Source: Bacteroidaceae bacterium (GTDB lineage: Bacteria > Bacteroidota > Bacteroidia > Bacteroidales > Bacteroidaceae). From it: DNA of 64,000 nt. The DNA lies in NCBI GenBank assembly GCA_017548075.1, contig JAFYNL010000022.1, positions 1 through 64,000 of the forward strand, written 5' to 3'. Below the pieces are notes generated by a model. It worked only from the letters and a program-made list of their open reading frames with translations. It did not search any database and had not been told where the DNA came from. Both the position numbers and the translations under genes were made by a program. Shown here in pieces: positions 1-64,000 of this stretch; within the stretch, counting starts at the first letter, position 1; each line of letters opens with the position of its first letter.

Positions 1-210
1 CAGCAACAGAGAGTGGCCATGATTCGTGCTCTGGTGCAGCCTTTCGACTTCCTGCTCGCAGATGAACCCATCTCGCATCTGGACGACGAGAACTCCAAGG
101 CAATGGCAGAAATCATGACTGAGGAAGCCAAGCGCCAGGGCGCAGGCATTATCATAACCAGTATCGGCAAGCACATGGATTTGCCCTACGATAAAACATT
201 TAGCCTATGA
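1..210 (+). CDS. ABC transporter ATP-binding protein, C-terminal fragment (cut by window edge)
   Basis: Only the last 69 residues are inside the window. The reading frame is open from base 1. It begins with QQQRVAMIRAL, the end of the ABC signature (normally LSGGQQQRVA), so the GTG at 13 is an internal valine codon and not a start. Walker B follows as FLLADEP with a D-loop SHLD. The switch region reads ITSIGKH, so the His of the usual THD H-loop is displaced. This places the protein in the FtsE/LolD/MacB-type ATPases that energise FtsX-like permeases. The stop codon overlaps the start of the next gene (ATGA at 207-210), so the two are translationally coupled and probably form one transporter or mechanotransmission complex in the inner membrane. 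Family is clear; substrate cannot be read. Confidence 0.85.
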   Translation, partial: QQQRVAMIRALVQPFDFLLADEPISHLDDENSKAMAEIMTEEAKRQGAGIIITSIGKHMDLPYDKTFSL

Positions 211-1409
211 AACTGGTTTGGAAACTCCTTCGTAGGCACATCAGTCTGCCACAGCTTGGAGGCTTCTTCTTTGCCAACCTGCTGGGCATGCTCATTGTCC
301 TGCTCAGCCTTCAGTTCTACAAGGACGTCAAGCCCATCTTCAGCGAGGAGGATGGCTTCATTCGTCCCGACTACCTCATCCTGAGCAAACGCATCTCAAC
401 CCTCAACACCATAGGTCTGGGCTCTGTCAGCACCTTCTCCGAAAGGGAGATGAACGAGTTGGCCTCGCAGCCCTTTGCAAAGAGAGTGGGGGCCTTTACT
501 GCCAGTCAGTACAAAGTCTCTTGCAGTATGGGCATTGACGGCGTGGCAAAGTTCGGCACAGAGATGTTTTTCGAGAGTGTGCCTGATGCTTTTGTGGATG
601 TTGATCTGGGCAAGTGGCACTTCGATGAAAACGACGATGTGGTGCCCATCATCTTGCCCAAGACTTATCTGGCCATCTATAACTTCGGCTTTGCACAAAG
701 CCAGAATCTTCCCAAGATTTCGGAAGGCGTGGCGGGCATGGTGGAGATGACGATTTCCATGCGAGGTAATGGATTGAACGAATACATAAAAGGACGTGTG
801 ATAGGCTTCAGCACGAGGCTCAACACCATTCTTGCGCCAGAGAGTTTCATTAAGTGGAGTAACGAGCGCTATGCTCCTGAAGCCCAGACAGAGCCTTCCC
901 GCATCATTCTGGAAGTTAAGAATCCTGCCGATGCTGCCATAGTGAACTACATAAACGACAGGGGCTATGAACTGGAGGATGACAAGCTGGATGCAGGCAG
1001 AGTAACCTTCTTCCTTCGTCTCACCTCAGCCATTGTGATGGGCATAGGCTTGCTCATCAGCTTGTTGAGCTTCTACATCCTGATGCTTTCAATTTATCTG
1101 CTTGTCGAGAAGAACAGCGATAAGATGCGAACTCTCCTGCTCATCGGCTACAGTCCGGCAAGGGTGGCTTTGCCTTATCAGTTGCTCACTATCGGCATCA
1201 ATGCAGCCGTCCTCTTGCTTGCGATAGTTGCCCTCATCTGCCTTCGCTCGCTCTATATGAAACAGCTCTGGAGCGTCTTCCCCAAGATGAGCGATGGAAG
1301 CATTCTGCCAGCCATTTTGCTTGGTATTGTGCTCTTCATTATCGTCAGTATCGCAAATTGCATCGTGGTTCGCCGACGCATCAATAGAATATGGAATAAC
1401 AAGGATTAA
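207..1409 (+). CDS. FtsX-like ABC transporter permease
   Basis: 400 residues with the FtsX/MacB-type layout: one N-terminal membrane helix (about residues 17-38), a long extracytoplasmic region (about 40-265), then three C-terminal helices (about 270-295, 325-350, 365-390). It lies directly after the ATPase with a 4-bp overlap, so the pair most likely acts as an ATP-driven membrane machine. FtsEX, MacB and LolCDE families share this topology, and nothing here separates export from cell-wall-hydrolase control. The next gene begins one base after this stop, and it is a cell-wall recycling enzyme, which mildly favours a role in envelope maintenance. The large soluble region has no motif I recognise. 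Confidence 0.8.
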   Translation: MKLVWKLLRRHISLPQLGGFFFANLLGMLIVLLSLQFYKDVKPIFSEEDGFIRPDYLILSKRISTLNTIGLGSVSTFSEREMNELASQPFAKRVGAFTASQYKVSCSMGIDGVAKFGTEMFFESVPDAFVDVDLGKWHFDENDDVVPIILPKTYLAIYNFGFAQSQNLPKISEGVAGMVEMTISMRGNGLNEYIKGRVIGFSTRLNTILAPESFIKWSNERYAPEAQTEPSRIILEVKNPADAAIVNYINDRGYELEDDKLDAGRVTFFLRLTSAIVMGIGLLISLLSFYILMLSIYLLVEKNSDKMRTLLLIGYSPARVALPYQLLTIGINAAVLLLAIVALICLRSLYMKQLWSVFPKMSDGSILPAILLGIVLFIIVSIANCIVVRRRINRIWNNKD

Positions 1410-3665
1410 ATGGAAGAACTCAGGAAACTATATAAGGAAGCAACTGGCCTGGATGTGGCAAATGTGGAGGCTATTCCTGGAGCAGGAAGCAACCGAAAGT
1501 ACTATCGAATGAAGGGAACTGATGGCAGTACCTTGATTGGAGCCATCGGAACAAGCAGGGACGAGAATCATGCTTTTTGCTATCTGGCTCGACATTTCTC
1601 TGCCTCAGGACTTCCTGTGCCTCAAGTAATTGCAGAGAGCGAAGATGGTTTGCGCTACCTCCAGAACGACCTTGGAGACAAGTCTCTCTTCGATGCCTTG
1701 AAGGGAGGTAGAGAGGCAGGAGGGCGTTATAATGCTCACGAGCGTGAGTTGCTTCGCAAGACCATTGCTGCTTTGCCTGCTATGCAGATTCGAGGAGCGC
1801 TTGGACTTGACTTCAGTCAATGTTATCCGCAGGAAGCTCTGGATGAGACGAATGTCCTTTTCGACCTCAACTATTTCAAGTATTGCTTCCTGAAAGCCAC
1901 AGGTCTCGACTTCCATGAGTTGAAGCTCGAAGCCTCGTTCCAACTGATGGCTCGCGATATTGTCAGCATACCTGGCGGAGCCTTTATGTATCGCGACTTT
2001 CAGGCAAGGAATGTGATGCTCGACAGTCAGGACAATCCTTACTTTATAGACTTCCAGGGAGGCAGGCGTGGTCCTGTCCAATACGATGTTGCCAGCTTCC
2101 TTTGGCAGGCTTCGGCGCGCTATCCGAAGAGACTTCGCGAGGAACTCATCAAGGTCTATCTGCAAAACCTGAAGCAATATCAGGAGGTCAGCGAGAAGCA
2201 ATTCCGCCAAGGCTTGCAGCTTTGTGTCTTGTTCAGGTTGCTTCAAGTACTTGGCGCTTATGGTTTCAGAGGTTATTTCGAACGCAAGAAACATTTCCTC
2301 GAGAGCATTCCGCCAGCAATGGAAAGCCTTCGCGACTTGCTTGCTGAAGGCGGATGTCCCTATCCTTATCTGCATGAAGTGCTCTCGGCTCTTGTCTCCA
2401 TGCCCCAGTTTGCGCCAGAGCCCAAGCAATCGGTCAAGCGAGCAGATGGACTGAAGACTACAGAACTCAACCCTTATACCTCGCATCCACAAGACGGTCC
2501 AGCCACTTTCTCTCGCTATGATGCACAAGGTCCGTTGGTGGTTCGCGTGTTCAGTTTCTCTTATGGAAAGGGCATTCCAGAGGATACAAGTGGCAATGGA
2601 GGCGGTTATGTCTTCGATTGCAGAAGCACGCACAATCCTGGTCGATATGAGCCTTACAAGCAACTGACTGGACTTGATGAGCCTGTAATCCGTTTCCTTG
2701 AAGATGATGGCGAAATCCTGACCTTCTTGGAGAGTGTTTATAAACTGGCAGATGCTCATGTCCATCGTTATTTGCAAAGAGGTTTCACGAGTCTGATGTT
2801 CAGTTTTGGCTGTACTGGAGGTCAGCATAGAAGTGTTTATTCTGCTCAGCATCTTGGCGAACATATTCACAAGAAATTCGGCATAGAGGTTCACATCTGC
2901 CATCGAGAGCAAAAGATAGAGCAAGTTCTCGCACCTGCTCGAGCTATGATATTTGCCGCAGGACTTGGCACTCGCCTGAAACCCCTCACAGATACTATGC
3001 CTAAAGCCCTCGTTCCTGTTGCTGGGAAGCCGCTCTTGGAACACCTTCTCGACAAGTTGAAGGCATCAGGTTTCTACGATGTGGTCATCAATGTCCACCA
3101 TTTTGCCGATATGATTGAAGATTGGTGTCAGGCACATCCGAAGGGTATGCACATCTATTTCTCTGATGAAAGGGCAGAACTTCTGGAGACTGGTGGCGGA
3201 ATCAAGCATGCTGCTCCTCTTCTTCGAGATGCTCAAGAAGGGTTCCTCATCCATAATGTCGATATCCTGAGCAATGTCGATTTGCAGGCTTTTGCTGAGG
3301 CTGGAAAGGGTAGAGCCGCGACACTTTTGGTGAGCAAACGCGAGACTCAGCGCTATCTTCTGTTTGATGATGATATGAGGCTTGTGGGTTGGACCAATAT
3401 CAGTACTGGTGAGGTCCGCAGCCCTTATCCGAATCTCGATCCCAAGCTCTATCATAAGTATGCTTTTGCAGGCATTCATTACATGAATCCAAAGCTTTTC
3501 AGCTACTTCGAAGGCTGGCCCGATAAGTTCGGAATAATTGATTTCTACCTGAAAGTTTGTGCAGAAGAGCCCATCTATGGCTTTGTTCAGCCTGGTCTCA
3601 AACTTATGGATGTAGGCAAACTCGATACGCTGTCCGAAGCAGAGGCATTTGTAGCAGGACAATAA
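1410..3665 (+). CDS. Fusion of AmgK-type sugar kinase, RapZ C-terminal-like domain and MurU-type nucleotidyltransferase
   Basis: 751 residues with three recognisable parts. Residues about 1-330 are an aminoglycoside-phosphotransferase-fold kinase with the catalytic loop YRDFQARN (Asp196) and metal-binding DFQGG (Asp214), as in AmgK, which phosphorylates MurNAc/GlcNAc at C1. Residues about 375-500 match the C-terminal domain of RapZ, with GCTGGQHRS at 467-475; in enterobacteria that domain senses glucosamine-6-phosphate. Residues about 510-751 are a sugar-1-phosphate nucleotidyltransferase with AAGLGTRLKP at 516-525 and PKA at 531-533, as in MurU, which makes UDP-MurNAc. Together they imply a one-polypeptide recycling route from free MurNAc to UDP-MurNAc that bypasses the fosfomycin-sensitive de novo steps, perhaps gated by a sugar-phosphate sensor. 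It starts one base after the permease stop, so it is probably co-transcribed. Domain calls are strong; the regulatory role of the middle domain is inference. Confidence 0.85.
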   Translation: MEELRKLYKEATGLDVANVEAIPGAGSNRKYYRMKGTDGSTLIGAIGTSRDENHAFCYLARHFSASGLPVPQVIAESEDGLRYLQNDLGDKSLFDALKGGREAGGRYNAHERELLRKTIAALPAMQIRGALGLDFSQCYPQEALDETNVLFDLNYFKYCFLKATGLDFHELKLEASFQLMARDIVSIPGGAFMYRDFQARNVMLDSQDNPYFIDFQGGRRGPVQYDVASFLWQASARYPKRLREELIKVYLQNLKQYQEVSEKQFRQGLQLCVLFRLLQVLGAYGFRGYFERKKHFLESIPPAMESLRDLLAEGGCPYPYLHEVLSALVSMPQFAPEPKQSVKRADGLKTTELNPYTSHPQDGPATFSRYDAQGPLVVRVFSFSYGKGIPEDTSGNGGGYVFDCRSTHNPGRYEPYKQLTGLDEPVIRFLEDDGEILTFLESVYKLADAHVHRYLQRGFTSLMFSFGCTGGQHRSVYSAQHLGEHIHKKFGIEVHICHREQKIEQVLAPARAMIFAAGLGTRLKPLTDTMPKALVPVAGKPLLEHLLDKLKASGFYDVVINVHHFADMIEDWCQAHPKGMHIYFSDERAELLETGGGIKHAAPLLRDAQEGFLIHNVDILSNVDLQAFAEAGKGRAATLLVSKRETQRYLLFDDDMRLVGWTNISTGEVRSPYPNLDPKLYHKYAFAGIHYMNPKLFSYFEGWPDKFGIIDFYLKVCAEEPIYGFVQPGLKLMDVGKLDTLSEAEAFVAGQ

Positions 3666-3713
3666 GAATTTGCACGAAAAATCAACTTTTGTGCAAAAAA
3701 TGTTACCGAAATA

Positions 3714-3745
3714 TTTGGAACATACCAAAATTTGCCGTATCTTTG
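3714..3745 (+). promoter_or_regulatory. Bacteroidota-type promoter for the acyl-CoA synthetase gene
   Basis: TTTG at 3714-3717 and TATCTTTG at 3738-3745 are 20 bp apart, matching the -33/-7 pattern. It sits 25 bp before the ATG at 3770 and shows that this gene has its own start site despite following the fusion gene. Confidence 0.75.
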
Positions 3746-3769
3746 CACAGAAATAACAAAAATGTGCAA

Positions 3770-5434
3770 ATGGAAATAACACAAGTGCCTTCATATAATC
3801 AGATGATATTGAAGAGTATTCAGGACCATTGGTTCCTGGATTCAATGTCGGATTATGGGCAGTTTACCTTACAATATAAAGATGTGGCGCGCATCATAGA
3901 GAAACTCCACATCCTTTTCGAACAAGCTGGAATTAAGCCAGGCGATAAGATTGCTCTTTGTGGCCGTAACCTCAGCCGATGGGGAGCTGCATTCTTCAGC
4001 ATCCTTACTTACGGAGCTGTGGCTGTGCCTGTTCTTCACGAGTTCCATCCTTCGCAGGTTCACGACATCATCAACCACTCGGAATCGAAACTTCTGTTTG
4101 TTGGCGATAAGGTTTGGCCTGCGCTCGATGCCAACGAAATGCCTGCCCTTGAGGGCATTATCTCGTTGACCGACTACAGCCTCTTGGTTTCCCGCAATGA
4201 CAAGTTGACTTATGCTCGCGAAAACCTCAACCTCCTCTTTGGTGAGAAGTTCCCGAGCCGTTTCTTGCCTGAGCTTCTGAGCTATTATCAGGACCAACCT
4301 AACGAGTTGGCTGTGCTCAACTACACTTCTGGAACAACCAGCAACTCAAAGGGTGTGATGCTTCCTTATCGGGCTCTTTGGAGCAATTGCGACTTCGCAG
4401 ACCATGTGCTCGGCGATATCCTCAAGGCGGGAGACAATGTGCTCTCGATGCTTCCAATGGCTCACATGTATGGAATGGCGTTCGAGTTCACCTACGAGTT
4501 CATGAAGGGCGTTCACGTTAACTTCCTCACGAAAGTGGCTTCGCCAACCATCTTGATGCGAACACTTGCGGAAGTGAAGCCAATCATCCTGGTTGTCGTA
4601 CCTCTTATTATAGAAAAGGTGGTTCGAAAAGCTGTGATGCCACGCATTCAAGACCCGAAGGTGAGAATGCTGATGAATGTCCCCATCATTGGAGACCGCA
4701 TCAGGAAGAGAATTTGCGACGGTTTGACGCAAGCTCTCGGAGGCAACTTCTACGAGGTCATCATCGGCGGAGCAGCCCTCAATCAGGAAGTTGAGCAACT
4801 GCTTCACGAAATAGGTTTTGCCTATACTGTTGGGTATGGTGCCACAGAATGTGCTCCTATCATTACTTATAATGACTGGCACGATCAGGTGGTAGGCAGT
4901 TGTGGAAAGAGTGTCATACATCAGGAACTTCGTATTGCAAGTCGCGACCCGGAACAAATTCCTGGCGAGATTCTTACGAGAGGCCTGAATGTGATGCTCG
5001 GTTATTACAAGAATGAGGAAGCCACGAAGGCTGCTATTGATGAGGACGGCTGGTATCATACCGGCGACCTCGGCGTGCTTGATTCGGAAGGCAACCTCTT
5101 TATCAAGGGCCGCTCGAAGAATATGTTACTCGGTCCGAACGGACAAAACATCTATCCCGAAGAGATAGAAGACAAGCTGAGTGGTATGATGCTTGTTAGC
5201 GAATGTCTCGTTGTTCAAAGGGATGAGAAACTTGTAGGTCTTGTTTATCCCGACCAAGAACAAGTGAAGAAACTCCGTCTTTCGCCTGATGAAATTGAGT
5301 CCATCATGGAGCAGAACCGTAAGGAAATCAATCCGAATCTGCCCAGCTATGCTCAGTTAATCAGCATTAAAGTGATGGAGAACGAGTTTGAAAAGACACC
5401 TAAGAAGAGCATTAAACGATTCCTCTACACTTAG
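3770..5434 (+). CDS. Long-chain acyl-CoA synthetase / AMP-forming ligase
   Basis: 554 residues from ATG 3770. The frame stays open to 3557 but that stretch lies inside the preceding gene and upstream of the promoter, so it is not used. The AMP-binding signature YTSGTTSNSKGVML is present, followed by GYGATECAP and the hinge/ATP motifs YHTGDLG and IKGRSKNM. A lysine near the C-terminus (TPKKSIKRF) is in the position of the catalytic lysine. The family adenylates a carboxylate and transfers it to CoA; the long-chain fatty acid class (FadD-like) fits best, with an incoming acid likely taken for phospholipid synthesis or exogenous lipid use. It is monocistronic: own promoter, and a hairpin terminator between it and the convergent yggS gene. 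Confidence 0.85.
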   Translation: MEITQVPSYNQMILKSIQDHWFLDSMSDYGQFTLQYKDVARIIEKLHILFEQAGIKPGDKIALCGRNLSRWGAAFFSILTYGAVAVPVLHEFHPSQVHDIINHSESKLLFVGDKVWPALDANEMPALEGIISLTDYSLLVSRNDKLTYARENLNLLFGEKFPSRFLPELLSYYQDQPNELAVLNYTSGTTSNSKGVMLPYRALWSNCDFADHVLGDILKAGDNVLSMLPMAHMYGMAFEFTYEFMKGVHVNFLTKVASPTILMRTLAEVKPIILVVVPLIIEKVVRKAVMPRIQDPKVRMLMNVPIIGDRIRKRICDGLTQALGGNFYEVIIGGAALNQEVEQLLHEIGFAYTVGYGATECAPIITYNDWHDQVVGSCGKSVIHQELRIASRDPEQIPGEILTRGLNVMLGYYKNEEATKAAIDEDGWYHTGDLGVLDSEGNLFIKGRSKNMLLGPNGQNIYPEEIEDKLSGMMLVSECLVVQRDEKLVGLVYPDQEQVKKLRLSPDEIESIMEQNRKEINPNLPSYAQLISIKVMENEFEKTPKKSIKRFLYT

Positions 5435-5452
5435 GATATCGAGCGGAAAACA

Positions 5453-5482
5453 AGAAGCCTCTTCCTTTCGGGAGGGGCTTCT
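5453..5482. terminator. Probable bidirectional terminator
   Basis: AGAAGCC at 5453-5459 pairs with GGCTTCT at 5476-5482, and the inner bases CTCTTCC and GGGAGG extend the stem with wobble pairs around a TTTC loop. It lies between two genes whose 3' ends face each other, where a shared terminator is expected. Confidence 0.65.
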
Positions 5483-5496
5483 CTATTATGATTAGG

Positions 5497-6159
5497 TTAG
5501 TAGATTCTTTCTCCAAAGATGAGGCTTCCTATTCGAACCATTGTGCTTCCGTGCTTGACCGCAATAGGGTAGTCGTCACTCATTCCCCAAGAACAAGTCT
5601 TCCAGTTCTGAAGGTCGAAGTTTGAATCCCGAATTGTATCGAAAAGCTCTTTTGCTTGCTCGAACTCTGACGCAATCTGTACTTCGTCATCAGTATTCGT
5701 CGCCATACACATTAGGCCAGAAATGCTGACATTCTCGTATTGTTTCCATACTTCGCTCTTCATGAATTCAAGCAACTCGTTTGGAGCAAAGCCGAACTTC
5801 GTTTCTTCTTTAGCAACATGAACTTGAAGCAGAACAGGAATAACACGCTCGCATCGCTTTGCTTGCTTGTCAATCTCCTTGAGTAAATGTTCCGAATCGA
5901 CTGCATGAATGAGGCTAACAAAGGGAGCGATGTACTTCACCTTATTTGTTTGCAAGTGTCCGATGAAATGCCACTCAATGTCTTTTGGCATGACTTCATA
6001 CTTTGCAACCATTTCTTGAACATGACTCTCGCCAAAGATTCTCTGCCCGGCATCGTAGGCTTCCTGTATCATCGAGGCTGGATGAAACTTGCTCACAGCC
6101 ACAAGGCGAACGCCTTCAGGCAAAGTTTGCTTAATTCCTTTTATTCTTTCTGTAATCAT
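5497..6159 (-). CDS. YggS/PROSC-family PLP homeostasis protein
   Basis: 220 residues, the usual size of this family. The N-terminal part has LVAVSKFHP, whose lysine binds pyridoxal 5'-phosphate as a Schiff base, followed by FGESHVQEM and WHFIGHLQTNK, both hallmarks of the alanine-racemase-like barrel. GLMCMAT and the C-terminal GMSDDYPIAV with VRIGSLIFGER are also typical. The family has no known catalytic reaction; it buffers free PLP and influences amino-acid pools. The gene is last in the leftward run, and its first 29 bases overlap the end of ygiQ, so translation is probably coupled. Confidence 0.92.
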   Translation of the reverse strand: MITERIKGIKQTLPEGVRLVAVSKFHPASMIQEAYDAGQRIFGESHVQEMVAKYEVMPKDIEWHFIGHLQTNKVKYIAPFVSLIHAVDSEHLLKEIDKQAKRCERVIPVLLQVHVAKEETKFGFAPNELLEFMKSEVWKQYENVSISGLMCMATNTDDEVQIASEFEQAKELFDTIRDSNFDLQNWKTCSWGMSDDYPIAVKHGSTMVRIGSLIFGERIY

Positions 6160-7990
6160 TTCTGTTCTCGTTTTTGTACCAGAAGAAGTACATGTTTTGC
6201 TCTCGTTTCTCTTTAGGCGACTTTGCGCTGAAAACTGGTTCGAGCGTATAAGGATGATAACCCGTTGCCCAGCAGGTCGTAGCCATTGTGAGAGGCGTCG
6301 GCGTGAAGTCCTGAACTTGTTCCAACTTAAAGTCCATTTGTTTTGTGATTGCAGCTAGCTCAGCCATATCTCGAGCAGTACAACCTGGATGGCTGCTGAT
6401 AAAGTAGGGGATGAGTTGTTGCCTCAAACCTGCTTTCCTACAAGTCGTATCGAAGATACTCTTGAACTGCCTGAAAAGACTGAACGAAGGCTTTCGCATT
6501 AAGTTCAATACTTTATCGCTTGTATGCTCGGGTGCAACCTTCAGACGACCACTTACATGCTTCGTAATGAGTTCCTGAGTATAGTCTCTTGCCGCTCGAT
6601 TCAGGGCTTCATCCTTCCAGTCATGCAAAAGCATATCATAGCGAACGCCACTTCCAATAAAGCTCTTCTTGATGCCAGGCAAAGCATCTACAGACCGATA
6701 GATGTCGAGCAAAGGTCGATGGTCGCCATTCATATTGGGACAAATGGCAGGATGAATGCACGAAGGCCGCTTGCATTTTTCGCAAACCTCCTGATTCTTG
6801 CCTCTCATCTGATACATGTTAGCACTCGGTCCACCCAAGTCACTCAGATAACCTTTGAAGTCAGGCATCTTGGTAATGGCTTTCACTTCACGAAGAATGC
6901 TTTCCTTCGAGCGGCTAACAATAAACTTGCCTTGATGAGCACTTATAGTACAAAAGGCACAACCGCCGAAACAACCTCGATGAAGCGTCACGCTGAACTT
7001 AATCATTTCATAGGCAGGAATGCGTTTGCCCTTATATTTAGGATGAGGCAATCGGGTGTAGGGAAGGTCGAAACTCTTGTCTAACTCATCGGAAGAAAGA
7101 GGAGGGTAGGGCGGATTCACCACAACCCATTTGTTCCCAGTCTGTTGCAAAAGCCTTTGAGCATGCATTTTGTTACTCTCTTCCTCAATGTGTCGGAAGT
7201 TCTCGGCATGAAGTTTTGGCTGCTTCAAACAATCTTCATAGCTGTGCAAGACAATGTCGTCAGCCTTAATTCCACCAGGAATCTCCTCCTTTTTGCAAAG
7301 GGAAACAGTTTGAGGAAGTTCTTTTGTTACATCCCGAAGCAAGCCTCTGGTAATACATGGCTCTCCGTTCTCGTCGTAATGGAGCAAAGGATGAGCATCG
7401 TTGATGGCTTCGACAAGAAGACGAACAAGTTCCAGATTTACTTTCTCGCCCATTCCGTAAGTGATGAGGTCGGCATCGCAGTCGCATAGAATACTTGGGC
7501 GGAAACGCTCTTGCCAATAGTCGTAATGCATCACTCTTCGCAAACTTGCCTCTATGCCTCCAAGCACAATCGGCACATCTGGAAAGAGCTTCCGAAGGAT
7601 GTCCGTATAGACGATTGTGGGGTATTCTGGTCTTAGGTCGTGCCGTCCATCAGGGCTGTAAGCATCTTCACTTCTGAGGCGACGGGCTGCAGTATATTTG
7701 TTGACCATCGAATCCATTGCTCCAGGTGAAATGCCAAAGAAGAGACGAGGCCTTCCCAGCTTCTTAAAGTCGCGAAAGTCCCCGTGCCAATCAGGTTGAG
7801 GAACAATGGCGACTCGCAATCCCTCTGCCTCCAGCAATCTACCAATCACGGAAGCTCCGAAAGCAGGATGATCCACATAGGCATCTGCACTAAAGAGAAT
7901 CACATCAGCCTGTTCCCAGCCCCGCAACTCCATCTCTTTCTTGGTGGTCGGCAGCCAGTCGGTCAATTGAAGAGATGAAGTGGTGTTCAA
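6131..7990 (-). CDS. YgiQ-family radical SAM protein
   Basis: 619 residues. A radical-SAM cysteine motif CFGGCAFC lies near residues 339-346, after a long N-terminal region (LPTTKKEMELRGW, FSADAYVDHP, GGIEASLRR) that is diagnostic for YgiQ. A second cysteine group CEKCKRPSCIHPAICP follows. The reaction is unknown in the family. The start is a TTG at 7990-7988, because an in-frame TAA lies 18 bases further upstream and the first in-frame ATG is about 20 codons into the conserved N-terminus. The TTG overlaps the TGA of the upstream gene (TTGA), giving a translational-coupling reason for the weak start. The C-terminal tail is lysine- and asparagine-rich. Confidence 0.93.
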   Translation of the reverse strand: MNTTSSLQLTDWLPTTKKEMELRGWEQADVILFSADAYVDHPAFGASVIGRLLEAEGLRVAIVPQPDWHGDFRDFKKLGRPRLFFGISPGAMDSMVNKYTAARRLRSEDAYSPDGRHDLRPEYPTIVYTDILRKLFPDVPIVLGGIEASLRRVMHYDYWQERFRPSILCDCDADLITYGMGEKVNLELVRLLVEAINDAHPLLHYDENGEPCITRGLLRDVTKELPQTVSLCKKEEIPGGIKADDIVLHSYEDCLKQPKLHAENFRHIEEESNKMHAQRLLQQTGNKWVVVNPPYPPLSSDELDKSFDLPYTRLPHPKYKGKRIPAYEMIKFSVTLHRGCFGGCAFCTISAHQGKFIVSRSKESILREVKAITKMPDFKGYLSDLGGPSANMYQMRGKNQEVCEKCKRPSCIHPAICPNMNGDHRPLLDIYRSVDALPGIKKSFIGSGVRYDMLLHDWKDEALNRAARDYTQELITKHVSGRLKVAPEHTSDKVLNLMRKPSFSLFRQFKSIFDTTCRKAGLRQQLIPYFISSHPGCTARDMAELAAITKQMDFKLEQVQDFTPTPLTMATTCWATGYHPYTLEPVFSAKSPKEKREQNMYFFWYKNENRNDYRKNKRN

Positions 7991-8322
7991 ACCTCTGTAT
8001 CTGTTTTAAGTGTAGCTTTCAACGCATCGAGTTTTTCCTTCTCCCATTCAATGTAGAGCATAATGAGTTGATGCAAGCCGAAAGCTTTCATGTCGCTATG
8101 GAAAAGAATGCGTTCGCAGAAGTCGAGCAACTGAGGGTCGGGCTCTCCTGAAGCAAGCAAGGAACGGACATTCAGTCGCAACTTCTCGAGAACACTTTCT
8201 TCTACAATACCATTGCTATCAAGCAAATCGGAGAAGAGAGCATAGCGTTCGATTGTATTAAGATGGGTTTCTTCGACAGACAACTGCCGAGAACCTTTCA
8301 TATTACATAGTATGGTGTACAT
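7987..8322 (-). CDS. Small protein of unknown function
   Basis: 111 residues from ATG 8322; an internal ATG at 8301 would give 104 residues and removes a cysteine-containing lead, so the start is not settled. The sequence is mostly helical and charged (LEKLRLNVRSLL, MLYIEWEKEKLDALKATL), without a signal peptide, membrane segment or motif I can name. It sits between the golvesin/amidase gene (8 bp away) and ygiQ (4-bp overlap), which makes it a real member of the operon and not a spurious frame. It may be a lineage-restricted partner protein. I do not assign a function. Confidence 0.65.
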   Translation of the reverse strand: MYTILCNMKGSRQLSVEETHLNTIERYALFSDLLDSNGIVEESVLEKLRLNVRSLLASGEPDPQLLDFCERILFHSDMKAFGLHQLIMLYIEWEKEKLDALKATLKTDTEV

Positions 8323-8330
8323 AGTAGTGT

Positions 8331-11246
8331 TTATTTGCCTAACAGGAAGTCAACGGAAATGTTTATGATGCTGCGTCGAGTTTCTTTATCTGTGATACAT
8401 TCAAGCGGGAAACCAAATGCGATAACTCGATAGCCAGGACCTGGATAAGCGATGGCTGCAGAGTAGTTCCCTGTTGTGTATGTCATCGTGCTGAATGCGC
8501 CTCCTACGCCTTCAAGAACATCTGTAGTGCTCAACCAATAGTTCTGCTCGTTAGGTCTGCTATAGATGGTTGCCGTATTGTCCAGTCCTTGAACAGTACA
8601 GATGCTATCTGTTGGAGAGGCTCCAATGAAGCGATATTTTAGTTTGTCTGCCACGAAAGCATCTTGCTCGGCATTATGAGCATCACTTCCGATGAAGGCT
8701 CCACTTACCAAGATGGACGAACCTTGGAGCGTAAGTTGTGAGATAGCCGTGAGCATTTCAGGAGTAAAGGCTTTTCTGCGAGTCAGAGAATAACCGTCAT
8801 CCTTTTGAGCACCAAGGATAAAGTCGGCAATACGATATCCGCGAAGGTCGAGATTGGGAAGTTGAACAGGAGTGGAACTGCTGATATTGCAATCGTAGTG
8901 CTTTGCGAGGATGTCTGAAGCATGACGAACACTATAGTCATGAGTATTGCCAGCAAGGAACATTCCTTCCCATTCATCGCTGCTCACACCCATGCCTTCG
9001 CCTACCTCTTTGCCGTATTGACTCTTATCGAAACTCAACTGACGACCACAATAGCCTGGAGATTTTACATCAATCACGCCTGGATCTGAATCGAAATCAA
9101 AGCCTCCGGTTGTCTCATTATCAAATGGAAGTGGACTTGCCAACCTTTGAAAAGCATCTACAATAAGAATGGAGGGAGCATCCGGAGTTTCTGCAATAAC
9201 GGCACAAACCTCGTCGCTTGGCAAACTTGCTCCACCTTCGTTGACGGCTTCAACACGGAAACTATAGAGCACACCAGGAATGGCCTCAGTCTTGAACGTG
9301 CAATCGTGCCCGCTTACATAGTGTCCGTTGTCAAAATCCTTACCTGCTTTCTTCATATAAACCACATAACCATCGGGCTTAGCCGTTGGTTCGGAAGGGT
9401 CTTGAGTAGGTGTCCAACGCACAGTAATCTCGTTTGTTTCCTTGTTAGGCTCAGCACTTAGACCTGCAACGGGCAAAGGCTGGACAACAACATCCTTGCC
9501 TCCGTGAATGGTGGAAACAAAGCGAAGCATACCTTTATATATTGAGCGAGCCATGAGGAACTTGAAGTAGGGGTCGTGACCAAAGCGCATATCTGCCCAG
9601 TTCTGATGGCTAAGCATCTCGAAGATGATGGCAGGCACTTGTGGGTCGCGAGTCTCTCCATAGTTTCTGTCGTATAGGTCTCGACGATTCCAATAGCCAA
9701 GTTCCCTTGACAAATCGTTTGTGACTTGCGTCATCACCATATCTGCGAGGTCACGACTGACGAGTCTCGAAAGTCCTGCTGCAGTCTTCCCATCATAGAA
9801 ATCTGTAGAATAGATGCCGAGCGAACCGACTAAGGTGTTATCGGTACGATAGCCTGCATCACTATGAACTGAAACAAAAAGTTCGAGAGGCACGCAAAGT
9901 CCGCTGTCGCCCCTAAGGTAGTTGGTTCCTTTAGTTACATGATTTAGAGTAAAAGGTCGTGTGTTGACGTCGTCTCTCCCGTCATCATTGCCTCGAGGGG
10001 AATAGACGCTATCAGGCATTCCATACCATTGAGCGGAGTAACGAGCAGCTTCAAGGCATCTGGGCAAGTCGCTTCCAATAGGCAAAGCCATAGTAGAGTC
10101 GCCACGAACAATGTTGCCCATACCGCCACCAAGTCTTACGGCATCGGCTGTCACAACTCCTTTGTAGTTGCTCAGGTTGGTGAGAATGACGCAGTTGTCT
10201 TCGCTCTTGCCCTTCGTAAAGTGGAATGTTCCGAGATAAACCCAGGTACCTCCACCCATTTGCTGATTTACGCGGAACTGAGTGGCTATGCCTCCGTGCT
10301 TGACTGTATAGTTAGCATCCGAAACGCTACTGGGTACGGTTTGATAGGAAACATAAACCGCGTAGTCATCTTCGACGGTTATTTCAGGGAACCACACGAC
10401 TTCGCTTGTCATTCTCTTGTTCTGAATGGCTTCTATCATGCGGTAAGTTCCTTTCTTGAAGGGGTTCTCGCCATTCTCGTAGCCTTCTTCATTATGTCCG
10501 AAACCCACGCCTCCATATTGCCAATGGTAGTTGCTTACTCGTTCCTCGTAGCGGCTTCCGTCCCAGATGAAGTCGTTATCGACAATGATTTCATGCTTTT
10601 GCCAGTCGCGTTCTCTTGGCGTGAAGACTACGGCTCCTGCATTCTGGAGCATCGGAATCAAGTAAGGAACGACAAAGGTTTGCGTGAACATATCTTCCGT
10701 AGTACAGAAAAGTCGTGGACGTTGCCAAACCCATTCCTGTTTGTCGAAGTTATAGTATTTGCCGTGACTTTGTCCAACTGCGAGGTGACGGCCTTGAAGA
10801 CCTTTCTTTATATTATAAGGTCTGCTGAGAGGGGTTACCCAAGGATTGCCTTTATAAAGTTCGCGTTTGTAGACTCGAGCCGTGTCGCCTCTGTCCATCA
10901 TACTTGTAGGGATGAGCAATTCTATGGGAGTGTCTTTCGCGAAGATGCTTATGTCGTAGGTATTGTAGGGCATCGGTAAGAGCCGCTTAACGTCTGTATA
11001 TAGGTCACCAACAACAAGAGGAGTCAGCGGTTGTGCTATGAAGTTGTCGCTCAGCACGATGGTGAGGTGCTTGTCTCGAGTATTGGGAATGATGTCCTCT
11101 ACCGTTATCTTCTTTAGATTCGGGAAGTTAGGGTTCGTGAAATTGGTGAAATATTCGTTCAGATTAGCGAAGTTTTTGTCCTGAGCCGAGATGTTCAGCG
11201 AGGAAAGGGCAATTGCGAGTGAGAGGATAATGTGTTTCTTGTTCAT
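8331..11246 (-). CDS. Secreted amidase-like enzyme with embedded golvesin-type domain and fibronectin III domain
   Basis: 971 residues with a signal peptide ending near residue 21 (LNISAQ). The first half shows an N-acetylmuramoyl-L-alanine amidase-3-like fold in two pieces: a region around GRHLAVGQSHGKYY and a later LFVSVHSDAGYR, where SVHSDAG resembles the zinc-binding HxD/E element, then VPAIIFEMLSHQN. Between them lies a golvesin C-terminal-like beta-sandwich (about 275-370, YAVYVSYQTVPSS, GGGTWVYLGTFHF). A fibronectin III-type domain follows near 600-690, then a C-terminal domain of unknown fold. Proteins of this build are often annotated 'xanthan lyase', which the sequence does not support. 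Most likely a peptidoglycan- or glycan-acting periplasmic or surface enzyme. Its start overlaps the plsC-like stop (ATGA). Confidence 0.75.
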   Translation of the reverse strand: MNKKHIILSLAIALSSLNISAQDKNFANLNEYFTNFTNPNFPNLKKITVEDIIPNTRDKHLTIVLSDNFIAQPLTPLVVGDLYTDVKRLLPMPYNTYDISIFAKDTPIELLIPTSMMDRGDTARVYKRELYKGNPWVTPLSRPYNIKKGLQGRHLAVGQSHGKYYNFDKQEWVWQRPRLFCTTEDMFTQTFVVPYLIPMLQNAGAVVFTPRERDWQKHEIIVDNDFIWDGSRYEERVSNYHWQYGGVGFGHNEEGYENGENPFKKGTYRMIEAIQNKRMTSEVVWFPEITVEDDYAVYVSYQTVPSSVSDANYTVKHGGIATQFRVNQQMGGGTWVYLGTFHFTKGKSEDNCVILTNLSNYKGVVTADAVRLGGGMGNIVRGDSTMALPIGSDLPRCLEAARYSAQWYGMPDSVYSPRGNDDGRDDVNTRPFTLNHVTKGTNYLRGDSGLCVPLELFVSVHSDAGYRTDNTLVGSLGIYSTDFYDGKTAAGLSRLVSRDLADMVMTQVTNDLSRELGYWNRRDLYDRNYGETRDPQVPAIIFEMLSHQNWADMRFGHDPYFKFLMARSIYKGMLRFVSTIHGGKDVVVQPLPVAGLSAEPNKETNEITVRWTPTQDPSEPTAKPDGYVVYMKKAGKDFDNGHYVSGHDCTFKTEAIPGVLYSFRVEAVNEGGASLPSDEVCAVIAETPDAPSILIVDAFQRLASPLPFDNETTGGFDFDSDPGVIDVKSPGYCGRQLSFDKSQYGKEVGEGMGVSSDEWEGMFLAGNTHDYSVRHASDILAKHYDCNISSSTPVQLPNLDLRGYRIADFILGAQKDDGYSLTRRKAFTPEMLTAISQLTLQGSSILVSGAFIGSDAHNAEQDAFVADKLKYRFIGASPTDSICTVQGLDNTATIYSRPNEQNYWLSTTDVLEGVGGAFSTMTYTTGNYSAAIAYPGPGYRVIAFGFPLECITDKETRRSIINISVDFLLGK

Positions 11247-11788
11247 ACTTTGAACTTTTCTGGGTGTAGTCCTTGATAGTTTTGATAGTATTCTTTAATC
11301 TCCTGCATTTGGGTTTCGATGTCGCCATTTGGAATGATTGTCTTGGTACAGACGATTCTTCTTTTGGCAAAGTCGAGTCCGTAGAGCAGGATGGGGATTT
11401 CTGCTTTGAGGGCAATATAGTAGAAGCCCTTCTTCCATTCGGGTTGGGCCTGACGGGTTCCTTCTGGAGTGATGCAGAGTCGGAACTTCTTTGCCTGCTT
11501 TGCTTGCTCGGCAATAATGTCCGTAGAATGCATCTGTTTGCTTCGATAGACGGGGATGCCGCCAAGCCTTCGCATCAGGATTCCCACGGGAAAGAAGAAC
11601 CACTCCTTTTTCATCAGGAAGTCGCAATGGAAATCTCGAGCACGACTATAGAGGTTGCCGACGATGAAGTCCCAGTTGCTCGTGTGTGGAGCAAGGGCAA
11701 TGATGCATTTTTCGGGCATTGGCTCCGTAACTTCTTCCGTGAAGTGGAACCATCCGAAGAGAACCTTTTCGCAGAGTTTCTTTAGCAT
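11243..11788 (-). CDS. PlsC-like 1-acyl-glycerol-3-phosphate acyltransferase family protein
   Basis: 181 residues, shorter than full PlsC. The HX4D catalytic box is seen as HTSNWD near residue 35, and the substrate-binding PEGTR near residue 108. There is no obvious N-terminal membrane anchor, which is typical of the small acyltransferases of this superfamily. The role is acyl transfer to lysophosphatidate or a related acceptor at the inner membrane. It overlaps its neighbours on both sides: start shared with the upstream stop (TAATG) and stop with the downstream start (ATGA), so it belongs firmly in the leftward operon. Exact acceptor cannot be decided. Confidence 0.85.
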   Translation of the reverse strand: MLKKLCEKVLFGWFHFTEEVTEPMPEKCIIALAPHTSNWDFIVGNLYSRARDFHCDFLMKKEWFFFPVGILMRRLGGIPVYRSKQMHSTDIIAEQAKQAKKFRLCITPEGTRQAQPEWKKGFYYIALKAEIPILLYGLDFAKRRIVCTKTIIPNGDIETQMQEIKEYYQNYQGLHPEKFKV

Positions 11789-12051
11789 TACAGGTTCTGA
11801 ATCTGGTCAATAATCTCGTCTGTACGCTTCTGCATGTCTTCTTTCATTTTCTTGAAGAAGAGGTCTGTGCTTCCTGGCTCGACATGCGAAAGACGGGTAA
11901 TCCAGTCGTTCTGCATCTTCATGATGCTGAGCATAACGTTTTCTACGTCCTGCTTGTTGTCCTTCCCCGAGTAGTCTGCCGCAGCCATACACTCTGCCAG
12001 CAGTTCGCCGCACAGATAGTTGATGTGTTTTTTCAGGTCTTTGCGTTTCAT
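11788..12051 (-). CDS. Small helical protein of unknown function, first gene of the leftward operon
   Basis: 87 residues from the ATG at 12051. The frame also has an ATG at 12087, but that would place the start codon inside the -7 box, so 12051 is preferred. The protein is helix-rich and charged (RKDLKKHINYLC, DMQKRTDEIIDQI) with no signal peptide. I do not recognise the family. Its stop overlaps the acyltransferase start by one base, supporting that it is translated. It leads a six-gene run of mixed functions, so context does not define its role. Confidence 0.7.
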   Translation of the reverse strand: MKRKDLKKHINYLCGELLAECMAAADYSGKDNKQDVENVMLSIMKMQNDWITRLSHVEPGSTDLFFKKMKEDMQKRTDEIIDQIQNL

Positions 12052-12084
12052 CTTATTATAAATATATAATGTGCATTCAGACTT

Positions 12085-12115
12085 CAAAGTTACATTTTTT
12101 TTCTGAGTTTACAAA
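12085..12115 (-). promoter_or_regulatory. Promoter of the leftward six-gene operon
   Basis: Read on the minus strand, TAACTTTG occupies 12092-12085 and TTTG lies at 12115-12112, with 19 bp between them. It is the only good promoter seen for the genes down to 5497. Confidence 0.7.
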
Positions 12116-12197
12116 CAAAAGCGGCAAAACTTTCAGCTTTTTTTGCATTTTTCGAAACGGCCTTTCTCCAAACCATGTGTGGAGCATTTTCAAACGA

Positions 12198-12308
12198 CTG
12201 CAGTTACGTTGGCAAACTTAACGTGTTACGTTTGCGATTTTAACGTGTTACGTTGACCAACTTAACGTGTTATGTTTGCAAACTACACTTGACGAGTTGA
12301 CAAACTAT
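12198..12308 (-). repeat. 22-bp dyad tandem repeat array R1 (reverse orientation)
   Basis: Three clear units and degenerate edges. Each carries TTAACGTGTT(A) with a 20-22 bp period, separated by CAAAC or CCAAC-like bases. In the orientation used for the other arrays the unit core reads TTAAC-AC-GTTAA. It lies between two divergent promoters. Same family as the arrays at 24556, 30935, 38058, 49389 and 63668. Confidence 0.85.
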
Positions 12309-12328
12309 CCGCGATTTAATGAAATAGA

Positions 12329-12360
12329 TTTGGTTTTTCGCTCATTTTTTTGTACCTTTG
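12329..12360 (+). promoter_or_regulatory. Promoter of pfp
   Basis: TTTGG at 12329-12333 and TACCTTTG at 12353-12360, 20 bp apart, 43 bp before the ATG. Strong match to the Bacteroidota consensus. Confidence 0.8.
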
Positions 12361-12403
12361 CACGCGAAAACTTTAAACATTAAAACTCATAAATTCAAGA
12401 ATC

Positions 12404-14053
12404 ATGAAGAAAAGTGCACTACAGGTGGCTCGCGCTGCCTATCAGCCAAAACTCCCCAAAGCCCTGCAAGGTCCTGTTGTAGCCGTTGAAGGCGCTGCAA
12501 CTCAGAGCGTTGGCAATCAGGACGAAATCAAGGCTATGTTCCCAAACACCTACGGAATGCCCGTCATCACCTTCGAGGCTGGCGAGCAGAAGGCTCTCGA
12601 GCCTTTCAACGTCGGCATTATCCTCTCAGGCGGTCAAGCCCCTGGTGGTCATAATGTTATTAGTGGTCTTTACGATGGCGTGAAGTCCCTCAACAAGAAC
12701 TGCAAGCTGTATGGCTTCCTGATGGGACCTGGCGGTTTGGTTGACCACAAGTATGTGGAGTTCACGGACGACTTTATCGATGAGTACCGCAATACCGGTG
12801 GCTTCGACATCATCGGCTCTGGTCGTACCAAACTCGAGAAGGTGGAACAGTTCGAGAGCGGCATCGAGATTCTTCGCAAGCTTGGCATCAAGGCTCTGGT
12901 CATCATTGGTGGCGACGACAGCAACACTAACGCTTGTGTCCTCGCAGAGTACTACGCAGCCAAGAACTACGGCGTTCAGGTGATTGGTTGTCCCAAGACA
13001 ATCGATGGCGACCTGAAGAACGAGCAGATTGAGACCAGTTTTGGTTTCGATACGGCTTGTAAGACCTATTCCGAGTTGATTGGCAACATTCAGCGCGACT
13101 GCAATAGTGCTCGCAAGTACTGGCACTTCATCAAGCTGATGGGCCGCAGCGCAAGTCACATTGCTCTCGAGTGTGCTCTTGAGACGCAACCTAATGCTTG
13201 CCTCATCAGCGAAGAGGTCGAGCAGAAGGCTATGAGCCTTGATGACGTCGTTACTTACCTCGCAAAGATTGTTGCAGACAGAGCCGCTGAAGGAAACAAC
13301 TTCGGTACTGTCCTTATTCCTGAAGGTCTGATTGAGTTCATTCCTGCCATCAAGAAGCTGATTGCCGAGCTGAATGAAGTTCTGACTGACCCTGCAACTG
13401 GCGAAAGCCGCGAGTTCGAGAGCAAGGATGCTCAGGTTGCTTTCGTGAAGAGCCACATCGCTCCTGAAAACCTCGCAGTTCTCGAGAGTCTGCCAAAGGA
13501 TGTAGAGCGTCAGCTTTGCCTCGACAGAGACCCTCACGGAAACGTTCAGGTCAGCCTTATCGAAACGGAGAAACTCCTCTCTGCAATGGTTGCAATGAAG
13601 CTCGAAGCTTGGAAGAAGGAAGGCAAATACAACGGGAAGTTCTCTCCTCAGCACCACTTCTTCGGTTACGAAGGTCGTTGCGCCGCTCCAAGCAACTATG
13701 ATGCCGACTATTGCTACAGTCTTGGCTACAACGCAAGTCGCTTGATTGCAAACGGAAAGACCGGCTATATGAGTGTCATCAAGAACACTACGGCTCCTGC
13801 AGCAGAGTGGATTGCAGGTGGTGTGCCCATCACGATGATGATGAATATGGAGCGCAGAAACGGTGCCATGAAACCCGTTATTCGCAAGGCTCTCGTGGAA
13901 CTCGACGGCGCGCCCTTCAAGTACTTCGCAAGCAAGCGTGAAGAGTGGGCAAAGAACACCTGTTACGTTTACCCAGGCCCCATTCAGTATTGGGGTCCAA
14001 GCGAGGTTTGCGACCAATGCACAAAGACCCTCGCTCTTGAACAGAGCAAGTAA
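12404..14053 (+). CDS. pfp: Diphosphate--fructose-6-phosphate 1-phosphotransferase (PPi-PFK)
   Basis: 549 residues, the long (class II, plant-beta-like) form. GGDDS at 169-173, in place of GGDGS, and PKTIDGD at 197-203 with its lysine are the residues that mark pyrophosphate instead of ATP as phosphoryl donor. LMGRSASHIALEC, which contacts the sugar phosphate, is also present. The enzyme reversibly converts fructose 6-phosphate and PPi to fructose 1,6-bisphosphate in glycolysis and gluconeogenesis, and is the usual main PFK of fermentative Bacteroidales. Strong own promoter. The lysozyme gene begins 6 bp after its stop, so readthrough is likely. Confidence 0.97.
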   Translation: MKKSALQVARAAYQPKLPKALQGPVVAVEGAATQSVGNQDEIKAMFPNTYGMPVITFEAGEQKALEPFNVGIILSGGQAPGGHNVISGLYDGVKSLNKNCKLYGFLMGPGGLVDHKYVEFTDDFIDEYRNTGGFDIIGSGRTKLEKVEQFESGIEILRKLGIKALVIIGGDDSNTNACVLAEYYAAKNYGVQVIGCPKTIDGDLKNEQIETSFGFDTACKTYSELIGNIQRDCNSARKYWHFIKLMGRSASHIALECALETQPNACLISEEVEQKAMSLDDVVTYLAKIVADRAAEGNNFGTVLIPEGLIEFIPAIKKLIAELNEVLTDPATGESREFESKDAQVAFVKSHIAPENLAVLESLPKDVERQLCLDRDPHGNVQVSLIETEKLLSAMVAMKLEAWKKEGKYNGKFSPQHHFFGYEGRCAAPSNYDADYCYSLGYNASRLIANGKTGYMSVIKNTTAPAAEWIAGGVPITMMMNMERRNGAMKPVIRKALVELDGAPFKYFASKREEWAKNTCYVYPGPIQYWGPSEVCDQCTKTLALEQSK

Positions 14054-14059
14054 AATTGT

Positions 14060-14932
14060 ATGAAGAACTCTCAGTCTCCTTCAAAGGGAGCAAGACGAAA
14101 GACTTCGAAGAAACGAAGGAAAAAGGCTTCCTCTAAGGGAGGCTGGGGGCTCTTGCATTTCTTTCGCCGCTTTCCTGCCTGGCTTCTTTGGCTGGGAGGC
14201 ATCCTTATAACTGCGGCTTATGTTGGCTTTTTCTACTACTTTTTTGTTGGACCTTTCAGTTTTCGTTGGCGTGCTCTTTATGGCGAACCGACTTATCCTG
14301 AAGGCTACGAAGTTCGAGGCATCGACATTAGCCACTATCAAGAACGCATCAACTGGGAGAAACTCCGTAATGCTTCCATAGGAGATGCTCCTGTTAGCTT
14401 CGTTTTCATCAAGGCCACAGAAGGTGAAAAGTTGTTCGACGACAACTTTAACAAGAACTTTGCCAATGCTAAGCGAAACGACTTAATCAGAGGCGCTTAT
14501 CATTTCTTTGTACCAGGAGTTAATCCTAAAAAGCAAGCGGACTTCTATTTGAATATTGCTCAGCTTGAACCAGGCGACCTTCCTCCAGTCTTGGACATTG
14601 AAAAGAAGGGCGATTTAACTCCCCAGCAATTGCGTCGAGATGTAAAGATTTGGCTCGATCTGATTGAGAAAGAGTATGGCGTAAAACCAATTCTTTATAC
14701 GGGTTACAAGTTCAAAGTGGACTATCTTAACACCCCTGAATTTGATGCTTATCCTTATTGGATTGCGCATTATTATGTTGAGAAGCTCGCTTATAAAGGA
14801 AAGTGGACTTTCTGGCAGCATACCGATTGCGGCAAAGTCTCGGGTATAAAGGGCTTCGTTGATTGCAACATCTTCAACGGAACATTCGAAGACCTTCAAC
14901 AACTTACCCTTCCAGAACCCGAAATGGAGTAG
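14060..14932 (+). CDS. Membrane-anchored GH25 lysozyme
   Basis: 290 residues. A strongly basic N-terminus (many Lys/Arg in the first 27 residues) is followed by one membrane helix (about 41-65), then a GH25 domain. Catalytic-site elements are visible: DISHYQ from Asp89, FIKATEG, and DIEKKG with Asp179 and Glu181 as the expected DxE pair, then YWIAHY and FWQHTDCG near the end. GH25 enzymes cleave the MurNAc-GlcNAc bond of peptidoglycan. The topology is N-in with a periplasmic catalytic domain tethered to the inner membrane, suggesting remodelling of the cell's own wall instead of attack on others. It follows pfp by 6 bp. Confidence 0.9.
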   Translation: MKNSQSPSKGARRKTSKKRRKKASSKGGWGLLHFFRRFPAWLLWLGGILITAAYVGFFYYFFVGPFSFRWRALYGEPTYPEGYEVRGIDISHYQERINWEKLRNASIGDAPVSFVFIKATEGEKLFDDNFNKNFANAKRNDLIRGAYHFFVPGVNPKKQADFYLNIAQLEPGDLPPVLDIEKKGDLTPQQLRRDVKIWLDLIEKEYGVKPILYTGYKFKVDYLNTPEFDAYPYWIAHYYVEKLAYKGKWTFWQHTDCGKVSGIKGFVDCNIFNGTFEDLQQLTLPEPEME

Positions 14933-14954
14933 ATAATCTTAAATTAAAATACAC

Positions 14955-17900
14955 ATGAAACTAACAACTATCAAATCCTATTTCTCATTTCTGCTTGTTC
15001 TCTTTGCTATAACGGCAGCTGCGCAAAGCGGAACAAATTATGCCTCGATACTGGCAAATGCCGATTGGAATTGGCAGACCCGTGATGGAGTGACTTACGG
15101 AAAGGCAACTTTCGATGACTTGTATGGCAATGCTCAAATGGTTTCGATTGCCAAATACTCGTCTTCGGCGTTTAGTACCATGATTTACGATAAGGAGCAT
15201 TCCACGATGGGAACTAACGGACTTGCAGCTGAAGCGGGTGCAACCGTTGCCATCAACGGCAGCTACTTTAACATGAGTAACCTGACCTCGTGCACGGCGC
15301 TGTGGCTTTATGGCGCTGAAGTTGCTACTACTGTTTCGGATGAATTTGCTCGTTGTAATGGCGTCATAGGTTTCAAGGACGGAGACTTTACGATAGAGAA
15401 TTATGGATCTTCCACTACAGCTGCTAAACTTGCTGCTTGGGGTGAGTATTACGATGGCTTTATTGCTTGTGGACCAATCCTTCGAAAGAATGGCAGGAGT
15501 GTAGATGCAAATGTTGGTGGAGAAGGTTTCTATGGACCACACCCGCGAACGATGCTCGGCAAATGTGCTGACGGCACTGTTTATATGGTTGTGATGGAAG
15601 GCCGAATGGAAGGCGCTTCTGGTTTCTCGACTGCAAATATGGTTTCCCTTGCGGAAGACCTCAACATGACAGATGCTATCAATCTCGATGGTGGCGGCTC
15701 GTCAACACTTTGGGTAAATGGCGCTGGAGTAATTAATAGACCAAGTGGCGGCTCAGTTCGTACAGTTCCGAACATTATTGTTGCGACTCCCAGACACGAG
15801 CACAACTACGTCAATGGCTTCTGCACTTGTTCTTTTATGCCTTATGAACCTGCTCAGAAGGATAGCGACGGCTATTATGAGATTGACAATGGCGGCAAGC
15901 TCTTCTGGTTGGCCTATATGGTAAACAATAGCAACATTACTGCTAATGCGCGTCTTACGGCTGATATCGACCTCGAGAATCGCTTGTGGAAGCCGATGGG
16001 CAACGGCAAAAACATGCATACAGGCGAGTTCGACGGACAGGGACATAGCATCAGTAACCTTAAAATTTCGACTGATGCTTCGACCAACTTCTCTGCATTT
16101 ATCGGCGTTCATAGCGGCACACAAGATGTCCACAACTTCAGCATTTCAGGCTCAGTAACAGCTTCCGGCACTACATACGACCATTTTGCAGCTGGTGTAG
16201 TGGCTCAATCTACAGGAAACCATCAGATACGCGACATTTGGTGCTCTGTCAATATTACCAATCCGAATACGGCCCAAGTATCGCAGCGCATGGCTGGCAT
16301 CGTGACCAGAGCTGAAGGTTGTACCATTAATCGATGCGCATACGTCGGCACTATAAATGGTCAGGCCACAAATTTGCAAGTGGCAGGTATAGTTGGATGG
16401 ACCGATGCCAACAACACAACGGTTAGCAACTGCCTCTTTGCTGGTTCTCTTAGTTCCACAGGCACTAGCAGCAATAGTGCATATCAAGGCGGTATTGTAG
16501 GTTATAGCAGTAGTGCTAGAACGGGAGTGACTTTTGTCAATAACCTGAGCATCGGCACCGTTACAGCCCCAAGTGGCGCAACGCGCTGCGGAGCGTTGGT
16601 TGGCAACAATACATCCGACGTTTCTGCTTATGTTAATAACTACATTCTCGCGGGGCAGCCTGCTGCAGGTTCTGGAACGACCAAGATTCCGAGCGTTACC
16701 GAGGTAACCACGGCACAACTTACCGACGGCACATTGCCCGAGTTGCTGAGCATCTATAACTGGAAACAAGGCGAGAGCTATCCCATTCCGTACGACGACA
16801 GCCAGATTACCGAAGACGATTTGACGGTGGACGGCATTAAATACATGATTACAGGTCACAACACCGCGGCTGTAACCTATCCGAATGCAGCGCAACCATC
16901 TTCAAGCGATCCATGTCCATATAGTGGCGAGGTAACAATTCCCGCTACAATAACGATAAAAGGCCAGACCTTCAACGTGACTGAAATTGGCGATTATGCT
17001 TTCTTTTATGCAGCCGTTACGGCGCTCAATCTTCCAGAAGGCATTACCCATCTCGGCTACAAGGCTATTTATCAGACGCAACTCACCGAGATAGTGGTGC
17101 CGAATTCCGTAACTTTGATGGATTACGAGGCGCTTGCCTACAATAAGGTGCTGGAAAAGATATCTTTTGGCGAGAATATTGCGGCCAATACTTGGGGCGA
17201 CAAGCTCTGCATCTATGGTGGCAAGAAGTATGAAGTGTATATGAATTGCGACGCCGTGCCTACGCTGCGCACCTATACCTTCGATTTTACGGGGGCTAAC
17301 GTGCACGTGCGGCCTTCCATGTATACGGCCTTCAAGGAAGATGCTGCGTGGAGCAACTATGACATCATCGGCGACCTTTGGGTAGAGTTCACTTATGAAG
17401 ACTTGCAAGGCGTTATTAACGACTATCTTCCGAAAGTGCCGACAGGCGATGCCGTAGGAACCGATCCAGGCTGTTATTCTATCGGTACCACCAAGGCTCT
17501 GAGTGATGCAGTTGCCAATGCCCAAGCGTTGGACGAAGATGCCACTTTGGAGCAACTCAACAAAGCCATCAACGGCATATTGGTCGCCTACGATTCGCTC
17601 TACTATTATCCGCTTCATGAGGGCTATTATTACATTGAGAATGTGGCGTTTCCTGGCAGTATCCTTCAGGGCGATGCTGAAACAGCTAACAAGGAGGGAC
17701 TCAAAGTTGTAAATCTGGAAGAAATAGAGACTCCACCTTATTTCAAGCTGGTTCGAAAGAATGGAGGTTGGGTGATACAGTGTGCCGATAACGGAATGTA
17801 TATAGGAACTGCTATAGGTGGCAATGTTAATGGCAAACTTATTTCGTTGACACAAGACGAACTTTATGAGCAAGTTATAACGTGGGTCGGCGGTGGACGG

Positions 17901-19208
17901 TTTAAGATACAAGGTGAATCGACCTATCCATACAGCTGTGTAAATGGAAGGGTAAAGGTATACAACTATCCCGTTGGCGGTAGTTTTGAACCTCGCCAGA
18001 TGTGGCATCTGCATCCTGCACCCGCAGGCATGTTCAGCATGGATTATAATCTGGAGAATGGTAGAGTGCGTGGCTTCGTTCACGACTTCGAGTATACCCA
18101 AAGCGATGCCAGCAAAGTGAGTACTTACAACCAAAGTCCGCCAACACGTCGCGACTGGCCTGTACCTGTGGAAGTCTTCTGGACACAGGATACCACAGCT
18201 GAAGCGCAATGGATAACATGGAGTGAAAGGCGCGACTTCTCCGATGCTGTGACTCGGAATGTATCAACTGATGCAGCCTCCTATGAAATATACAATCTCA
18301 TTCCTGGGCACAAATATTACTGCAAGGTAACAGCAACTACCACCATGCCGGATAGTGGGGAAGAAGTGCAAAAGGAACTTGCCAACTTCTCGTTCATTAC
18401 TACAGGACAGATGCGTCATCTTAAAGCAGAAGGTACTGCCAACGTGCGCGACTTAGGAGGATGGCTTACCAAAAGCGGACTTCGAGTCAAGTACGGTAAG
18501 GTATTTAGAGGTGCTGAATGGAACGGAGGTCACAACCTCGAGCCGGAAGGTATTGAGGCACTGCGTCTTGCGGGCATTAAAGCAGAGCTTGATCTACGTA
18601 CCGATAGTGAGGCAAAGGACATCACAAGGTCGGTTTTAGGCAGTGGTGTCACATATAAGCGCACACCTCTTGGACAGACTCAAAGTCATATGGAAGGTCT
18701 CACTAATTCCAAAGCAATCTACAAGACAGCCCTGCAGTATGTTTTGACCTGTGTAAGAAACGACAAACCCGTCTATTTCCATTGTGCTATAGGTCGTGAC
18801 CGTACAGGAACCCTTGCCTTCTTGCTCGAGGGAGTGCTCGGCATGAGCAAGAGCGACATCTATAAGGACTACGAGTTGACCAACTTCTCCTACTTCAATA
18901 CGCCATGCAACAAAAAGCAACTCGATGATATGTTCGCTGCGGTGGAGGAAATGGAAGGGGAGACTTTAGAGGATAAGTTCCGCAAGTATCTGGTTTCTTA
19001 TATAGGCATCCCTAATACATCCATTAATACGTTCCGCGAGAAGATGCTAGAAGATGCTGACGACCCAAATGGAATCTTTGAAATACAAGATTCAGGATTT
19101 AATACTCAAAATGGAAGTTCAGCCATCTACAATCTTTGGGGTCAGCGTTTAAGTAACATGCAGAAGGGCATTAATATTGTTCAGGGCAAGAAAATTTTAG
19201 TCGAGTAA
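14955..19208 (+). CDS. Large T9SS-exported protein: phosphodiester glycosidase, GLUG-like repeats, leucine-rich repeat, Fn3-like and tyrosine-phosphatase domains
   Basis: 1417 residues with a signal peptide (cut near AAAQS, residue 24). Residues about 70-280 match phosphodiester glycosidases related to the mammalian uncovering enzyme: INGSYFN near 97 and INLDGGGSST with DGGGSS at 245-250. Residues about 310-620 are glycine-rich repeats resembling GLUG motifs (AGIVGWTD, QGGIVGYSS). Residues about 660-790 hold a BspA-type leucine-rich repeat (VTEIGDYAFFYAAVTALNLP). A linker and Fn3-like segment (about 1065-1150) precede a tyrosine/serine phosphatase-type domain (about 1155-1385) with NVRDLGG and the P-loop HCAIGRDRTG, where Cys1277 and Arg1283 form CX5R. 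The tail (YNLWGQRL to KKILVE) is a T9SS sorting signal. The two enzymes could act in sequence on sugar-phosphodiester glycans: remove the cap, then the phosphate. That pairing is inference. A terminator follows. Confidence 0.85.
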   Translation: MKLTTIKSYFSFLLVLFAITAAAQSGTNYASILANADWNWQTRDGVTYGKATFDDLYGNAQMVSIAKYSSSAFSTMIYDKEHSTMGTNGLAAEAGATVAINGSYFNMSNLTSCTALWLYGAEVATTVSDEFARCNGVIGFKDGDFTIENYGSSTTAAKLAAWGEYYDGFIACGPILRKNGRSVDANVGGEGFYGPHPRTMLGKCADGTVYMVVMEGRMEGASGFSTANMVSLAEDLNMTDAINLDGGGSSTLWVNGAGVINRPSGGSVRTVPNIIVATPRHEHNYVNGFCTCSFMPYEPAQKDSDGYYEIDNGGKLFWLAYMVNNSNITANARLTADIDLENRLWKPMGNGKNMHTGEFDGQGHSISNLKISTDASTNFSAFIGVHSGTQDVHNFSISGSVTASGTTYDHFAAGVVAQSTGNHQIRDIWCSVNITNPNTAQVSQRMAGIVTRAEGCTINRCAYVGTINGQATNLQVAGIVGWTDANNTTVSNCLFAGSLSSTGTSSNSAYQGGIVGYSSSARTGVTFVNNLSIGTVTAPSGATRCGALVGNNTSDVSAYVNNYILAGQPAAGSGTTKIPSVTEVTTAQLTDGTLPELLSIYNWKQGESYPIPYDDSQITEDDLTVDGIKYMITGHNTAAVTYPNAAQPSSSDPCPYSGEVTIPATITIKGQTFNVTEIGDYAFFYAAVTALNLPEGITHLGYKAIYQTQLTEIVVPNSVTLMDYEALAYNKVLEKISFGENIAANTWGDKLCIYGGKKYEVYMNCDAVPTLRTYTFDFTGANVHVRPSMYTAFKEDAAWSNYDIIGDLWVEFTYEDLQGVINDYLPKVPTGDAVGTDPGCYSIGTTKALSDAVANAQALDEDATLEQLNKAINGILVAYDSLYYYPLHEGYYYIENVAFPGSILQGDAETANKEGLKVVNLEEIETPPYFKLVRKNGGWVIQCADNGMYIGTAIGGNVNGKLISLTQDELYEQVITWVGGGRFKIQGESTYPYSCVNGRVKVYNYPVGGSFEPRQMWHLHPAPAGMFSMDYNLENGRVRGFVHDFEYTQSDASKVSTYNQSPPTRRDWPVPVEVFWTQDTTAEAQWITWSERRDFSDAVTRNVSTDAASYEIYNLIPGHKYYCKVTATTTMPDSGEEVQKELANFSFITTGQMRHLKAEGTANVRDLGGWLTKSGLRVKYGKVFRGAEWNGGHNLEPEGIEALRLAGIKAELDLRTDSEAKDITRSVLGSGVTYKRTPLGQTQSHMEGLTNSKAIYKTALQYVLTCVRNDKPVYFHCAIGRDRTGTLAFLLEGVLGMSKSDIYKDYELTNFSYFNTPCNKKQLDDMFAAVEEMEGETLEDKFRKYLVSYIGIPNTSINTFREKMLEDADDPNGIFEIQDSGFNTQNGSSAIYNLWGQRLSNMQKGINIVQGKKILVE

Positions 19209-19256
19209 AAGACCAACTTTCTAGAAGGCAATCATTTGTCCTCAGTAAAAAAGAAG

Positions 19257-19292
19257 AAAAGGTCTGTCGCATTTGAAGTGACAGACCTTTTT
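19257..19292 (+). terminator. Rho-independent terminator after the phosphodiester glycosidase gene
   Basis: AAAAGGTCTGTC at 19257-19268 pairs with GACAGACCTTTT from 19280, an 11-12 bp stem with an 11-base loop, ending in a T run. Confidence 0.9.
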
Positions 19293-19364
19293 GCTGTTTT
19301 GATAGCATATTTATTCTTTGAAGCGCTAATTTTTGCATATTATATATAATAATGTGGCATTTTG

Positions 19365-19395
19365 TTGGCTAAAAGAAAGGAATGTGTTAACTTTG
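19365..19395 (+). promoter_or_regulatory. Promoter of the leu operon
   Basis: TTGG at 19365-19368 and TAACTTTG at 19388-19395, about 19 bp apart, 35 bp before the leuA ATG at 19431. No long leader, attenuator or riboswitch is visible between promoter and start. Confidence 0.7.
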
Positions 19396-19430
19396 CGCCC
19401 CAAAAGGAATACGGATTAAATCAAGATATA

Positions 19431-20927
19431 ATGGAGAAATTATTTATTTTCGACACAACTCTTCGCGATGGTGAACAGGTGCCTGGATGTCAACTCAATA
19501 CTGTTGAGAAGATTCAGGTTGCCAAGCAACTCGAGGCTCTTGGCGTTGACGTCATCGAGGCAGGCTTTCCCATCAGCAGTCCTGGCGACTTCAATAGTGT
19601 AATTGAGATAAGTAAGGCTGTGACTTGGCCAACCATTTGTGCTCTGACGCGTGCTGTTGAGAAGGATATTGATTGCGCTGCCGAGGCTCTGAAGTATGCC
19701 AAGCACAAGCGCATCCATACAGGTATTGGTACAAGTGAGAGCCATATTCGCTACAAGTTCAACTCTACTCCTGAGGAGATTATCGAGCGGGCTGTCGCTG
19801 CAGTGAAGTATGCGAAGAAGTATGTCGAGGATGTCGAGTTCTATGCTGAAGATGCCGGCAGAACGGATAACGAATACCTTGCTCGCGTCATAGAAGCCGT
19901 TACGAAGGCTGGTGCAACTGTCTGCAACATTCCCGATACGACAGGCTTCCGCACGCCTTACGAGTATGGCGAGAAGATAAAGTATCTTTACGAGCACGTG
20001 GATGCCTTTGCTGCTGGTAAGAGCATCCTTTCGACGCATTGCCATAACGACCTCGGAATGGCGACAGCAAACACGGTGGCAGGTGTGCTGAATGGCGCTC
20101 GTCAAGTGGAGGTGACCATCAACGGCATTGGTGAAAGAGCGGGCAATACCTCTCTTGAAGAGATTGCGATGATATTCAAGACTCATCCCGACCTCGGCAT
20201 CGAGACGAACATTAACACGACGAAGATTTATCCGTCGAGCCGCATGGTAAGTTCTTTGATGAATATGCCTGTGCAGCCCAACAAAGCTATTGTCGGCAAG
20301 AATGCTTTCGCTCATAGCAGCGGCATTCATCAGGATGGCGTGCTCAAGAATGCTTCGACTTACGAGATTATGAATCCCAAGGATGTGGGCATTGATGATA
20401 ACGCTATCGTTCTGACTGCAAGAAGCGGCAGAGCTGCCTTGAAGCATCGCTTGAGCGTGAATGGTGTAGATATTGACGGAGAACGTCTGGATAAGGTTTA
20501 TCAGGACTTCCTCGCCCTTGCTGACAAGAAGAAGGAGGTTACGGATGACGATATTCTCGTATTGGCTGGAGCAGATCGTACCGCTTCGCATAATGTCAAG
20601 CTTGACTATCTGCAAGTCACGACTGGTAAAGGCGTTCGCAGCGTCGCAAGCATCGGCCTTATCATTGGAGGCGAGAAGTTCGAGAGTGCAGCTTCAGGTA
20701 ATGGTCCTGTCGATGCAGCCATCAATGCCTTGAAGAACATTATCAAGCGCAAGATGTTGCTTCGCGAGTTCACCATTCAAGCCATTTCGAAGGGTTCCGA
20801 CGATATGGGTAAGGTGCACATGCAAGTGGAATATGACGGCCGCGTTTACTACGGATTTGGCGCAAACACAGACATCGTCACAGCTTCGGTTGAGGCTTAT
20901 ATCGATTGTATAAATAAGTTCAAATAA
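19431..20927 (+). CDS. leuA: 2-isopropylmalate synthase
   Basis: 498 residues from ATG 19431. An earlier in-frame ATG (19362) lies within the promoter and gives a non-conserved lead, so it is rejected. The DRE-TIM metallolyase signature [12 protein letters not shown] opens the protein. [15 protein letters not shown] supplies the HxH metal ligands, and [13 protein letters not shown] follows. A C-terminal regulatory (LeuA dimer) domain from about residue 370 contains [11 protein letters not shown] and ASGNGPVDA. It condenses acetyl-CoA with 2-oxoisovalerate, the first committed step of leucine synthesis, and the regulatory domain implies leucine feedback. leuC starts at the next base after its stop. 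Confidence 0.95.
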
Positions 20928-22316
20928 ATGAAGACTCTCTTTGACAAGATTTGGGACGCTCATGTTGTGCAAAACGTTGAGGATGGCCCGACACAACTCT
21001 ATATCGACCGCCTTTATGCGCATGAGGTGACAAGTCCGCAGGCTTTCGACACGCTTCGCGACAAAGGCATCAAGGCTTTCCGCCCTGAGCAAATCTTTGC
21101 TATGCCCGATCACAACACGCCAAGCGATCAACAGGAACGCATCGACGATCCGATTGGACGCAAGCAGGTTGAGACGCTCGCAAAGAACTGTGCTGAGTTT
21201 GGCATTCGTCACTTTGCAATGGGAATGAAAGACAACGGCATCATTCATGTGGTTGGTCCCGAGAAGGCGCTTTCTTTGCCTGGAATGACGATTGTTTGCG
21301 GCGACTCGCATACAAGTACGCATGGGGCTGTAGGTGCTATTGCGATGGGTATCGGAACGAGCGAAGTGGCTCAGGTTCTCGCTTCTCAATGCATTCTTCA
21401 GAGCAAGCCAAAGACGATGCGCATCAACATCGAGGGCGAGCTTCAGAAGGGCGTTACGGCAAAGGACGTTGCCCTTTACATCATGGCGCAAATGACGACG
21501 AGCGGAGCGACAGGTTATGCCGTGGAATATGCTGGCAGTACCATTCGCAATATGTCGATGGAAGGCCGACTCACGCTCTCGAATCTCTCAATTGAGATGG
21601 GCAGCCGTGCAGGCATTATTGCTCCCGACGAAACGACTTTTGCCTACCTGAAAGGTCGCGAATATGCTCCGAAAGGTGAGGCATGGGACAAGGCTGTGGA
21701 GGAGTGGAAGAAGCTCAAGAGCGACGATGATGCAGTCTTCGATAAGGAAGTGACTTACAAGGCTGAGGACATCAAGCCTCGCATCACTTACGGCACAAAT
21801 CCAGGTGCAGGTATTGCGATTGACGAATGCATTCCTACCCTTGAAAGCATTCCCGAAGCCGACCAAGCGCAGTTCCTTGCTCAGCTTGACTACATGCAGT
21901 TCAAGCCTGGACAGAAACTCGAAGGGACGCCTGTAGATTATTGTTTCTTAGGTGCTTGCACGAATGGCCGCATCGAAGACTTCCGTGCCTTTGCTTCTGT
22001 AGTGAAGGGCAAGAAGAAGGCTGAGAATGTGGTGGCTTGGCTTGTTCCAGGCAGTTGGTTGGTTCGTCAGCAAATCATCGACGAAGGCATCGACAAAGTG
22101 CTTGAGGAAGCAGGGTTCGAACTTCGTTTGCCTTCCTGCTCAAGTTGTCTTGCTATGAATCCTGATAAAGTTCCCGCAGGCAAACTCTCCATTTCGACGA
22201 GCAACCGCAACTTTGTTGGTCGTCAAGGCCCAGGCGCAAGAACTGTCCTCGCTTCGCCTCTTGTTGTGGCAGCTTCGGCAATCACAGGTGTAATCACAGA
22301 CCCTCGTAAGTTATGA
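20928..22316 (+). CDS. leuC: 3-isopropylmalate dehydratase large subunit
   Basis: 462 residues, the normal length. The aconitase-type iron-sulfur ligands are visible: [10 protein letters not shown] near residue 125, GACTNGR near 345, and [11 protein letters not shown] near 406 that carries the paired cluster cysteines. It isomerises 2-isopropylmalate to 3-isopropylmalate with LeuD, and homologues also hydrate citraconate in the citramalate pathway. Its stop overlaps the leuD start (ATGA), which supports stoichiometric synthesis of the two subunits. Confidence 0.97.
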
Positions 22317-22930
22317 AACAGAAATTCGACATCATACAATCCACTTGCTTGCCTATCGAGATAGACAATTGCAACACGGATCTCATCATTCCTGCTCGCT
22401 ACCTTGCAAGCACGACTCGCGACCCTAAGTTCTTCGGCGACGCTTTCATGCACGACCTTCGCTACGATGCTGGAGGGAAGCCTGTAGAGGACTTTGTGAT
22501 GAACCAGCCTGACTTTAGCGAGGCTCCGAAGAAAGGCGTTCACGAGATTATTATAGGTGGACAGAATTGGGGTTCAGGCTCAAGCCGAGAACATGCGGCT
22601 TGGGCGATTGCAGGCTATGGCGCGAGAGTGGTGATTAGCAGCAGTTTTGCCGACATTCATCGCAACAACTTGTTGAATTGCTTCGTGCTTCCCGTCGTGG
22701 TAAGTCGCGAGTTTCAGCAAGAGCTTTTCCAGACGGTAAAGGAGAATCCGAAGGCTGAGGTGAAGGTGGATGTTCCCAACCAAACCGTTACCAATCTCAC
22801 GACAGGACATAGCGAGCAGTTCCCCATCAACAGCTACAAGAAGTACTGCCTGATGAATGCCTACGACGACATAGATTTCCTGCTTTCAAACACGGATAAA
22901 ATAGAACAATGGGAAAAGACCGCACGATAG
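22313..22930 (+). CDS. leuD: 3-isopropylmalate dehydratase small subunit
   Basis: 205 residues. [15 protein letters not shown] near the N-terminus and [13 protein letters not shown] near residue 90 are the conserved swivel-domain motifs of LeuD. It partners LeuC. The last 22 bases overlap the next gene, a second DRE-TIM synthase, so all four genes from leuA to 24444 are tightly coupled. Confidence 0.97.
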
Positions 22931-24444
22931 AGATAATGGATACTACGCTGCGCGATGGTGAGCAGACCAGCGGCGTAAGTTTCATGCCTCACGAGAAGCT
23001 GATGATTGCTCGTGCCTTGCTGCAAGACCTCAATGTGGACCGCATCGAGGTGGCGAGCGCGCGTGTCTCCGAAGGCGAGAAAGAAGCCGTGGCGAGCATC
23101 ATGCGATGGGCGAATCAGGCAGGCAAGACCGATAGGGTAGAGGTGCTTGGTTTCGTGGATGGAACGAAGAGTGTGGATTGGATTGCCGAGAGCGGTTGCG
23201 GGCGTATGAACCTGCTCTGCAAAGGCAGTCGCAAGCACCTGGAAGGCCAACTCCATAAGTCCGTCGAGGAGCATCTTGCCGACATTCAATCTACGATTGA
23301 CTATGCTCAGCAGAAGGGCATCAAGGTGAATGTCTATCTCGAGGACTGGAGCAACGGCATAAAGGAGAGTTCCGACTATGTCTTTACTTTGATGGACGGG
23401 CTCTCGAAGATGCCTGTAGAACGCTTCATGTTGCCCGATACGCTTGGCATTCTCAATCCCATCGAAGTGTCGCAGTTCATCGGAGAGATGATTGAGCGCT
23501 ATCCCGACAAGCGTTTCGACTTCCATGCTCATAACGATTACGACCTCGCGATAAGCAATGTTCTGGCGGCAGTTACGGCTGGTTGTCAAGGTATCCACAC
23601 GAGCGTCAACGGCTTGGGCGAACGGGCTGGTAATGCGCCTCTTGCAAGCGTGCAGGCCGTGCTGAAGGACCATCTTCATGTCTCCACGCATATTGATGAG
23701 AGTCGTCTTGGCGAGGTCTCCCGACTTGTGGAGAGTTATAGCGGCATCGCCATTCCGCCAAACAAACCCATCACGGGCGAGAGTGTTTTCACGCAAGTTG
23801 CTGGCGTTCATGCAGATGGCGACAATAAGGCTGGACTCTATCAGAATGCTCTCCTGCCCGAGCGGTTCGGCCGTAAGCGTGAGTATGCGCTTGGTAAGAA
23901 CTCGGGCAAAGCCAACATCTTGAAGAACCTCGAGGAGCTGGGACTCGAACTCTCTCCTGAGCAGACCAAACGCGTGACTGAGCGTATCATCGAGTTGGGC
24001 GACAAGAAGGAGTTGGTGACTCAGGAAGACCTTCCTTACATCGTGAGTGACGTCCTCAAGCATGGCGCTCCTGAAGAGCATGTGAAGCTGCTTTCCTATG
24101 TCGTAACGACGGCTTACGGACTGAAGCCTCTTGCGAGTGTTCGCCTCGAAGTGAACGGTCAGACCTACGAGGAGAGTGCGAAGGGCGATGGTCAGTTCGA
24201 TGCCTTTGTGCGAGCCATTCGTCACATCTACAAGAACCGCCTTGGACGCGAGTTCCCGTGGTTGACCAACTATACCGTCAGCATTCCGCCTGGAGGCCGC
24301 ACCGATGCCCTTGTGCAGACCGTCATCACTTGGAACTGGAACGACCGCATCCTTCGTACTCGCGGTCTTGATGCCGACCAGACCGAAGCCGCCATCAAGA
24401 GTACTATCAAGATGCTCAACCTCCTCGAAGACGAGAACCTTTAG
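22909..24444 (+). CDS. Second LeuA-type synthase, possibly (R)-citramalate synthase
   Basis: 511 residues. It begins with [14 protein letters not shown], and has FHAHNDYDLA (metal ligands) and TSVNGLGERAGN, so it is a DRE-TIM acyltransferase. A C-terminal LeuA dimer/regulatory domain (about residues 380-510, LLSYVVTTAYGLKPLASVRL) is present. It is clearly different from the LeuA at 19431, sharing motifs but little else. Candidates are citramalate synthase (pyruvate plus acetyl-CoA, entry to isoleucine without threonine deaminase) or a second isopropylmalate synthase. Location with leuCD and leuB, which can process citramalate, favours the former; sequence alone does not settle it. The TAG stop lies inside the first unit of a tandem repeat. 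Confidence 0.8.
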   Translation: MGKDRTIEIMDTTLRDGEQTSGVSFMPHEKLMIARALLQDLNVDRIEVASARVSEGEKEAVASIMRWANQAGKTDRVEVLGFVDGTKSVDWIAESGCGRMNLLCKGSRKHLEGQLHKSVEEHLADIQSTIDYAQQKGIKVNVYLEDWSNGIKESSDYVFTLMDGLSKMPVERFMLPDTLGILNPIEVSQFIGEMIERYPDKRFDFHAHNDYDLAISNVLAAVTAGCQGIHTSVNGLGERAGNAPLASVQAVLKDHLHVSTHIDESRLGEVSRLVESYSGIAIPPNKPITGESVFTQVAGVHADGDNKAGLYQNALLPERFGRKREYALGKNSGKANILKNLEELGLELSPEQTKRVTERIIELGDKKELVTQEDLPYIVSDVLKHGAPEEHVKLLSYVVTTAYGLKPLASVRLEVNGQTYEESAKGDGQFDAFVRAIRHIYKNRLGREFPWLTNYTVSIPPGGRTDALVQTVITWNWNDRILRTRGLDADQTEAAIKSTIKMLNLLEDENL

Positions 24445-24527
24445 GTCGACGCAAGTCAGCCTTTAGGTCGACGCAAGTCAACCATTTAGTTTGACGTTAG
24501 TCAACCTTTAGGTAGACGCTAGTCAAC
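24439..24527. repeat. 22-bp tandem repeat with TTGAC/GTCAA dyad, four units
   Basis: Units start with TTTAGG or TTTAGT at 24440, 24462, 24485 and 24507 (spacing 22, 23, 22). Each contains GACGCAAGTC or a close variant. The third is a clean dyad, TTGAC-GTTA-GTCAA. The first unit contains the TAG stop codon of the preceding gene. The period and dyad plan match the TTAAC/GTTAA arrays, but the arms differ. Confidence 0.85.
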
Positions 24528-24555
24528 AAAGGATAGTGCCGGCTTCCCCAGTGGT

Positions 24556-24614
24556 GTTGGCGAACTTAACGTGTTTTGTGGCCACTTTTAGCACGTGTCG
24601 TTTGCTATCTACAC
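24556..24614 (-). repeat. 22-bp dyad array R2, degenerate
   Basis: Two weak units in reverse orientation: GCGAACTTAACGTGTTTTG, then a unit with AGCACGTGTCG. Recognised by the shared GAACTTAACGTGTT core and about 22-24 bp spacing. It lies about 110-170 bp downstream of the leftward promoter cassette. Confidence 0.6.
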
Positions 24615-24725
24615 TGCCTGTATTTCAATAAGTCAAATTTTCATTTTTGGATAAGGATGCGCCGCTGCGTGTCCTTATGTATATGTTGTATGCCGCGTCC
24701 GGCATTGTGCTTTCGAATCACAGCA

Positions 24726-24793
24726 CAAAGGTACGGCAATTTTTTTGCGCCGCCAAATTTCACCCCTTCAATTGGGCCGATTTTCAGCACCAA
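24726..24793 (-). promoter_or_regulatory. Conserved promoter cassette, copy 1 (leftward)
   Basis: On the minus strand TTTG (24757-24754) and TACCTTTG (24733-24726) are 20 bp apart. About 40 bp further upstream also resembles the plus-strand copy at 63562-63630, including GCTGAAAATCGGC, AATTGA and AAATTTGGC(G/A)GCGCA. Downstream on the minus strand, short inverted repeats (ATGCC/GGCAT at 24690-24705 and AAGGA/TCCTT at 24653-24676) could fold in a transcript. No protein frame follows. May drive a small RNA. Confidence 0.6.
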
Positions 24794-24849
24794 TTTGAGC
24801 GATTTTTGCAACGCATTGATTTCCAGCACGATTTACTCCGATTCTGGAC

Positions 24850-25013
24850 TTTCCACAGATTCCACAAAGTTCACAAGTGGAAAATGAGACACACGCTGTT
24901 CGCTATCTTTATTAATTAATCATTACATGTTTTAATTATAATATATATAATATAGTGCTCGCACTTCTCTCAAAACTTGTTGTGGAATTTGTGGAATCTG
25001 TGGATTTGTGGAA
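24850..25013. repeat. Hairpin repeat element A with inverted 9-bp-period flanks
   Basis: Left flank 24850-24880 has tandem TTCCACAGA/TTCCACAAA units. Core 24904-24975 is AT-rich, contains TTACAT between inverted arms, and ends TCTCTCAAAA-like (TTCTCTCAAAA). Right flank 24977-25013 is the left flank inverted, with TTTGTGGAATCTGTGG matching CCACAGATTCCACAAA exactly. Core is shared with elements B and C. Confidence 0.8.
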
Positions 25014-25021
25014 AATTTCCC

Positions 25022-25181
25022 TTTCCACAATTTCCACAAAGTTCACAAGTGGAAAATAAGACATGTCGTTTTCACTATTATTTATATTATTACGAATTAC
25101 ATTCGTTAATTATAATAAATATTATATAGTCGTCGCATCTCTCTCAAAATTAGTTGTGGAGTTTGTGGAATTTGTGGAAAA
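25022..25181. repeat. Hairpin repeat element B with inverted flanks
   Basis: Second tandem copy, about 170 bp after element A. Left flank 25022-25053 (TTTCCACAATTTCCACAAAG), core 25074-25150, right flank 25151-25181 (GTTGTGGAGTTTGTGGAA). The core folds into a long imperfect hairpin whose tip is ACGAA-TTACA-TTCGT, followed by TATAGTCGTCGC and TCTCTCAAAA. The leuB -33 region lies in the right flank. Confidence 0.8.
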
Positions 25182-25196
25182 TGTTTTGTATCTTTG
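25162..25196 (+). promoter_or_regulatory. Promoter of leuB
   Basis: TATCTTTG at 25189-25196, 28 bp before the ATG. The upstream box is supplied by TTTGTGG sequences of element B's right flank (25162-25168, about 20-23 bp away). leuB is thus under separate control from leuACD. Confidence 0.65.
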
Positions 25197-25224
25197 CAGT
25201 CGTAAATAATAACGTTACAAATAT

Positions 25225-26310
25225 ATGAAACTCAAAATCGCAGTGTTGGCGGGCGATGGAATAGGCCCGGAGATAATGGAACAAGGTGTGGCTGTGCTTA
25301 GTGCTGTTGCTGAGAAGTTCGGTCACGAAGTAACATATAAGGAGGCGCTTTGCGGCGCTCATGCCATCGACGAGGTGGGCGATCCGTTCCCAGAAGAGAC
25401 TTATCAGATTTGTAAGGAAGCCGATGCGGTGCTCTTTGCAAGCGTGGGCGACCCCAAGTTCGACAACAATCCTTCGGCTAAGGTGCGTCCAGAACAAGGT
25501 CTGCTGGCTATGCGTAAGAAGCTCGGGCTCTTCGCCAACATCCGTCCTGTAGAGACTTTCGACTGCCTCGTGCACAAGTCTCCCCTGAAAGACGAGCTGG
25601 TTCGAGGTGCTGATTTCGTGTGCATTCGCGAGTTGACAGGCGGCATGTATTTCGGCAAGAAGCAGGAGCCGACGGTCAATGCAGAAGGTGTGGAAGATGC
25701 GCTCGATACGAACTACTACAGCCGTCCCGAAGTGGAGCGAATCCTTCGCGTAGGCTATCAGTATGCTCGTCAGCGCAGAAAACACCTGACAGTTGTTGAT
25801 AAGGCTAACGTGTTGGCTTCCAGCCGTTTATGGCGCAAGGTGGCTCAGGAGATGATGGGCGAGTATCCTGATGTCGTGACGGACTTCATGTATGTGGATA
25901 ATGCTGCGATGAGGATGATTCAAGACCCCAAGTTCTTCGATGTGATGGTGACGGAGAACACTTTCGGCGACATTCTGACCGACGAAGGCTCTTGCATTAC
26001 AGGCAGTATGGGGTTGCTCCCAAGTGCTTCTACAGGCAGTTCTACGCCCGTTTTCGAGCCCATTCACGGCAGTTGGCCGCAAGGAAAAGGCCTCAATATC
26101 GCCAATCCGCTTGCTCAGATTCTCTCCGTAGCCATGCTCTTCGAGTACTTCGACTTGAAGGAAGAAGGCAAACTCATTCGTGAAGCAGTCAACGCATCGC
26201 TCGACCAGAACGTCCGCACGCCCGAAATTCAGGTTGAAGGCGGCGCAAAGTACGGCACAAAGGAAGTGGGAGCGTGGATTGTGGAGTATGTAAGGAATAA
26301 GAAAATGTGA
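25225..26310 (+). CDS. leuB: 3-isopropylmalate dehydrogenase
   Basis: 361 residues. [14 protein letters not shown] at the N-terminus, [30 protein letters not shown], and the signature region with [25 protein letters not shown] are all as expected. NAD-dependent oxidative decarboxylation of 3-isopropylmalate (or 3-methylmalate in the citramalate route). It is separated from leuACD by a 780-bp repeat region but keeps the same direction. The porin gene starts 9 bp downstream. Confidence 0.97.
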
Positions 26311-26319
26311 AAATAAGAA

Positions 26320-27462
26320 ATGAAGAAAAAATCTTATTCTCTAATTCTCTTAATTTCTTCATTTCTAGTTGCCCTTCCTCTCTTTGCTGAAGAAGACGAG
26401 TATCAGGAAGGGTTCCTGACTTCGTATCTGAATCGTGCGATAGAAAAGGCGATGGATAAGCCTGAGGAGGGGGCTGGAACGGAACCTCTTCGCTATGGTC
26501 GCCACATCACGAAATACGTCTCTGCTCCTCAGTTTGGCGGCTATTTCGTGGGAAGTTATTCATATTCCACTCAGGATAATGCAGATCGGAATGGCTTTGA
26601 GTGCCGAATGGTAAGGTTCTACGTCTCGGGAACTATCCTTCGCGACTTCAGGTATCGTGTTCAATTAGAGCTGAAGAACCCAGCAATGCGCGACTATACG
26701 CTGGAGTGGGTGCGCTTCAAGGAATTTCAGATAAAAGGCGGTCAGTTCAAACGTTGCTTCACTTACGACAATCCTTTGAATCCTTGGAACGTAGGCCTGG
26801 GAAGTTTCTCGCAGGTGGCAAGGCACATGACAGCTTTGGGCATAGAAGATTGCAGCGGAGAAACGGCTCAGAACGGGCGCGACTTAGGTCTGCAACTGCA
26901 AGGCGACCTCTTTCCTGTAGGCAAGGACAAACATCGGCTCGTTCGCTATCAGGCTGCCGTCTTCAACGGAAACGGACAAAACAAGAAGGACAACAACAAG
27001 CAGAAGGACTGGATGGGCAACATTCAGGTGCAACCCATCAAGGACCTCTACATCGGACTCTTCGGCTGGACAGGCACTTATACGGGCACGAATGGCGTCT
27101 CTGCAAGGCGCAACAGATGGGCTCTCGGCAGCATTTACGAGCATAACGATTGGAACTTCCGCGCTGAATATGCGCATCATACTGGCAGCAATGTGAACGA
27201 CCTCGAAGCCTTGAACAAAGCAGACGGTTGGTACGCTCTCGTAGGTGTGCCCGTTAACGATTGGCTGAAGATTTATGGTCGCTACGATGTCTATCGCGAG
27301 GATGCTTCTTGGGGCACGATGAAGAGCATCTACAGCATCTGTCCGAACTTCCAACTTCACAAGAACTTGATGTTTCAAGCACAATACAACTATGTTAACG
27401 ACCGAACGGCCGCAGATCGCAATTATCATGAAATATGGGCACAAGCGTACGTAAGATTCTAA
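26320..27462 (+). CDS. Phosphate-selective porin O/P-family outer-membrane protein
   Basis: 380 residues with a clear signal peptide (cut after LPLFA, about residue 23). The rest alternates short amphipathic strands: FGGYFVGSYSYS, RMVRFYVSGTI, YRVQLELKN, LYIGLFGWTGTYTG, WNFRAEYAHHTG, LMFQAQYNYVND. It ends in AYVRF, with the terminal Phe used for barrel insertion. Length and strand pattern match OprO/OprP-like porins common in Bacteroidota. Substrate unknown. It begins 9 bp after leuB and leads a three-gene run with a membrane protein and a haem lipoprotein. Confidence 0.8.
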   Translation: MKKKSYSLILLISSFLVALPLFAEEDEYQEGFLTSYLNRAIEKAMDKPEEGAGTEPLRYGRHITKYVSAPQFGGYFVGSYSYSTQDNADRNGFECRMVRFYVSGTILRDFRYRVQLELKNPAMRDYTLEWVRFKEFQIKGGQFKRCFTYDNPLNPWNVGLGSFSQVARHMTALGIEDCSGETAQNGRDLGLQLQGDLFPVGKDKHRLVRYQAAVFNGNGQNKKDNNKQKDWMGNIQVQPIKDLYIGLFGWTGTYTGTNGVSARRNRWALGSIYEHNDWNFRAEYAHHTGSNVNDLEALNKADGWYALVGVPVNDWLKIYGRYDVYREDASWGTMKSIYSICPNFQLHKNLMFQAQYNYVNDRTAADRNYHEIWAQAYVRF

Positions 27463-27500
27463 AGGAAAAGGAAAATAAGAAGAAAAGAAATGGGGAAAAC

Positions 27501-29378
27501 ATGAGGAGGGCTGTGCATTTTGCATTCCCGATTCTCTTCATCGTCTTTTTCGTCTTGTTGGCATGGTACTTCCTTTATATGAGGAATGCCGACACGATGT
27601 ATTTCCTTCAAGACAGAGGATGGTGGAACAGTACTGCACTCTTCTGGAACGATTGTATGAGGTTTCCTGGAGGCTTCCTCTCTTGGGCGGGAGCTTATCT
27701 GACGCAGTTCTTCTATTATCCAGCCATTGGTTGTGTGATGCTTATCGCGCTGTGGCTTGCTACTTTTGGGGTGGCAAAGTGGTCGTTCAAGGTGCCGAAC
27801 GAGTGGAGTTTCCTGCTTTTCATCCCCATGGCAGCTTTGCTTTGCAGCATCATTCAACTGGGATATTGGGTGTACATTCTGAAGGATGTTGACTATGTTT
27901 TCTATCATTCTTTAGGACTTTTCTTCGCTTTCATCCTTTCTTTACCATTCTGGCAATATCTTCCTGTAAATGAAAAGGTTCAGAAGTGGATTGCTTTCGC
28001 TTGGGTGCCTCTTGTTGCCGCTTTGTTCTACTATCCGCTTGGCGTCTATGCTTTGCTTGCAGCAACTCTTGTTTCCGTTAGAAGATTATTCTTCACTCTT
28101 CTTCCCTACGGTCAGGCGCAGGCGGAGCACTCTTCACTCTTCACTTTGCTTGTTTTAGCATTAACGCTTTGGCTTGTGCCACTTCTCGAGACGTCGGGCA
28201 CAACAGTAATGCGACCGGACCAACCTTGGTTGTATGGCTTCCGCAAGTTCGAACTCGATGATTTGCGCGATTATTCCCTCGAAATTCCTTTCTACATCGC
28301 TCTCGTCACACCTCTTTTCTTCCCCTTCATTAAGAAGATTAAGTTGAAGAAATCCCTTTTAAGTCTTGGAGTTATGGTGATTGTGGCAGGATTGATGTAC
28401 TTCTGCCTTTCATCTCGCGACTTTGCGGATTACAACTTCCACGCAGAGATGCGTATGCAAAGAGGGGTAGAGGAGTGCCGATGGAACGATGTGCTTCGTG
28501 AAGCAGGAATGGTGAAAGGCCCCGTTACAAGGGAGATGGTGATGTTCCGCGACATTGCCCTCATCAACACAGGCAAGTTTTGCTCCAGTCGTTATGCTTA
28601 TAACAACGAAAGCGTCCAACCTGTTACGGTTAGCGACTCCATCCATATCCGCATTTGCGATCAGGCAGGCGACCTCATCTATTACAACTTTGGCGAGACG
28701 ATCTTCGCAATCCGCAGAGCTATAGAGCGTTGCATGCACTACGGCTATTCCTACTACACGATGCGAGTGCTTACGCAATGTGCCCTCATTAATGGCGAGT
28801 TGGATAATGCCCACAAATACCTCCGCATATTGAGCCGCTCGACTTTCCAAAAGAAGTGGGCAGAGCAAATGAAGCGCATTTTGGACGACGAGAGGCTCTT
28901 GCTGACGGATGAACACTTCCGCATGCCTTTAAAGCTCTATAACGAAGGCTCTGAACTTGTGGGAACTGATGATAAGTATGTAGAGCTGACCATCATGAAG
29001 AAGTGGATGTATAACATCACGAACGACCCTGTAGCTCAGGAAGTTGCGCTTGGTTGTGCCATGATTATGCGAGACAAAAACTGCTTCTGGGCGCAAGTGC
29101 AGCAGCACTACAATATCAATCCCGAAACTCTCTTCCCCATTCATGTGCAGGAGGCTATGCTCTTCGGCGTATATGAACTTGGAATGGAAGGTGTGAACCT
29201 CTCTTTCGTGAAGTTCGATCAGCGAGTTGTGGACCGCTTCAACGCCTTTAGGGAAAGGATGAAGCAGTATGCATCTCAAGGCATGAACGAGAAAGAGATA
29301 GGCAGGGCTCTTCGTCCTGAATTCGGCGACACTTATATGTGGGACTATTGTGTATTGAGAGAAGTACAAACGAACTGA
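27501..29378 (+). CDS. Multi-pass membrane protein with large C-terminal helical domain (DUF6057-like)
   Basis: 625 residues from ATG 27501. Earlier in-frame ATGs start inside the porin gene or give a lysine-rich lead, so this start just before the first membrane helix is preferred. About ten hydrophobic segments fill the first 330 residues (FPILFIVFFVLLAWYFLYM, SLGVMVIVAGLMYFCL). The remaining 300 residues are soluble and helix-rich, resembling TPR-like repeats (LINGELDNAHKYLRILSRS). From memory it resembles family DUF6057; I could not check this. A short in-frame insertion with GTCAGGCGCAGGCGG lies near 28111. The next gene starts 4 bp after the stop. Confidence 0.65.
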   Translation: MRRAVHFAFPILFIVFFVLLAWYFLYMRNADTMYFLQDRGWWNSTALFWNDCMRFPGGFLSWAGAYLTQFFYYPAIGCVMLIALWLATFGVAKWSFKVPNEWSFLLFIPMAALLCSIIQLGYWVYILKDVDYVFYHSLGLFFAFILSLPFWQYLPVNEKVQKWIAFAWVPLVAALFYYPLGVYALLAATLVSVRRLFFTLLPYGQAQAEHSSLFTLLVLALTLWLVPLLETSGTTVMRPDQPWLYGFRKFELDDLRDYSLEIPFYIALVTPLFFPFIKKIKLKKSLLSLGVMVIVAGLMYFCLSSRDFADYNFHAEMRMQRGVEECRWNDVLREAGMVKGPVTREMVMFRDIALINTGKFCSSRYAYNNESVQPVTVSDSIHIRICDQAGDLIYYNFGETIFAIRRAIERCMHYGYSYYTMRVLTQCALINGELDNAHKYLRILSRSTFQKKWAEQMKRILDDERLLLTDEHFRMPLKLYNEGSELVGTDDKYVELTIMKKWMYNITNDPVAQEVALGCAMIMRDKNCFWAQVQQHYNINPETLFPIHVQEAMLFGVYELGMEGVNLSFVKFDQRVVDRFNAFRERMKQYASQGMNEKEIGRALRPEFGDTYMWDYCVLREVQTN

Positions 29379-29382
29379 TGGA

Positions 29383-30906
29383 ATGAAAAAGAATGATAAA
29401 ATGAAAAAGGCGGTTGTCTGTTGTCTGTTATTTGTCGTTTGCTTTGCTTGCAGCAAGCATCCTTCTTTGCCGTCAAGTTTTACGCAATCTGATAGCGAAC
29501 CAAGCATTTGGCCTGACTATGCAGGTGTGACTGTTCCGCCCAATATCGCTCCTCTCAACTTCCTTGTTGATAGCGTGGATGATGTGGTTGCAGAGATTGA
29601 AGGACAAACCTTCGGCGGCAAAAAGAACAAAGTTCAGATAGATGAGAACGAGTGGCACGAGATGCTTGCTTCAGCGAAGGGCAAAAGCCTTTCTGTAACT
29701 GTCTATACGAAGAAGGACGGCAAGTGGCAGGCCTACAAACCCTTCAAGATTCATGTTGCAGAGGAAGACATCGATCCATATGTCTCTTATCGTGTTCTGC
29801 CCCCAACTTTTGTGGGTTTCGATGAACTTATTCTCAAGCAACGCAACCTCACAAACTTCGACGAGACGACTATCTACAACAATCATCAGATTACGGAAGG
29901 CGTTGAGGGACAATGCATTAACTGTCACTCTTATCAGAACTACGGAACGGATAACATGATGTTCCACATGCGTTTGCAAAATGCAGGAACCATGATTGTG
30001 AGCGATGGCGAGCTTATCTTCGTGAACCTCAAGAACGATAGCATGATTTCCGCTGCCGCTTACAACAACTGGCATCCTTTCCTTCCCATCATTGCTTTCA
30101 GTACCGACCATACGATGCAGAGCTTCCATACTCGACAGATTACGAAGGTCGAGGTGATGGAGTCGGCTAGCGATATTATCATCTACGACGTCAAGAAGAA
30201 TCGCGTTCAGACAGTTCTCAACGACTCTCTCGAGTTCGAACTCTTCCCCTCTTGGAGCCCCGACGGAAAGTGGCTTTACTATTGCTCGGCCCATCACGAA
30301 TATAAGAAGAAGTACGAGGACACAGATGAGTTGCTCAACGAATACAAGTCTTTGCAATACAATCTGTATCGACTCTCTTTTGATGCTGAGACGATGACTT
30401 TTGGAGAGCCTGAGCTTATCTATGATGCCGCCAGCAAGAATCGTAGTGCTGTGCAGCCAAGAGTGTCTGGGGACGGTCGTTATGTGCTCTTTGCAGAAGG
30501 GCCTTGGGGACTTTTCCACATTTGGCACACGAGTGCGGACATTCAGATTCTCGACCTCGAGACTGGCGAAGCAACGCTCGACGGCCGAAGGGAAAGTCAA
30601 CTTGTCGATTCCAAAGCAATGAACAGTCCTTTGCCTGAAAGCTATCCTTCCTTCTCTTCGAACAGTCGTTGGATTCTCTTCGAGAGTCGCAGAGACGATG
30701 GGAACTATACGCGAACCTACTTCGCTTATTTCGACAAGCAAGGCAGAGTTCATAAGCCTTTCGAAGTGCCTGCAAAAGATCCTGAGTTCTTCCGCGTTTT
30801 CTTGCGAAGCTGGAGTCGTCCGGAGCTTATGAAAGAGCCCGTTCACATTACTCCAAGACAGTTCTACGAGAAGGCTCTAACGGAACCCATCAAACTCTCG
30901 AACTAG
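29383..30906 (+). CDS. Lipoprotein with c-type haem motif and TolB-like beta-propeller repeats
   Basis: 507 residues from ATG 29383 (an ATG at 29401 is an alternative). The N-terminus is a lipoprotein signal ending CFACSKH, where the second Cys would be lipidated. A single haem-binding motif CINCH (Cys178, Cys181, His182) follows an EGVEGQ stretch. After it come PD40/WD-like blades: FPSWSPDGKWLYY, QPRVSGDGRYVLF and YPSFSSNSRWILF. Such TolB-like proteins are periplasmic, and the single CxxCH suggests electron transfer or haem-linked sensing. Direct coupling to the porin and membrane protein suggests one envelope complex. Function unknown. Confidence 0.75.
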   Translation: MKKNDKMKKAVVCCLLFVVCFACSKHPSLPSSFTQSDSEPSIWPDYAGVTVPPNIAPLNFLVDSVDDVVAEIEGQTFGGKKNKVQIDENEWHEMLASAKGKSLSVTVYTKKDGKWQAYKPFKIHVAEEDIDPYVSYRVLPPTFVGFDELILKQRNLTNFDETTIYNNHQITEGVEGQCINCHSYQNYGTDNMMFHMRLQNAGTMIVSDGELIFVNLKNDSMISAAAYNNWHPFLPIIAFSTDHTMQSFHTRQITKVEVMESASDIIIYDVKKNRVQTVLNDSLEFELFPSWSPDGKWLYYCSAHHEYKKKYEDTDELLNEYKSLQYNLYRLSFDAETMTFGEPELIYDAASKNRSAVQPRVSGDGRYVLFAEGPWGLFHIWHTSADIQILDLETGEATLDGRRESQLVDSKAMNSPLPESYPSFSSNSRWILFESRRDDGNYTRTYFAYFDKQGRVHKPFEVPAKDPEFFRVFLRSWSRPELMKEPVHITPRQFYEKALTEPIKLSN

Positions 30907-30934
30907 AATTTTTCCAACAACCCCAGTTTCGATT

Positions 30935-31003
30935 GCAAACATAACACGTTAAGTTCGCCAACTTAACACGTTAACTTTGCCAACGTAACACGTTAACTTT
31001 GCC
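30935..31003 (+). repeat. 22-bp dyad tandem repeat array R3
   Basis: Three units of exactly 22 bp: 30935-30956, 30957-30978, 30979-31000, then GCC of a fourth. Each has the core TAACACGTTAA, preceded by GCAAAC or GCCAAC and followed by CTTT or GTTC. It begins 28 bp after the stop of the lipoprotein gene, in the direction of transcription. The rest of the 288-bp gap holds a short GC-rich repeat (about 31003-31034) and a promoter. Confidence 0.9.
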
Positions 31004-31143
31004 TTCCGCCTGCGCCTGAGCACCGAAGGAGCGCAAGAACGACCCTAGAGGTGTTTGCCGATGCCTCTATAGTCTTTTCTTTGCATTTTTGCGAACAAAA
31101 TGAATATTTTTGCATTAAGAGGGTGAAGATATTCGGTCGGAAA

Positions 31144-31175
31144 TTTGCATTTCTCCTTTCTTTTTTGTAATTTTG
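31144..31175 (+). promoter_or_regulatory. Promoter of the NusG-like gene
   Basis: TTTG at 31144-31147 and TAATTTTG at 31168-31175, 20 bp apart. It lies 20 bp upstream of the first ATG (31195) and 47 bp upstream of the second (31222). Confidence 0.7.
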
Positions 31176-31194
31176 CAGTACAAAAACATGTGAG

Positions 31195-32049
31195 ATGAGA
31201 CCTAATACCGACACACATATAATGGATAAGCAGTCGTTGGAATGGCTGGTTTGTTATAGTAACAGTGGCGATATCAGCATTTTAGATGACTTGAAAGAGA
31301 AGCAGGAAAAGTGCGAAACGACAGGAATCTTCGACTTCTTCGTGCCCCTCGATGTTTCAGTAGATAGCCCAACCCGCCTCATAGCAGGCAATTATATCTT
31401 CATAAAAGCGGCTAAGGAAGACATTCTCCGCCTCCGTCAAGAGCCGCCTTTCGATGCCACGCTCAGGTTTCTGCATCCAGCTTCCGATCCGATGGGGTGC
31501 ATTTACATCGCTGAAGAGGAGATTCAGATGATTCGCAAAGCCGTAGATTTGCTTGGGGGACAGGTGGAATACTTCGTTCCGTCGAGCAAAGAACTTATTG
31601 TGGGCGATAGCGTTTGCATTCTTGACGGCAAGTTCGCGGGTATTAAAGGCGTGCTCGAGAGTGTGAAAGGTCACGAAGGAGGTTGCGTTATCGTGCCTTT
31701 AGGTGATGTTTTGGCAGTCAGAACTCCAAGAATCTCGGCTAATGAAATTCAGCTTCTCGACCTCGCTCGAGTGTCCGATTTGGGTGCAGGCTCCTATACT
31801 TCGAGGGCTTACAAAAAGGTTCGGACCTTAACTGCCGATAGCGAGAAACTGCTTGCAGAAAAGGAAGAGACGGGAGTTTTGAGCAAAGATTCTGAAACTG
31901 AGGCACGAAGGTTGATTCAGCGTTTCTGTCAACTGAAACTTAACGGCAAGATACGCTTCATGCACGCTCAAGCCATCTATAATCTCTTCGTTGCTTTGGG
32001 CGAGACGGATGGCGAGTTGTGTCAGAAGTTTAAGAATATGTTGCCGTAG
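31195..32049 (+). CDS. UpxY/NusG-like transcription antiterminator
   Basis: 284 residues from 31195; ATG 31222 (MDKQSLEWLVCYS) is the likelier start since WLVCYS aligns with the first strand of NGN domains. An NGN-type region (about residues 15-110, containing NYIFIKA) is followed by a KOW motif: VGDSVCILDGKFAGIKGVLES near 150. A C-terminal helical extension of about 80 residues is extra. NusG paralogues of the UpxY class load on RNA polymerase to read through long polysaccharide operons. Here no capsule locus is adjacent, so its target is not evident. It converges with a minus-strand pair without any gap. Confidence 0.75.
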   Translation: MRPNTDTHIMDKQSLEWLVCYSNSGDISILDDLKEKQEKCETTGIFDFFVPLDVSVDSPTRLIAGNYIFIKAAKEDILRLRQEPPFDATLRFLHPASDPMGCIYIAEEEIQMIRKAVDLLGGQVEYFVPSSKELIVGDSVCILDGKFAGIKGVLESVKGHEGGCVIVPLGDVLAVRTPRISANEIQLLDLARVSDLGAGSYTSRAYKKVRTLTADSEKLLAEKEETGVLSKDSETEARRLIQRFCQLKLNGKIRFMHAQAIYNLFVALGETDGELCQKFKNMLP

Positions 32050-32051
32050 CT

Positions 32052-32414
32052 TTACTCTTTCAGTTCCTGAGGAATTCTAAAGCTGGTATATAGTTCGAGG
32101 ACGCAGCCTATAGTGAGGGCAACCACCCATTCTTGTCTGCGGAACGGCCCCCATCCGTGAACTTGCATGCTCATCATTACCAAAGCCAACACAAAGCAGC
32201 AACAAGCAAGCAATTGTTGACGGCGAAGACGAATGAGGGTAATCTCCCTTCCAAGGTATTCTGTCTTGATTTGCATGAGCGAAAACATCAGCGTTCCAAT
32301 ACCGTAAACGCACATTCCAACTATTGGAGAAAGGATGAAGGCGGCTGCTCCGATAAGCATCAGCACAGCTCCAATGCGGAAACAAAGGTTCTGAAGTGGG
32401 GTAAGTTCTCTCAT
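32052..32414 (-). CDS. Small membrane protein of unknown function
   Basis: 120 residues with about four hydrophobic segments (IGAVLMLIGAAAFILS, IVGMCVYGIGTLMFSLM, LLACCCFVLALVMMSM, WVVALTIGCVLELYTSF). No motif identifies the family. Its start overlaps the stop of the DivIC/FtsB-like gene upstream (ATGA), so it is co-translated with a cell-division protein and may work near the septum. That link is contextual only. Its 3' end lies 3 bp from the convergent NusG-like gene. Confidence 0.7.
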   Translation of the reverse strand: MRELTPLQNLCFRIGAVLMLIGAAAFILSPIVGMCVYGIGTLMFSLMQIKTEYLGREITLIRLRRQQLLACCCFVLALVMMSMQVHGWGPFRRQEWVVALTIGCVLELYTSFRIPQELKE

Positions 32415-32755
32415 TCCTTGCTCGATTCTGTTTCTTCCTCAGAAATGTCATTCTCCTCTTCGCCAACGAAAACAAACACATCTTCGTCGGCTCGTTTCAT
32501 GTGATAGCGTTCGCGAGCAATCTTCTCTACGGCCTTCGGATTGTTTTCCAACTCACGAATCTTGCCGTCGGCCTCGTTGTATTGCTGCTTGTAGTTGGCA
32601 ATCTCCTGGCGAAGCGTATCGATGCGAACTCTGCGAGGATGGCGGTTCAGGAAACTGTCCTCATCCACAACTCCCACAATCAGTATAATAAGGAGAAAGG
32701 TAAGAAGGTATTTATGCTTGCACATAAACAACCAAGCGGAATGTATTTTGCTCAT
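32411..32755 (-). CDS. FtsB/DivIC-like septum formation initiator
   Basis: 114 residues from ATG 32755. Longer frames up to 32791 add only a promoter-overlapping lead. One N-terminal membrane helix (LLTFLLIILIVGVV, about 15-32) is followed by a coiled coil (IDTLRQEIANYKQQYNEADGKIRELENN) and the short conserved AREKYHMKR-like element (ARERYHMKRADEDVF). This is the topology of FtsB/DivIC, which forms a subcomplex with FtsL and FtsQ/DivIB in the divisome. An acidic tail (EEENDISEEETESSKE) ends it. Promoter TACTTTTG lies at 32789-32782 on the minus strand. Confidence 0.85.
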   Translation of the reverse strand: MSKIHSAWLFMCKHKYLLTFLLIILIVGVVDEDSFLNRHPRRVRIDTLRQEIANYKQQYNEADGKIRELENNPKAVEKIARERYHMKRADEDVFVFVGEEENDISEEETESSKE

Positions 32756-32781
32756 AAGATGTCTGTATTGTAATTTTCCGC

Positions 32782-32840
32782 AAAAGTACAAAAAAACTAT
32801 GAAATATGAACTATGAATTATGAATAATTTTGTATCTTTG
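32782..32840. promoter_or_regulatory. Divergent promoters for the FtsB-like gene and dnaX
   Basis: Minus strand: TACTTTTG at 32789-32782. Plus strand: TATCTTTG at 32833-32840, 19 bp before the dnaX ATG. Neither has a good -33 box. Between them lies a short-period AT-rich repeat (TATGAACTATGAATTATGAA). Confidence 0.6.
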
Positions 32841-32859
32841 CAAAAAATATATAAGGTAA

Positions 32860-34596
32860 ATGGAAGAATACATTGTTTCTGCGCTCAAATATCGTCCGCT
32901 CAACTTCGACTCAGTTGTAGGTCAACGTGCTTTGACAACAACGCTGAAGAATGCTATCAGCAGCGGGAAGTTGGCTCATGCCTACCTTTTCTGCGGCCCT
33001 CGAGGTGTGGGCAAGACTACTTGTGCACGCATCTTCGCGAAGGCCATCAATTGCTATAATCCGCAGGAGGGTGGGGAACCTTGTGGCGAATGTGAAAGTT
33101 GTCAGGCTTTCGACCAGCAGCGTTCCCTCAACATCCACGAACTTGATGCAGCCAGCAACAACTCTGTCGAGGACATTCGCGAGCTTTGCAGACAAGTGCT
33201 CATCCCGCCTCAGACGGGCAAGTACAAGGTCTTCATCATCGACGAGGTGCACATGCTTTCTCCATCTGCCTTCAATGCTTTCCTCAAGACATTGGAAGAG
33301 CCGCCTTCCTATGTTATTTTCATCCTTTGCACAACAGAGAAGCACAAGATTCTGCCTACCATCTTGAGCCGCTGCCAAGTATATGACTTCCAGCGAATGA
33401 CCACTAAGAATACTATCGACCACTTGATGTATGTGGCTGAGAAAGAAGGTCATAAGGCAGAACCTGAGGCACTCGCTCTCATCGCAGAAAAGGCTGATGG
33501 AGGAATGCGCGATGCCCTTTCCATCTTCGATCAGATGGTCAGCTTCTCAGGAGGAGACATAACTTACGAGAATGTCTGCAAGAACCTGAACGTTTTAAGT
33601 CAGGAATATTATTTCCAACTCGTTGACCATTTCCTTGAAGGTCGTGTTTCGGATTGTCTGCTACTTCTGAATGAAGTGCTTCAGAAAGGCTTCGATGGCG
33701 GTAATTTTGTAGCAGGATTGGCTACTCACATGCGTAATTTGCTCGTCAGTCGTGATGCTGTGACCTTACCTCTATTAGAGATGAGCGAGAAGATGCGTGC
33801 CCGCTATCAGGAGCAAGCACTGCGATGCCCCGTTCGCTTTGTGTATAAGGTCTTGAAGCTCGCTAATGATTGTGACCAGGCCTATCGCACGAGTCATAAC
33901 AAACGCTTGCAGGTAGAGCTTTGTCTCATTCAGAGTTGTCAGGCCTCGGATGTGGAGAATGCGGATGCTTCTGGGCATAGCCCTGCAGAAGTTATTAAGC
34001 CAATCAAGAAAGAGGAAAAGGTTAAGCCCGCAACTGCCACACAACCAACTCCAGCTTCAGAACCAGCTCCCGTTCCTCTGCCAAAGGTTTCTGTTCCAGA
34101 AGAACCAAAGCAACAAGCTCTTGCTTCTGCTCCCAAGAAACTTCCTAAGGTTTCCTTCAAGCATATTGGTGGAACAAAGAAACAGGAAGAAGCAGAGCAA
34201 GTACAAGTAAAAGAGCCTGAGGAGCATACTGTAGAGCCCATCAATTCCGAAAAACTTACTGCAGCTTGGTTCGCTTTTATCGATAGTTTGCCACACGAAA
34301 GTGTTGCCCTTGCCAAGCGTTTCAAAGGCCTTCAGCCATCCTGCAAAGACGAAGATACAGCCTTGTTGACGGTTAGCAATCCGCAAGTGCAGCAGACTGT
34401 AGAAGGTTTGATGCCTCAAATCCTTCATTCCATGCGCTTGTCCTTGAAAAACCATAATTTCAAATTGGAAACCCGACTCGAGGATGTGCAGGAGGTTGCC
34501 AAGAGTTACAGCCCTTCGGAAATGCTCAAAACTATGAAGAAGCAGAACGCTTCAGTTGGGGAATTGGTTACTAAGCTCCAACTTAGCTTTGAGTAG
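32860..34596 (+). CDS. dnaX: DNA polymerase III subunit gamma/tau
   Basis: 578 residues. Walker A is GPRGVGKTT at 46-54. A zinc module CGECESCQ with an earlier Cys follows, then DEVHMLS (Walker B) and the sensor region SRCQVYDFQR. Domains I-III occupy about residues 1-360. A low-complexity Pro/Lys/Glu linker (about 365-440) precedes a C-terminal region that in tau contacts the polymerase. It is the clamp-loader ATPase of replication. A gamma form made by frameshifting is possible in principle; I see no strong A-run followed by a stem that proves it. Confidence 0.95.
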   Translation: MEEYIVSALKYRPLNFDSVVGQRALTTTLKNAISSGKLAHAYLFCGPRGVGKTTCARIFAKAINCYNPQEGGEPCGECESCQAFDQQRSLNIHELDAASNNSVEDIRELCRQVLIPPQTGKYKVFIIDEVHMLSPSAFNAFLKTLEEPPSYVIFILCTTEKHKILPTILSRCQVYDFQRMTTKNTIDHLMYVAEKEGHKAEPEALALIAEKADGGMRDALSIFDQMVSFSGGDITYENVCKNLNVLSQEYYFQLVDHFLEGRVSDCLLLLNEVLQKGFDGGNFVAGLATHMRNLLVSRDAVTLPLLEMSEKMRARYQEQALRCPVRFVYKVLKLANDCDQAYRTSHNKRLQVELCLIQSCQASDVENADASGHSPAEVIKPIKKEEKVKPATATQPTPASEPAPVPLPKVSVPEEPKQQALASAPKKLPKVSFKHIGGTKKQEEAEQVQVKEPEEHTVEPINSEKLTAAWFAFIDSLPHESVALAKRFKGLQPSCKDEDTALLTVSNPQVQQTVEGLMPQILHSMRLSLKNHNFKLETRLEDVQEVAKSYSPSEMLKTMKKQNASVGELVTKLQLSFE

Positions 34597-34673
34597 GATG
34601 TCATAAAACCTTCTCTTATTTGTGCTAATGCTGTACAGCTTTTTGCGATTAACAAAAGGTTTTCGTGGCTTTA

Positions 34674-34705
34674 TTTGCAAGATTGGGAATAATTTCGTAC
34701 CTTTG
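34674..34705 (+). promoter_or_regulatory. Promoter of the MORN-repeat gene
   Basis: TTTG at 34674-34677 and TACCTTTG at 34698-34705, 20 bp apart, 24 bp before the ATG at 34729. Confidence 0.8.
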
Positions 34706-34728
34706 CGCCCGTTCGATAATAAAGCATA

Positions 34729-35859
34729 ATGAAGCATCAGGCATTTGCTCTCTATATATTATTCTGCTTCCTCTCTTTTTCTCTGCAAGCTCAGCAGATA
34801 AAGATAGGCAACTATACTTTTACGGGTGGCGGCGAATATCAAGGTGAACTCTTCAAAGGTAAGCCTTATGGAACAGGCAAAACTGTCTATCCTAATGGCG
34901 ACTGGCACGAGGGAGAGTACGTGAAAGGCAAGCGACAGGGTAGGGGTATCTACCAGTTTGCCGATGGCGAAAAGTATGAGGGCGAGTGGTATCAAGACCA
35001 GCAACACGGCAAAGGCACTTACTATTTTGCCAATAACAATCGCTACGAAGGCCTTTGGTTCAAGGACTTTCAGCAGGGACTTGGTACGATGTACTATTAC
35101 AATGGCGATACTTACGTTGGCGCTTGGATGCAAGACAAGCGCGAAGGAACGGGTCGCTATACTTATGCTGATGGCGGAGCCTATTACGAAGGGCAGTGGA
35201 AGAACGACATGAAGGACGGTCACGGCGTCTTCGATTGGAACGACGGCAACCGTTACGATGGCTATTGGAAAGAGAATCAAAAGCACGGCAAAGGCACTTT
35301 CACCTATGCTACTGGCGATTCTTATACAGGCGATTGGGCTGACGACCAGCAACATGGCAAAGGTATCTTCATCTTTGCAGACGGCAATCGTTACGAAGGA
35401 CAATATGTTCATGGCCAGCGTACAGGCGAAGGTATCTATACCTTTGCGAATGGTGACAAGTATATAGGTCATTTCAGCGGAGGCGAACAAGACGGAATGG
35501 GTACTTTCACTTGGCATACTGGAGCCTCTTATGTAGGGCAATGGCGCCATAACAAGCAACATGGTCAAGGCAAATATCGCTGGGCAAATGGCGACGAATA
35601 CGATGGCCAATGGAATGACGGACTTATGGATGGCGAAGGAATCCTCCGTCAAGCTGATGGCGTCAGATTCAAAGGAACATTCCGCAAAGGACAGAAAGAA
35701 GGCAAAGGCATCCTCGAAGATGCTGACGGCATACGCTACGAAGGCAACTTCAGTAGCGATAAGAAACACGGCGAATTCATAGAGAAAGACAAAAACGGCC
35801 AGTTCTTGCGAAAGGTCGTTTATGAGTATGGCATTCCCGTGAGCACTGATAATTATTAA
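34729..35859 (+). CDS. Secreted MORN-repeat protein
   Basis: 376 residues. A signal peptide (FCFLSFSLQAQQ, cut near residue 22) is followed by about fourteen MORN-type repeats of 23 residues, each with the pattern Y-G-x-W-x-x-G-x-x-x-G-x-G-x-(Y/F). Examples are YEGEWYQDQQHGKGTYYF and YVGAWMQDKREGTGRYTY. The repeats form an extended beta-ladder used for protein or lipid contacts; the location is periplasm or cell surface. The repetitive codons also give long antisense frames, which are not real genes. Followed 10 bp later by glgB, with which it may be co-transcribed. Confidence 0.9.
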   Translation: MKHQAFALYILFCFLSFSLQAQQIKIGNYTFTGGGEYQGELFKGKPYGTGKTVYPNGDWHEGEYVKGKRQGRGIYQFADGEKYEGEWYQDQQHGKGTYYFANNNRYEGLWFKDFQQGLGTMYYYNGDTYVGAWMQDKREGTGRYTYADGGAYYEGQWKNDMKDGHGVFDWNDGNRYDGYWKENQKHGKGTFTYATGDSYTGDWADDQQHGKGIFIFADGNRYEGQYVHGQRTGEGIYTFANGDKYIGHFSGGEQDGMGTFTWHTGASYVGQWRHNKQHGQGKYRWANGDEYDGQWNDGLMDGEGILRQADGVRFKGTFRKGQKEGKGILEDADGIRYEGNFSSDKKHGEFIEKDKNGQFLRKVVYEYGIPVSTDNY

Positions 35860-35869
35860 ATCACACAAT

Positions 35870-37975
35870 ATGGCTCGTACAAAAGCAAAGGTTTCCACAA
35901 AGGAAGCAAAGAAAAGCACCAAGAAAAAGGCATCGGAAGCGAAGAACGTCGCACCAGTACCTACGGTGTTAAAGATTATCAGGAATGACAATGGATTGGC
36001 TGATTATGCCGATGCCATCAACGGCCGTCACGACCAGGCTGTTCGCAAGATGGCTGAACTTACAAACGGTACCAACAATCTCAATGAATTCGCTAGTGGC
36101 TATCTCTACTTCGGTCTTCACAAGACAGAAGATGGATATGTGCTTCGCGAATGGGCTCCTAATGCCACAGAAATTTATGTGGTAGGCGATTTCAATGGTT
36201 GGAAGGAAGGTCCTCGATATGCCATGAAGCGTGTCAAGGGAACCGTCGGAAACTGGGAAATCAAGATTAAGAACAAGAGCTTCAAGCATGGCTCCCTCTA
36301 TAAACTGATTGTGCATTGGGATGGAGGTCAGGGAGAACGCATCCCTGCATGGGCAACTCGCGTTGTGCAAGACCCTGATACACACATTTTCAGTGCACAG
36401 GTTTGGAACCCAGAAGAAGCTTACAAGTGGCAGGTGGAGAAGTTCCGTCCTACTACTAATCCGTTGCTCATTTACGAATGCCACATTGGAATGGCTCAGG
36501 ACAAAGAGGCTGTCGGCACTTATGCTGAGTTCCGCGACAACATCCTGCCTCGCATTGCAGCTGATGGCTACAATTGTATCCAGATTATGGCTATTCAGGA
36601 GCATCCCTATTACGGAAGCTTCGGCTATCACGTAAGCAGTTTCTTTGCTCCCAGCAGTCGTTTTGGTACGCCAGACGACCTCAAGTCCTTAGTTGATAAG
36701 GCTCATAGCTTGGGCCTTGCAGTCGTGATGGATATTGTTCACAGCCATGCTGTAAAGAACGAGGTGGAAGGTCTTGCGAACTTTGCTGGCGATCCCTATC
36801 AGTACTTCAACAAGGGTGACCGTCGCGAGCATCCAGCTTGGGATAGCCTTTGTTTCGACTATGGCAAGAACGAAGTTCTGCATTTCCTGCTCTCAAACTG
36901 CAAGTATTGGCTCGAGGAGTTCCATTTCGATGGTTTCCGCTTCGATGGCGTGACTTCGATGCTCTACTATAGTCATGGACTTGGAGAGAGTTTTATGTCG
37001 TATGGCGACTACTATAACGGCCACCAAGACGGCGATGCTATCACCTATCTTACCCTTGCTAACGAACTTATCCATGCAGTCAACAAGAACGCCATTACCA
37101 TTGCTGAAGAGGTGAGCGGAATGCCCGGACTTGCTCTTCCGATGAAGGATGGCGGCTATGGTTTCAACTATCGTTTGGCGATGAACATTCCTGATTATTG
37201 GATTAAGATAATCAAGGAGTTGCGCGATGAGGATTGGAAGCCGAGCAGCATCCTTTGGGAACTGACGAACCGTCGCAAAGATGAGAAGACCATTTCTTAT
37301 TGCGAGAGTCACGATCAGGCTCTTGTAGGGGACAAAACCATCATCTTCCGACTCATCGACAGCGATATGTATTGGCACTTCAAGAAGGGCGACGAGAACT
37401 CCAACGTCAACCGTGGAATCGCCCTGCACAAGATGATCCGCCTCGCCACAATTGGTACTATCAATGGAGGTTACCTGAACTTCATGGGTAATGAGTTCGG
37501 ACATCCTGAATGGGTGGACTTCCCTCGCGAAGGTAACGGCTGGAGTTATAAGTACGCCCGTCGTCAGTGGAATCTTGTCGACAACAAGGAACTGTGCTTC
37601 CACTACTTGGGTGACTTCGACGCAGCAATGCTCAAACTCCTCAAGAAGCATAAGAGTTTCGAAAAGCAGAATGTGGTAGAGATATGGCACAACGATGGCG
37701 ACCAAGTGTTTGCGTTCCGTCGTGGCGACCTTCTCTTCTTCTTCAATTTCAGCCCCAACAACTCTTATACGGGCTACGGCTTTATGGTTGAGCAGGGTGC
37801 TTACGAGTATCTCCTGAATACGGACGATGTTGCCTTTGGTGGTAATGGATTCAACGATGACAAGATGATTCACTATACCGTTTACGACCACCATCTTGCT
37901 CGTGATAACAAGGGTTGGCTCAAGCTCTATCTTCCCACAAGAACTGCTTGTGTCCTTCGCAAGATAAAGGAATAG
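35870..37975 (+). CDS. glgB: 1,4-alpha-glucan branching enzyme (eukaryote-type GH13 subfamily)
   Basis: 701 residues. A lysine-rich, alanine-containing N-terminal tail (about 1-28) is followed by a CBM48 module (VLREWAPNATEIYVVGDFNGW) and a GH13 barrel. The barrel has VMDIVHSHAV, GFRFDGVTS with nucleophile Asp359, IAEEVSGMP with acid/base Glu413, and SHDQALVGDKT. The SGMPG and GDKT details match the plant and animal-like branching enzymes found in Bacteroidota. It transfers alpha-1,4 chains to alpha-1,6 branch points in glycogen. The basic tail resembles histone-like lysine/alanine stretches and is unusual for this enzyme. A terminator follows. Confidence 0.95.
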   Translation: MARTKAKVSTKEAKKSTKKKASEAKNVAPVPTVLKIIRNDNGLADYADAINGRHDQAVRKMAELTNGTNNLNEFASGYLYFGLHKTEDGYVLREWAPNATEIYVVGDFNGWKEGPRYAMKRVKGTVGNWEIKIKNKSFKHGSLYKLIVHWDGGQGERIPAWATRVVQDPDTHIFSAQVWNPEEAYKWQVEKFRPTTNPLLIYECHIGMAQDKEAVGTYAEFRDNILPRIAADGYNCIQIMAIQEHPYYGSFGYHVSSFFAPSSRFGTPDDLKSLVDKAHSLGLAVVMDIVHSHAVKNEVEGLANFAGDPYQYFNKGDRREHPAWDSLCFDYGKNEVLHFLLSNCKYWLEEFHFDGFRFDGVTSMLYYSHGLGESFMSYGDYYNGHQDGDAITYLTLANELIHAVNKNAITIAEEVSGMPGLALPMKDGGYGFNYRLAMNIPDYWIKIIKELRDEDWKPSSILWELTNRRKDEKTISYCESHDQALVGDKTIIFRLIDSDMYWHFKKGDENSNVNRGIALHKMIRLATIGTINGGYLNFMGNEFGHPEWVDFPREGNGWSYKYARRQWNLVDNKELCFHYLGDFDAAMLKLLKKHKSFEKQNVVEIWHNDGDQVFAFRRGDLLFFFNFSPNNSYTGYGFMVEQGAYEYLLNTDDVAFGGNGFNDDKMIHYTVYDHHLARDNKGWLKLYLPTRTACVLRKIKE

Positions 37976-38001
37976 GCTCTACACATTATTTATTATTATA
38001 T

Positions 38002-38031
38002 AGCGCTGTCCTGAAAGGGGCGGCGCTTTTT
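38002..38031 (+). terminator. Terminator of glgB
   Basis: AGCGCTGTCC pairs with GGGGCGGCGCT (one wobble region), loop TGAAA, followed by TTTTTG. Confidence 0.75.
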
Positions 38032-38057
38032 GTTTCTCAACGTATGTTGGAGTGTTT

Positions 38058-38170
38058 CAAAACATCACGTGGATAAATCGCAAACATCACACGTGAAGTT
38101 TGCAAACTTAACACGTGAACTTTGCCAACATCACACGTTAACTTTGTAATCGTAACACGTTAAGTTTGCC
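38058..38170 (+). repeat. 22-bp dyad tandem repeat array R4
   Basis: Four exact 22-bp units at 38080, 38102, 38124 and 38146, plus a degraded unit before them. Their cores mix arm types: ATCACACGTGAA, TTAACACGTGAA, ATCACACGTTAA and GTAACACGTTAA. This is the array where both arm variants coexist. Confidence 0.9.
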
Positions 38171-38253
38171 AACGACCCTGCAGTCGTTTTCTGACTACTT
38201 TAGGACTTTTGTTCGCCCTGAAGTGTTAAAATTATGTTAAAAACCAGAAAAAA

Positions 38254-38286
38254 TTTGGAACATATCACGAAATCGTCATACTTTTG
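38254..38286 (+). promoter_or_regulatory. Promoter of the ABC-GntR operon
   Basis: TTTGG at 38254-38258 and TACTTTTG at 38279-38286, 21 bp apart, with an 82-bp leader that carries AT-rich short repeats. Confidence 0.65.
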
Positions 38287-38368
38287 CAGTGTACTAATTA
38301 ACTATGACACTAATAAAGGGCAAAAACAATCACTTTAAACTCTAAATTATAAACTTTAAATTTTAGTT

Positions 38369-39079
38369 ATGATTAGCATTCAAAACGTCAAATTCGGCTA
38401 CAGAAGTCACCAGGAAGTGCTGGATGATTTCTCGCTCGACTTCGCCAAGAACGGCATCTATGGCTTGCTTGGCAAGAACGGCACAGGTAAGAGTACATTA
38501 CTTTATCTGATGATGGGCTTGCTTCGTCCGCAGAAGGGTAGCGTCACAATCGATGGCATCTCCTCCTCTCTGCGCAAGCCTGAAGTTCTGCAGGAAATGT
38601 TCCTCGTGCCTGAGGAGTACGACCTTCCTCGCATCTCTCTTAAGAAGTATGTGAAGTCCATCAAGCCTTTCTATCCTCATTTCAGCGACGAGTTGCTCGA
38701 GAAGAGCTTGGCAAACTTCGAGATGACCTCGGACATCGACCTTGGTTCGCTCTCGATGGGACAGAAAAAGAAAGTCTATATGAGTATCGCTCTTGCAGCT
38801 AACACTCGCTATCTGCTCCTGGACGAACCTACTAACGGACTTGATATCCTCTCGAAGAGTCAGTTTCGCAAAGCCGTCATCGAAGGCATGAACGACGAGA
38901 AGACCATCATCGTCTCCACTCATCAAGTGCATGATGTAGAGCGTCTGCTCGACCAAGTTTGCATCATCGAACGCAACAAAGTGCTCCTTAACGAGCCTCT
39001 CGTAGAGAATGAAGAGTCGTCAATCGACCTCGAAGAATTATTCATCAAAACAGTTAGCCAAAGTCATGAAACAGTTTAA
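38369..39079 (+). CDS. ABC transporter ATP-binding protein
   Basis: 236 residues. Walker A is GLLGKNGTGKST near 33-44, the signature is LGSLSMGQKKK (variant of LSGGQ), Walker B is YLLLDEPTNGLD, and the H-loop is STHQVHD. It resembles the YtrB/YhcH group, which work with a small GntR repressor, and such a gene lies two genes downstream. The end overlaps the permease by 14 bp. It powers a transporter in the inner membrane, likely export or stress-related; substrate unknown. Confidence 0.9.
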   Translation: MISIQNVKFGYRSHQEVLDDFSLDFAKNGIYGLLGKNGTGKSTLLYLMMGLLRPQKGSVTIDGISSSLRKPEVLQEMFLVPEEYDLPRISLKKYVKSIKPFYPHFSDELLEKSLANFEMTSDIDLGSLSMGQKKKVYMSIALAANTRYLLLDEPTNGLDILSKSQFRKAVIEGMNDEKTIIVSTHQVHDVERLLDQVCIIERNKVLLNEPLVENEESSIDLEELFIKTVSQSHETV

Positions 39080-39920
39080 TTTCCACCGCTTTATAAATGT
39101 TGCTCGTTGGGATCTCACCATCAACAGCAGATTCTATCTCCGCTCCTCACTTCTTGTGGTAGCCCTGTGTTGTTTCCCAATCCTCTTGGTCGACCTTTAT
39201 GCCATTCTTTCTGGCAACTACGATGTTTCAAGAGAGGTTAAATACAATACGGATTATTTTGCTGGATTGATTTCATTCGTAGGCTGTGCCTATTGCGTAA
39301 TAGCCTCTGGCTATATGTTCCACAACCTTGTCACCAAGCAAGGCCGCATCAACGAACTCACTTTGCCTGCCACAAACCTCGAGAAATTCGTTTGGCATTT
39401 CCTCGTGATAGCCATCGGCACACAGATTGTCTGGTTCGCAGGAGTCATTTGTGCCGACCTGTTGCATAGCTTCTTCCGCTTGGATTTCCCCAAATTCTTA
39501 GGTCTCTCAAGCCAGACACGCTCGATAACTGCAATATGCTTTAGCGGCGAATATTTCAACTGGACGGAGTTCAAATTACACGGATACTACATGATGCCGC
39601 TCATTTGCTTGATGGTGTATTGTTTCGTCAGAACCTTCTCCCTTGTGAATGCCTGGAAGTATAAGCACAACATACCCTTGACTGTACTGCTGCACTTCGT
39701 GCTCAATAATGTTCTGGGCTTGATTATAATTATCTTCGTGACCAGCAAATTTGCTAATTCAAGAGCATTTATGGAGTTCATTGAGAAACTCGATGGATTG
39801 AACCCAGATGTAATCATCGTCGGTCTGTATGTCTTCTTTGCTTTGCTCTATTGCGGCATTCTGTACCTGACATACCATCTCTATACCAGAGCACAACTGA
39901 CAACCAAACGTAATCCTTAA
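39066..39920 (+). CDS. ABC transporter permease-like membrane protein
   Basis: 284 residues from ATG 39066, which overlaps the ATPase gene by 14 bp. An upstream in-frame ATG (39009) would overlap much more and is rejected. About six hydrophobic segments are visible (YLRSSLLVVALCCFPILLVDL, TDYFAGLISFVGCAYCVIASG, FLVIAIGTQIVWFAGVIC, NVLGLIIIIFV, VIIVGLYVFFALLYCGILYL). No sequence motif beyond topology. Partner of the preceding ATPase. Confidence 0.8.
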   Translation: MKQFNFHRFINVARWDLTINSRFYLRSSLLVVALCCFPILLVDLYAILSGNYDVSREVKYNTDYFAGLISFVGCAYCVIASGYMFHNLVTKQGRINELTLPATNLEKFVWHFLVIAIGTQIVWFAGVICADLLHSFFRLDFPKFLGLSSQTRSITAICFSGEYFNWTEFKLHGYYMMPLICLMVYCFVRTFSLVNAWKYKHNIPLTVLLHFVLNNVLGLIIIIFVTSKFANSRAFMEFIEKLDGLNPDVIIVGLYVFFALLYCGILYLTYHLYTRAQLTTKRNP

Positions 39921-39924
39921 GACT

Positions 39925-40281
39925 ATGGAATTCAAGAATCATAAACCTATCTTCCTGCAGATTGCCGAGCATATCTGCGACGAGATACTCGGGGGACGCT
40001 ACCCTGAAGGCGAACGACTACCAAGCGTTCGCGAGTATGCGGCGGAAGTGGAGGTAAACTTCAATACTGTAGCTCGTTCTTTCGAGTGGCTAAGCCAGAA
40101 GGACATCATCTTCAACCGTCGAGGTCTTGGCTACTTCGTCAGCGAAGGAGCAAAGGAAAGCATCCGCATTGGCTTGCGCGAAGCATTCTTCAAGGAAACA
40201 CTTCCTGAGTTCGCCCAGCAAATGGAAAAGCTCGACATAAAAGTCGAGGAAGTAGAAGAAGCCCTCAAGGCAGAACGGTAA
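39925..40281 (+). CDS. GntR-family (YtrA-type) transcriptional regulator
   Basis: 118 residues. An N-terminal winged helix-turn-helix (GGRYPEGERLPSVREYAAEVEVNFNT, about 22-75) with the GntR pattern is followed by a short helical dimerisation tail instead of a ligand-binding domain, as in YtrA. In that family the regulator represses its own ABC operon and responds to envelope stress or antibiotics. It lies 4 bp after the permease. The regulator is third here, not first. Confidence 0.9.
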   Translation: MEFKNHKPIFLQIAEHICDEILGGRYPEGERLPSVREYAAEVEVNFNTVARSFEWLSQKDIIFNRRGLGYFVSEGAKESIRIGLREAFFKETLPEFAQQMEKLDIKVEEVEEALKAER

Positions 40282-40291
40282 TAAAGAAGGA

Positions 40292-41224
40292 ATGAAAACA
40301 CAAAAGAACAAGAAAGAATTATTATTTGCGTTTCTCATTGGCGCAATATTGATAGCTTGCATAGGATGCGATGTATCTTCTTGGAAGAATCTAACAGTGG
40401 TATCTGAGGGCTATCAGGATAGATTCAGCTATCAGGGTGTTCTGGAAAGGACGTATGCTTACAATGGTGAGTATCAGGTGGAACTGTATACTCAGGAAGA
40501 TAGTGACGAGCGAGTCAAACTTCTGCAGGTGTATTACCCCGCCGAGTTGAGAACTTCAAAGAAAAAATACCCCCTGGTTCTCATGGCTAACGGTACAGGT
40601 GTTCGGGCTTCGAAGTATGGGGCCATCTTCCGTCATCTTGCCTCATGGGGCTTCATCGTAGTAGGCAACGAGGACGAATGGACATGGGACGGCAAGTCCA
40701 TCAGCAAGTCGCTGGACATCATACTAAAAGCGAATTCAGACTCGTCAAGTATCTTCTATCAGAAGGTGGATACGGCAAACGTCGGTCTGACAGGACATTC
40801 GCAGGGAGGCATGTGCGTTTATACCGCTGCCTCGCTCTTCGAGAACAGCCGCCTGTACAGAGCTCTTTGTACCCAAAGTGGTACCGCGACAATGCTTGTT
40901 GATAGCCTTGGCAAAGCATTTCTGAAGGATATTAAGGCTCCCATGCTGCTGATGGGTGGATGCGGCGACTTCGATGCCAAGGCACTCTGCAAGCTGGACG
41001 AATTGCAGAAAAGCTACGAGTGCATTGGCTCGGAACACCGTGTCATGGGACGCATCAAGGCCACTGACCATGGCGACATACTTCCACGCGGCGATGCTTA
41101 CATGACAGCATGGATGTGCTACTGGCTTTGCGGAGATAGGGAGGCAGGGAAGTGCTTCGTTGGTGAGGATGCCGAAATTATTCGTAACAAAGACTGGCAG
41201 GACGTGAAACGCGACAAATTGTAG
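40292..41224 (+). CDS. Alpha/beta-hydrolase lipoprotein
   Basis: 310 residues. A lipoprotein signal ends near LIACIGCDVSS, with either Cys24-like residue as the lipidation site. The hydrolase fold shows the nucleophile elbow GHSQGG (Ser), an oxyanion strand LVLMANGTG, GFIVVGNEDEW, and a final DHGDILP with a likely catalytic His. It resembles chlorophyllase/poly-ester-hydrolase-like serine hydrolases, acting from the outer membrane or periplasm. Substrate unknown. It follows the GntR gene by 10 bp. Confidence 0.75.
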   Translation: MKTQKNKKELLFAFLIGAILIACIGCDVSSWKNLTVVSEGYQDRFSYQGVLERTYAYNGEYQVELYTQEDSDERVKLLQVYYPAELRTSKKKYPLVLMANGTGVRASKYGAIFRHLASWGFIVVGNEDEWTWDGKSISKSLDIILKANSDSSSIFYQKVDTANVGLTGHSQGGMCVYTAASLFENSRLYRALCTQSGTATMLVDSLGKAFLKDIKAPMLLMGGCGDFDAKALCKLDELQKSYECIGSEHRVMGRIKATDHGDILPRGDAYMTAWMCYWLCGDREAGKCFVGEDAEIIRNKDWQDVKRDKL

Positions 41225-41301
41225 TGAGCGCTATGACAGCACATTGAGTGCCTATTGCAAAAAGTATTTTGGATATTAAAGTAAAATAATAAGAAGGAAA
41301 T

Positions 41302-41580
41302 ATGAAAACAAAACGTATCATCAAGATTGCCTTCATTGCAGCTCTGGCAACAACAGCATTACTCAGTTCCTGTGATAATCCGCGAACAATAGCTTGGTCT
41401 TACTACTATTGTGCCAAAGACACTCTGGAGGCAGGCGACCCATACGCCGCACAGCATTACCTGAAAATGGTGGCTTCCGGGCGTGACAGCGTCCTTGATC
41501 GCAAGGCAGATTCCTTGAGACTTGTCATAGAGAAAGCTATCGAGGAAATAGAGAATAAAGCGACAAAGGATTCGATTTAA
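41302..41580 (+). CDS. Small lipoprotein of unknown function
   Basis: 92 residues with a lipoprotein signal (ATTALLSSCDNP, lipidated Cys near 25). The mature part is about 67 residues, helical and charged, with YYYCAKDTLEAGDPYAAQHYLK resembling a single TPR hairpin. Family not recognised. It lies 24 bp before a GIN-domain lipoprotein in the same direction, so both are probably in the envelope set of the ABC-GntR operon. Confidence 0.7.
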   Translation: MKTKRIIKIAFIAALATTALLSSCDNPRTIAWSYYYCAKDTLEAGDPYAAQHYLKMVASGRDSVLDRKADSLRLVIEKAIEEIENKATKDSI

Positions 41581-41604
41581 TCATTTAATTAAATTATAAG
41601 GAAT

Positions 41605-42417
41605 ATGAAATTTCGTAACATCTTTACAGCTATTATTATAGCAAGTACAACTTGTCTCGTCTCTTGCGACAAGGTTATGAATAAGGCAATGGAGGCTATG
41701 ATGGAGAATGCCTTCAATCATGACTATCAGGACTCCGAGAAATGGGGAAAAGTCGTCACCGTTGACCTTCCAGCATTCAGTTTCAATGAGGTTGAACTCA
41801 GCGGTGCAGTTCGTCTGGAATACTCTCAAGACAGCGCTTACTCGGTACAAGTTTATGGCAACGAGAAAGCCATCAAGGCCTATTCCATCTCATCAGAAGA
41901 CCAAGAACTCGAAGTATCACTAAAAAGCGGTAGTAGTTCGGTAAATAGGAACACCCCAGCCATCACGCTTCGTGTCACATCTCCCTTCCTCACAGAAATA
42001 AAAGCGATGGGAGCATCCGATGTTGTTCTTATGGATAGCATCGTTCAAGACAAGGAACTGGATGTTAACATAAGTGGCGCAGGCAAAGTCAATATCGGAG
42101 CGCTCAAGACAAAAGAGCTTGATATGACCATCAGCGGCGCAGGCGAAGTGAAGATGAACGACCTCATCTGTACCGAAGATGTGGAAATCGAGATGAGCGG
42201 AGCTGCAAACATAGATGGCAAGATAGAGTGCCGCAAGTTAAAGCTCAAGATGAGCGGAGCAGGAGATGGAAAACTCGACATCCACTGCCAGCAGGCTCGT
42301 GTCTCTGCTTCAGGTGCTGCCAATGTTACTCTAAGTGGCGAATGCAGCGACTTTGCATATACAGCAGTCGGCTCATCAACAGTGAAGAAGGTTAACTTGA
42401 AGACAGGAAAAGAATAA
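41605..42417 (+). CDS. GIN/DUF2807 domain lipoprotein (putative auto-transporter adhesin head)
   Basis: 270 residues. Signal peptide with lipobox CLVSCDKV. The mature region has repeating beta-turns with (M/I)SGAG and SGAAN (about residues 140-260: NISGAGKVNIG, TISGAGEVKMN, EMSGAANIDG, KMSGAGDGKLD), the hallmark of DUF2807, a right-handed parallel beta-helix. Function is uncertain in the family; it is typically surface or periplasmic. Last gene of the run from 38369. Confidence 0.85.
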   Translation: MKFRNIFTAIIIASTTCLVSCDKVMNKAMEAMMENAFNHDYQDSEKWGKVVTVDLPAFSFNEVELSGAVRLEYSQDSAYSVQVYGNEKAIKAYSISSEDQELEVSLKSGSSSVNRNTPAITLRVTSPFLTEIKAMGASDVVLMDSIVQDKELDVNISGAGKVNIGALKTKELDMTISGAGEVKMNDLICTEDVEIEMSGAANIDGKIECRKLKLKMSGAGDGKLDIHCQQARVSASGAANVTLSGECSDFAYTAVGSSTVKKVNLKTGKE

Positions 42418-42478
42418 GAAAATGAGAGAATAAGAAAAATAATTCTCAATTCTTCTTTCTTAATTCTTAATTTCTTCG

Positions 42479-42486
42479 TACCTTTG
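42479..42486 (+). promoter_or_regulatory. -7 box of the tRNA-Arg gene
   Basis: TACCTTTG, 18 bp before the tRNA 5' end. No clear -33 box. Confidence 0.65.
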
Positions 42487-42503
42487 CACCCGCAAATGAG
42501 GTT

Positions 42504-42578
42504 GGTCTGGTAGCTCAGTCGGATTAGAGCAACAGCCTTCTAAGCTGTGGGTCATGGGTTCGAGTCCCATCCGGATCA
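42504..42578 (+). tRNA. tRNA-Arg (anticodon UCU)
   Basis: Cloverleaf by eye: acceptor GGTCTGG (42504-42510) pairs with CCGGATC (42571-42577) with two wobble pairs. The D arm is GCTC/GAGC. The anticodon stem ACAGC/GCTGT encloses CTTCTAA, giving anticodon TCT. The T arm is ATGGG-TTCGAGT-CCCAT. The 3' CCA is not encoded. It decodes AGA and AGG. Confidence 0.95.
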
Positions 42579-42604
42579 CGAAAAAACGACTAACTTGAAG
42601 AATT

Positions 42605-42644
42605 AGAGCTTCATAACTTTAAGGGTTGTGAGGCTCTTTTTTTA
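42605..42644 (+). terminator. Terminator after the tRNA
   Basis: AGAGC-TTCATAAC pairs with GTTGTGAG-GCTCT around a TTTAAGG loop, followed by a run of Ts. Confidence 0.85.
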
Positions 42645-42686
42645 TAATTTCTTGGCAAAAGTTGTAAGTTTCTCGGTTTTTATTTT

Positions 42687-42694
42687 TACCTTTG
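42687..42694 (+). promoter_or_regulatory. -7 box of the GxGYxYP gene
   Basis: TACCTTTG, 29 bp upstream of ATG 42723. Confidence 0.65.
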
Positions 42695-42722
42695 CCATGT
42701 GTATTTGTTATTTTAAGGTAAA

Positions 42723-44978
42723 ATGAGAAAGTTTATTGTTGTAGCGACTCTATTCCTTGGTACTTTGTTGGGGCAGGCTCAAGAAAAGGTCATGAACGTT
42801 ATGAAGACGGACGGAACAAGAGCACAGACCCGCGTGGCTGATCTAAAGCATATCAGTTTTTATACCGTGAATGAAGGGGACGATGTGATGCTGGAAAAGT
42901 ATACCAATGGTGCTGCTTTCCGTACTAATGTGAACGAGGTGGAAGAGATAACACTTTCCGACACAACGTATAACTTCAATAGTTCAGGCTTCCGCATCCT
43001 CGAGGCCAACGATTTATGCTGGCCAGAAGACCGCTTATTGCCCATATTTCTCTCACCAGCACCCACAATCAAATCACTGGATATGAGAGCAGCCTCGCTC
43101 AGCGATGAAGAGCGCGTCATGTTCTGTACGTTGCAGGGTATTATCAATCGCACTCGTCCACGCATTATCCTTTTTAACCACAACGAGGAACCACAAAGCA
43201 CTTGGCCAACGGCCCACAACCTCACTACAACAGCCATATCCACCTCCGCTCCCTATGCTTTGGTAAAGCAGTTTAAAGAAGAAATCAATGGCTTGGTGCT
43301 TTACAGTACTGAGAAGTCCGAACATTATGCCAACTTGGCTGTCACTATTGCCGGACTGGACCGCTTACTTCCTGTGACTGCTGAGATTCAGGCCAAGCTT
43401 GTTGCCAACGGCATGGACTTTCCTGTTGTAGTGGACCTTACCTCGCTTGCGATGACCACTACAGTGGGGGTTTACAATTATCTCTACAACAACTACTGGA
43501 GCCGATGCAACCACCGTCTGCTCATCAACGAGCGTCCTAAAATACCATATGTGCACGACATCGGTGTCGCCTGTGGTTCGGCATGTTTATGGCTCGACCC
43601 CAGAGACTCAAACGAACGCACGCTGCTCGACAAGTTCCTCAGGGGTATGACGCGCGGACGCGACTTTGTCATGGGCTGGTGGCCAGAAGAACGCTCCGGT
43701 GTGGGCGAGACTACCAAGTACGGTCTTTCTACCGTGCCTGGCGACTTCTTCGAGAATGCCTCCATCTATTCTGCTGTCAGCAAAAACATCAAGATTCCGC
43801 CTGTGCCCAAGCGTCCGAAACTGGAGAACAAAGTATATGCTGCCATTTATATTAGTGACGGAGACAATATCCAGTACTGCCAGCATGCTATGGCGAAAAT
43901 CTTCGAGCAGAGTGGACGCGGCCAGATGGCTATGAACTGGACCATCAGCCCTGCCCTTGTCGATATCTCGCCTTCGATGTTGAACTACTATTACGGTAAG
44001 GCAACGACCAACGATTGCTTTGTCTGTGGACCTTCGGGTATGGGCTATGCTATGCCGTTCAATGGACTGGGCTCTGGCAGTGGTACATACTTCACATCTT
44101 CAGGTGCGACAATTACTCCTTACATCAAGTTAACCCAACGCTACATCGAGAAGGCTGGACTGCGAGTCATCACTATATGGGACAATATCAGCCAGGCTCA
44201 ACGCAAAGCCTATGCCGACTACTGCCCATATTTATACGGACTTACCATCAACGACTACGAAAGGCAAGATGGCAGGCTGCCTTATGCCGTACAATCTGGT
44301 TGGCTGCCCATCGCTCCTCAGTTCCCCTGCTATCGCGGCGACATAGATGGGATAACCGATTTCTTCAACCGCGACATCAAGAACTTCAACGGTACGGCGC
44401 CGATGTTCGTAACAGGTCAGGCTGAAGTCTGGAACTTAGGTCCCGACAAGCTCATCGCCTTGAAGTCAACACTCAACGCACTCTCACCGAACAACGTTAA
44501 AATTGTTCGAGCTGACCATTGGTTCAGCTACTACAACGAGGCTCACCATTTACCATTCAACCTCACCATGTTGCAGGATATGAAGATTACATCGTCTCCT
44601 GCCAAAACATCTGCTTATATCAAGTACGCCGCTGACGGGTCGCCCTCTCAGGAAAATATGTGGATTTCCAGAACTACCGACGGAACAGGATGGGTGCAGT
44701 TGGATTTTAAGGAAACTTACCAGATTAGCCGATATGTGGTGCGACATGCAGAGGCTGGAGGTCTGGAGCCTGAACTTAATAGTCGCGACTTCACAGTCGA
44801 GATAAGTCTCGATGGCGAGACGTGGACCACGGTTGGCACCCACGTTGATAACACAGCACCCGTGACTGACGTTACCATCACTCCTGTCGAAGCGCAATAC
44901 TTACGAGTGGCTGTCACCAACGGTGGTACAGATGGGCGCGTCCGTATCGGCGATATCGAGGTCTACGGCGCACATTAA
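42723..44978 (+). CDS. GxGYxYP-family secreted putative glycoside hydrolase with F5/8-type carbohydrate-binding domain
   Basis: 751 residues. A signal peptide (LFLGTLLGQAQ, cut near 19) precedes a short beta region about 20-80. The central part has the family motif GPSGMGYAMP (436-445), plus IYISDGDNIQY and VWNLGPDKL. The C-terminal 150 residues (about 605-751) form an F5/8 type C (discoidin, CBM32-like) domain: WVQLDFKETYQISRYVVRHA, FTVEISLDGETWTTVG, AQYLRVAVTNG. The GxGYxYP family is a predicted hydrolase of unknown substrate, common in glycan-degrading Bacteroidota. No SusC/SusD genes flank it. Monocistronic. Confidence 0.85.
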   Translation: MRKFIVVATLFLGTLLGQAQEKVMNVMKTDGTRAQTRVADLKHISFYTVNEGDDVMLEKYTNGAAFRTNVNEVEEITLSDTTYNFNSSGFRILEANDLCWPEDRLLPIFLSPAPTIKSLDMRAASLSDEERVMFCTLQGIINRTRPRIILFNHNEEPQSTWPTAHNLTTTAISTSAPYALVKQFKEEINGLVLYSTEKSEHYANLAVTIAGLDRLLPVTAEIQAKLVANGMDFPVVVDLTSLAMTTTVGVYNYLYNNYWSRCNHRLLINERPKIPYVHDIGVACGSACLWLDPRDSNERTLLDKFLRGMTRGRDFVMGWWPEERSGVGETTKYGLSTVPGDFFENASIYSAVSKNIKIPPVPKRPKLENKVYAAIYISDGDNIQYCQHAMAKIFEQSGRGQMAMNWTISPALVDISPSMLNYYYGKATTNDCFVCGPSGMGYAMPFNGLGSGSGTYFTSSGATITPYIKLTQRYIEKAGLRVITIWDNISQAQRKAYADYCPYLYGLTINDYERQDGRLPYAVQSGWLPIAPQFPCYRGDIDGITDFFNRDIKNFNGTAPMFVTGQAEVWNLGPDKLIALKSTLNALSPNNVKIVRADHWFSYYNEAHHLPFNLTMLQDMKITSSPAKTSAYIKYAADGSPSQENMWISRTTDGTGWVQLDFKETYQISRYVVRHAEAGGLEPELNSRDFTVEISLDGETWTTVGTHVDNTAPVTDVTITPVEAQYLRVAVTNGGTDGRVRIGDIEVYGAH

Positions 44979-45001
44979 TTTATACAATGATATAGACGTA
45001 G

Positions 45002-45625
45002 CTACCTTGTAAAATATCGGTCAAATAGCTTACGAAGTAACGTCTCGTCATCAATTATATTTCGTAGTTCTTCAAGACGATGCGCGTTTGGCGAGTCAGT
45101 AAGCCATAACTTTAGATAGCCTGAGCGACCATATTTCTCATGCAGATGTGTGAGCATGCGCTCGAAATGCTCCTCGCGACTTAGTTCGAGATAGTGTTCA
45201 AGTCCATATTGAATGGTACGCTCTATAATATCCAGAGGCTCTATGTAGCGGTCTGCCTCTGCCACAACTCGTCCGTAGATGGTGCGTGGCTCATGACAGG
45301 AAGAAGCGCGATGGTCTTCTGCCGCATCTGCCATAACGTCAATTTGTTCCTGCGTGAACCAATGGCGCAGATTAGCGTCCTCTCGAATAATCTTGGCAGA
45401 AACCTCATGGTGATGCTCTCTGCCTTCACACAACCCAGTATCATGATAGGCAGCAATAGCATATATCATATTGATGTTAACATCCAAATGCTCAGCCAGT
45501 TCTAAGCTTTGATGAATTACCATATTAACATGATGCTGCTTATGTGCTTCGTCGAAATTGTCATATAGCGGCAGGATATTCTCCTCGATATATTGTTGAA
45601 GAGCTTGATTGATAACCTTTGCCAT
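45002..45625 (-). CDS. HD-domain phosphohydrolase-like protein
   Basis: 207 residues from ATG 45625 (the frame opens at 45661, but that lead is in the promoter). A classic HD arrangement is present: an early His, AAYHDTGLCEGREHHHEVSA with the HD pair, and EADRYIEP with the last metal-binding Asp. Length fits small HD hydrolases acting on nucleotides or phosphate esters. No sensor or synthetase domain, so not a RelA/SpoT enzyme. Promoter TACCTTTG is at 45658-45651 on the minus strand. Convergent with the GxGYxYP gene. Confidence 0.8.
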   Translation of the reverse strand: MAKVINQALQQYIEENILPLYDNFDEAHKQHHVNMVIHQSLELAEHLDVNINMIYAIAAYHDTGLCEGREHHHEVSAKIIREDANLRHWFTQEQIDVMADAAEDHRASSCHEPRTIYGRVVAEADRYIEPLDIIERTIQYGLEHYLELSREEHFERMLTHLHEKYGRSGYLKLWLTDSPNAHRLEELRNIIDDETLLRKLFDRYFTR

Positions 45626-45650
45626 ATTGAAATATGTATGATAAGTTTCA

Positions 45651-45749
45651 CAAAGGTACAAAAAATATTCAAGAATGAAATATTCTTTTCAAATTATCTA
45701 TTTTTCTTAACTCTTAATTTTTAACTTTTATTTCATTTTTGTATATTTG
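45651..45749. promoter_or_regulatory. Divergent promoters for the HD protein and putA
   Basis: Minus strand TACCTTTG at 45658-45651; plus strand TATATTTG at 45742-45749, 31 bp before the putA ATG. Short-period AT-rich repeats lie between. Confidence 0.65.
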
Positions 45750-45780
45750 CGCAAGAAACTAACACAAACAACATATTATT

Positions 45781-48700
45781 ATGACCGAACAGCAATTACC
45801 TACCATTGAGGAGGTCTTCTCCTGGATGCGCAAACTTTACGACGAGAGTTATTCCGGCCTTACCAAGACGGAGAAGAGTGAGCAACACATGTATGGCACG
45901 ATGGTGACAACACCAAATGACAAGAAATTCATCGTGCGTATGCTCGACGAAACCAGTCAGATTCGTGATCGCAAGAAGTTGGCTATCCGTGTAAAAGAAC
46001 TTATCGGCCAATACGGCATTCCCAAGTTCCTCGACTGGTTCGACCATCTGCTTTTCTGGATGTACCAGAAGTTTGCCTATCTTCCTCTTTTCAATTGGGC
46101 TGCTGTGCCTATTATCAAGTGGCGTTTACGTCGCGACACCAGTCGTGTTATCATCGATGCAGCTCGTCCCAGTTTGACTCAACATCTTGCTATACGTTTC
46201 CAGCAAGACATTGGCCAGAACGTAAATCTCTTGGGTGAGGTGGTACTTGGCGATGGTGAAGCCGACAAGCGTTATTTCTCTTACCTGGAGGCTCTGAAGG
46301 AACCCGACATCAATTATATCTCGGTGAAGATTTCAGGTATTTATGCGCAGACGCACGCATTAAATTATAAGGAATGCTTTCCAGAGTTGGTTCGTCGCAT
46401 GTCGGAGCTTTATCAGACGGCTATCGACTATCCCTATACAGACGTCAATGGTGTGACGAAGCCCAAGTTCATCAACCTCGATATGGAGGAGTACAAGGAT
46501 GCTCATTTGACGATGAAGCTCTTTAAGGATGTCCTTTCTCTGCCACAGTTCAAGAACTATGAGGCTGGTATCGTAGTGCAGGCTTATCTTCCAGATGCCG
46601 AAGGCTTCCAGAGCGAGCTTTTGGAGTTTGCCCGTAAACGCGTAGAGGAAGGTGGTTCGCCAATTAAGATGCGTATTGTAAAAGGCTGTAACTTGGATAT
46701 GGAGAACATCGTGAGCGACCTGCGCGGTTGGCCAAATCCTGTTCGTCCCAACAAGACAGAAGTGGATGCCAACTATCTGCACATCATTGAGCGTGGTTTG
46801 AAGCCCGAGAATGCGAAGGTGCTGCATATCGGAATGGCCTCGCATAACCTCTTCACCATCTCCTACGCTTACTTGCTGAGCGAGATGTATCAGACGCCAA
46901 AGGATTGCTTCTGCTTCGAGATGCTGGAGGGCATGGCCAATCACGTTTGGAGAGCTCAAAAAAAGCTCGGCAACCATGTTATCCTCTATACGCCTGTTGT
47001 AAAGAAGGAGCATTTCCTCAACGCCATCTCCTATCTCGTAAGAAGAATGGACGAGAATACCGCTCCCGATAACTTCCTGACTCACAGTTTCTCGCTCAAG
47101 CCTGACACAAAGGAATGGAAGGAACTTCAGGAGCAATTCATCAAGGCATATAACATGAAGGATAACCTGAATCATACACCTACTCGTACACAAGATCGCA
47201 ATAAGCCATATATAGGACAAGAGCCTCAAGATGAGATGATTAATGAGCCGGATACGGACTTCGATCGCTTCTGCAATCAGCAATGGGTGGAGAAGATTTT
47301 CGCGAAGTGGAAACCCAACGGCAATGTGTCGGGCGAGAAAGCAGAGTGGGGCGATTGGAAACCTGGCGATTTGCTGCCGACGCAAATTGGCGACGGGTTG
47401 GTTTATACCGACGATCATGTGAAATACTTCGATAGAAGTCAAGACGGTGATGTGCTTGTTTGCGAGATGTCGAGAGCCGGAGTGCCCGAGATGCGGCAAA
47501 TCCTTGGTATAGCCGAAGCCGACGAAGGCAGGTGGCGCGAAACTTCCATCGAAGGACGCCATCAAATAATGTATCGAGCAGCAAACATTCTAGGCCAGAT
47601 GCGTGGCGACCTGATTGGCTCGATGTGCGCCATTACAGGCAAGACCGTTGAGGAAGCCGATGTTGAAGTTTCCGAGGGTATCGACTACTGCCGCTTCTAC
47701 ACGACCACGATGAAGAAGTTCGCAGCTCTGCCCGATATCGAGATGAAGGGCAAGGGAACTGTGCTGGTTCTCTCTCCTTGGAATTTCCCATGTGCAATTC
47801 CTTGTGGCGGCGTAGTGGCTGCCCTTGCTTCCGGCAATACCTGTATCCTGAAGCCCGCCACAGTTGCGGCTCCTGTTGCTTGGCTCTTCGCGAAAGCGTT
47901 CTGGGATGCTGGCGTTCCCAAACAAGCCCTTCAGGTAATTATTGCTGACCGCGAAGCAACACCTTTGCTCACCTCTTCTCCCGTTATCAAACATGTCATT
48001 CTGACTGGAGGAACGGAGACTGCGCAAACGCTTGCACATAATAATCCTCGCAAGCCTTTGTCTGCTGAGACGGGAGGTAAGAACGTCATGATTATTTCTG
48101 CAAAGAGTGACCGCGACCATGCCATCATGAATGCTTGCCGCTCTGCTTTCGGCAACGCAGGACAGAAGTGCTCTGCTTGCTCTCTCTTGCTCGTGGAACG
48201 TTCCGTTTACAATCATCCTGAGTTCTTCGAGAAACTCAAGGATTGCGCTTCTTCGCTTAAGGTAGGTGGTGTCTGGAATGCAGGAAATATCGTTGGCCCG
48301 ATGATTACCAACAAGAACGATAAACTTGAACAGGCCTTTAAGCTCGAGTCAGGAGAACGTTGGCTGATAGCTCCAGAGTTCGTCGACGAGAAGCATTACA
48401 TCCTTCGACCTACCGTCAAAGTGGATGTAAAACCTGATTCCTTCACTTTCCGCACAGAGCTCTTTGCTCCGCTTCTTGCCGTAGCTCCATACGATACACT
48501 CGAAGAAGCTGTCGATCTCGTCAATGGACTCGACTACGGACTCACTTCTGGTCTTCAGTCGCTTGATGAAGAAGAGCAACGCTATTGGAAGAATCATGTT
48601 CAAGCAGGCAATCTCTACATCAATCGAGGCATCACGGGCGCCGTTGTCAACCGTCAGCCTTTTGGTGGCATGAAGCTCTCCGCTTTTGGTCCAGGCTTGA

Positions 48701-49269
48701 AAGCAGGCGGCCCCAACTATGTAGCTCAATTTATGACAATTACCGATAAAGAAGGAACAACCACGGACTATAGAACATCTTATGCCGAATGGTATGAGCG
48801 CGAGTTCCGTCATGCCCGCAACATTCAACCCAAGATTCGTGGCGAACAGAACGTCTTCCGCTATCTGCCTCTTGCAGGAGGAATGGTTCTGCGACTCTTT
48901 GGCAACGAGACCAAGGAACAACTAGAAATGGTTTGCCTGGCAGCTAAGACCGTCGGCACGCCTCTCACCGTTTCTGCCGACGACGGCAATGCTCTGCTCG
49001 ATGCTGCTCGCAGTTTCAGAGCCAAGACCGCAAGCGAGAATCTGGCTGCTTTCTGCGAACGTATCAAGGATTACGAACGCATTCGAACCATCTCGAATGA
49101 GGTGCCCGACATTGTCTTCCAGGCTGCCGCCAATCACGATAAGTACATCGCTCAAGCACTTCCTGTCCGCGATGGCCGCATAGAACTCACGCATTACATC
49201 AAGGAGCAATCCATTGCAAACGAGTATCATCGTTACGGATCTCAGATTGAAGTGCCCGTAATTGAATGA
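45781..49269 (+). CDS. putA: Bifunctional proline dehydrogenase / glutamate-semialdehyde dehydrogenase
   Basis: 1162 residues. A proline dehydrogenase barrel spans about 100-450 (SVKISGIYAQTHAL, VQAYLPDA, VKGCNLDMEN, and CFEMLEGMAN as the FAD-binding end). An aldehyde dehydrogenase module spans about 520-1000: LTGGTETAQ from 741, ETGGKN with Glu763, and GNAGQKCSACS with catalytic Cys797. A C-terminal region of about 150 residues follows. The N-terminal ribbon-helix-helix repressor domain of enterobacterial PutA is absent, so this is a catabolic-only form. It oxidises proline to glutamate with channelling of the P5C intermediate. Own promoter, weak terminator. Confidence 0.95.
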   Translation: MTEQQLPTIEEVFSWMRKLYDESYSGLTKTEKSEQHMYGTMVTTPNDKKFIVRMLDETSQIRDRKKLAIRVKELIGQYGIPKFLDWFDHLLFWMYQKFAYLPLFNWAAVPIIKWRLRRDTSRVIIDAARPSLTQHLAIRFQQDIGQNVNLLGEVVLGDGEADKRYFSYLEALKEPDINYISVKISGIYAQTHALNYKECFPELVRRMSELYQTAIDYPYTDVNGVTKPKFINLDMEEYKDAHLTMKLFKDVLSLPQFKNYEAGIVVQAYLPDAEGFQSELLEFARKRVEEGGSPIKMRIVKGCNLDMENIVSDLRGWPNPVRPNKTEVDANYLHIIERGLKPENAKVLHIGMASHNLFTISYAYLLSEMYQTPKDCFCFEMLEGMANHVWRAQKKLGNHVILYTPVVKKEHFLNAISYLVRRMDENTAPDNFLTHSFSLKPDTKEWKELQEQFIKAYNMKDNLNHTPTRTQDRNKPYIGQEPQDEMINEPDTDFDRFCNQQWVEKIFAKWKPNGNVSGEKAEWGDWKPGDLLPTQIGDGLVYTDDHVKYFDRSQDGDVLVCEMSRAGVPEMRQILGIAEADEGRWRETSIEGRHQIMYRAANILGQMRGDLIGSMCAITGKTVEEADVEVSEGIDYCRFYTTTMKKFAALPDIEMKGKGTVLVLSPWNFPCAIPCGGVVAALASGNTCILKPATVAAPVAWLFAKAFWDAGVPKQALQVIIADREATPLLTSSPVIKHVILTGGTETAQTLAHNNPRKPLSAETGGKNVMIISAKSDRDHAIMNACRSAFGNAGQKCSACSLLLVERSVYNHPEFFEKLKDCASSLKVGGVWNAGNIVGPMITNKNDKLEQAFKLESGERWLIAPEFVDEKHYILRPTVKVDVKPDSFTFRTELFAPLLAVAPYDTLEEAVDLVNGLDYGLTSGLQSLDEEEQRYWKNHVQAGNLYINRGITGAVVNRQPFGGMKLSAFGPGLKAGGPNYVAQFMTITDKEGTTTDYRTSYAEWYEREFRHARNIQPKIRGEQNVFRYLPLAGGMVLRLFGNETKEQLEMVCLAAKTVGTPLTVSADDGNALLDAARSFRAKTASENLAAFCERIKDYERIRTISNEVPDIVFQAAANHDKYIAQALPVRDGRIELTHYIKEQSIANEYHRYGSQIEVPVIE

Positions 49270-49288
49270 GTTTCAACTCTAAAAGCTT

Positions 49289-49328
49289 CTGTCACTATAT
49301 TCTCGAATACATAGGAGTGTAGTGATAG
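49289..49328 (+). terminator. Possible weak terminator after putA
   Basis: CTGTCACTA at 49289-49297 pairs imperfectly with TAGTGATAG at 49320-49328. The loop is long and no T run follows, so this is a low-confidence call. Confidence 0.3.
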
Positions 49329-49388
49329 CAGGCTCGTCTATACACAAGTGTAAATGTGGGGCGATAAAAAGGACTCCACGTTATAATG

Positions 49389-49452
49389 CTCAACGTAACA
49401 CGTTAAGTTCGCTAACGTAACACGTTATGTTGAGCATCTTAACATGTGTACT
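49389..49452 (+). repeat. 22-bp dyad tandem repeat array R5
   Basis: Two full 22-bp units (49389-49410, 49411-49432) with cores GTAACACGTTAA and GTAACACGTTAT, then a degraded unit with CTTAACATGTGTAC. It lies between two convergent genes. Confidence 0.85.
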
Positions 49453-49463
49453 TTTACTTGAGG

Positions 49464-51227
49464 TTATCTGATGTATATTTTCTTCGTTACTTGTGCGGAG
49501 CGATTGTGGGCTTTTATGATGTATATGCCGCTTGGGAGTCCAATAAGGGGTAGGGTGGTGCAGTTCTCTCCACTTAACATCCTCACACCAGTAGTACTGA
49601 AGACTTCTATATCAGCCTCGCTACTAGCCACCAGTTCCCAGCCTTCGAACTTCACGTCGAGTGTACCACCAGCTATGTCGATAAGACCAGTACTTTCTTC
49701 ACGAACGTATGCATGTGGGAATTCGTTGCCGTACCTATCCACTACGGAAACGGCAAAGCGATAGCCGCTTAGACGATCTTCGGGAATGCAGAAAGAATTG
49801 GTGTAACAGGTTTTCAACAGATAGGTGGACAGGATTCCGCCAGCTGTGCTTCGTTCTGCAGTTGCATCGCTGATGTTATCAGGAATGGCATAGACGGCAA
49901 AGCGTACTCGACTTAGCGAGTCCCACAAGAGGGAATCGTTCTCCCATCGGAGATTCTCTACTGGCCCGTAAGGAGGAGCCTCCTTCCAATTGATGGCAGG
50001 AGTGAGGGCAGGACGCTGGTATTTGTTCCGCTTGAGCCATTCTCCTAGTCCACTTACCTTCTTGCCGTCGATGTCGCAAGCGGAATAATAGATTTGACCA
50101 GGAGCAGCATTCGCGGTATATTGACGGGAATACTGCATTTGCTGACCGACTTCACTCCAGTCGGAGGTGGTGTTGCTGGACTGCAGGAAGGTCAACGAAT
50201 GGCTGGCATAATGATGCCGTCCGAATTGCTTTGCAACGTTTGACCACCATTGCGTCATAGGTCCGAAGGGATTGGTGCTATGGTTGGTCTTCCAGTAGAT
50301 TTGTGGTGAGATGTAGTCGATGGTGCCCTCCTCAAGCCAAGCCACAGGGTCGGAAAAGATGCCGTTATATTGCCAATCGCTAGCCACAGGCATCTTGCTG
50401 ACGCCATGACTTGCTGCCACATTGGCATCGGTACAAGCTGCTCCTGCTGGCGAGATGCCGAACTTGCACGACGGATCTACTTCCTGAATCATCCCGTACA
50501 CATCAGCCACCATTCTGTTCACGTTGGCTCGTCGCCAATCGCCAAAGCTCAAATTCGTTCCGGAAGACTGCCAATCACTGTAGTCGCCAGCTTCGCTTGT
50601 GGTCGGTATGCCGCTAGGATAAAAATAATCATCAAAAATGATGCCATCGATATCGTAGTTCTCTATCAACTCTCGACAGACATTCACAATACGTTCGTTG
50701 GTCGCCTCAAGTGCAGGATTGAGAATAATCGTAGTTGTGCCACTTGAGTTAGTGTAGCTGAGCAGCATATTGGCAGCTTTTAGTCTGCGGTCTTGAGTCG
50801 TACTCCAACCTTCTGCTGTGCTAGACCATCTGTAAGGATTTACCCATGCATGACATTCTAGTCCGCGATTGTGACATTCTTCAACCACGAACTCCAAGGG
50901 GTCCCATCTGGGATTTCTACCTCGTTCTCCTGTAAGATAACTGGACCAGGGCTCGTAACTCGATTTATAAAAAGCATCACACATCGGACGGACTTGAAAA
51001 TAGACGGAGTTGAAGTTATTCTCCTGCAGCACATCCAAGTACTGAGTCATCTCTTCCTTTTGCTTATTGCGGATGTTTGTGGTGTAGCCAGTTGTGCTAG
51101 GCCAATCGATACCATAGACGGTTGCTATCCAAACTCCGCGTACTTCACGCTTAATATATCTGTCCGCACTCCACAATAAAGTAGGGAAGATAAGTATTGC
51201 AAGCAGAATGAGTAAATATCTTTTCAT
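49464..51227 (-). CDS. GHL10-family glycosyl-hydrolase-like protein with T9SS tail
   Basis: 587 residues from ATG 51227. A longer frame exists but would overlap the preceding gene heavily, and the signal peptide (YLLILLAILIFPTLLWS) begins at this ATG. REVRGVWIATVYGIDWPS, FNSVYFQVRPM, HAWVNPYRW and IDGIIFDDYFYP define PF02638-type enzymes, related to E. coli DigH, which cuts denuded peptidoglycan strands. The last 70 residues (FSTTGVRMLS, LPSGIYIIK, KKIYIR) form a T9SS sorting domain, so it is surface-exposed or secreted. Overlaps the esterase stop (ATGA). Confidence 0.85.
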   Translation of the reverse strand: MKRYLLILLAILIFPTLLWSADRYIKREVRGVWIATVYGIDWPSTTGYTTNIRNKQKEEMTQYLDVLQENNFNSVYFQVRPMCDAFYKSSYEPWSSYLTGERGRNPRWDPLEFVVEECHNRGLECHAWVNPYRWSSTAEGWSTTQDRRLKAANMLLSYTNSSGTTTIILNPALEATNERIVNVCRELIENYDIDGIIFDDYFYPSGIPTTSEAGDYSDWQSSGTNLSFGDWRRANVNRMVADVYGMIQEVDPSCKFGISPAGAACTDANVAASHGVSKMPVASDWQYNGIFSDPVAWLEEGTIDYISPQIYWKTNHSTNPFGPMTQWWSNVAKQFGRHHYASHSLTFLQSSNTTSDWSEVGQQMQYSRQYTANAAPGQIYYSACDIDGKKVSGLGEWLKRNKYQRPALTPAINWKEAPPYGPVENLRWENDSLLWDSLSRVRFAVYAIPDNISDATAERSTAGGILSTYLLKTCYTNSFCIPEDRLSGYRFAVSVVDRYGNEFPHAYVREESTGLIDIAGGTLDVKFEGWELVASSEADIEVFSTTGVRMLSGENCTTLPLIGLPSGIYIIKAHNRSAQVTKKIYIR

Positions 51228-52087
51228 TTCACATATTTCTTGAAGAAACTCCAAATCTCGTCGCCAGTCTTGATGTCTTCGGTATGCGTAGAGTGTTTTC
51301 CACCAACGACTTCGTAGAGCCAAACGTCGCAACCAGTCTCGCTCTCAGTGAAGCGGTGCTTGATGATGTAGTGCCCGTTTTCCTTGTTCAGGCTCTCCAC
51401 TCGCTCTGTCTCTTCCTTCATACAACGGTTCTTTGCCACCCAGTAACCAACAGCAAGCGGCACAGGCATATAGGCTCCCCAACCGCCTTTGTTATCGAGG
51501 TCGCCCGTCCATTCGGAAGTGCGGTCTTCTGTCCCATGAATCTCAAAAAGAGGAATGGGCTTGCAGGCTTCCAAGTCACGATACATCCACACCATCGTCA
51601 AACCCGCAACAGGAGCGACTGCCTTGAAGGCCTTCTGCTTGGAATAGGCCATCAGATAGCACATCTCGCCACCATTCGACATTCCTGTCAGGAAGGTATT
51701 CTCTCGACTCAAATGGTAGCGTTTCTGTACATAAGCAGCTATCTTGCTGAGGGACTTCACATCATCCACTTTCCAACCCTCCTGAAAAGGATAGCCAACA
51801 TTCCAACTCGGCTTCCCTTTAGGGTCTTTCAATCCTTGAGGAATACACACGGCAAAACCTTCTCGCAAGGCTGTCTCAACCATCGGATTCTTGCGATATA
51901 TGCCGCCACCATATCCGTGCAGGTAGAAGACCAGCGGAGCATCAGGCTTTATTCCTTCAGGAAGGAAGACGTCAAACCGACGCATATAGCCATCCACTTT
52001 CACAGAGTCTTCCACAAACTGCTGCGCTTTCGCGTTAAAGCCACAAATGAAGCACAGCATCAACAATGTCCATCTATTTTTCTTCAT
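51224..52087 (-). CDS. Secreted LpqC/PHB-depolymerase-like esterase
   Basis: 287 residues with a signal peptide (MLCFICGFNAKAQ). PLVFYLHGYGGG supplies the oxyanion region, TGMSNGGEM holds the nucleophile Ser, FEIHGTEDRTSEW the Asp, and VGGKHSTHT a likely catalytic His. The family includes feruloyl and acetyl-xylan esterases and polyhydroxybutyrate depolymerases. In this operon a role in removing acyl or aryl esters from an imported or surface glycan is plausible. It overlaps the kinase gene by 14 bp and the GHL10 gene by 4 bp. Confidence 0.8.
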   Translation of the reverse strand: MKKNRWTLLMLCFICGFNAKAQQFVEDSVKVDGYMRRFDVFLPEGIKPDAPLVFYLHGYGGGIYRKNPMVETALREGFAVCIPQGLKDPKGKPSWNVGYPFQEGWKVDDVKSLSKIAAYVQKRYHLSRENTFLTGMSNGGEMCYLMAYSKQKAFKAVAPVAGLTMVWMYRDLEACKPIPLFEIHGTEDRTSEWTGDLDNKGGWGAYMPVPLAVGYWVAKNRCMKEETERVESLNKENGHYIIKHRFTESETGCDVWLYEVVGGKHSTHTEDIKTGDEIWSFFKKYVK

Positions 52088-52940
52088 AATATTCGTGCAT
52101 TGCTCCCTTCTGTGTACAAATAAATGCGCTTACCTTTACAGCCAATTGATGCGCTTCTTCGATAGATTTTCCTGCAAGCAGAGAAGCGGCAAATGCGCCT
52201 GTGAAGCTATCGCCAGCCCCTACTGTATCTGCAACTTCCACCTTGGGCGTTTCCAAGAAGCTCTTCTTGCTTGGCGCAAAAACGTAACTGCCGTTCACAC
52301 CACAAGTCAAGATGACCATATCCAAATGATACTGTTCGAGCAAACGACGACACTTCTCCTCGACTGAAAGGCCGGAGAAACCATACATTTCGGAGACGAT
52401 TTCCAGTTCCTCATCGTTAATCTTCAGCACATTGCAGGCAAGCAGGTTGTCGTGAATGAGTTCTTTTGTATAGAACTGCTGACGGAGGTTGATGTCGAAG
52501 ATTTTTAGGCAATTCTCAGGCGTATGCTTGAGGAATTCCTTTATGGTGTTTCGGCTTACCTCACTCCGTTGAGCCAACGAGCCGTAGCACACACAGTCGC
52601 ATTTTTCGGCAAGTTGCTTTATCTCGGCAGTGAAGGGAATATTGTCCCAAGCAACGCCGGTCTTTATCTCGTACGTAGGGATTCCTTCGCCATCAAGCGT
52701 CACTTGCACCGTTCCCGTCTCTTGTTCCACTTGTGGCAGCAGATACCTGAGTTCCTTCTGATTCAATTCACGAAGAATCTCATCGCCCAACTCATCATTT
52801 CCAATAGCGCTTATCGCTACGGAATCTGCTCCGAAGAGACGCGCATGGAAAGCAAAGTTAGCAGGCGCTCCGCCAAGCTTTTTCTCCTCGGGCAAACAAT
52901 CCCACAGGATTTCTCCCAATCCGACGATTAACTGTTTCAT
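52074..52940 (-). CDS. PfkB-family carbohydrate kinase, probable fructokinase
   Basis: 288 residues. GGAPANFAFH near residue 23 and DTVGAGDSFTGAF near 240 (catalytic Asp in GAGD) are PfkB signatures. The N-terminal MKQLIVGLGEILWDCLP resembles fructokinases of Bacteroidota. Position next to a polyol dehydrogenase fits phosphorylation of the fructose made by mannitol oxidation. Start overlaps the stop of the two-domain esterase (ATGA). Confidence 0.85.
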   Translation of the reverse strand: MKQLIVGLGEILWDCLPEEKKLGGAPANFAFHARLFGADSVAISAIGNDELGDEILRELNQKELRYLLPQVEQETGTVQVTLDGEGIPTYEIKTGVAWDNIPFTAEIKQLAEKCDCVCYGSLAQRSEVSRNTIKEFLKHTPENCLKIFDINLRQQFYTKELIHDNLLACNVLKINDEELEIVSEMYGFSGLSVEEKCRRLLEQYHLDMVILTCGVNGSYVFAPSKKSFLETPKVEVADTVGAGDSFTGAFAASLLAGKSIEEAHQLAVKVSAFICTQKGAMHEYYEEK

Positions 52941-54343
52941 TTGATTTTCTTGTTTTTGGATGTAATATGCTGATATACAATCTCTGCCATCTGTCCTGCT
53001 CCCTTTGTAGTGGGATGAATGCCGTCATTCGACATCATTCCTTCTGTAGGTTGGAACAATGTCTGGAAGTCTATCAGCTCACACTTATTCTTCTTTGCCA
53101 TCTTTTTGATGATAGGACAAATCTCAGCCGTAAGAGCCTCCTGACTGATGGTGCCAGTTGCGTTCAATGCTGGGATAGGTGTAGTGAGGATAATTCGTGG
53201 ATGCGAAGGTAATGCTTTCAGGGTGTCGAGCATACTCTGCATATCGGTTGCAAACTCGCTGCCATACTTCCAATTCTTAGGCTTCGAGTCGTTGGTACCT
53301 AACTTAATGACTACGATATCAGGCAGGAATCCCTGCGCATCCTTCCACGCCTGTTCTTTCATATAAGGATAGTCGCCCTTCTGTAGCATGGTTCTTCCGC
53401 CTACTCCAAAGTTCTTCACAATGTATCCGTTGCCCAGTTTCTTCTGCAATTGAGCGGGATAGCCAAATATATCGCGCATGAAAATGCCTGAGCCATCGGT
53501 AATGGAGTTACCTATGCAAGCCACTCGAACAGCATGATTCTTGGGCGAAGGTAAGTAAGCAAGCCAATCATCCAAATCGCTGAGCATCTGCTCGTGATAG
53601 CGGAAGTTCTTCTTCATTCCGAAGCCGTGACCGCCACTTGGATAAGCATATAGAGCGCAGTGGTTGCCGACTTTGTGCATAGCTGAGAAATAGGCTACAC
53701 CATTCTCCAGAATAGGCACGATGTCGTCGTCGTTTGCCAAGAATACCGCAGCTGGAGGCGTTAGATGCTTTCGCACAGCCTTATCGTTAGAGAAGTCGTT
53801 GACCACTTTTGTACTATCTTTCTCATTGCCGAGGAAATTATCTACAGAACCATGATGCGTCTGCTTATACTGCATGGTGATGACGGGATAGAAAAGGATG
53901 GAGAAATCGGGGCGCAACTCCATCGGAGCATGTGTTGATACCGTCGATGCCAGATGACCTCCTGCAGAAAAGCCCATGATACCTACATCGTGAGCGTTAA
54001 TGTGCCAGACCTCAGCACTATCTCGTACCATTTTCATAGCCGCATAAGCATCGGAGATGGGAATCTGCCGATTGCCTTCCGGCATACGATATTTCAGCAC
54101 ACAAAGGGCGACACCTTTATTATTGAAATAGTCGGCCCAATCGGTTCCCTCATAATCCATCATTAGATTGGAATATCCGCCACCTGGACAACATACAATT
54201 GCTCTTCCTGTCGCCACATCAGTAGAGGGAAGGAAAACGGTAAGAGATGCTTCCCCATCAGGTGTGATATTTACCTGAAACTCACGAGCAAAAGCCGTAA
54301 GGGCAGTTTCAAGGAGGCATATAAATATCAATATCTTTTTCAT
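52937..54343 (-). CDS. Two-domain esterase: alpha/beta hydrolase plus SGNH/GDSL hydrolase
   Basis: 468 residues with a signal peptide (ICLLETALTAFA). Domain 1 (about 20-260) has CPGGGYSN (oxyanion), GIMGFSAGGHLAS (nucleophile) and SGGHGFG (His), as in acetyl-xylan-esterase-like BD-FAE enzymes. Domain 2 (about 270-460) has CIGNSITDG (block I Ser), GVGGRT, KLGTNDSKP (block III) and DGIHPTTKG (block V Asp/His), an SGNH hydrolase. The combination resembles dual esterases that strip O-acetyl groups from hemicellulose. The periplasmic signal and the operon suggest deacetylation of a glycan before import. Confidence 0.85.
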   Translation of the reverse strand: MKKILIFICLLETALTAFAREFQVNITPDGEASLTVFLPSTDVATGRAIVCCPGGGYSNLMMDYEGTDWADYFNNKGVALCVLKYRMPEGNRQIPISDAYAAMKMVRDSAEVWHINAHDVGIMGFSAGGHLASTVSTHAPMELRPDFSILFYPVITMQYKQTHHGSVDNFLGNEKDSTKVVNDFSNDKAVRKHLTPPAAVFLANDDDIVPILENGVAYFSAMHKVGNHCALYAYPSGGHGFGMKKNFRYHEQMLSDLDDWLAYLPSPKNHAVRVACIGNSITDGSGIFMRDIFGYPAQLQKKLGNGYIVKNFGVGGRTMLQKGDYPYMKEQAWKDAQGFLPDIVVIKLGTNDSKPKNWKYGSEFATDMQSMLDTLKALPSHPRIILTTPIPALNATGTISQEALTAEICPIIKKMAKKNKCELIDFQTLFQPTEGMMSNDGIHPTTKGAGQMAEIVYQHITSKNKKIK

Positions 54344-54347
54344 TCCT

Positions 54348-55688
54348 TCATTCTTTCATTTTTTCAATATTTTCCAGACACCATTGGTCTTTAACTTTAT
54401 ATCCATAAAGGCCATATGCCAACATCACGAGTTCGCAGAGGAGGGCAATCACCCAAGTGTATTGCCAACTGTTCAGGATGTCCGCGAAGACGCCTTGCAG
54501 GAAGGGGAATACGGCTCCACCAAAGACGCCCATCATAAAGACGCCCGAAGCTTTGGAGGTATATTCGCGAAGTCCTCGTATAGATAGCGTAAAGATACAA
54601 CTCCACATCACGGAATGCACAAGTCCGACGGCCGACAGAAGCCACAGGTTCTCGGTTTGTATGGCTGCCAGAATGAGAAGAGTAGCTACGATGGTTGTGG
54701 CAATCAACACTTTACGAGGGTTGAAGTTGCTGAAGAACGTCGATACGAAGCGTCCCACCAGGAAGCCGCCCCAATAGAGCGTTGCCAGAAGCGCGGGAAT
54801 GCCCATATCCATGCCGGCTATCACCAAACGTTTCATCCCGAAAAATGAAAGTCCGTTTCCTTTCTCTATAAGTTCCATTGCGTGCAGATTCAGGTTGGAG
54901 CCTATCGACACCTCAGTACCAACATAGAAGAAGATGGCTATAACGCCGAGAGTCAAGTGACGGAACGACCAAACGCTGCGCTCCAACTTACTGCCGCCTT
55001 CTGCTCGAGTGGCCGACAAATCGGGCAACGACATCCTTCCTGCCGAGAACGCTACCAAGACAGCTGCTACCACCATCACCATGAAGGGAATGAATACCTG
55101 CGAAGCCGTAACATTATCGAGTGATACACCTGCAAAGATGACCAGCGTCACAAAGAATGGAGCTATTGTCGTACCAAAGGAATTGACTGCAGTAACGATG
55201 TTCAGGCGTTGTGCCGGCTGAGTTCCTGGGAGTTCGTAGGCAGAAACGTATGGGTTGATGACAACCTGCAAGATGGCTGCCGACGTACCCATCAGGAACG
55301 AGCCTAAGAGGAAGACCACGAAGCCGAAAGGAATCGAGCAGCTTTCGGCAATAGGCAATTGATAATTGATAAAGGATAACGGGCTTGCTGACAAACCATA
55401 GCACAGCAAAGCCGCTACCATGCACACCAAAGCCCTCACCATCGTGGTTTGATAGCCCTTCTTGTCAATCCACTTTCCTGCAAGACGGCTATTCAAAAGG
55501 TAGCCGAGGAAGAAGAAGAGGGAGAGCATCGTGGTGAAGGTGTTCTTCATGTCTCCTGCATCCTGAAGGAATGCAATCTTCAAAGGCCCTTGCAACTGAC
55601 CATTGATGGTCGTCAGGAATCCGACGAGGAAGTATATGAAAGTCAGAAAGACAAAGGGGCCTAAGCCGTAGTTCTTTTTCTGTCCCAT
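54348..55688 (-). CDS. FucP/GluP-type sugar:proton symporter (MFS)
   Basis: 446 residues with about twelve hydrophobic segments. FIYFLVGFLTTINGQLQGPLK is the typical start of FucP-family permeases, and QVVINPYVSAY with NSFGTTIAPF follow. Inner-membrane uptake of a monosaccharide or polyol, here probably mannitol or a related sugar, given the dehydrogenase 10 bp away. A loop contains FINYQLPIAESCS, encoded by an AT-rich short repeat (ATCAATT twice at about 55352-55368) that looks inserted in frame. Confidence 0.85.
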   Translation of the reverse strand: MGQKKNYGLGPFVFLTFIYFLVGFLTTINGQLQGPLKIAFLQDAGDMKNTFTTMLSLFFFLGYLLNSRLAGKWIDKKGYQTTMVRALVCMVAALLCYGLSASPLSFINYQLPIAESCSIPFGFVVFLLGSFLMGTSAAILQVVINPYVSAYELPGTQPAQRLNIVTAVNSFGTTIAPFFVTLVIFAGVSLDNVTASQVFIPFMVMVVAAVLVAFSAGRMSLPDLSATRAEGGSKLERSVWSFRHLTLGVIAIFFYVGTEVSIGSNLNLHAMELIEKGNGLSFFGMKRLVIAGMDMGIPALLATLYWGGFLVGRFVSTFFSNFNPRKVLIATTIVATLLILAAIQTENLWLLSAVGLVHSVMWSCIFTLSIRGLREYTSKASGVFMMGVFGGAVFPFLQGVFADILNSWQYTWVIALLCELVMLAYGLYGYKVKDQWCLENIEKMKE

Positions 55689-55698
55689 AATGAATTAT

Positions 55699-57141
55699 TT
55701 AGATGATTGTTTCCAGCACTTTCATCGCCCCATCCTTCTTGATGGCTTCAACAAACTTCAAGTAAAGGCTTACGAAAGCTTCCGATTTCGAGAGGTCGGT
55801 GCTTTGGAAGGGCGAAAGATGCAGGGCTGCAATGGGGTCGTCCTTTGCAAGGAGTGCTCTGTCTTCGTCGGTCAGCCAAGGCTCATCAATCTCGAACTTA
55901 CTGCCATTGTCGTCCACTTGATACTTCAAATAATGACGATAAGCGGCAATCAGATAGGCAACTCGCGTCAAATCCTTCCCGTCGGCAACCATGTGGATGA
56001 GGTTGGGCACCACATAGACGGGGAACTTGCTCACACCATCCATGCAGAGGCGAGCCACTTGGTCGCTCACGCTCTTGTTGGCAAAGCGTTCAATCAGCGT
56101 TTGCTTATACAGAGACAGGTCTGTGTTTCCTGGAGCTGGCACGTATGGAGTGATATCCTTCTCCATGAAATCGCGAACGAAGGTGACGATTCGCTCATCG
56201 TGCATAGCTTCGTCAACCCGCCTGTAACCGCTGAGGAAAGAGGGGTAGGAGAGCAACGTGTGGCTGGCATTCAGGAGCGAGAGCTTCATGTTCTCGTAGG
56301 CCGTCACATCATCCGTGAACTCTACGCCTACCTTCTCCCAGTTGGGACGACCTGCTGCGAAGTTATCCTCTACAACCCATTGGATGAAGTCCTCAGCATA
56401 GACAGGAGCAGCATCATGAGTGCCGTTGCGTTCGTTAAGGCGCTTCACGTCTTCTGGCTTTGTGGCAGGCGTGATGCGGTCAACCATGCTATTGGGGAAA
56501 GTCACGTTATCCTGGAGCCAAGCATAAAGTTCCTTATCCTGAGCCTCAATGAAGGTGCCGAAGGCTTTGCGGCAAGTGTTTCCATTGTGCTGCAGGTTAT
56601 CGCAAGTCAGGATGGTTATCTTTCCGCTTCCGGCATTACGGCGACGGCGCAGACCTTCTGCCACATATCCGAAGGCCGTCAACGGATGCTTCGGGTTCTC
56701 AAGGTCATGCTTCACCAACTCATCTTCAAGCATGAAACGGCCTGTGCTCTTTTCGATGTTGTAGCCGCCTTCGGTGATGGTCATGGTGATGATTTTGATG
56801 TCGGGACTTGCAATCTTGTTCAGGATAGCCTCCTGGTCGTTCATGCCCCAATAAAGTTCAACAAGAGAACCAATTTTCCAAGCCTCGTCCTTGCCGTCGC
56901 GACCACAAACGGTCAGCGTATATTCGCCTTTCTGCTGATGAAGGGCAGTATAGATGCGCTCATCTTGCGGCAGAATCATGGCTCCGCAGATGCCCCAGTT
57001 CTTCTGGTCGGGGTTGTTCTCAAGAAGGAGGTTGGTTAGATACTCCAGATGTGCACGATGGAAATTGCCGACGCCAAAGTGCAGAATGCCTGCTTTTACT
57101 TCGTCTCGATTGTAGGAATAAGAAATCAGATTTGCGTTCAT
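55699..57141 (-). CDS. Long-chain polyol dehydrogenase, probable mannitol 2-dehydrogenase
   Basis: 480 residues. FGVGNFHRAHLE near residue 22 forms the NAD(P) site, TMTITEGGYN is conserved, and KLSLLNASHTLLSY (about 293-306) carries the catalytic Lys with Asn and His. The family contains mannitol 2-dehydrogenase, fructuronate reductase and tagaturonate reductase. Presence of a fructokinase and absence of uronate genes favour mannitol to fructose. First gene of the six-gene operon; start ATG 57141-57139, with TATTTTTG at 57180-57173 as -7 box. Confidence 0.8.
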   Translation of the reverse strand: MNANLISYSYNRDEVKAGILHFGVGNFHRAHLEYLTNLLLENNPDQKNWGICGAMILPQDERIYTALHQQKGEYTLTVCGRDGKDEAWKIGSLVELYWGMNDQEAILNKIASPDIKIITMTITEGGYNIEKSTGRFMLEDELVKHDLENPKHPLTAFGYVAEGLRRRRNAGSGKITILTCDNLQHNGNTCRKAFGTFIEAQDKELYAWLQDNVTFPNSMVDRITPATKPEDVKRLNERNGTHDAAPVYAEDFIQWVVEDNFAAGRPNWEKVGVEFTDDVTAYENMKLSLLNASHTLLSYPSFLSGYRRVDEAMHDERIVTFVRDFMEKDITPYVPAPGNTDLSLYKQTLIERFANKSVSDQVARLCMDGVSKFPVYVVPNLIHMVADGKDLTRVAYLIAAYRHYLKYQVDDNGSKFEIDEPWLTDEDRALLAKDDPIAALHLSPFQSTDLSKSEAFVSLYLKFVEAIKKDGAMKVLETII

Positions 57142-57172
57142 AATAATTTTTTTTTTTTAGCGTTTTCTTCTG

Positions 57173-57257
57173 CAAAAATAGTTTTTCCTTATTAATAATG
57201 AGAAGATTTTATAATTATAGTGTTTCTGCAAACGATTGAAATTTTTTGTAACGATTG
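57173..57257. promoter_or_regulatory. Intergenic control region: leftward promoter and candidate LacI sites
   Basis: Minus-strand -7 box TATTTTTG at 57180-57173. Two copies of AACGATTG at 57231-57238 and 57250-57257, 19 bp apart, each with a central CG as in LacI-family operators (CAAACGATTG and TAACGATTGC). They lie between the polyol-dehydrogenase operon and the divergent LacI gene. Confidence 0.45.
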
Positions 57258-57299
57258 CATGAATTAAACGACTAAAAGGAAAATGTTTTGCGAGATATA

Positions 57300-57331
57300 T
57301 TTGGTTGGGAATGAAAAATTGCCTAATTTTG
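57300..57331 (+). promoter_or_regulatory. Promoter of the LacI-family gene
   Basis: TTTGG from 57300 and TAATTTTG at 57324-57331, 20 bp apart, 24 bp upstream of ATG 57355. Confidence 0.7.
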
Positions 57332-57354
57332 AGGGCGAAAACTTCGATTCCGTC

Positions 57355-58365
57355 ATGAAATACGTAACAATCAAGGATATTGCACGCGAACTGGTGGTGT
57401 CTGTCTCCACCGTATCGAGAGCCTTGAGGGGCGACCCAAGCATACGCAAGGAAACCCGCGAGAAGATACAGGCTGCGGCTAAAAGAATGGGCTATGTGCC
57501 GAATCCTGTTGCTACGAATCTGAAGTTTGGCCGCACCAAGACGATTGGCGTCATTGTGCCGGAAATGTCCACTCCCTATGCCGCAAAAGTCATCGATGGC
57601 ATTCAGGACATCTGCTATCACAATAATTATAAGGTCATCATCGCCTCTTCGAGTGAGGATGCCGACAAGGAGAAGGAGAATCTCGACATCATGATGCAGT
57701 TTATGATTGACGGAATCATCGCTTGCCGCTGCGATTACAATAAGAATACCGAACTCTATAAGAAAATCCAGGAACAGCATATCCCCCTGGTCTTCTACGA
57801 CCGCATTCCTCATAATATAGAGGCTCCGCAGGTGATTGTCGATGACGAAACGAAGGCCTTTTTCCTCGTTGAGCACCTGATTAGGTCTGGCAGGAAGAAC
57901 ATTGCTTATATCGGAGCCAATTTCGATACGGTTTACAACTCCGTGCTCCGCCACAAAGGATATCGCGAGGCGTTGCAGAGATATGGCATCGAGTACAATC
58001 CCAATATCGTCGTTCAAACAGAAGGATTGAATTATAGCGACGGAGCAACGGCGGTCGATAAGTTGCGGCACGAAAAGACCGATGCCATCTTTGCTTTCAC
58101 CGATACCCTTGCAATTGGAGCCATGAATCGCTTGAAATCAATCGGGAGAAACGTCCCGAGGGATGTCGCGGTAGCAGGCTTTTCGGGGACAAACCTCTGC
58201 ACGATTGTAAGTCCGCAGTTGACGACTGTAGAACCCCGACAGTTTGAGATGGGGCAGAAGGCTGCGGAACTGATTATCAAGCACATAGCGAATCCTTCCT
58301 CCAGCAAGAGCGAGCAAGTCATCATCGATGCCGACATCATCTACAGAGAATCAACAGAAGGGTGA
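57355..58365 (+). CDS. LacI-family transcriptional regulator
   Basis: 336 residues from ATG 57355; the earlier in-frame ATG (57283) precedes the promoter and adds no conserved sequence. The helix-turn-helix TIKDIARELVVSVSTVSRALRG is followed by the hinge VPNPVATNLKFGRT and a periplasmic-binding-like effector domain (about 60-336; GVIVPEMSTPYAAKVIDGIQ). It is divergent from the polyol-dehydrogenase operon and likely represses it and the downstream galactosidase. A monosaccharide or polyol effector is expected. Confidence 0.92.
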   Translation: MKYVTIKDIARELVVSVSTVSRALRGDPSIRKETREKIQAAAKRMGYVPNPVATNLKFGRTKTIGVIVPEMSTPYAAKVIDGIQDICYHNNYKVIIASSSEDADKEKENLDIMMQFMIDGIIACRCDYNKNTELYKKIQEQHIPLVFYDRIPHNIEAPQVIVDDETKAFFLVEHLIRSGRKNIAYIGANFDTVYNSVLRHKGYREALQRYGIEYNPNIVVQTEGLNYSDGATAVDKLRHEKTDAIFAFTDTLAIGAMNRLKSIGRNVPRDVAVAGFSGTNLCTIVSPQLTTVEPRQFEMGQKAAELIIKHIANPSSSKSEQVIIDADIIYRESTEG

Positions 58366-58399
58366 AATCATGTGCTTGCATGACGTTAGAGATTAGAGT

Positions 58400-59125
58400 A
58401 TGAATAAGACCGCCATTATAATTGGAGCCAGTTCGGGGATTGGGCAAGAAGTTGCCAAGTTGTTGCTTGCAGATGGTTGGCGTCTTGGCATTGCGGCTCG
58501 ACGAGAAGAACCTCTCATGGAACTGAAAGCAAAAGCCCCTGAGAGTGTGGAGGTTATGACTATCGATGTGACGAAGCTTGATGCAGGAGAGCGTTTGCAG
58601 AGTCTTATCGAGCGGCTTGGAGGGATGGACCTCTACTTCCATGCTTCTGGGATAGGCAAGCAAAATCGTGCTTTGAAAGAGGATATCGAACTCGGTACGA
58701 TGGAGACCAATGCCGTGGGCTTTACCAGAATGATAGGCGCGGCTTACAGATATTTTGCAGAAAAAGGAGAGGGACACATTGCTGCCATCACCTCCATTGC
58801 GGGGACAAAGGGCTTGGGACCTGCACCGGCTTATTCTGCCACAAAAGCTTTGCAAGCCACTTATATCCAAGCACTTGAGCAACAAGCCCATCAGCGTGGT
58901 TTGAAGATTCGTTTCACCGATATTCGCCCTGGTTTTGTCGATACGGCTTTGCTCAATGACGATTTCCCTTATCCGATGCTTATGCGCCCTGAAAAGGTTG
59001 CTCGCGACATAGTCCGTTCCATATATCATCATCGTCATGTTCGTGTAATTGACTGCCGATACCGCATCCTGACGTTCTTCTGGCGACTCATTCCTCGCTG
59101 GATTTGGAGAAGAATGAAACTATAA
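58400..59125 (+). CDS. Short-chain dehydrogenase/reductase
   Basis: 241 residues. GASSGIGQEV is the nucleotide-binding glycine motif, HASGIG replaces the usual NAG, and the catalytic Ser (ITSIAG) and YSATK (Tyr, Lys) are present. Substrate unknown. The C-terminus is basic and aromatic (FFWRLIPRWIWRRMKL), which suggests membrane association and is found in some lipid- or lipid-linked-sugar-modifying SDRs. It follows lacI by 34 bp and precedes the GH27 gene by 26 bp, but may be unrelated to the catabolic locus. Confidence 0.85.
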   Translation: MNKTAIIIGASSGIGQEVAKLLLADGWRLGIAARREEPLMELKAKAPESVEVMTIDVTKLDAGERLQSLIERLGGMDLYFHASGIGKQNRALKEDIELGTMETNAVGFTRMIGAAYRYFAEKGEGHIAAITSIAGTKGLGPAPAYSATKALQATYIQALEQQAHQRGLKIRFTDIRPGFVDTALLNDDFPYPMLMRPEKVARDIVRSIYHHRHVRVIDCRYRILTFFWRLIPRWIWRRMKL

Positions 59126-59151
59126 GAATTTACTGATAATCCTATTCGATA

Positions 59152-61815
59152 ATGAAGAAAATACTTTTTATTGGCGCGCTTTTGTGCCATGCTTTTTGCC
59201 TGAATGCTCAGATTGAAACACCTACTATGGGCTGGAGTTCGTGGAACACGTTCGCTGTGAACATTTCGGAAGACATCATCAAGGGACAGGCCGATGCTAT
59301 GGTCTCGCAAGGACTGAAGGATGCGGGCTATCTGTATATCAACATCGACGACGGATTCCAGTATGGCCGCACTTCCGAGGGGAAAGTGCGCATCCATCCT
59401 CAGCGGTTCCCAAATGGCCTGAAGGTGGTGAGCGACTACATTCACTCGAAGGGCTTGAAGGCAGGCATCTACAGCGATGCGGGCGATTGCACTTGCGGCA
59501 GTATCAGCAATGGCGACACTCAGAACACGAATGTGGGCTTCTACGGCTACGAGCAGGTGGATGCGGACTACTATTTCAAGGAGTTGGAGTTCGACTTTAT
59601 CAAGGTGGATTATTGTGGCGGCAACCATGCCGGATTGAACGAGCAGGAGCAATATACGGCTATCCACAACGCCATTGTGAACACAGGCAAGAATGTGCGC
59701 TATAACCTTTGCCGATGGGCTTATCCGGGGACTTGGTGCCACGATATTTCGACTTCTTGGCGAACGACTGGCGACATCTACGACGGTTGGAAATCGGTGA
59801 AGGGTATCTTGGATGAGAACCTTTATCTGTCGGCTTATTGCTACGATGGTTGCTACAACGATATGGACATGCTGGAGGTAGGGCGCTCTATGTCGGAAGA
59901 GGAGGACAAGACGCACTTTGGTATGTGGTGCATCATGTCGAGCCCTCTGCTCATTGGTTGCAACATGGCAACCCTCAGGGAAGAGCCATTGGCCTTGCTG
60001 AAGAACCCCGAACTCATCGCCTTGAACCAAGATCCGCTGGGCTTGCAGGCTTATGTGGTGCAGCATATCGGCGAGACTTATGTCTTGGCAAAAGACATCC
60101 TGACGCTTCACGGCAACACCAGAGCGGTGGCTCTCTATAATCCTTCGGACAGGGAGGAGGAGATGTGTGTCAGCTTCAGCGAGGTTGACTTGGGCGGCAA
60201 GGTTCAGGTGCGCGACCTTTTCGAGCATCAGGACTTGGGAGAGATGGAGGGAGGCTTGTCTGTGGTTGTGCCGCCTCATGGAACCCGCATCTACAAGTTG
60301 GAGGCTGAGGAGAGGTTGGAACGCTATATCTACGAGGCTGAGACGGCTTTCCTGCACGACTATCAGGAGATTTACAACAACCAGTCTGTCGGCTCTGCCA
60401 TCTACGAGAAGAACTCGTCGGCCAGCGGCGGAGCTTATGTCAGCTGGCTTGGTGGAAAGCGCAGCAACTCTCTGCTCTGGAAGGATGTTTATGTTGTGGA
60501 AGAGGCCGACTATACCGTTCATTTCTGTGCAACTTCGGCCGAGAGTCGTCCCTTCAATGTCGTGCTGAATGGCGAGGAGAAAGGGAAGATTACTGTCTCG
60601 ACTGGTAGTTGGACCACTTTCAAGGAGTACAATATGACGCTTCACTTGCAGGCTGGTTCCAACAGCATCGAGCTATACAACGAAAGCGGCTGGATGCCGA
60701 ATATGGACTACATGAGCATAGAGAAAGCGGGGGAGAGCACAGTCCTGAATCGTCAGTTGGAAGAGATGATAATGCACCTCGAAACGATGAGCCACAACAG
60801 CCTTCTGACGGACAAACTGCGCCAAAGCGTAGAAAGTCTTTTGAAGAGAGCCCAAGCCGACGGCCTTACCGCTGCCAAGATAAAGTCCTTGCTCACAGAG
60901 GCGAAGAACCTTCAGAACGCCATCAGTCAGGTTGTCCCAGTCTGCGAAGAGTATCAGTTCTGGAGAAACTATGCTCAGAAGAATGTGGATGCAAGTCTGG
61001 AATCAACGCCTCTCACTTCGTTCATCGCTAAGATTAAGAGAAGCGATACAAACCTCTCAAAAGCAAATACTTATGACTTAGCAAACAGCGCCCTTACCAC
61101 CTTGAAGGCGGCAATAACGACGTATCTGAAAGCTGAAGGCGCCGTTCCCAAAGAAGGCGAATACCTCGATATGACGATGTTTGTCGTGAACTATGACTTT
61201 TCCACCAAAGAAGGATGGCAAGGCGAACCGACTTACAGAGACGGCTGCGGCGAGGAATTCAACAAGGCGTTCGACCTCTATCAGACCATTGCCGATATGA
61301 GGCCTGGAGTCTATAAGGTGGCGTGCAATGCGTTCTACAGACCCAAGGGCAACGATGGCGGAGCGGCCTACAAGGCGGGAAGAGAGAACATTCAGGCGTA
61401 TCTTTATCTGAACGATGAAAAGGTGAAACTGAAGTCGCTCTATTCCGAGGAATGGCCCGAGGCATCGCAATATGGTGGCGTCGACAATCAGAACGGCTAT
61501 CCGCACAGTATGCGAGCTGCAGGCATTCGCTTTGCCGAAGGATGTTATCCGAACGAGGTTTCGTGCACTTTGCCCGAGAAAGGTTCGCTCAAGTTCGGCC
61601 TCAAGAGCGCTTCTGGCGGCAACAGCAATTGGTGTTGCTTCGACAACTTTGCGCTCTACTATCAGGCTACTCCCGATTTCTACGACGGAATCATTCCAAT
61701 TGACGGTGGACAATCGGCAGTCGACAATGATGTCTATGACCTTAGTGGACGCAAAGCAGGCAAAAATTCGAAGGGCATAGTGATTCGCAAAGGCAAGAAG
61801 ACACTCGTTAAATAA
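59152..61815 (+). CDS. GH27 alpha-galactosidase with carbohydrate-binding modules and T9SS tail
   Basis: 887 residues. The signal peptide ends near LNAQ (about 20). The GH27 barrel (about 22-290) has TMGWSSWN, NIDDGF, KVDYCGG with nucleophile Asp153, and NDMDMLEVG, where the Asp pair 237/239 includes the acid/base (usual NDPDML). A beta-sandwich end domain follows to about 385. A CBM6/35-like module (about 390-530, YEAETAFL, NNQSVGSAIY) and a helical segment come next, then a second beta domain near 660-850. A T9SS tail VYDLSGRKAG to KKTLVK ends it. It releases terminal alpha-galactose outside the cell. Confidence 0.9.
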   Translation: MKKILFIGALLCHAFCLNAQIETPTMGWSSWNTFAVNISEDIIKGQADAMVSQGLKDAGYLYINIDDGFQYGRTSEGKVRIHPQRFPNGLKVVSDYIHSKGLKAGIYSDAGDCTCGSISNGDTQNTNVGFYGYEQVDADYYFKELEFDFIKVDYCGGNHAGLNEQEQYTAIHNAIVNTGKNVRYNLCRWAYPGTWCHDISTSWRTTGDIYDGWKSVKGILDENLYLSAYCYDGCYNDMDMLEVGRSMSEEEDKTHFGMWCIMSSPLLIGCNMATLREEPLALLKNPELIALNQDPLGLQAYVVQHIGETYVLAKDILTLHGNTRAVALYNPSDREEEMCVSFSEVDLGGKVQVRDLFEHQDLGEMEGGLSVVVPPHGTRIYKLEAEERLERYIYEAETAFLHDYQEIYNNQSVGSAIYEKNSSASGGAYVSWLGGKRSNSLLWKDVYVVEEADYTVHFCATSAESRPFNVVLNGEEKGKITVSTGSWTTFKEYNMTLHLQAGSNSIELYNESGWMPNMDYMSIEKAGESTVLNRQLEEMIMHLETMSHNSLLTDKLRQSVESLLKRAQADGLTAAKIKSLLTEAKNLQNAISQVVPVCEEYQFWRNYAQKNVDASLESTPLTSFIAKIKRSDTNLSKANTYDLANSALTTLKAAITTYLKAEGAVPKEGEYLDMTMFVVNYDFSTKEGWQGEPTYRDGCGEEFNKAFDLYQTIADMRPGVYKVACNAFYRPKGNDGGAAYKAGRENIQAYLYLNDEKVKLKSLYSEEWPEASQYGGVDNQNGYPHSMRAAGIRFAEGCYPNEVSCTLPEKGSLKFGLKSASGGNSNWCCFDNFALYYQATPDFYDGIIPIDGGQSAVDNDVYDLSGRKAGKNSKGIVIRKGKKTLVK

Positions 61816-61841
61816 GTCTCGACGCCCCTGTCAGCCCCTCG

Positions 61842-63068
61842 TTATTGTCCGTACGTTATCGGATTGTTGTTTTTGTCGAAGCAGCCAATCACTTGCAGTT
61901 TGGCAGCTGGACTAGCGTTGATGGGAGAATCCGCTTTGTAGCCTTGCATGCGGCAGCCTGTTAGGGTGACGGTAGCCCCGCCTGTCACGGTGATGAAGTC
62001 CCACGATTCGCCCAGATTCGTGAGGGCGCCATTCGGACCAGAGAAGCACTCCACATTCGAGATAGAGGTGTGTCCTATGCCTTCGATGAGAATGGGATGC
62101 ACGTCCTCCAGTCGCTCGCCCGCATTAGCTATGATGCTGCCTTGCGCAATCTGCCAGTTGCGGTTTTTCCAGTTGCTGCCCGTCTTGTAGATGCCGTTAG
62201 TCACGCAGTCGAAGTTGAAGCTGGTCAGCTGTCCGTAACTCTCTTTGCCCAGATAGACGCCGCCATAGACGCCAAAGCAGAAGAGGTCCATCAGCACGGC
62301 GTTGTCCGTATAGTCAATCCAATACGAGTAGGTCTTCCTGCGCAACACAGAGTCGATGACACTGGTCTTGAACGTCCGCCCGAACTCCCTCATGTTGGCG
62401 GGATTCACGTGGCAATGCAAGATGCGCGGAACGTCGGTACAATGGCAGATGGCAATAAACTGACCGCTCAGCGGATAGCCATAACAATGCTCAAAGAGGA
62501 CCTGCTCCACGTAGTTCTGCCCCGTGGCACGGAAGTCCATCGCCATATACTCGCCATAGAACGACAGCTGGCTCAGCGTAACGCCCAGCACCCTCTGGTC
62601 GGGAGCCACACGGATGGTAGGCGGGTAGGGGATGATGAGACCCTCGTCCTTCCACGACTGTTCGGGATAGTAGAACTGAATGCCGCGAACCTGAGTGGCC
62701 GATTCAACGGTAAGGAAAGGCTGCTCCTTGTCCGTGATGACGAAGAGCGAACCCGTAGGGCCAGAGCGGTCGGGCAGGGCAGTGCCACGTCCCGTAGGAC
62801 CATGCGCGCCCAGCAGCGTGACATTGCGTCGCAAAACGAGACCTCCATCCATCGGATAGCCGCCCTCCGTAGGTTCCAGATAGAGCACACCGCCCAGCGG
62901 ACTCATCATGTCGATAGCAGCCTGCAGGTTCTTGCGGTTCTCCTGAGGCGTATTGTTTGGGAGCACTCCCACAGACTTCACAGAGACAAACCCCTGCGCC
63001 TTTGCAGCCCCTGCGCCTACAGCCATCCACAGGCCCAGAAGCATAAGAAAACGAGTAGCGAGTTTCAT
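61842..63068 (-). CDS. Secreted beta-helix protein (pectate-lyase-3-like superfamily)
   Basis: 408 residues with a signal peptide (LGLWMAVGAGAAKAQ). After it, VKSVGVLPNNTPQENRKNLQAAID is the usual N-terminal cap of Pfam pectate-lyase-3-like right-handed beta-helices, followed by many short strand repeats (GGLVLRRNVTLLGAHG, VTVTLTGCRMQGYK). Catalytic residues cannot be placed. It may be a polysaccharide lyase or hydrolase or a non-catalytic binding protein. It faces the GH27 gene with 26 bp between their ends. Upstream lies a perfect 14-bp palindrome. Confidence 0.7.
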   Translation of the reverse strand: MKLATRFLMLLGLWMAVGAGAAKAQGFVSVKSVGVLPNNTPQENRKNLQAAIDMMSPLGGVLYLEPTEGGYPMDGGLVLRRNVTLLGAHGPTGRGTALPDRSGPTGSLFVITDKEQPFLTVESATQVRGIQFYYPEQSWKDEGLIIPYPPTIRVAPDQRVLGVTLSQLSFYGEYMAMDFRATGQNYVEQVLFEHCYGYPLSGQFIAICHCTDVPRILHCHVNPANMREFGRTFKTSVIDSVLRRKTYSYWIDYTDNAVLMDLFCFGVYGGVYLGKESYGQLTSFNFDCVTNGIYKTGSNWKNRNWQIAQGSIIANAGERLEDVHPILIEGIGHTSISNVECFSGPNGALTNLGESWDFITVTGGATVTLTGCRMQGYKADSPINASPAAKLQVIGCFDKNNNPITYGQ

Positions 63069-63086
63069 ATTTTATAGGTTTTCGGG

Positions 63087-63100
63087 TGTAAATTTACACT
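63087..63100. promoter_or_regulatory. Perfect palindrome upstream of the beta-helix gene
   Basis: GTGTAAATTTACAC, 19 bp before the start codon on the minus strand. It includes TAAATTTA, one base off a -7 box, and is itself bracketed by CGGG and CCCG. Candidate operator overlapping a promoter. Confidence 0.45.
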
Positions 63101-63135
63101 TTATTCCCGAGATGACAATAAAGTTTTGCCAGAAA

Positions 63136-63178
63136 GTTAAAAGAAAAAGAGGGCTCCCACAACCAGCGAGCGCCCTCA
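63136..63178 (-). terminator. Minus-strand Rho-independent terminator without an intact gene
   Basis: Read on the minus strand GAGGGC (63178-63173) pairs with GCCCTC (63155-63150), followed by TTTTTCTTTT. It would end a leftward transcript, yet no full leftward gene lies upstream. Confidence 0.75.
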
Positions 63179-63205
63179 ATTTGTTTGCAATTATCTTCTG
63201 CGATT

Positions 63206-63258
63206 TACTTCAGCAAAACCTTATTGCTCTGCCATGAGATTGAGGACGGCCCCTTGCC
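63206..63258 (-). pseudogene. Fossil 3' end of a T9SS-secreted protein gene
   Basis: A minus-strand frame ending at TAA 63208-63206 reads ...GPSSISWQSNKVLLK, like the sorting tails of the two intact T9SS proteins that end KKILVE and KKTLVK in this window. It is followed by the terminator at 63178-63136, and its upstream part is lost where the TTAAGCA-type flank begins. The call rests on about 15 residues, so it is tentative. Confidence 0.35.
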
Positions 63259-63260
63259 TC

Positions 63261-63516
63261 TTTTTTAAGCATGCTTATTTTGCTTAAATGCTTAAGTGTT
63301 GAAAATCTGTATGTTACCTATACAACGACATCTACCATTCTGCTTAGCTACGAAAATTTTAAGCAAATAAGCAAATTAAACATTGATTTTTGAGAGAAAG
63401 GCGGCGACTATATATTATTTATTATAATTAACTCATATGTAATAGGTAATATAATAAATATAAGGGAAGCCCTTTGTCTCTTTTTAAGCAAAGTTTAACT
63501 TGCTTAATTGCTTAAC
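63261..63516. repeat. Hairpin repeat element C with TTAAGCAA-type flanks
   Basis: Outer left flank 63261-63296 and right flank 63481-63516 are direct repeats rich in GCTTAA. An inner left flank 63358-63381 (TTAAGCAA, ATAAGCAA, period 8) is inverted relative to the right flank. The core 63390-63465 is the reverse complement of the leu-locus cores: TTTTGAGAGAAAGGCGGCGACTATATA, arms TATTTATTATA/TATAATAAATA, loop ATGTAA. Confidence 0.8.
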
Positions 63517-63561
63517 GCCCTGCCAGCCTACAATTCAAACCATTTGCCGAGAATCATATCA

Positions 63562-63630
63562 ATTGCTGCTGAAAATCGGCTGAATTGAGGTGCTGAAATT
63601 TGGCAGCGCAGCCAGAATGTCGTACCTTTG
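63562..63630 (+). promoter_or_regulatory. Conserved promoter cassette, copy 2 (rightward)
   Basis: TTTGG at 63599-63603 and TACCTTTG at 63623-63630, 20 bp apart, embedded in 69 bp similar to the minus-strand copy at 24793-24726. A small hairpin AGAACT/AGTTCT (63647-63665) and then array R6 follow. No coding frame begins here. Confidence 0.6.
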
Positions 63631-63667
63631 CAATGTGAAAGAAAAGAGAACTACTGCAGAGTTCTTT

Positions 63668-63755
63668 GCAAACTTCACCTGTGAAAATGGCCAACTTCAC
63701 ACGTGACGTTTCGCAACTTCACGAGAGATCTTTGACAACTTCACGAGAGAGAAAA
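63668..63755 (+). repeat. 22-bp dyad tandem repeat array R6
   Basis: Four exact 22-bp units at 63668, 63690, 63712 and 63734. The cores are TTCACCTGTGAA, TTCACACGTGAC, TTCACGAGAGAT and TTCACGAGAGAG, preceded by CAA or CCAA. Arms TTCAC/GTGAA replace TTAAC/GTTAA of the other arrays. Confidence 0.9.
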
Positions 63756-63805
63756 AAACTCCACCCGCTAAACGTTAACTAATTTGAAAAAATGCAGCGG
63801 CTCTG

Positions 63806-63836
63806 TTGGGTGGCTGCGTTTTTTTTCCTATCTTTG
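63806..63836 (+). promoter_or_regulatory. Promoter of the GH127-like gene
   Basis: TTGGG from 63806 and TATCTTTG at 63829-63836, 20 bp apart, 25 bp before ATG 63862. Confidence 0.75.
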
Positions 63837-63861
63837 TAGCGCAAAATAGTATTATTGTCCT

Positions 63862-64000
63862 ATGAAAAAGATTGCTTTTCTATGTGTTGCTCTTTTTGCT
63901 GTGGGCCTTGGCGCAAGGGCTGCGGGCGAGATAAGGCAGGTGCCGTTTACCGATGTGCAGGTGAAGGACCAGTTCTGGAAACAACGCCTCGATGTGATGC
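63862..64000 (+). CDS. N-terminus of a GH127-like (beta-L-arabinofuranosidase family) secreted protein, cut by window edge
   Basis: 46 residues are visible. A signal peptide (IAFLCVALFAVGLGARA) is followed by IRQVPFTDVQVKDQFWKQRL. The pattern of a valine- and proline-led strand, then DxxFW and R-L, is the usual opening of GH127/DUF1680 proteins. With so little sequence the call is provisional. It would add arabinofuranose-releasing capacity next to the galactosidase locus. Confidence 0.6.
   Translation, partial: MKKIAFLCVALFAVGLGARAAGEIRQVPFTDVQVKDQFWKQRLDVM

Follow-up and report, generated by a model that had tools for sequence, protein, structure and literature searches.

The window, by which we mean the whole 64 kb stretch of DNA analysed here, carries three copies of a repeat element, two of them side by side ahead of leuB on the forward strand (24851–25014 and 25023–25180) and the third on the reverse strand (63358–63516), all extents including arms and core. 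Direct reading and alignment over the full length confirmed that all three copies claimed in a preliminary description of this DNA are present and that each consists of an AT-rich core between inverted repeats of 8–9 bp. The cores are 93–96 nt long with an AT content of 73–77% compared to 52% for the window; they start with A/GAGACA or AAGACA, contain TTACAT and TTAATTATAATA and end with TATAG..CGC and TCTCTCAAAA. Each arm repeats a word of roughly 7 nt a few times, with spacers of 2–3 nt in between, and the words are inverted across the core. In copy 1 a left arm of TTCCACA-type repeats and inverted GTGGAA (24851–24882) is followed by a class-1 core (24883–24975, AT content 0.73) and a right arm with inverted repeats of TGTGGAA (24976–25014), and copy 2 shows TTCCACA-type repeats (25023–25054), a class-1 core (25055–25149) and inverted repeats (25150–25180). 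Copy 3, read on the reverse strand, is built from a left arm of TTAAGCA-type repeats (63484–63516), a class-1 core (63388–63483) and a right arm of inverted TTAAGCA repeats (63358–63387). The three cores, all of them training copies of the profile R1 introduced below, reach 98.7, 107.3 and 98 bits with it, respectively.

The right arm of copy 2 continues into TATCTTTGCAG (25150–25225), which we take to be promoter-like and which lies ahead of leuB, so that insertion of the element may supply leuB with its own promoter (leuB and pgm, which is treated below, were named from the Pfam matches Iso_dh and PGM_PMM). Next to copy 3 there is, by eye, what seems to be another TTAAGCA left arm with the first bases of a core (AAAGAGGCA, 63251–63296, reverse strand), the remainder of this copy being missing. 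Both loci also have an upstream module in common (79% over 78 nt), located 5' of the left arm at 24718–24795 on the forward strand and 5' of copy 3 at 63561–63638 on the reverse strand, and by eye it is also found 5' of copies on the contigs C15, C27 and C36. The module contains a reversed promoter-like GTACCTTTGCA and CCAAATTTCA, and its end, GCATTGATTTTCAG, may be the decayed 3' end of a helix-turn-helix (HTH) gene. Tandem 22-bp repeats of a AACTTAACACGTTAAGTTTGCC-like type are located at 12193–12302, 30916–31003, 38061–38170, 49370–49457 and 63649–63736 and a different 22-bp word is tandemly repeated at 24436–24527, some of these tracts adjoining the elements.

To follow the element through other genomes we used the profile R1, which was built from five cores of the own genome and covers the core only, so that the flanks played no part in the search. 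As RNAalifold gave only six weak pairs, R1 behaves in practice like a profile of the sequence alone. At E ≤ 1 it found 14 core copies in the own genome, the five training copies included, and a further copy that it missed is located in contig C45. Within the genus 12 of 139 genomes were matched at E ≤ 0.01, the own genome counted, with 81 matches and a maximum of 18 per genome, whereas in 301 genomes of the family from 30 genera R1 with strict filters matched only two, which belong to the own genus. The core thus exists well beyond this window and the observation is wider than the three copies first noted. At least three core classes can be distinguished, class 2 being characterized by TCTATTATTATATAATAATAGA-like palindromes. 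We also wrote a detector for AT-rich centres with inverted, repeated words, which returned the three copies and nothing else from the 64 kb window and gave no match in 312 kb of first-order Markov sequence modelled on 20 loci, although on real DNA it also picks up some plain repeats. The exact 23-base pattern of the TTCCACA arm occurs in three contigs among the GTDB genomes, and a search of the open-licence PMC literature, with preprints outside its scope, returned no description of the element.

From the 82 core matches (81 from the genus and one on contig C17 of the own genome) the 76 having 60 bp on both sides were used to compare the flanks. Left and right flanks of the same copy gave a score of 19.5 compared to 10.0 for other pairings, which bears out the earlier claim that the flank on one side predicts its partner. 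The own partner was best or tied in only 22 of the 76 copies because many copies have words in common; when one copy was taken per left-flank cluster the scores were 19.0 and 8.9 and the own partner was best or tied in 16 of 19 clusters (p = 1e-4, the floor of 10,000 permutations), with the reservation that the 19 clusters are not all distinct words, as they include one pair interrupted by an insertion sequence (IS), one tandem pair and two clusters with CCGAACA. Left and right flanks therefore agree within a copy but not from one flank cluster to another. A weak left-right match (score below 14) was seen in 6 of the 76 copies: in two of them an IS-like end sits in the left arm, another is a hybrid and three are tandem or half copies. 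The hybrid (L021, G053:C147:46417-46511) has TTCCACA on the left and CGTACA on the right and looks like the product of recombination between two elements at the core, and in L026 and L034, which belong to different genomes, the same IS-like end (...TTTCAGTATAAGACA) breaks the left side of a class-1 element.

The words themselves correct the preliminary description in two respects. It had the flanking repeats differ by locus, but the word is rather a marker of the subfamily, with TTCCACA being present at several sites. It also called the flanks unrelated between loci, and the words do differ between clusters, but 14 of 15 tabulated words have the form NNNACA in common, the exception being TTAAGCA; this tabulation left out the TGACA, AAAGCAAA and TAAAACAA types, and six word positions in it are constant by construction. 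Conservation drops outside the word. Left and right arms are identical at 983 of 991 positions inside the words (0.99) and at 733 of 934 outside (0.78), a difference that arises partly by construction as the words were selected for repetition.

These numbers bear on the idea that the element is a structured RNA or a terminator with the arms as a long stem, a regulatory RNA being among the options raised early on. A stretch of about 20 nt is complementary between the arms of nearly every copy that has both flanks, so that a stem is possible. Pairing alone, however, leaves the repetition of words within each arm unexplained, and the arms match more strongly in the words than in the spacers (with the partial circularity just mentioned). 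The core as a structured RNA was rejected: none of its six weak RNAalifold pairs shows a two-sided change in the five sequences aligned. In Rfam four matches in four loci were obtained, all below threshold, and the one that overlaps copy 1 (MIR6140, 24.7 bits against a cut-off of 140) was taken as chance. Altogether, and as the arms also vary from copy to copy, we consider an RNA or terminator very unlikely.

In relatives, mobile cassettes contain the same architecture as well, where it lies immediately downstream of a small HTH gene and in the company of genes for HU, for a BT4734-like/DUF3987 primase-helicase (called Rep in the following) and sometimes for defence proteins. Among the 40 loci inspected first there are six whose left arm lies close behind the stop codon of a small gene ending in YGIDx, which encodes an HTH protein of 59–70 aa with a marginal likeness to Pfam DUF4248 (E 0.099). 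This HTH gene occurs in 38 of 139 genomes of the genus (92 matches). Downstream of it 67 loci were read, 61 of them with 300 bp of sequence, and the detector found an element in 22 of these 61; it is conservative here, having missed L047 despite a core match there, and more elements were seen by eye. Clustering across 45 HTH loci revealed a recurring gene set of which most loci hold a part only. The copy in contig C45 of the own genome lies in such a cassette (L102), in which genes for the primase-helicase, a 107-aa protein, a DUF3127-like protein that we take to be SSB-like, HU and the HTH protein are followed by the element, with GCGCAACA as its words, and by two proteins with GGINVQ/GGINIQ motifs. 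The primase-helicase of L102 has 763 aa and reaches 26.6 bits with DUF3987 (cut-off 27), PriCT_1 and the DUF3127-like match also staying below their cut-offs, and the primase of L048 matches BT4734-like_N above the cut-off. By Pfam, primase and helicase parts of Rep are thus present in the cassettes L048 and L102, their activities being predicted. L048 also encodes HU-HIG and an endolysin-like protein (phrog_873) divergently from the HTH gene. As cargo we found a type IIG restriction enzyme and an S24 peptidase in L159 and a Fic-type defence candidate in L148, and a cassette protein in L147 (9559–10515) shows PADLOC matches to RTasMBL (E 7e-13) and LmuA (E 1e-8).

In nine loci with HTH gene, element and Rep the element lies on the 5' side of Rep. 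On this side, the sole one searched, the detector gave matches in 25 of 70 Rep loci, many of them cut by contig ends and some of the matches being plain repeats (such as L268 and the first match of L140). Among 20 further Rep loci, 19 of them from outside the genus, seven were matched, L303 again looking like a plain repeat; at these rates many Reps are without a recognised element. In L154, L162, L171, L172 and L175 the contig ends inside or near the AT-rich palindromic core, which are likely assembly breaks and possibly physical hairpin ends. The L102 Rep found no match in plasmid records, two weak ones only in phage records (25.7–27% identity), none in IMG/VR by close-relative patterns and none in the PDB by sequence.

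The statement that no protein gene accompanies the elements holds for the window with respect to Rep, HTH, HU and DUF3127-like queries, none of which gave a match there (tblastn, 1e-3), but a gene family does accompany the fuller copies. Among twelve other loci of the own genome C45 has all four genes, C60 (L047) has the HTH gene and C27 (L062) an HU gene next to a TTCCACA element; this HU gene is located about 0.36–0.81 kb upstream of the copy in a cassette-like orientation and is 76% like the cassette HU. In G075 the word TAAAACA is present both in the Rep-bearing cassette L148 and on C103, for which no Rep match was listed.

Being intergenic, with 14 copies in the own genome and some subfamilies at several sites, the elements might be regarded as MITE-like non-autonomous transposons whose ends are read by different transposases. 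Here, however, the centre is conserved and the end repeats vary between copies, which is the reverse of a MITE family: terminal inverted repeats common to the whole family are absent, as the arms vary between clusters and the core is what is common. Moreover, the Pfam matches of 26 cassette proteins, from cassettes with undefined ends, include no integrase or transposase model apart from weak matches of the small HTH protein to HTH-type models, some of them for excisionases. An ordinary MITE, as one form of the non-autonomous mobile elements considered at the outset, is therefore improbable, hardly more credible than the RNA.

In order to relate the words to the cassette proteins we picked Rep-element pairs by eye, 23 at first and then seven more (six from the later set and L252), and analysed the 29 with a helicase part. 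Pairs from L254 and L262 (Rep frame cut) and L268 (plain repeat) were dropped, and for L140, L149, L151 and L155, where the detector gave nothing or another repeat, the arms were taken by eye. In these 29 pairs, which are not independent as some are close relatives (L244/L245) and of which several have the element 5–7 kb from Rep, word distance is correlated with the distance of the putative recognition helix of Rep, which was assigned from the sequence pattern (r = 0.558, p = 2e-4, the floor of 5,000 permutations). With helicase distance removed a partial correlation of 0.314 is left (p = 2e-4, again the floor of 5,000), whereas the reverse comparison, helicase against word given the helix, is not significant (0.037, p = 0.24); within helicase clusters r is 0.51 (47 comparisons, p = 0.006). 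As the rest of the Rep C-terminal domain correlates with the word as well as the helix does (r = 0.587; partial given the helix 0.272, p = 2e-4), the evidence points to the domain and not to the helix alone, and in class 1 taken by itself helix and word show no significant correlation (n = 7, r = 0.34, p = 0.063). Examples of Reps having the same word are L147/L151 (GGTTACA) and L140/L155 (GCGTAAC), and as a contrast L304/L306 have GCTACA and L308/L252 GTTGCA. In nine loci the Rep C-termini split by core class. Across 546 columns of 14 class-1 Reps the entropy of 11-residue windows peaks at the putative turn and recognition helix, with 2.19 bits compared to a mean of 0.59, and L234 and L235, on two contigs of one genome, are identical in the compared stretch before the helix and different within it.

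The small HTH protein as reader of the words was rejected, as its distance shows no association with them (r = -0.048, p = 0.66, n = 14) and L051 and L052 have near-identical HTH proteins but different words. This also weighs on the explanation that the arms are operator arrays bound by Rep or another cassette protein and that the element is a transcription switch instead of an origin. Its position, with the HTH gene on one side and the downstream operon on the other, would suit such a switch, as would the TAnnTTTG-like sequence after several right arms, presumably the Bacteroidetes -7 box. However, the words are not tracked by the adjacent HTH protein, the association is with the C-terminal domain of a helicase, and operators have no need of an AT-rich palindromic core. 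We regard a switch as unlikely, if the most serious of the competing explanations for the element.

Additional information came from chromosomal sites that carry different elements in different genomes. At leuB the detector matched 5 of 30 loci: the own genome has TTCCACA in two copies, G057 and G016 have GTACAA, and G087 and G091 have another core with ATTTCA and ATATCA words, respectively, and the downstream flank in common, while in several other species leuB follows within about 20 bp of the preceding gene. At pgm 5 of 30 loci were matched as well, two loci ending too close to pgm for judgement, and each match has a different word or word pair: TAAGCA in the own genome, ATTACA in G084, GGAACA and TCACAA in G093, AGCGTA with a class-2 core in G053 and AAAGCA in G057. 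G027 has what appears to be the right half of an ATTACA-type copy at pgm. By eye the pgm downstream flanks of G084, G093, G053 and G027 are nearly identical, and G053 seems to have kept, next to its class-2 element, a right arm of the TGACA type. These data would agree with replacement in place as well as with repeated insertion at a preferred site. At the 63.4-kb site 30 ortholog loci were scanned, and the detector matched the own genome and G040 only, the latter having a different element. The leuB elements of G087 and G091, with a common downstream flank and different words in both arms, would also agree with a neutral homogenisation of the arms by slippage and template switching at inverted repeats with no reader involved, but such a process predicts neither the association between Rep and word nor the common NNNACA form, and we give it next to no weight.

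Taking everything together we propose, with a probability of roughly 0.7 and from sequence comparison, that the elements are Rep-specific origins of satellite-like cassettes, that the Rep C-terminal domain is their reader and that the copies in the window have been orphaned. Each element would be a replication origin consisting of iterons, an AT-rich melting core and inverted iterons, and these origins would belong to a family of integrated, satellite-like cassettes. The cassette primase-helicase, with its BT4734-like part and DUF3987 helicase, would bind the iterons via a C-terminal winged-helix-like domain and then melt the AT-rich core, from which replication would start. Iterons and Rep domain would change together, so that each cassette would replicate its own kind; the pairing of iteron and initiator is represented by the statistical association in the 29 pairs chosen by eye. 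As the window lacks matches to Rep, HTH, HU and DUF3127-like proteins, its copies are best read as orphan origins whose source cassette would have decayed, leaving no Rep nearby. The preliminary description had suggested a conserved core with interchangeable, recognition-like ends, and precisely this structure is found inside mobile cassettes with words that track the cassette Rep. Its further suggestion, that the copies are possibly remnants of a larger element with element-specific end repeats, gains from the same two observations, and the descent of the window copies from such an element is what we infer from them.

The best reading of the element family is as a variant of an iteron/AT-rich/iteron origin kind already known from PICI, and it probably works like a PICI-type origin. 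According to PMC6092414, PICI origins always have two iteron sets around an AT-rich region, as the elements described here do, and both systems have a primase and helicase-type Rep, the origin being read in SaPI Rep by the C-terminal domain (PMC7581432). In PMC5862659 DUF3987 is a predicted helicase, and a C-terminal WH was proposed as a possible origin reader for another primase family. Unlike in PICI and SaPI, where the origin is located directly 3' of rep, the present element lies 5' of Rep and beside an HTH gene. Its words are inverted from one side of the core to the other, its Rep is of the BT4734-like/DUF3987 type, no integrase was seen among the 26 cassette proteins scanned and putative orphan copies are scattered over the chromosome. 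A PICI would have its origin 3' of Rep as well as an integrase and a helper phage, and we therefore make no claim of PICI membership. PLE of Vibrio cholerae also has cognate modules, RepA and an iteron origin, which are exchangeable, and its authors suggest that selection for altered origins may come from a phage nuclease that targets the origin (PMC8263062); such selection is a possible driver in the present elements too. The PLE Rep is unrelated (RepA_N, PMC7145576) and its iterons have about 30 bp. Repeat families are also known from other Bacteroidales, namely the intergenic 188-bp PINSR of Prevotella intermedia, stated to be without terminal inverted repeats (PMC4755523), and a minisatellite-bearing MITE of Porphyromonas gingivalis (PMC4596501). 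By this description PINSR differs from our elements, whose arms are inverted.

A bolder extension, which we offer tentatively and think rather doubtful, is a recognition code combined with a chromosomal reservoir of foreign origins. The NNNACA triplet of class 1 would be read by the hypervariable Rep helix, and orphans persisting at the preferred sites upstream of leuB and pgm would be swapped by incoming cassettes and serve as landing sites or as decoys titrating Rep. If so, the decoys would fire with, or protect against, the cognate cassette.

In summary, what began as an odd repeat family is probably a system of cognate Reps and origins in Bacteroidales. The roughly thirty natural pairs of Rep and word could make it possible to derive the specificity of satellite initiators from sequence and to test it directly. 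The elements would mark where mobile cassettes, some of them with defence genes, came and went, and with foreign orphan origins in host chromosomes one may ask if they are exploited as decoys by hosts or by competing cassettes.
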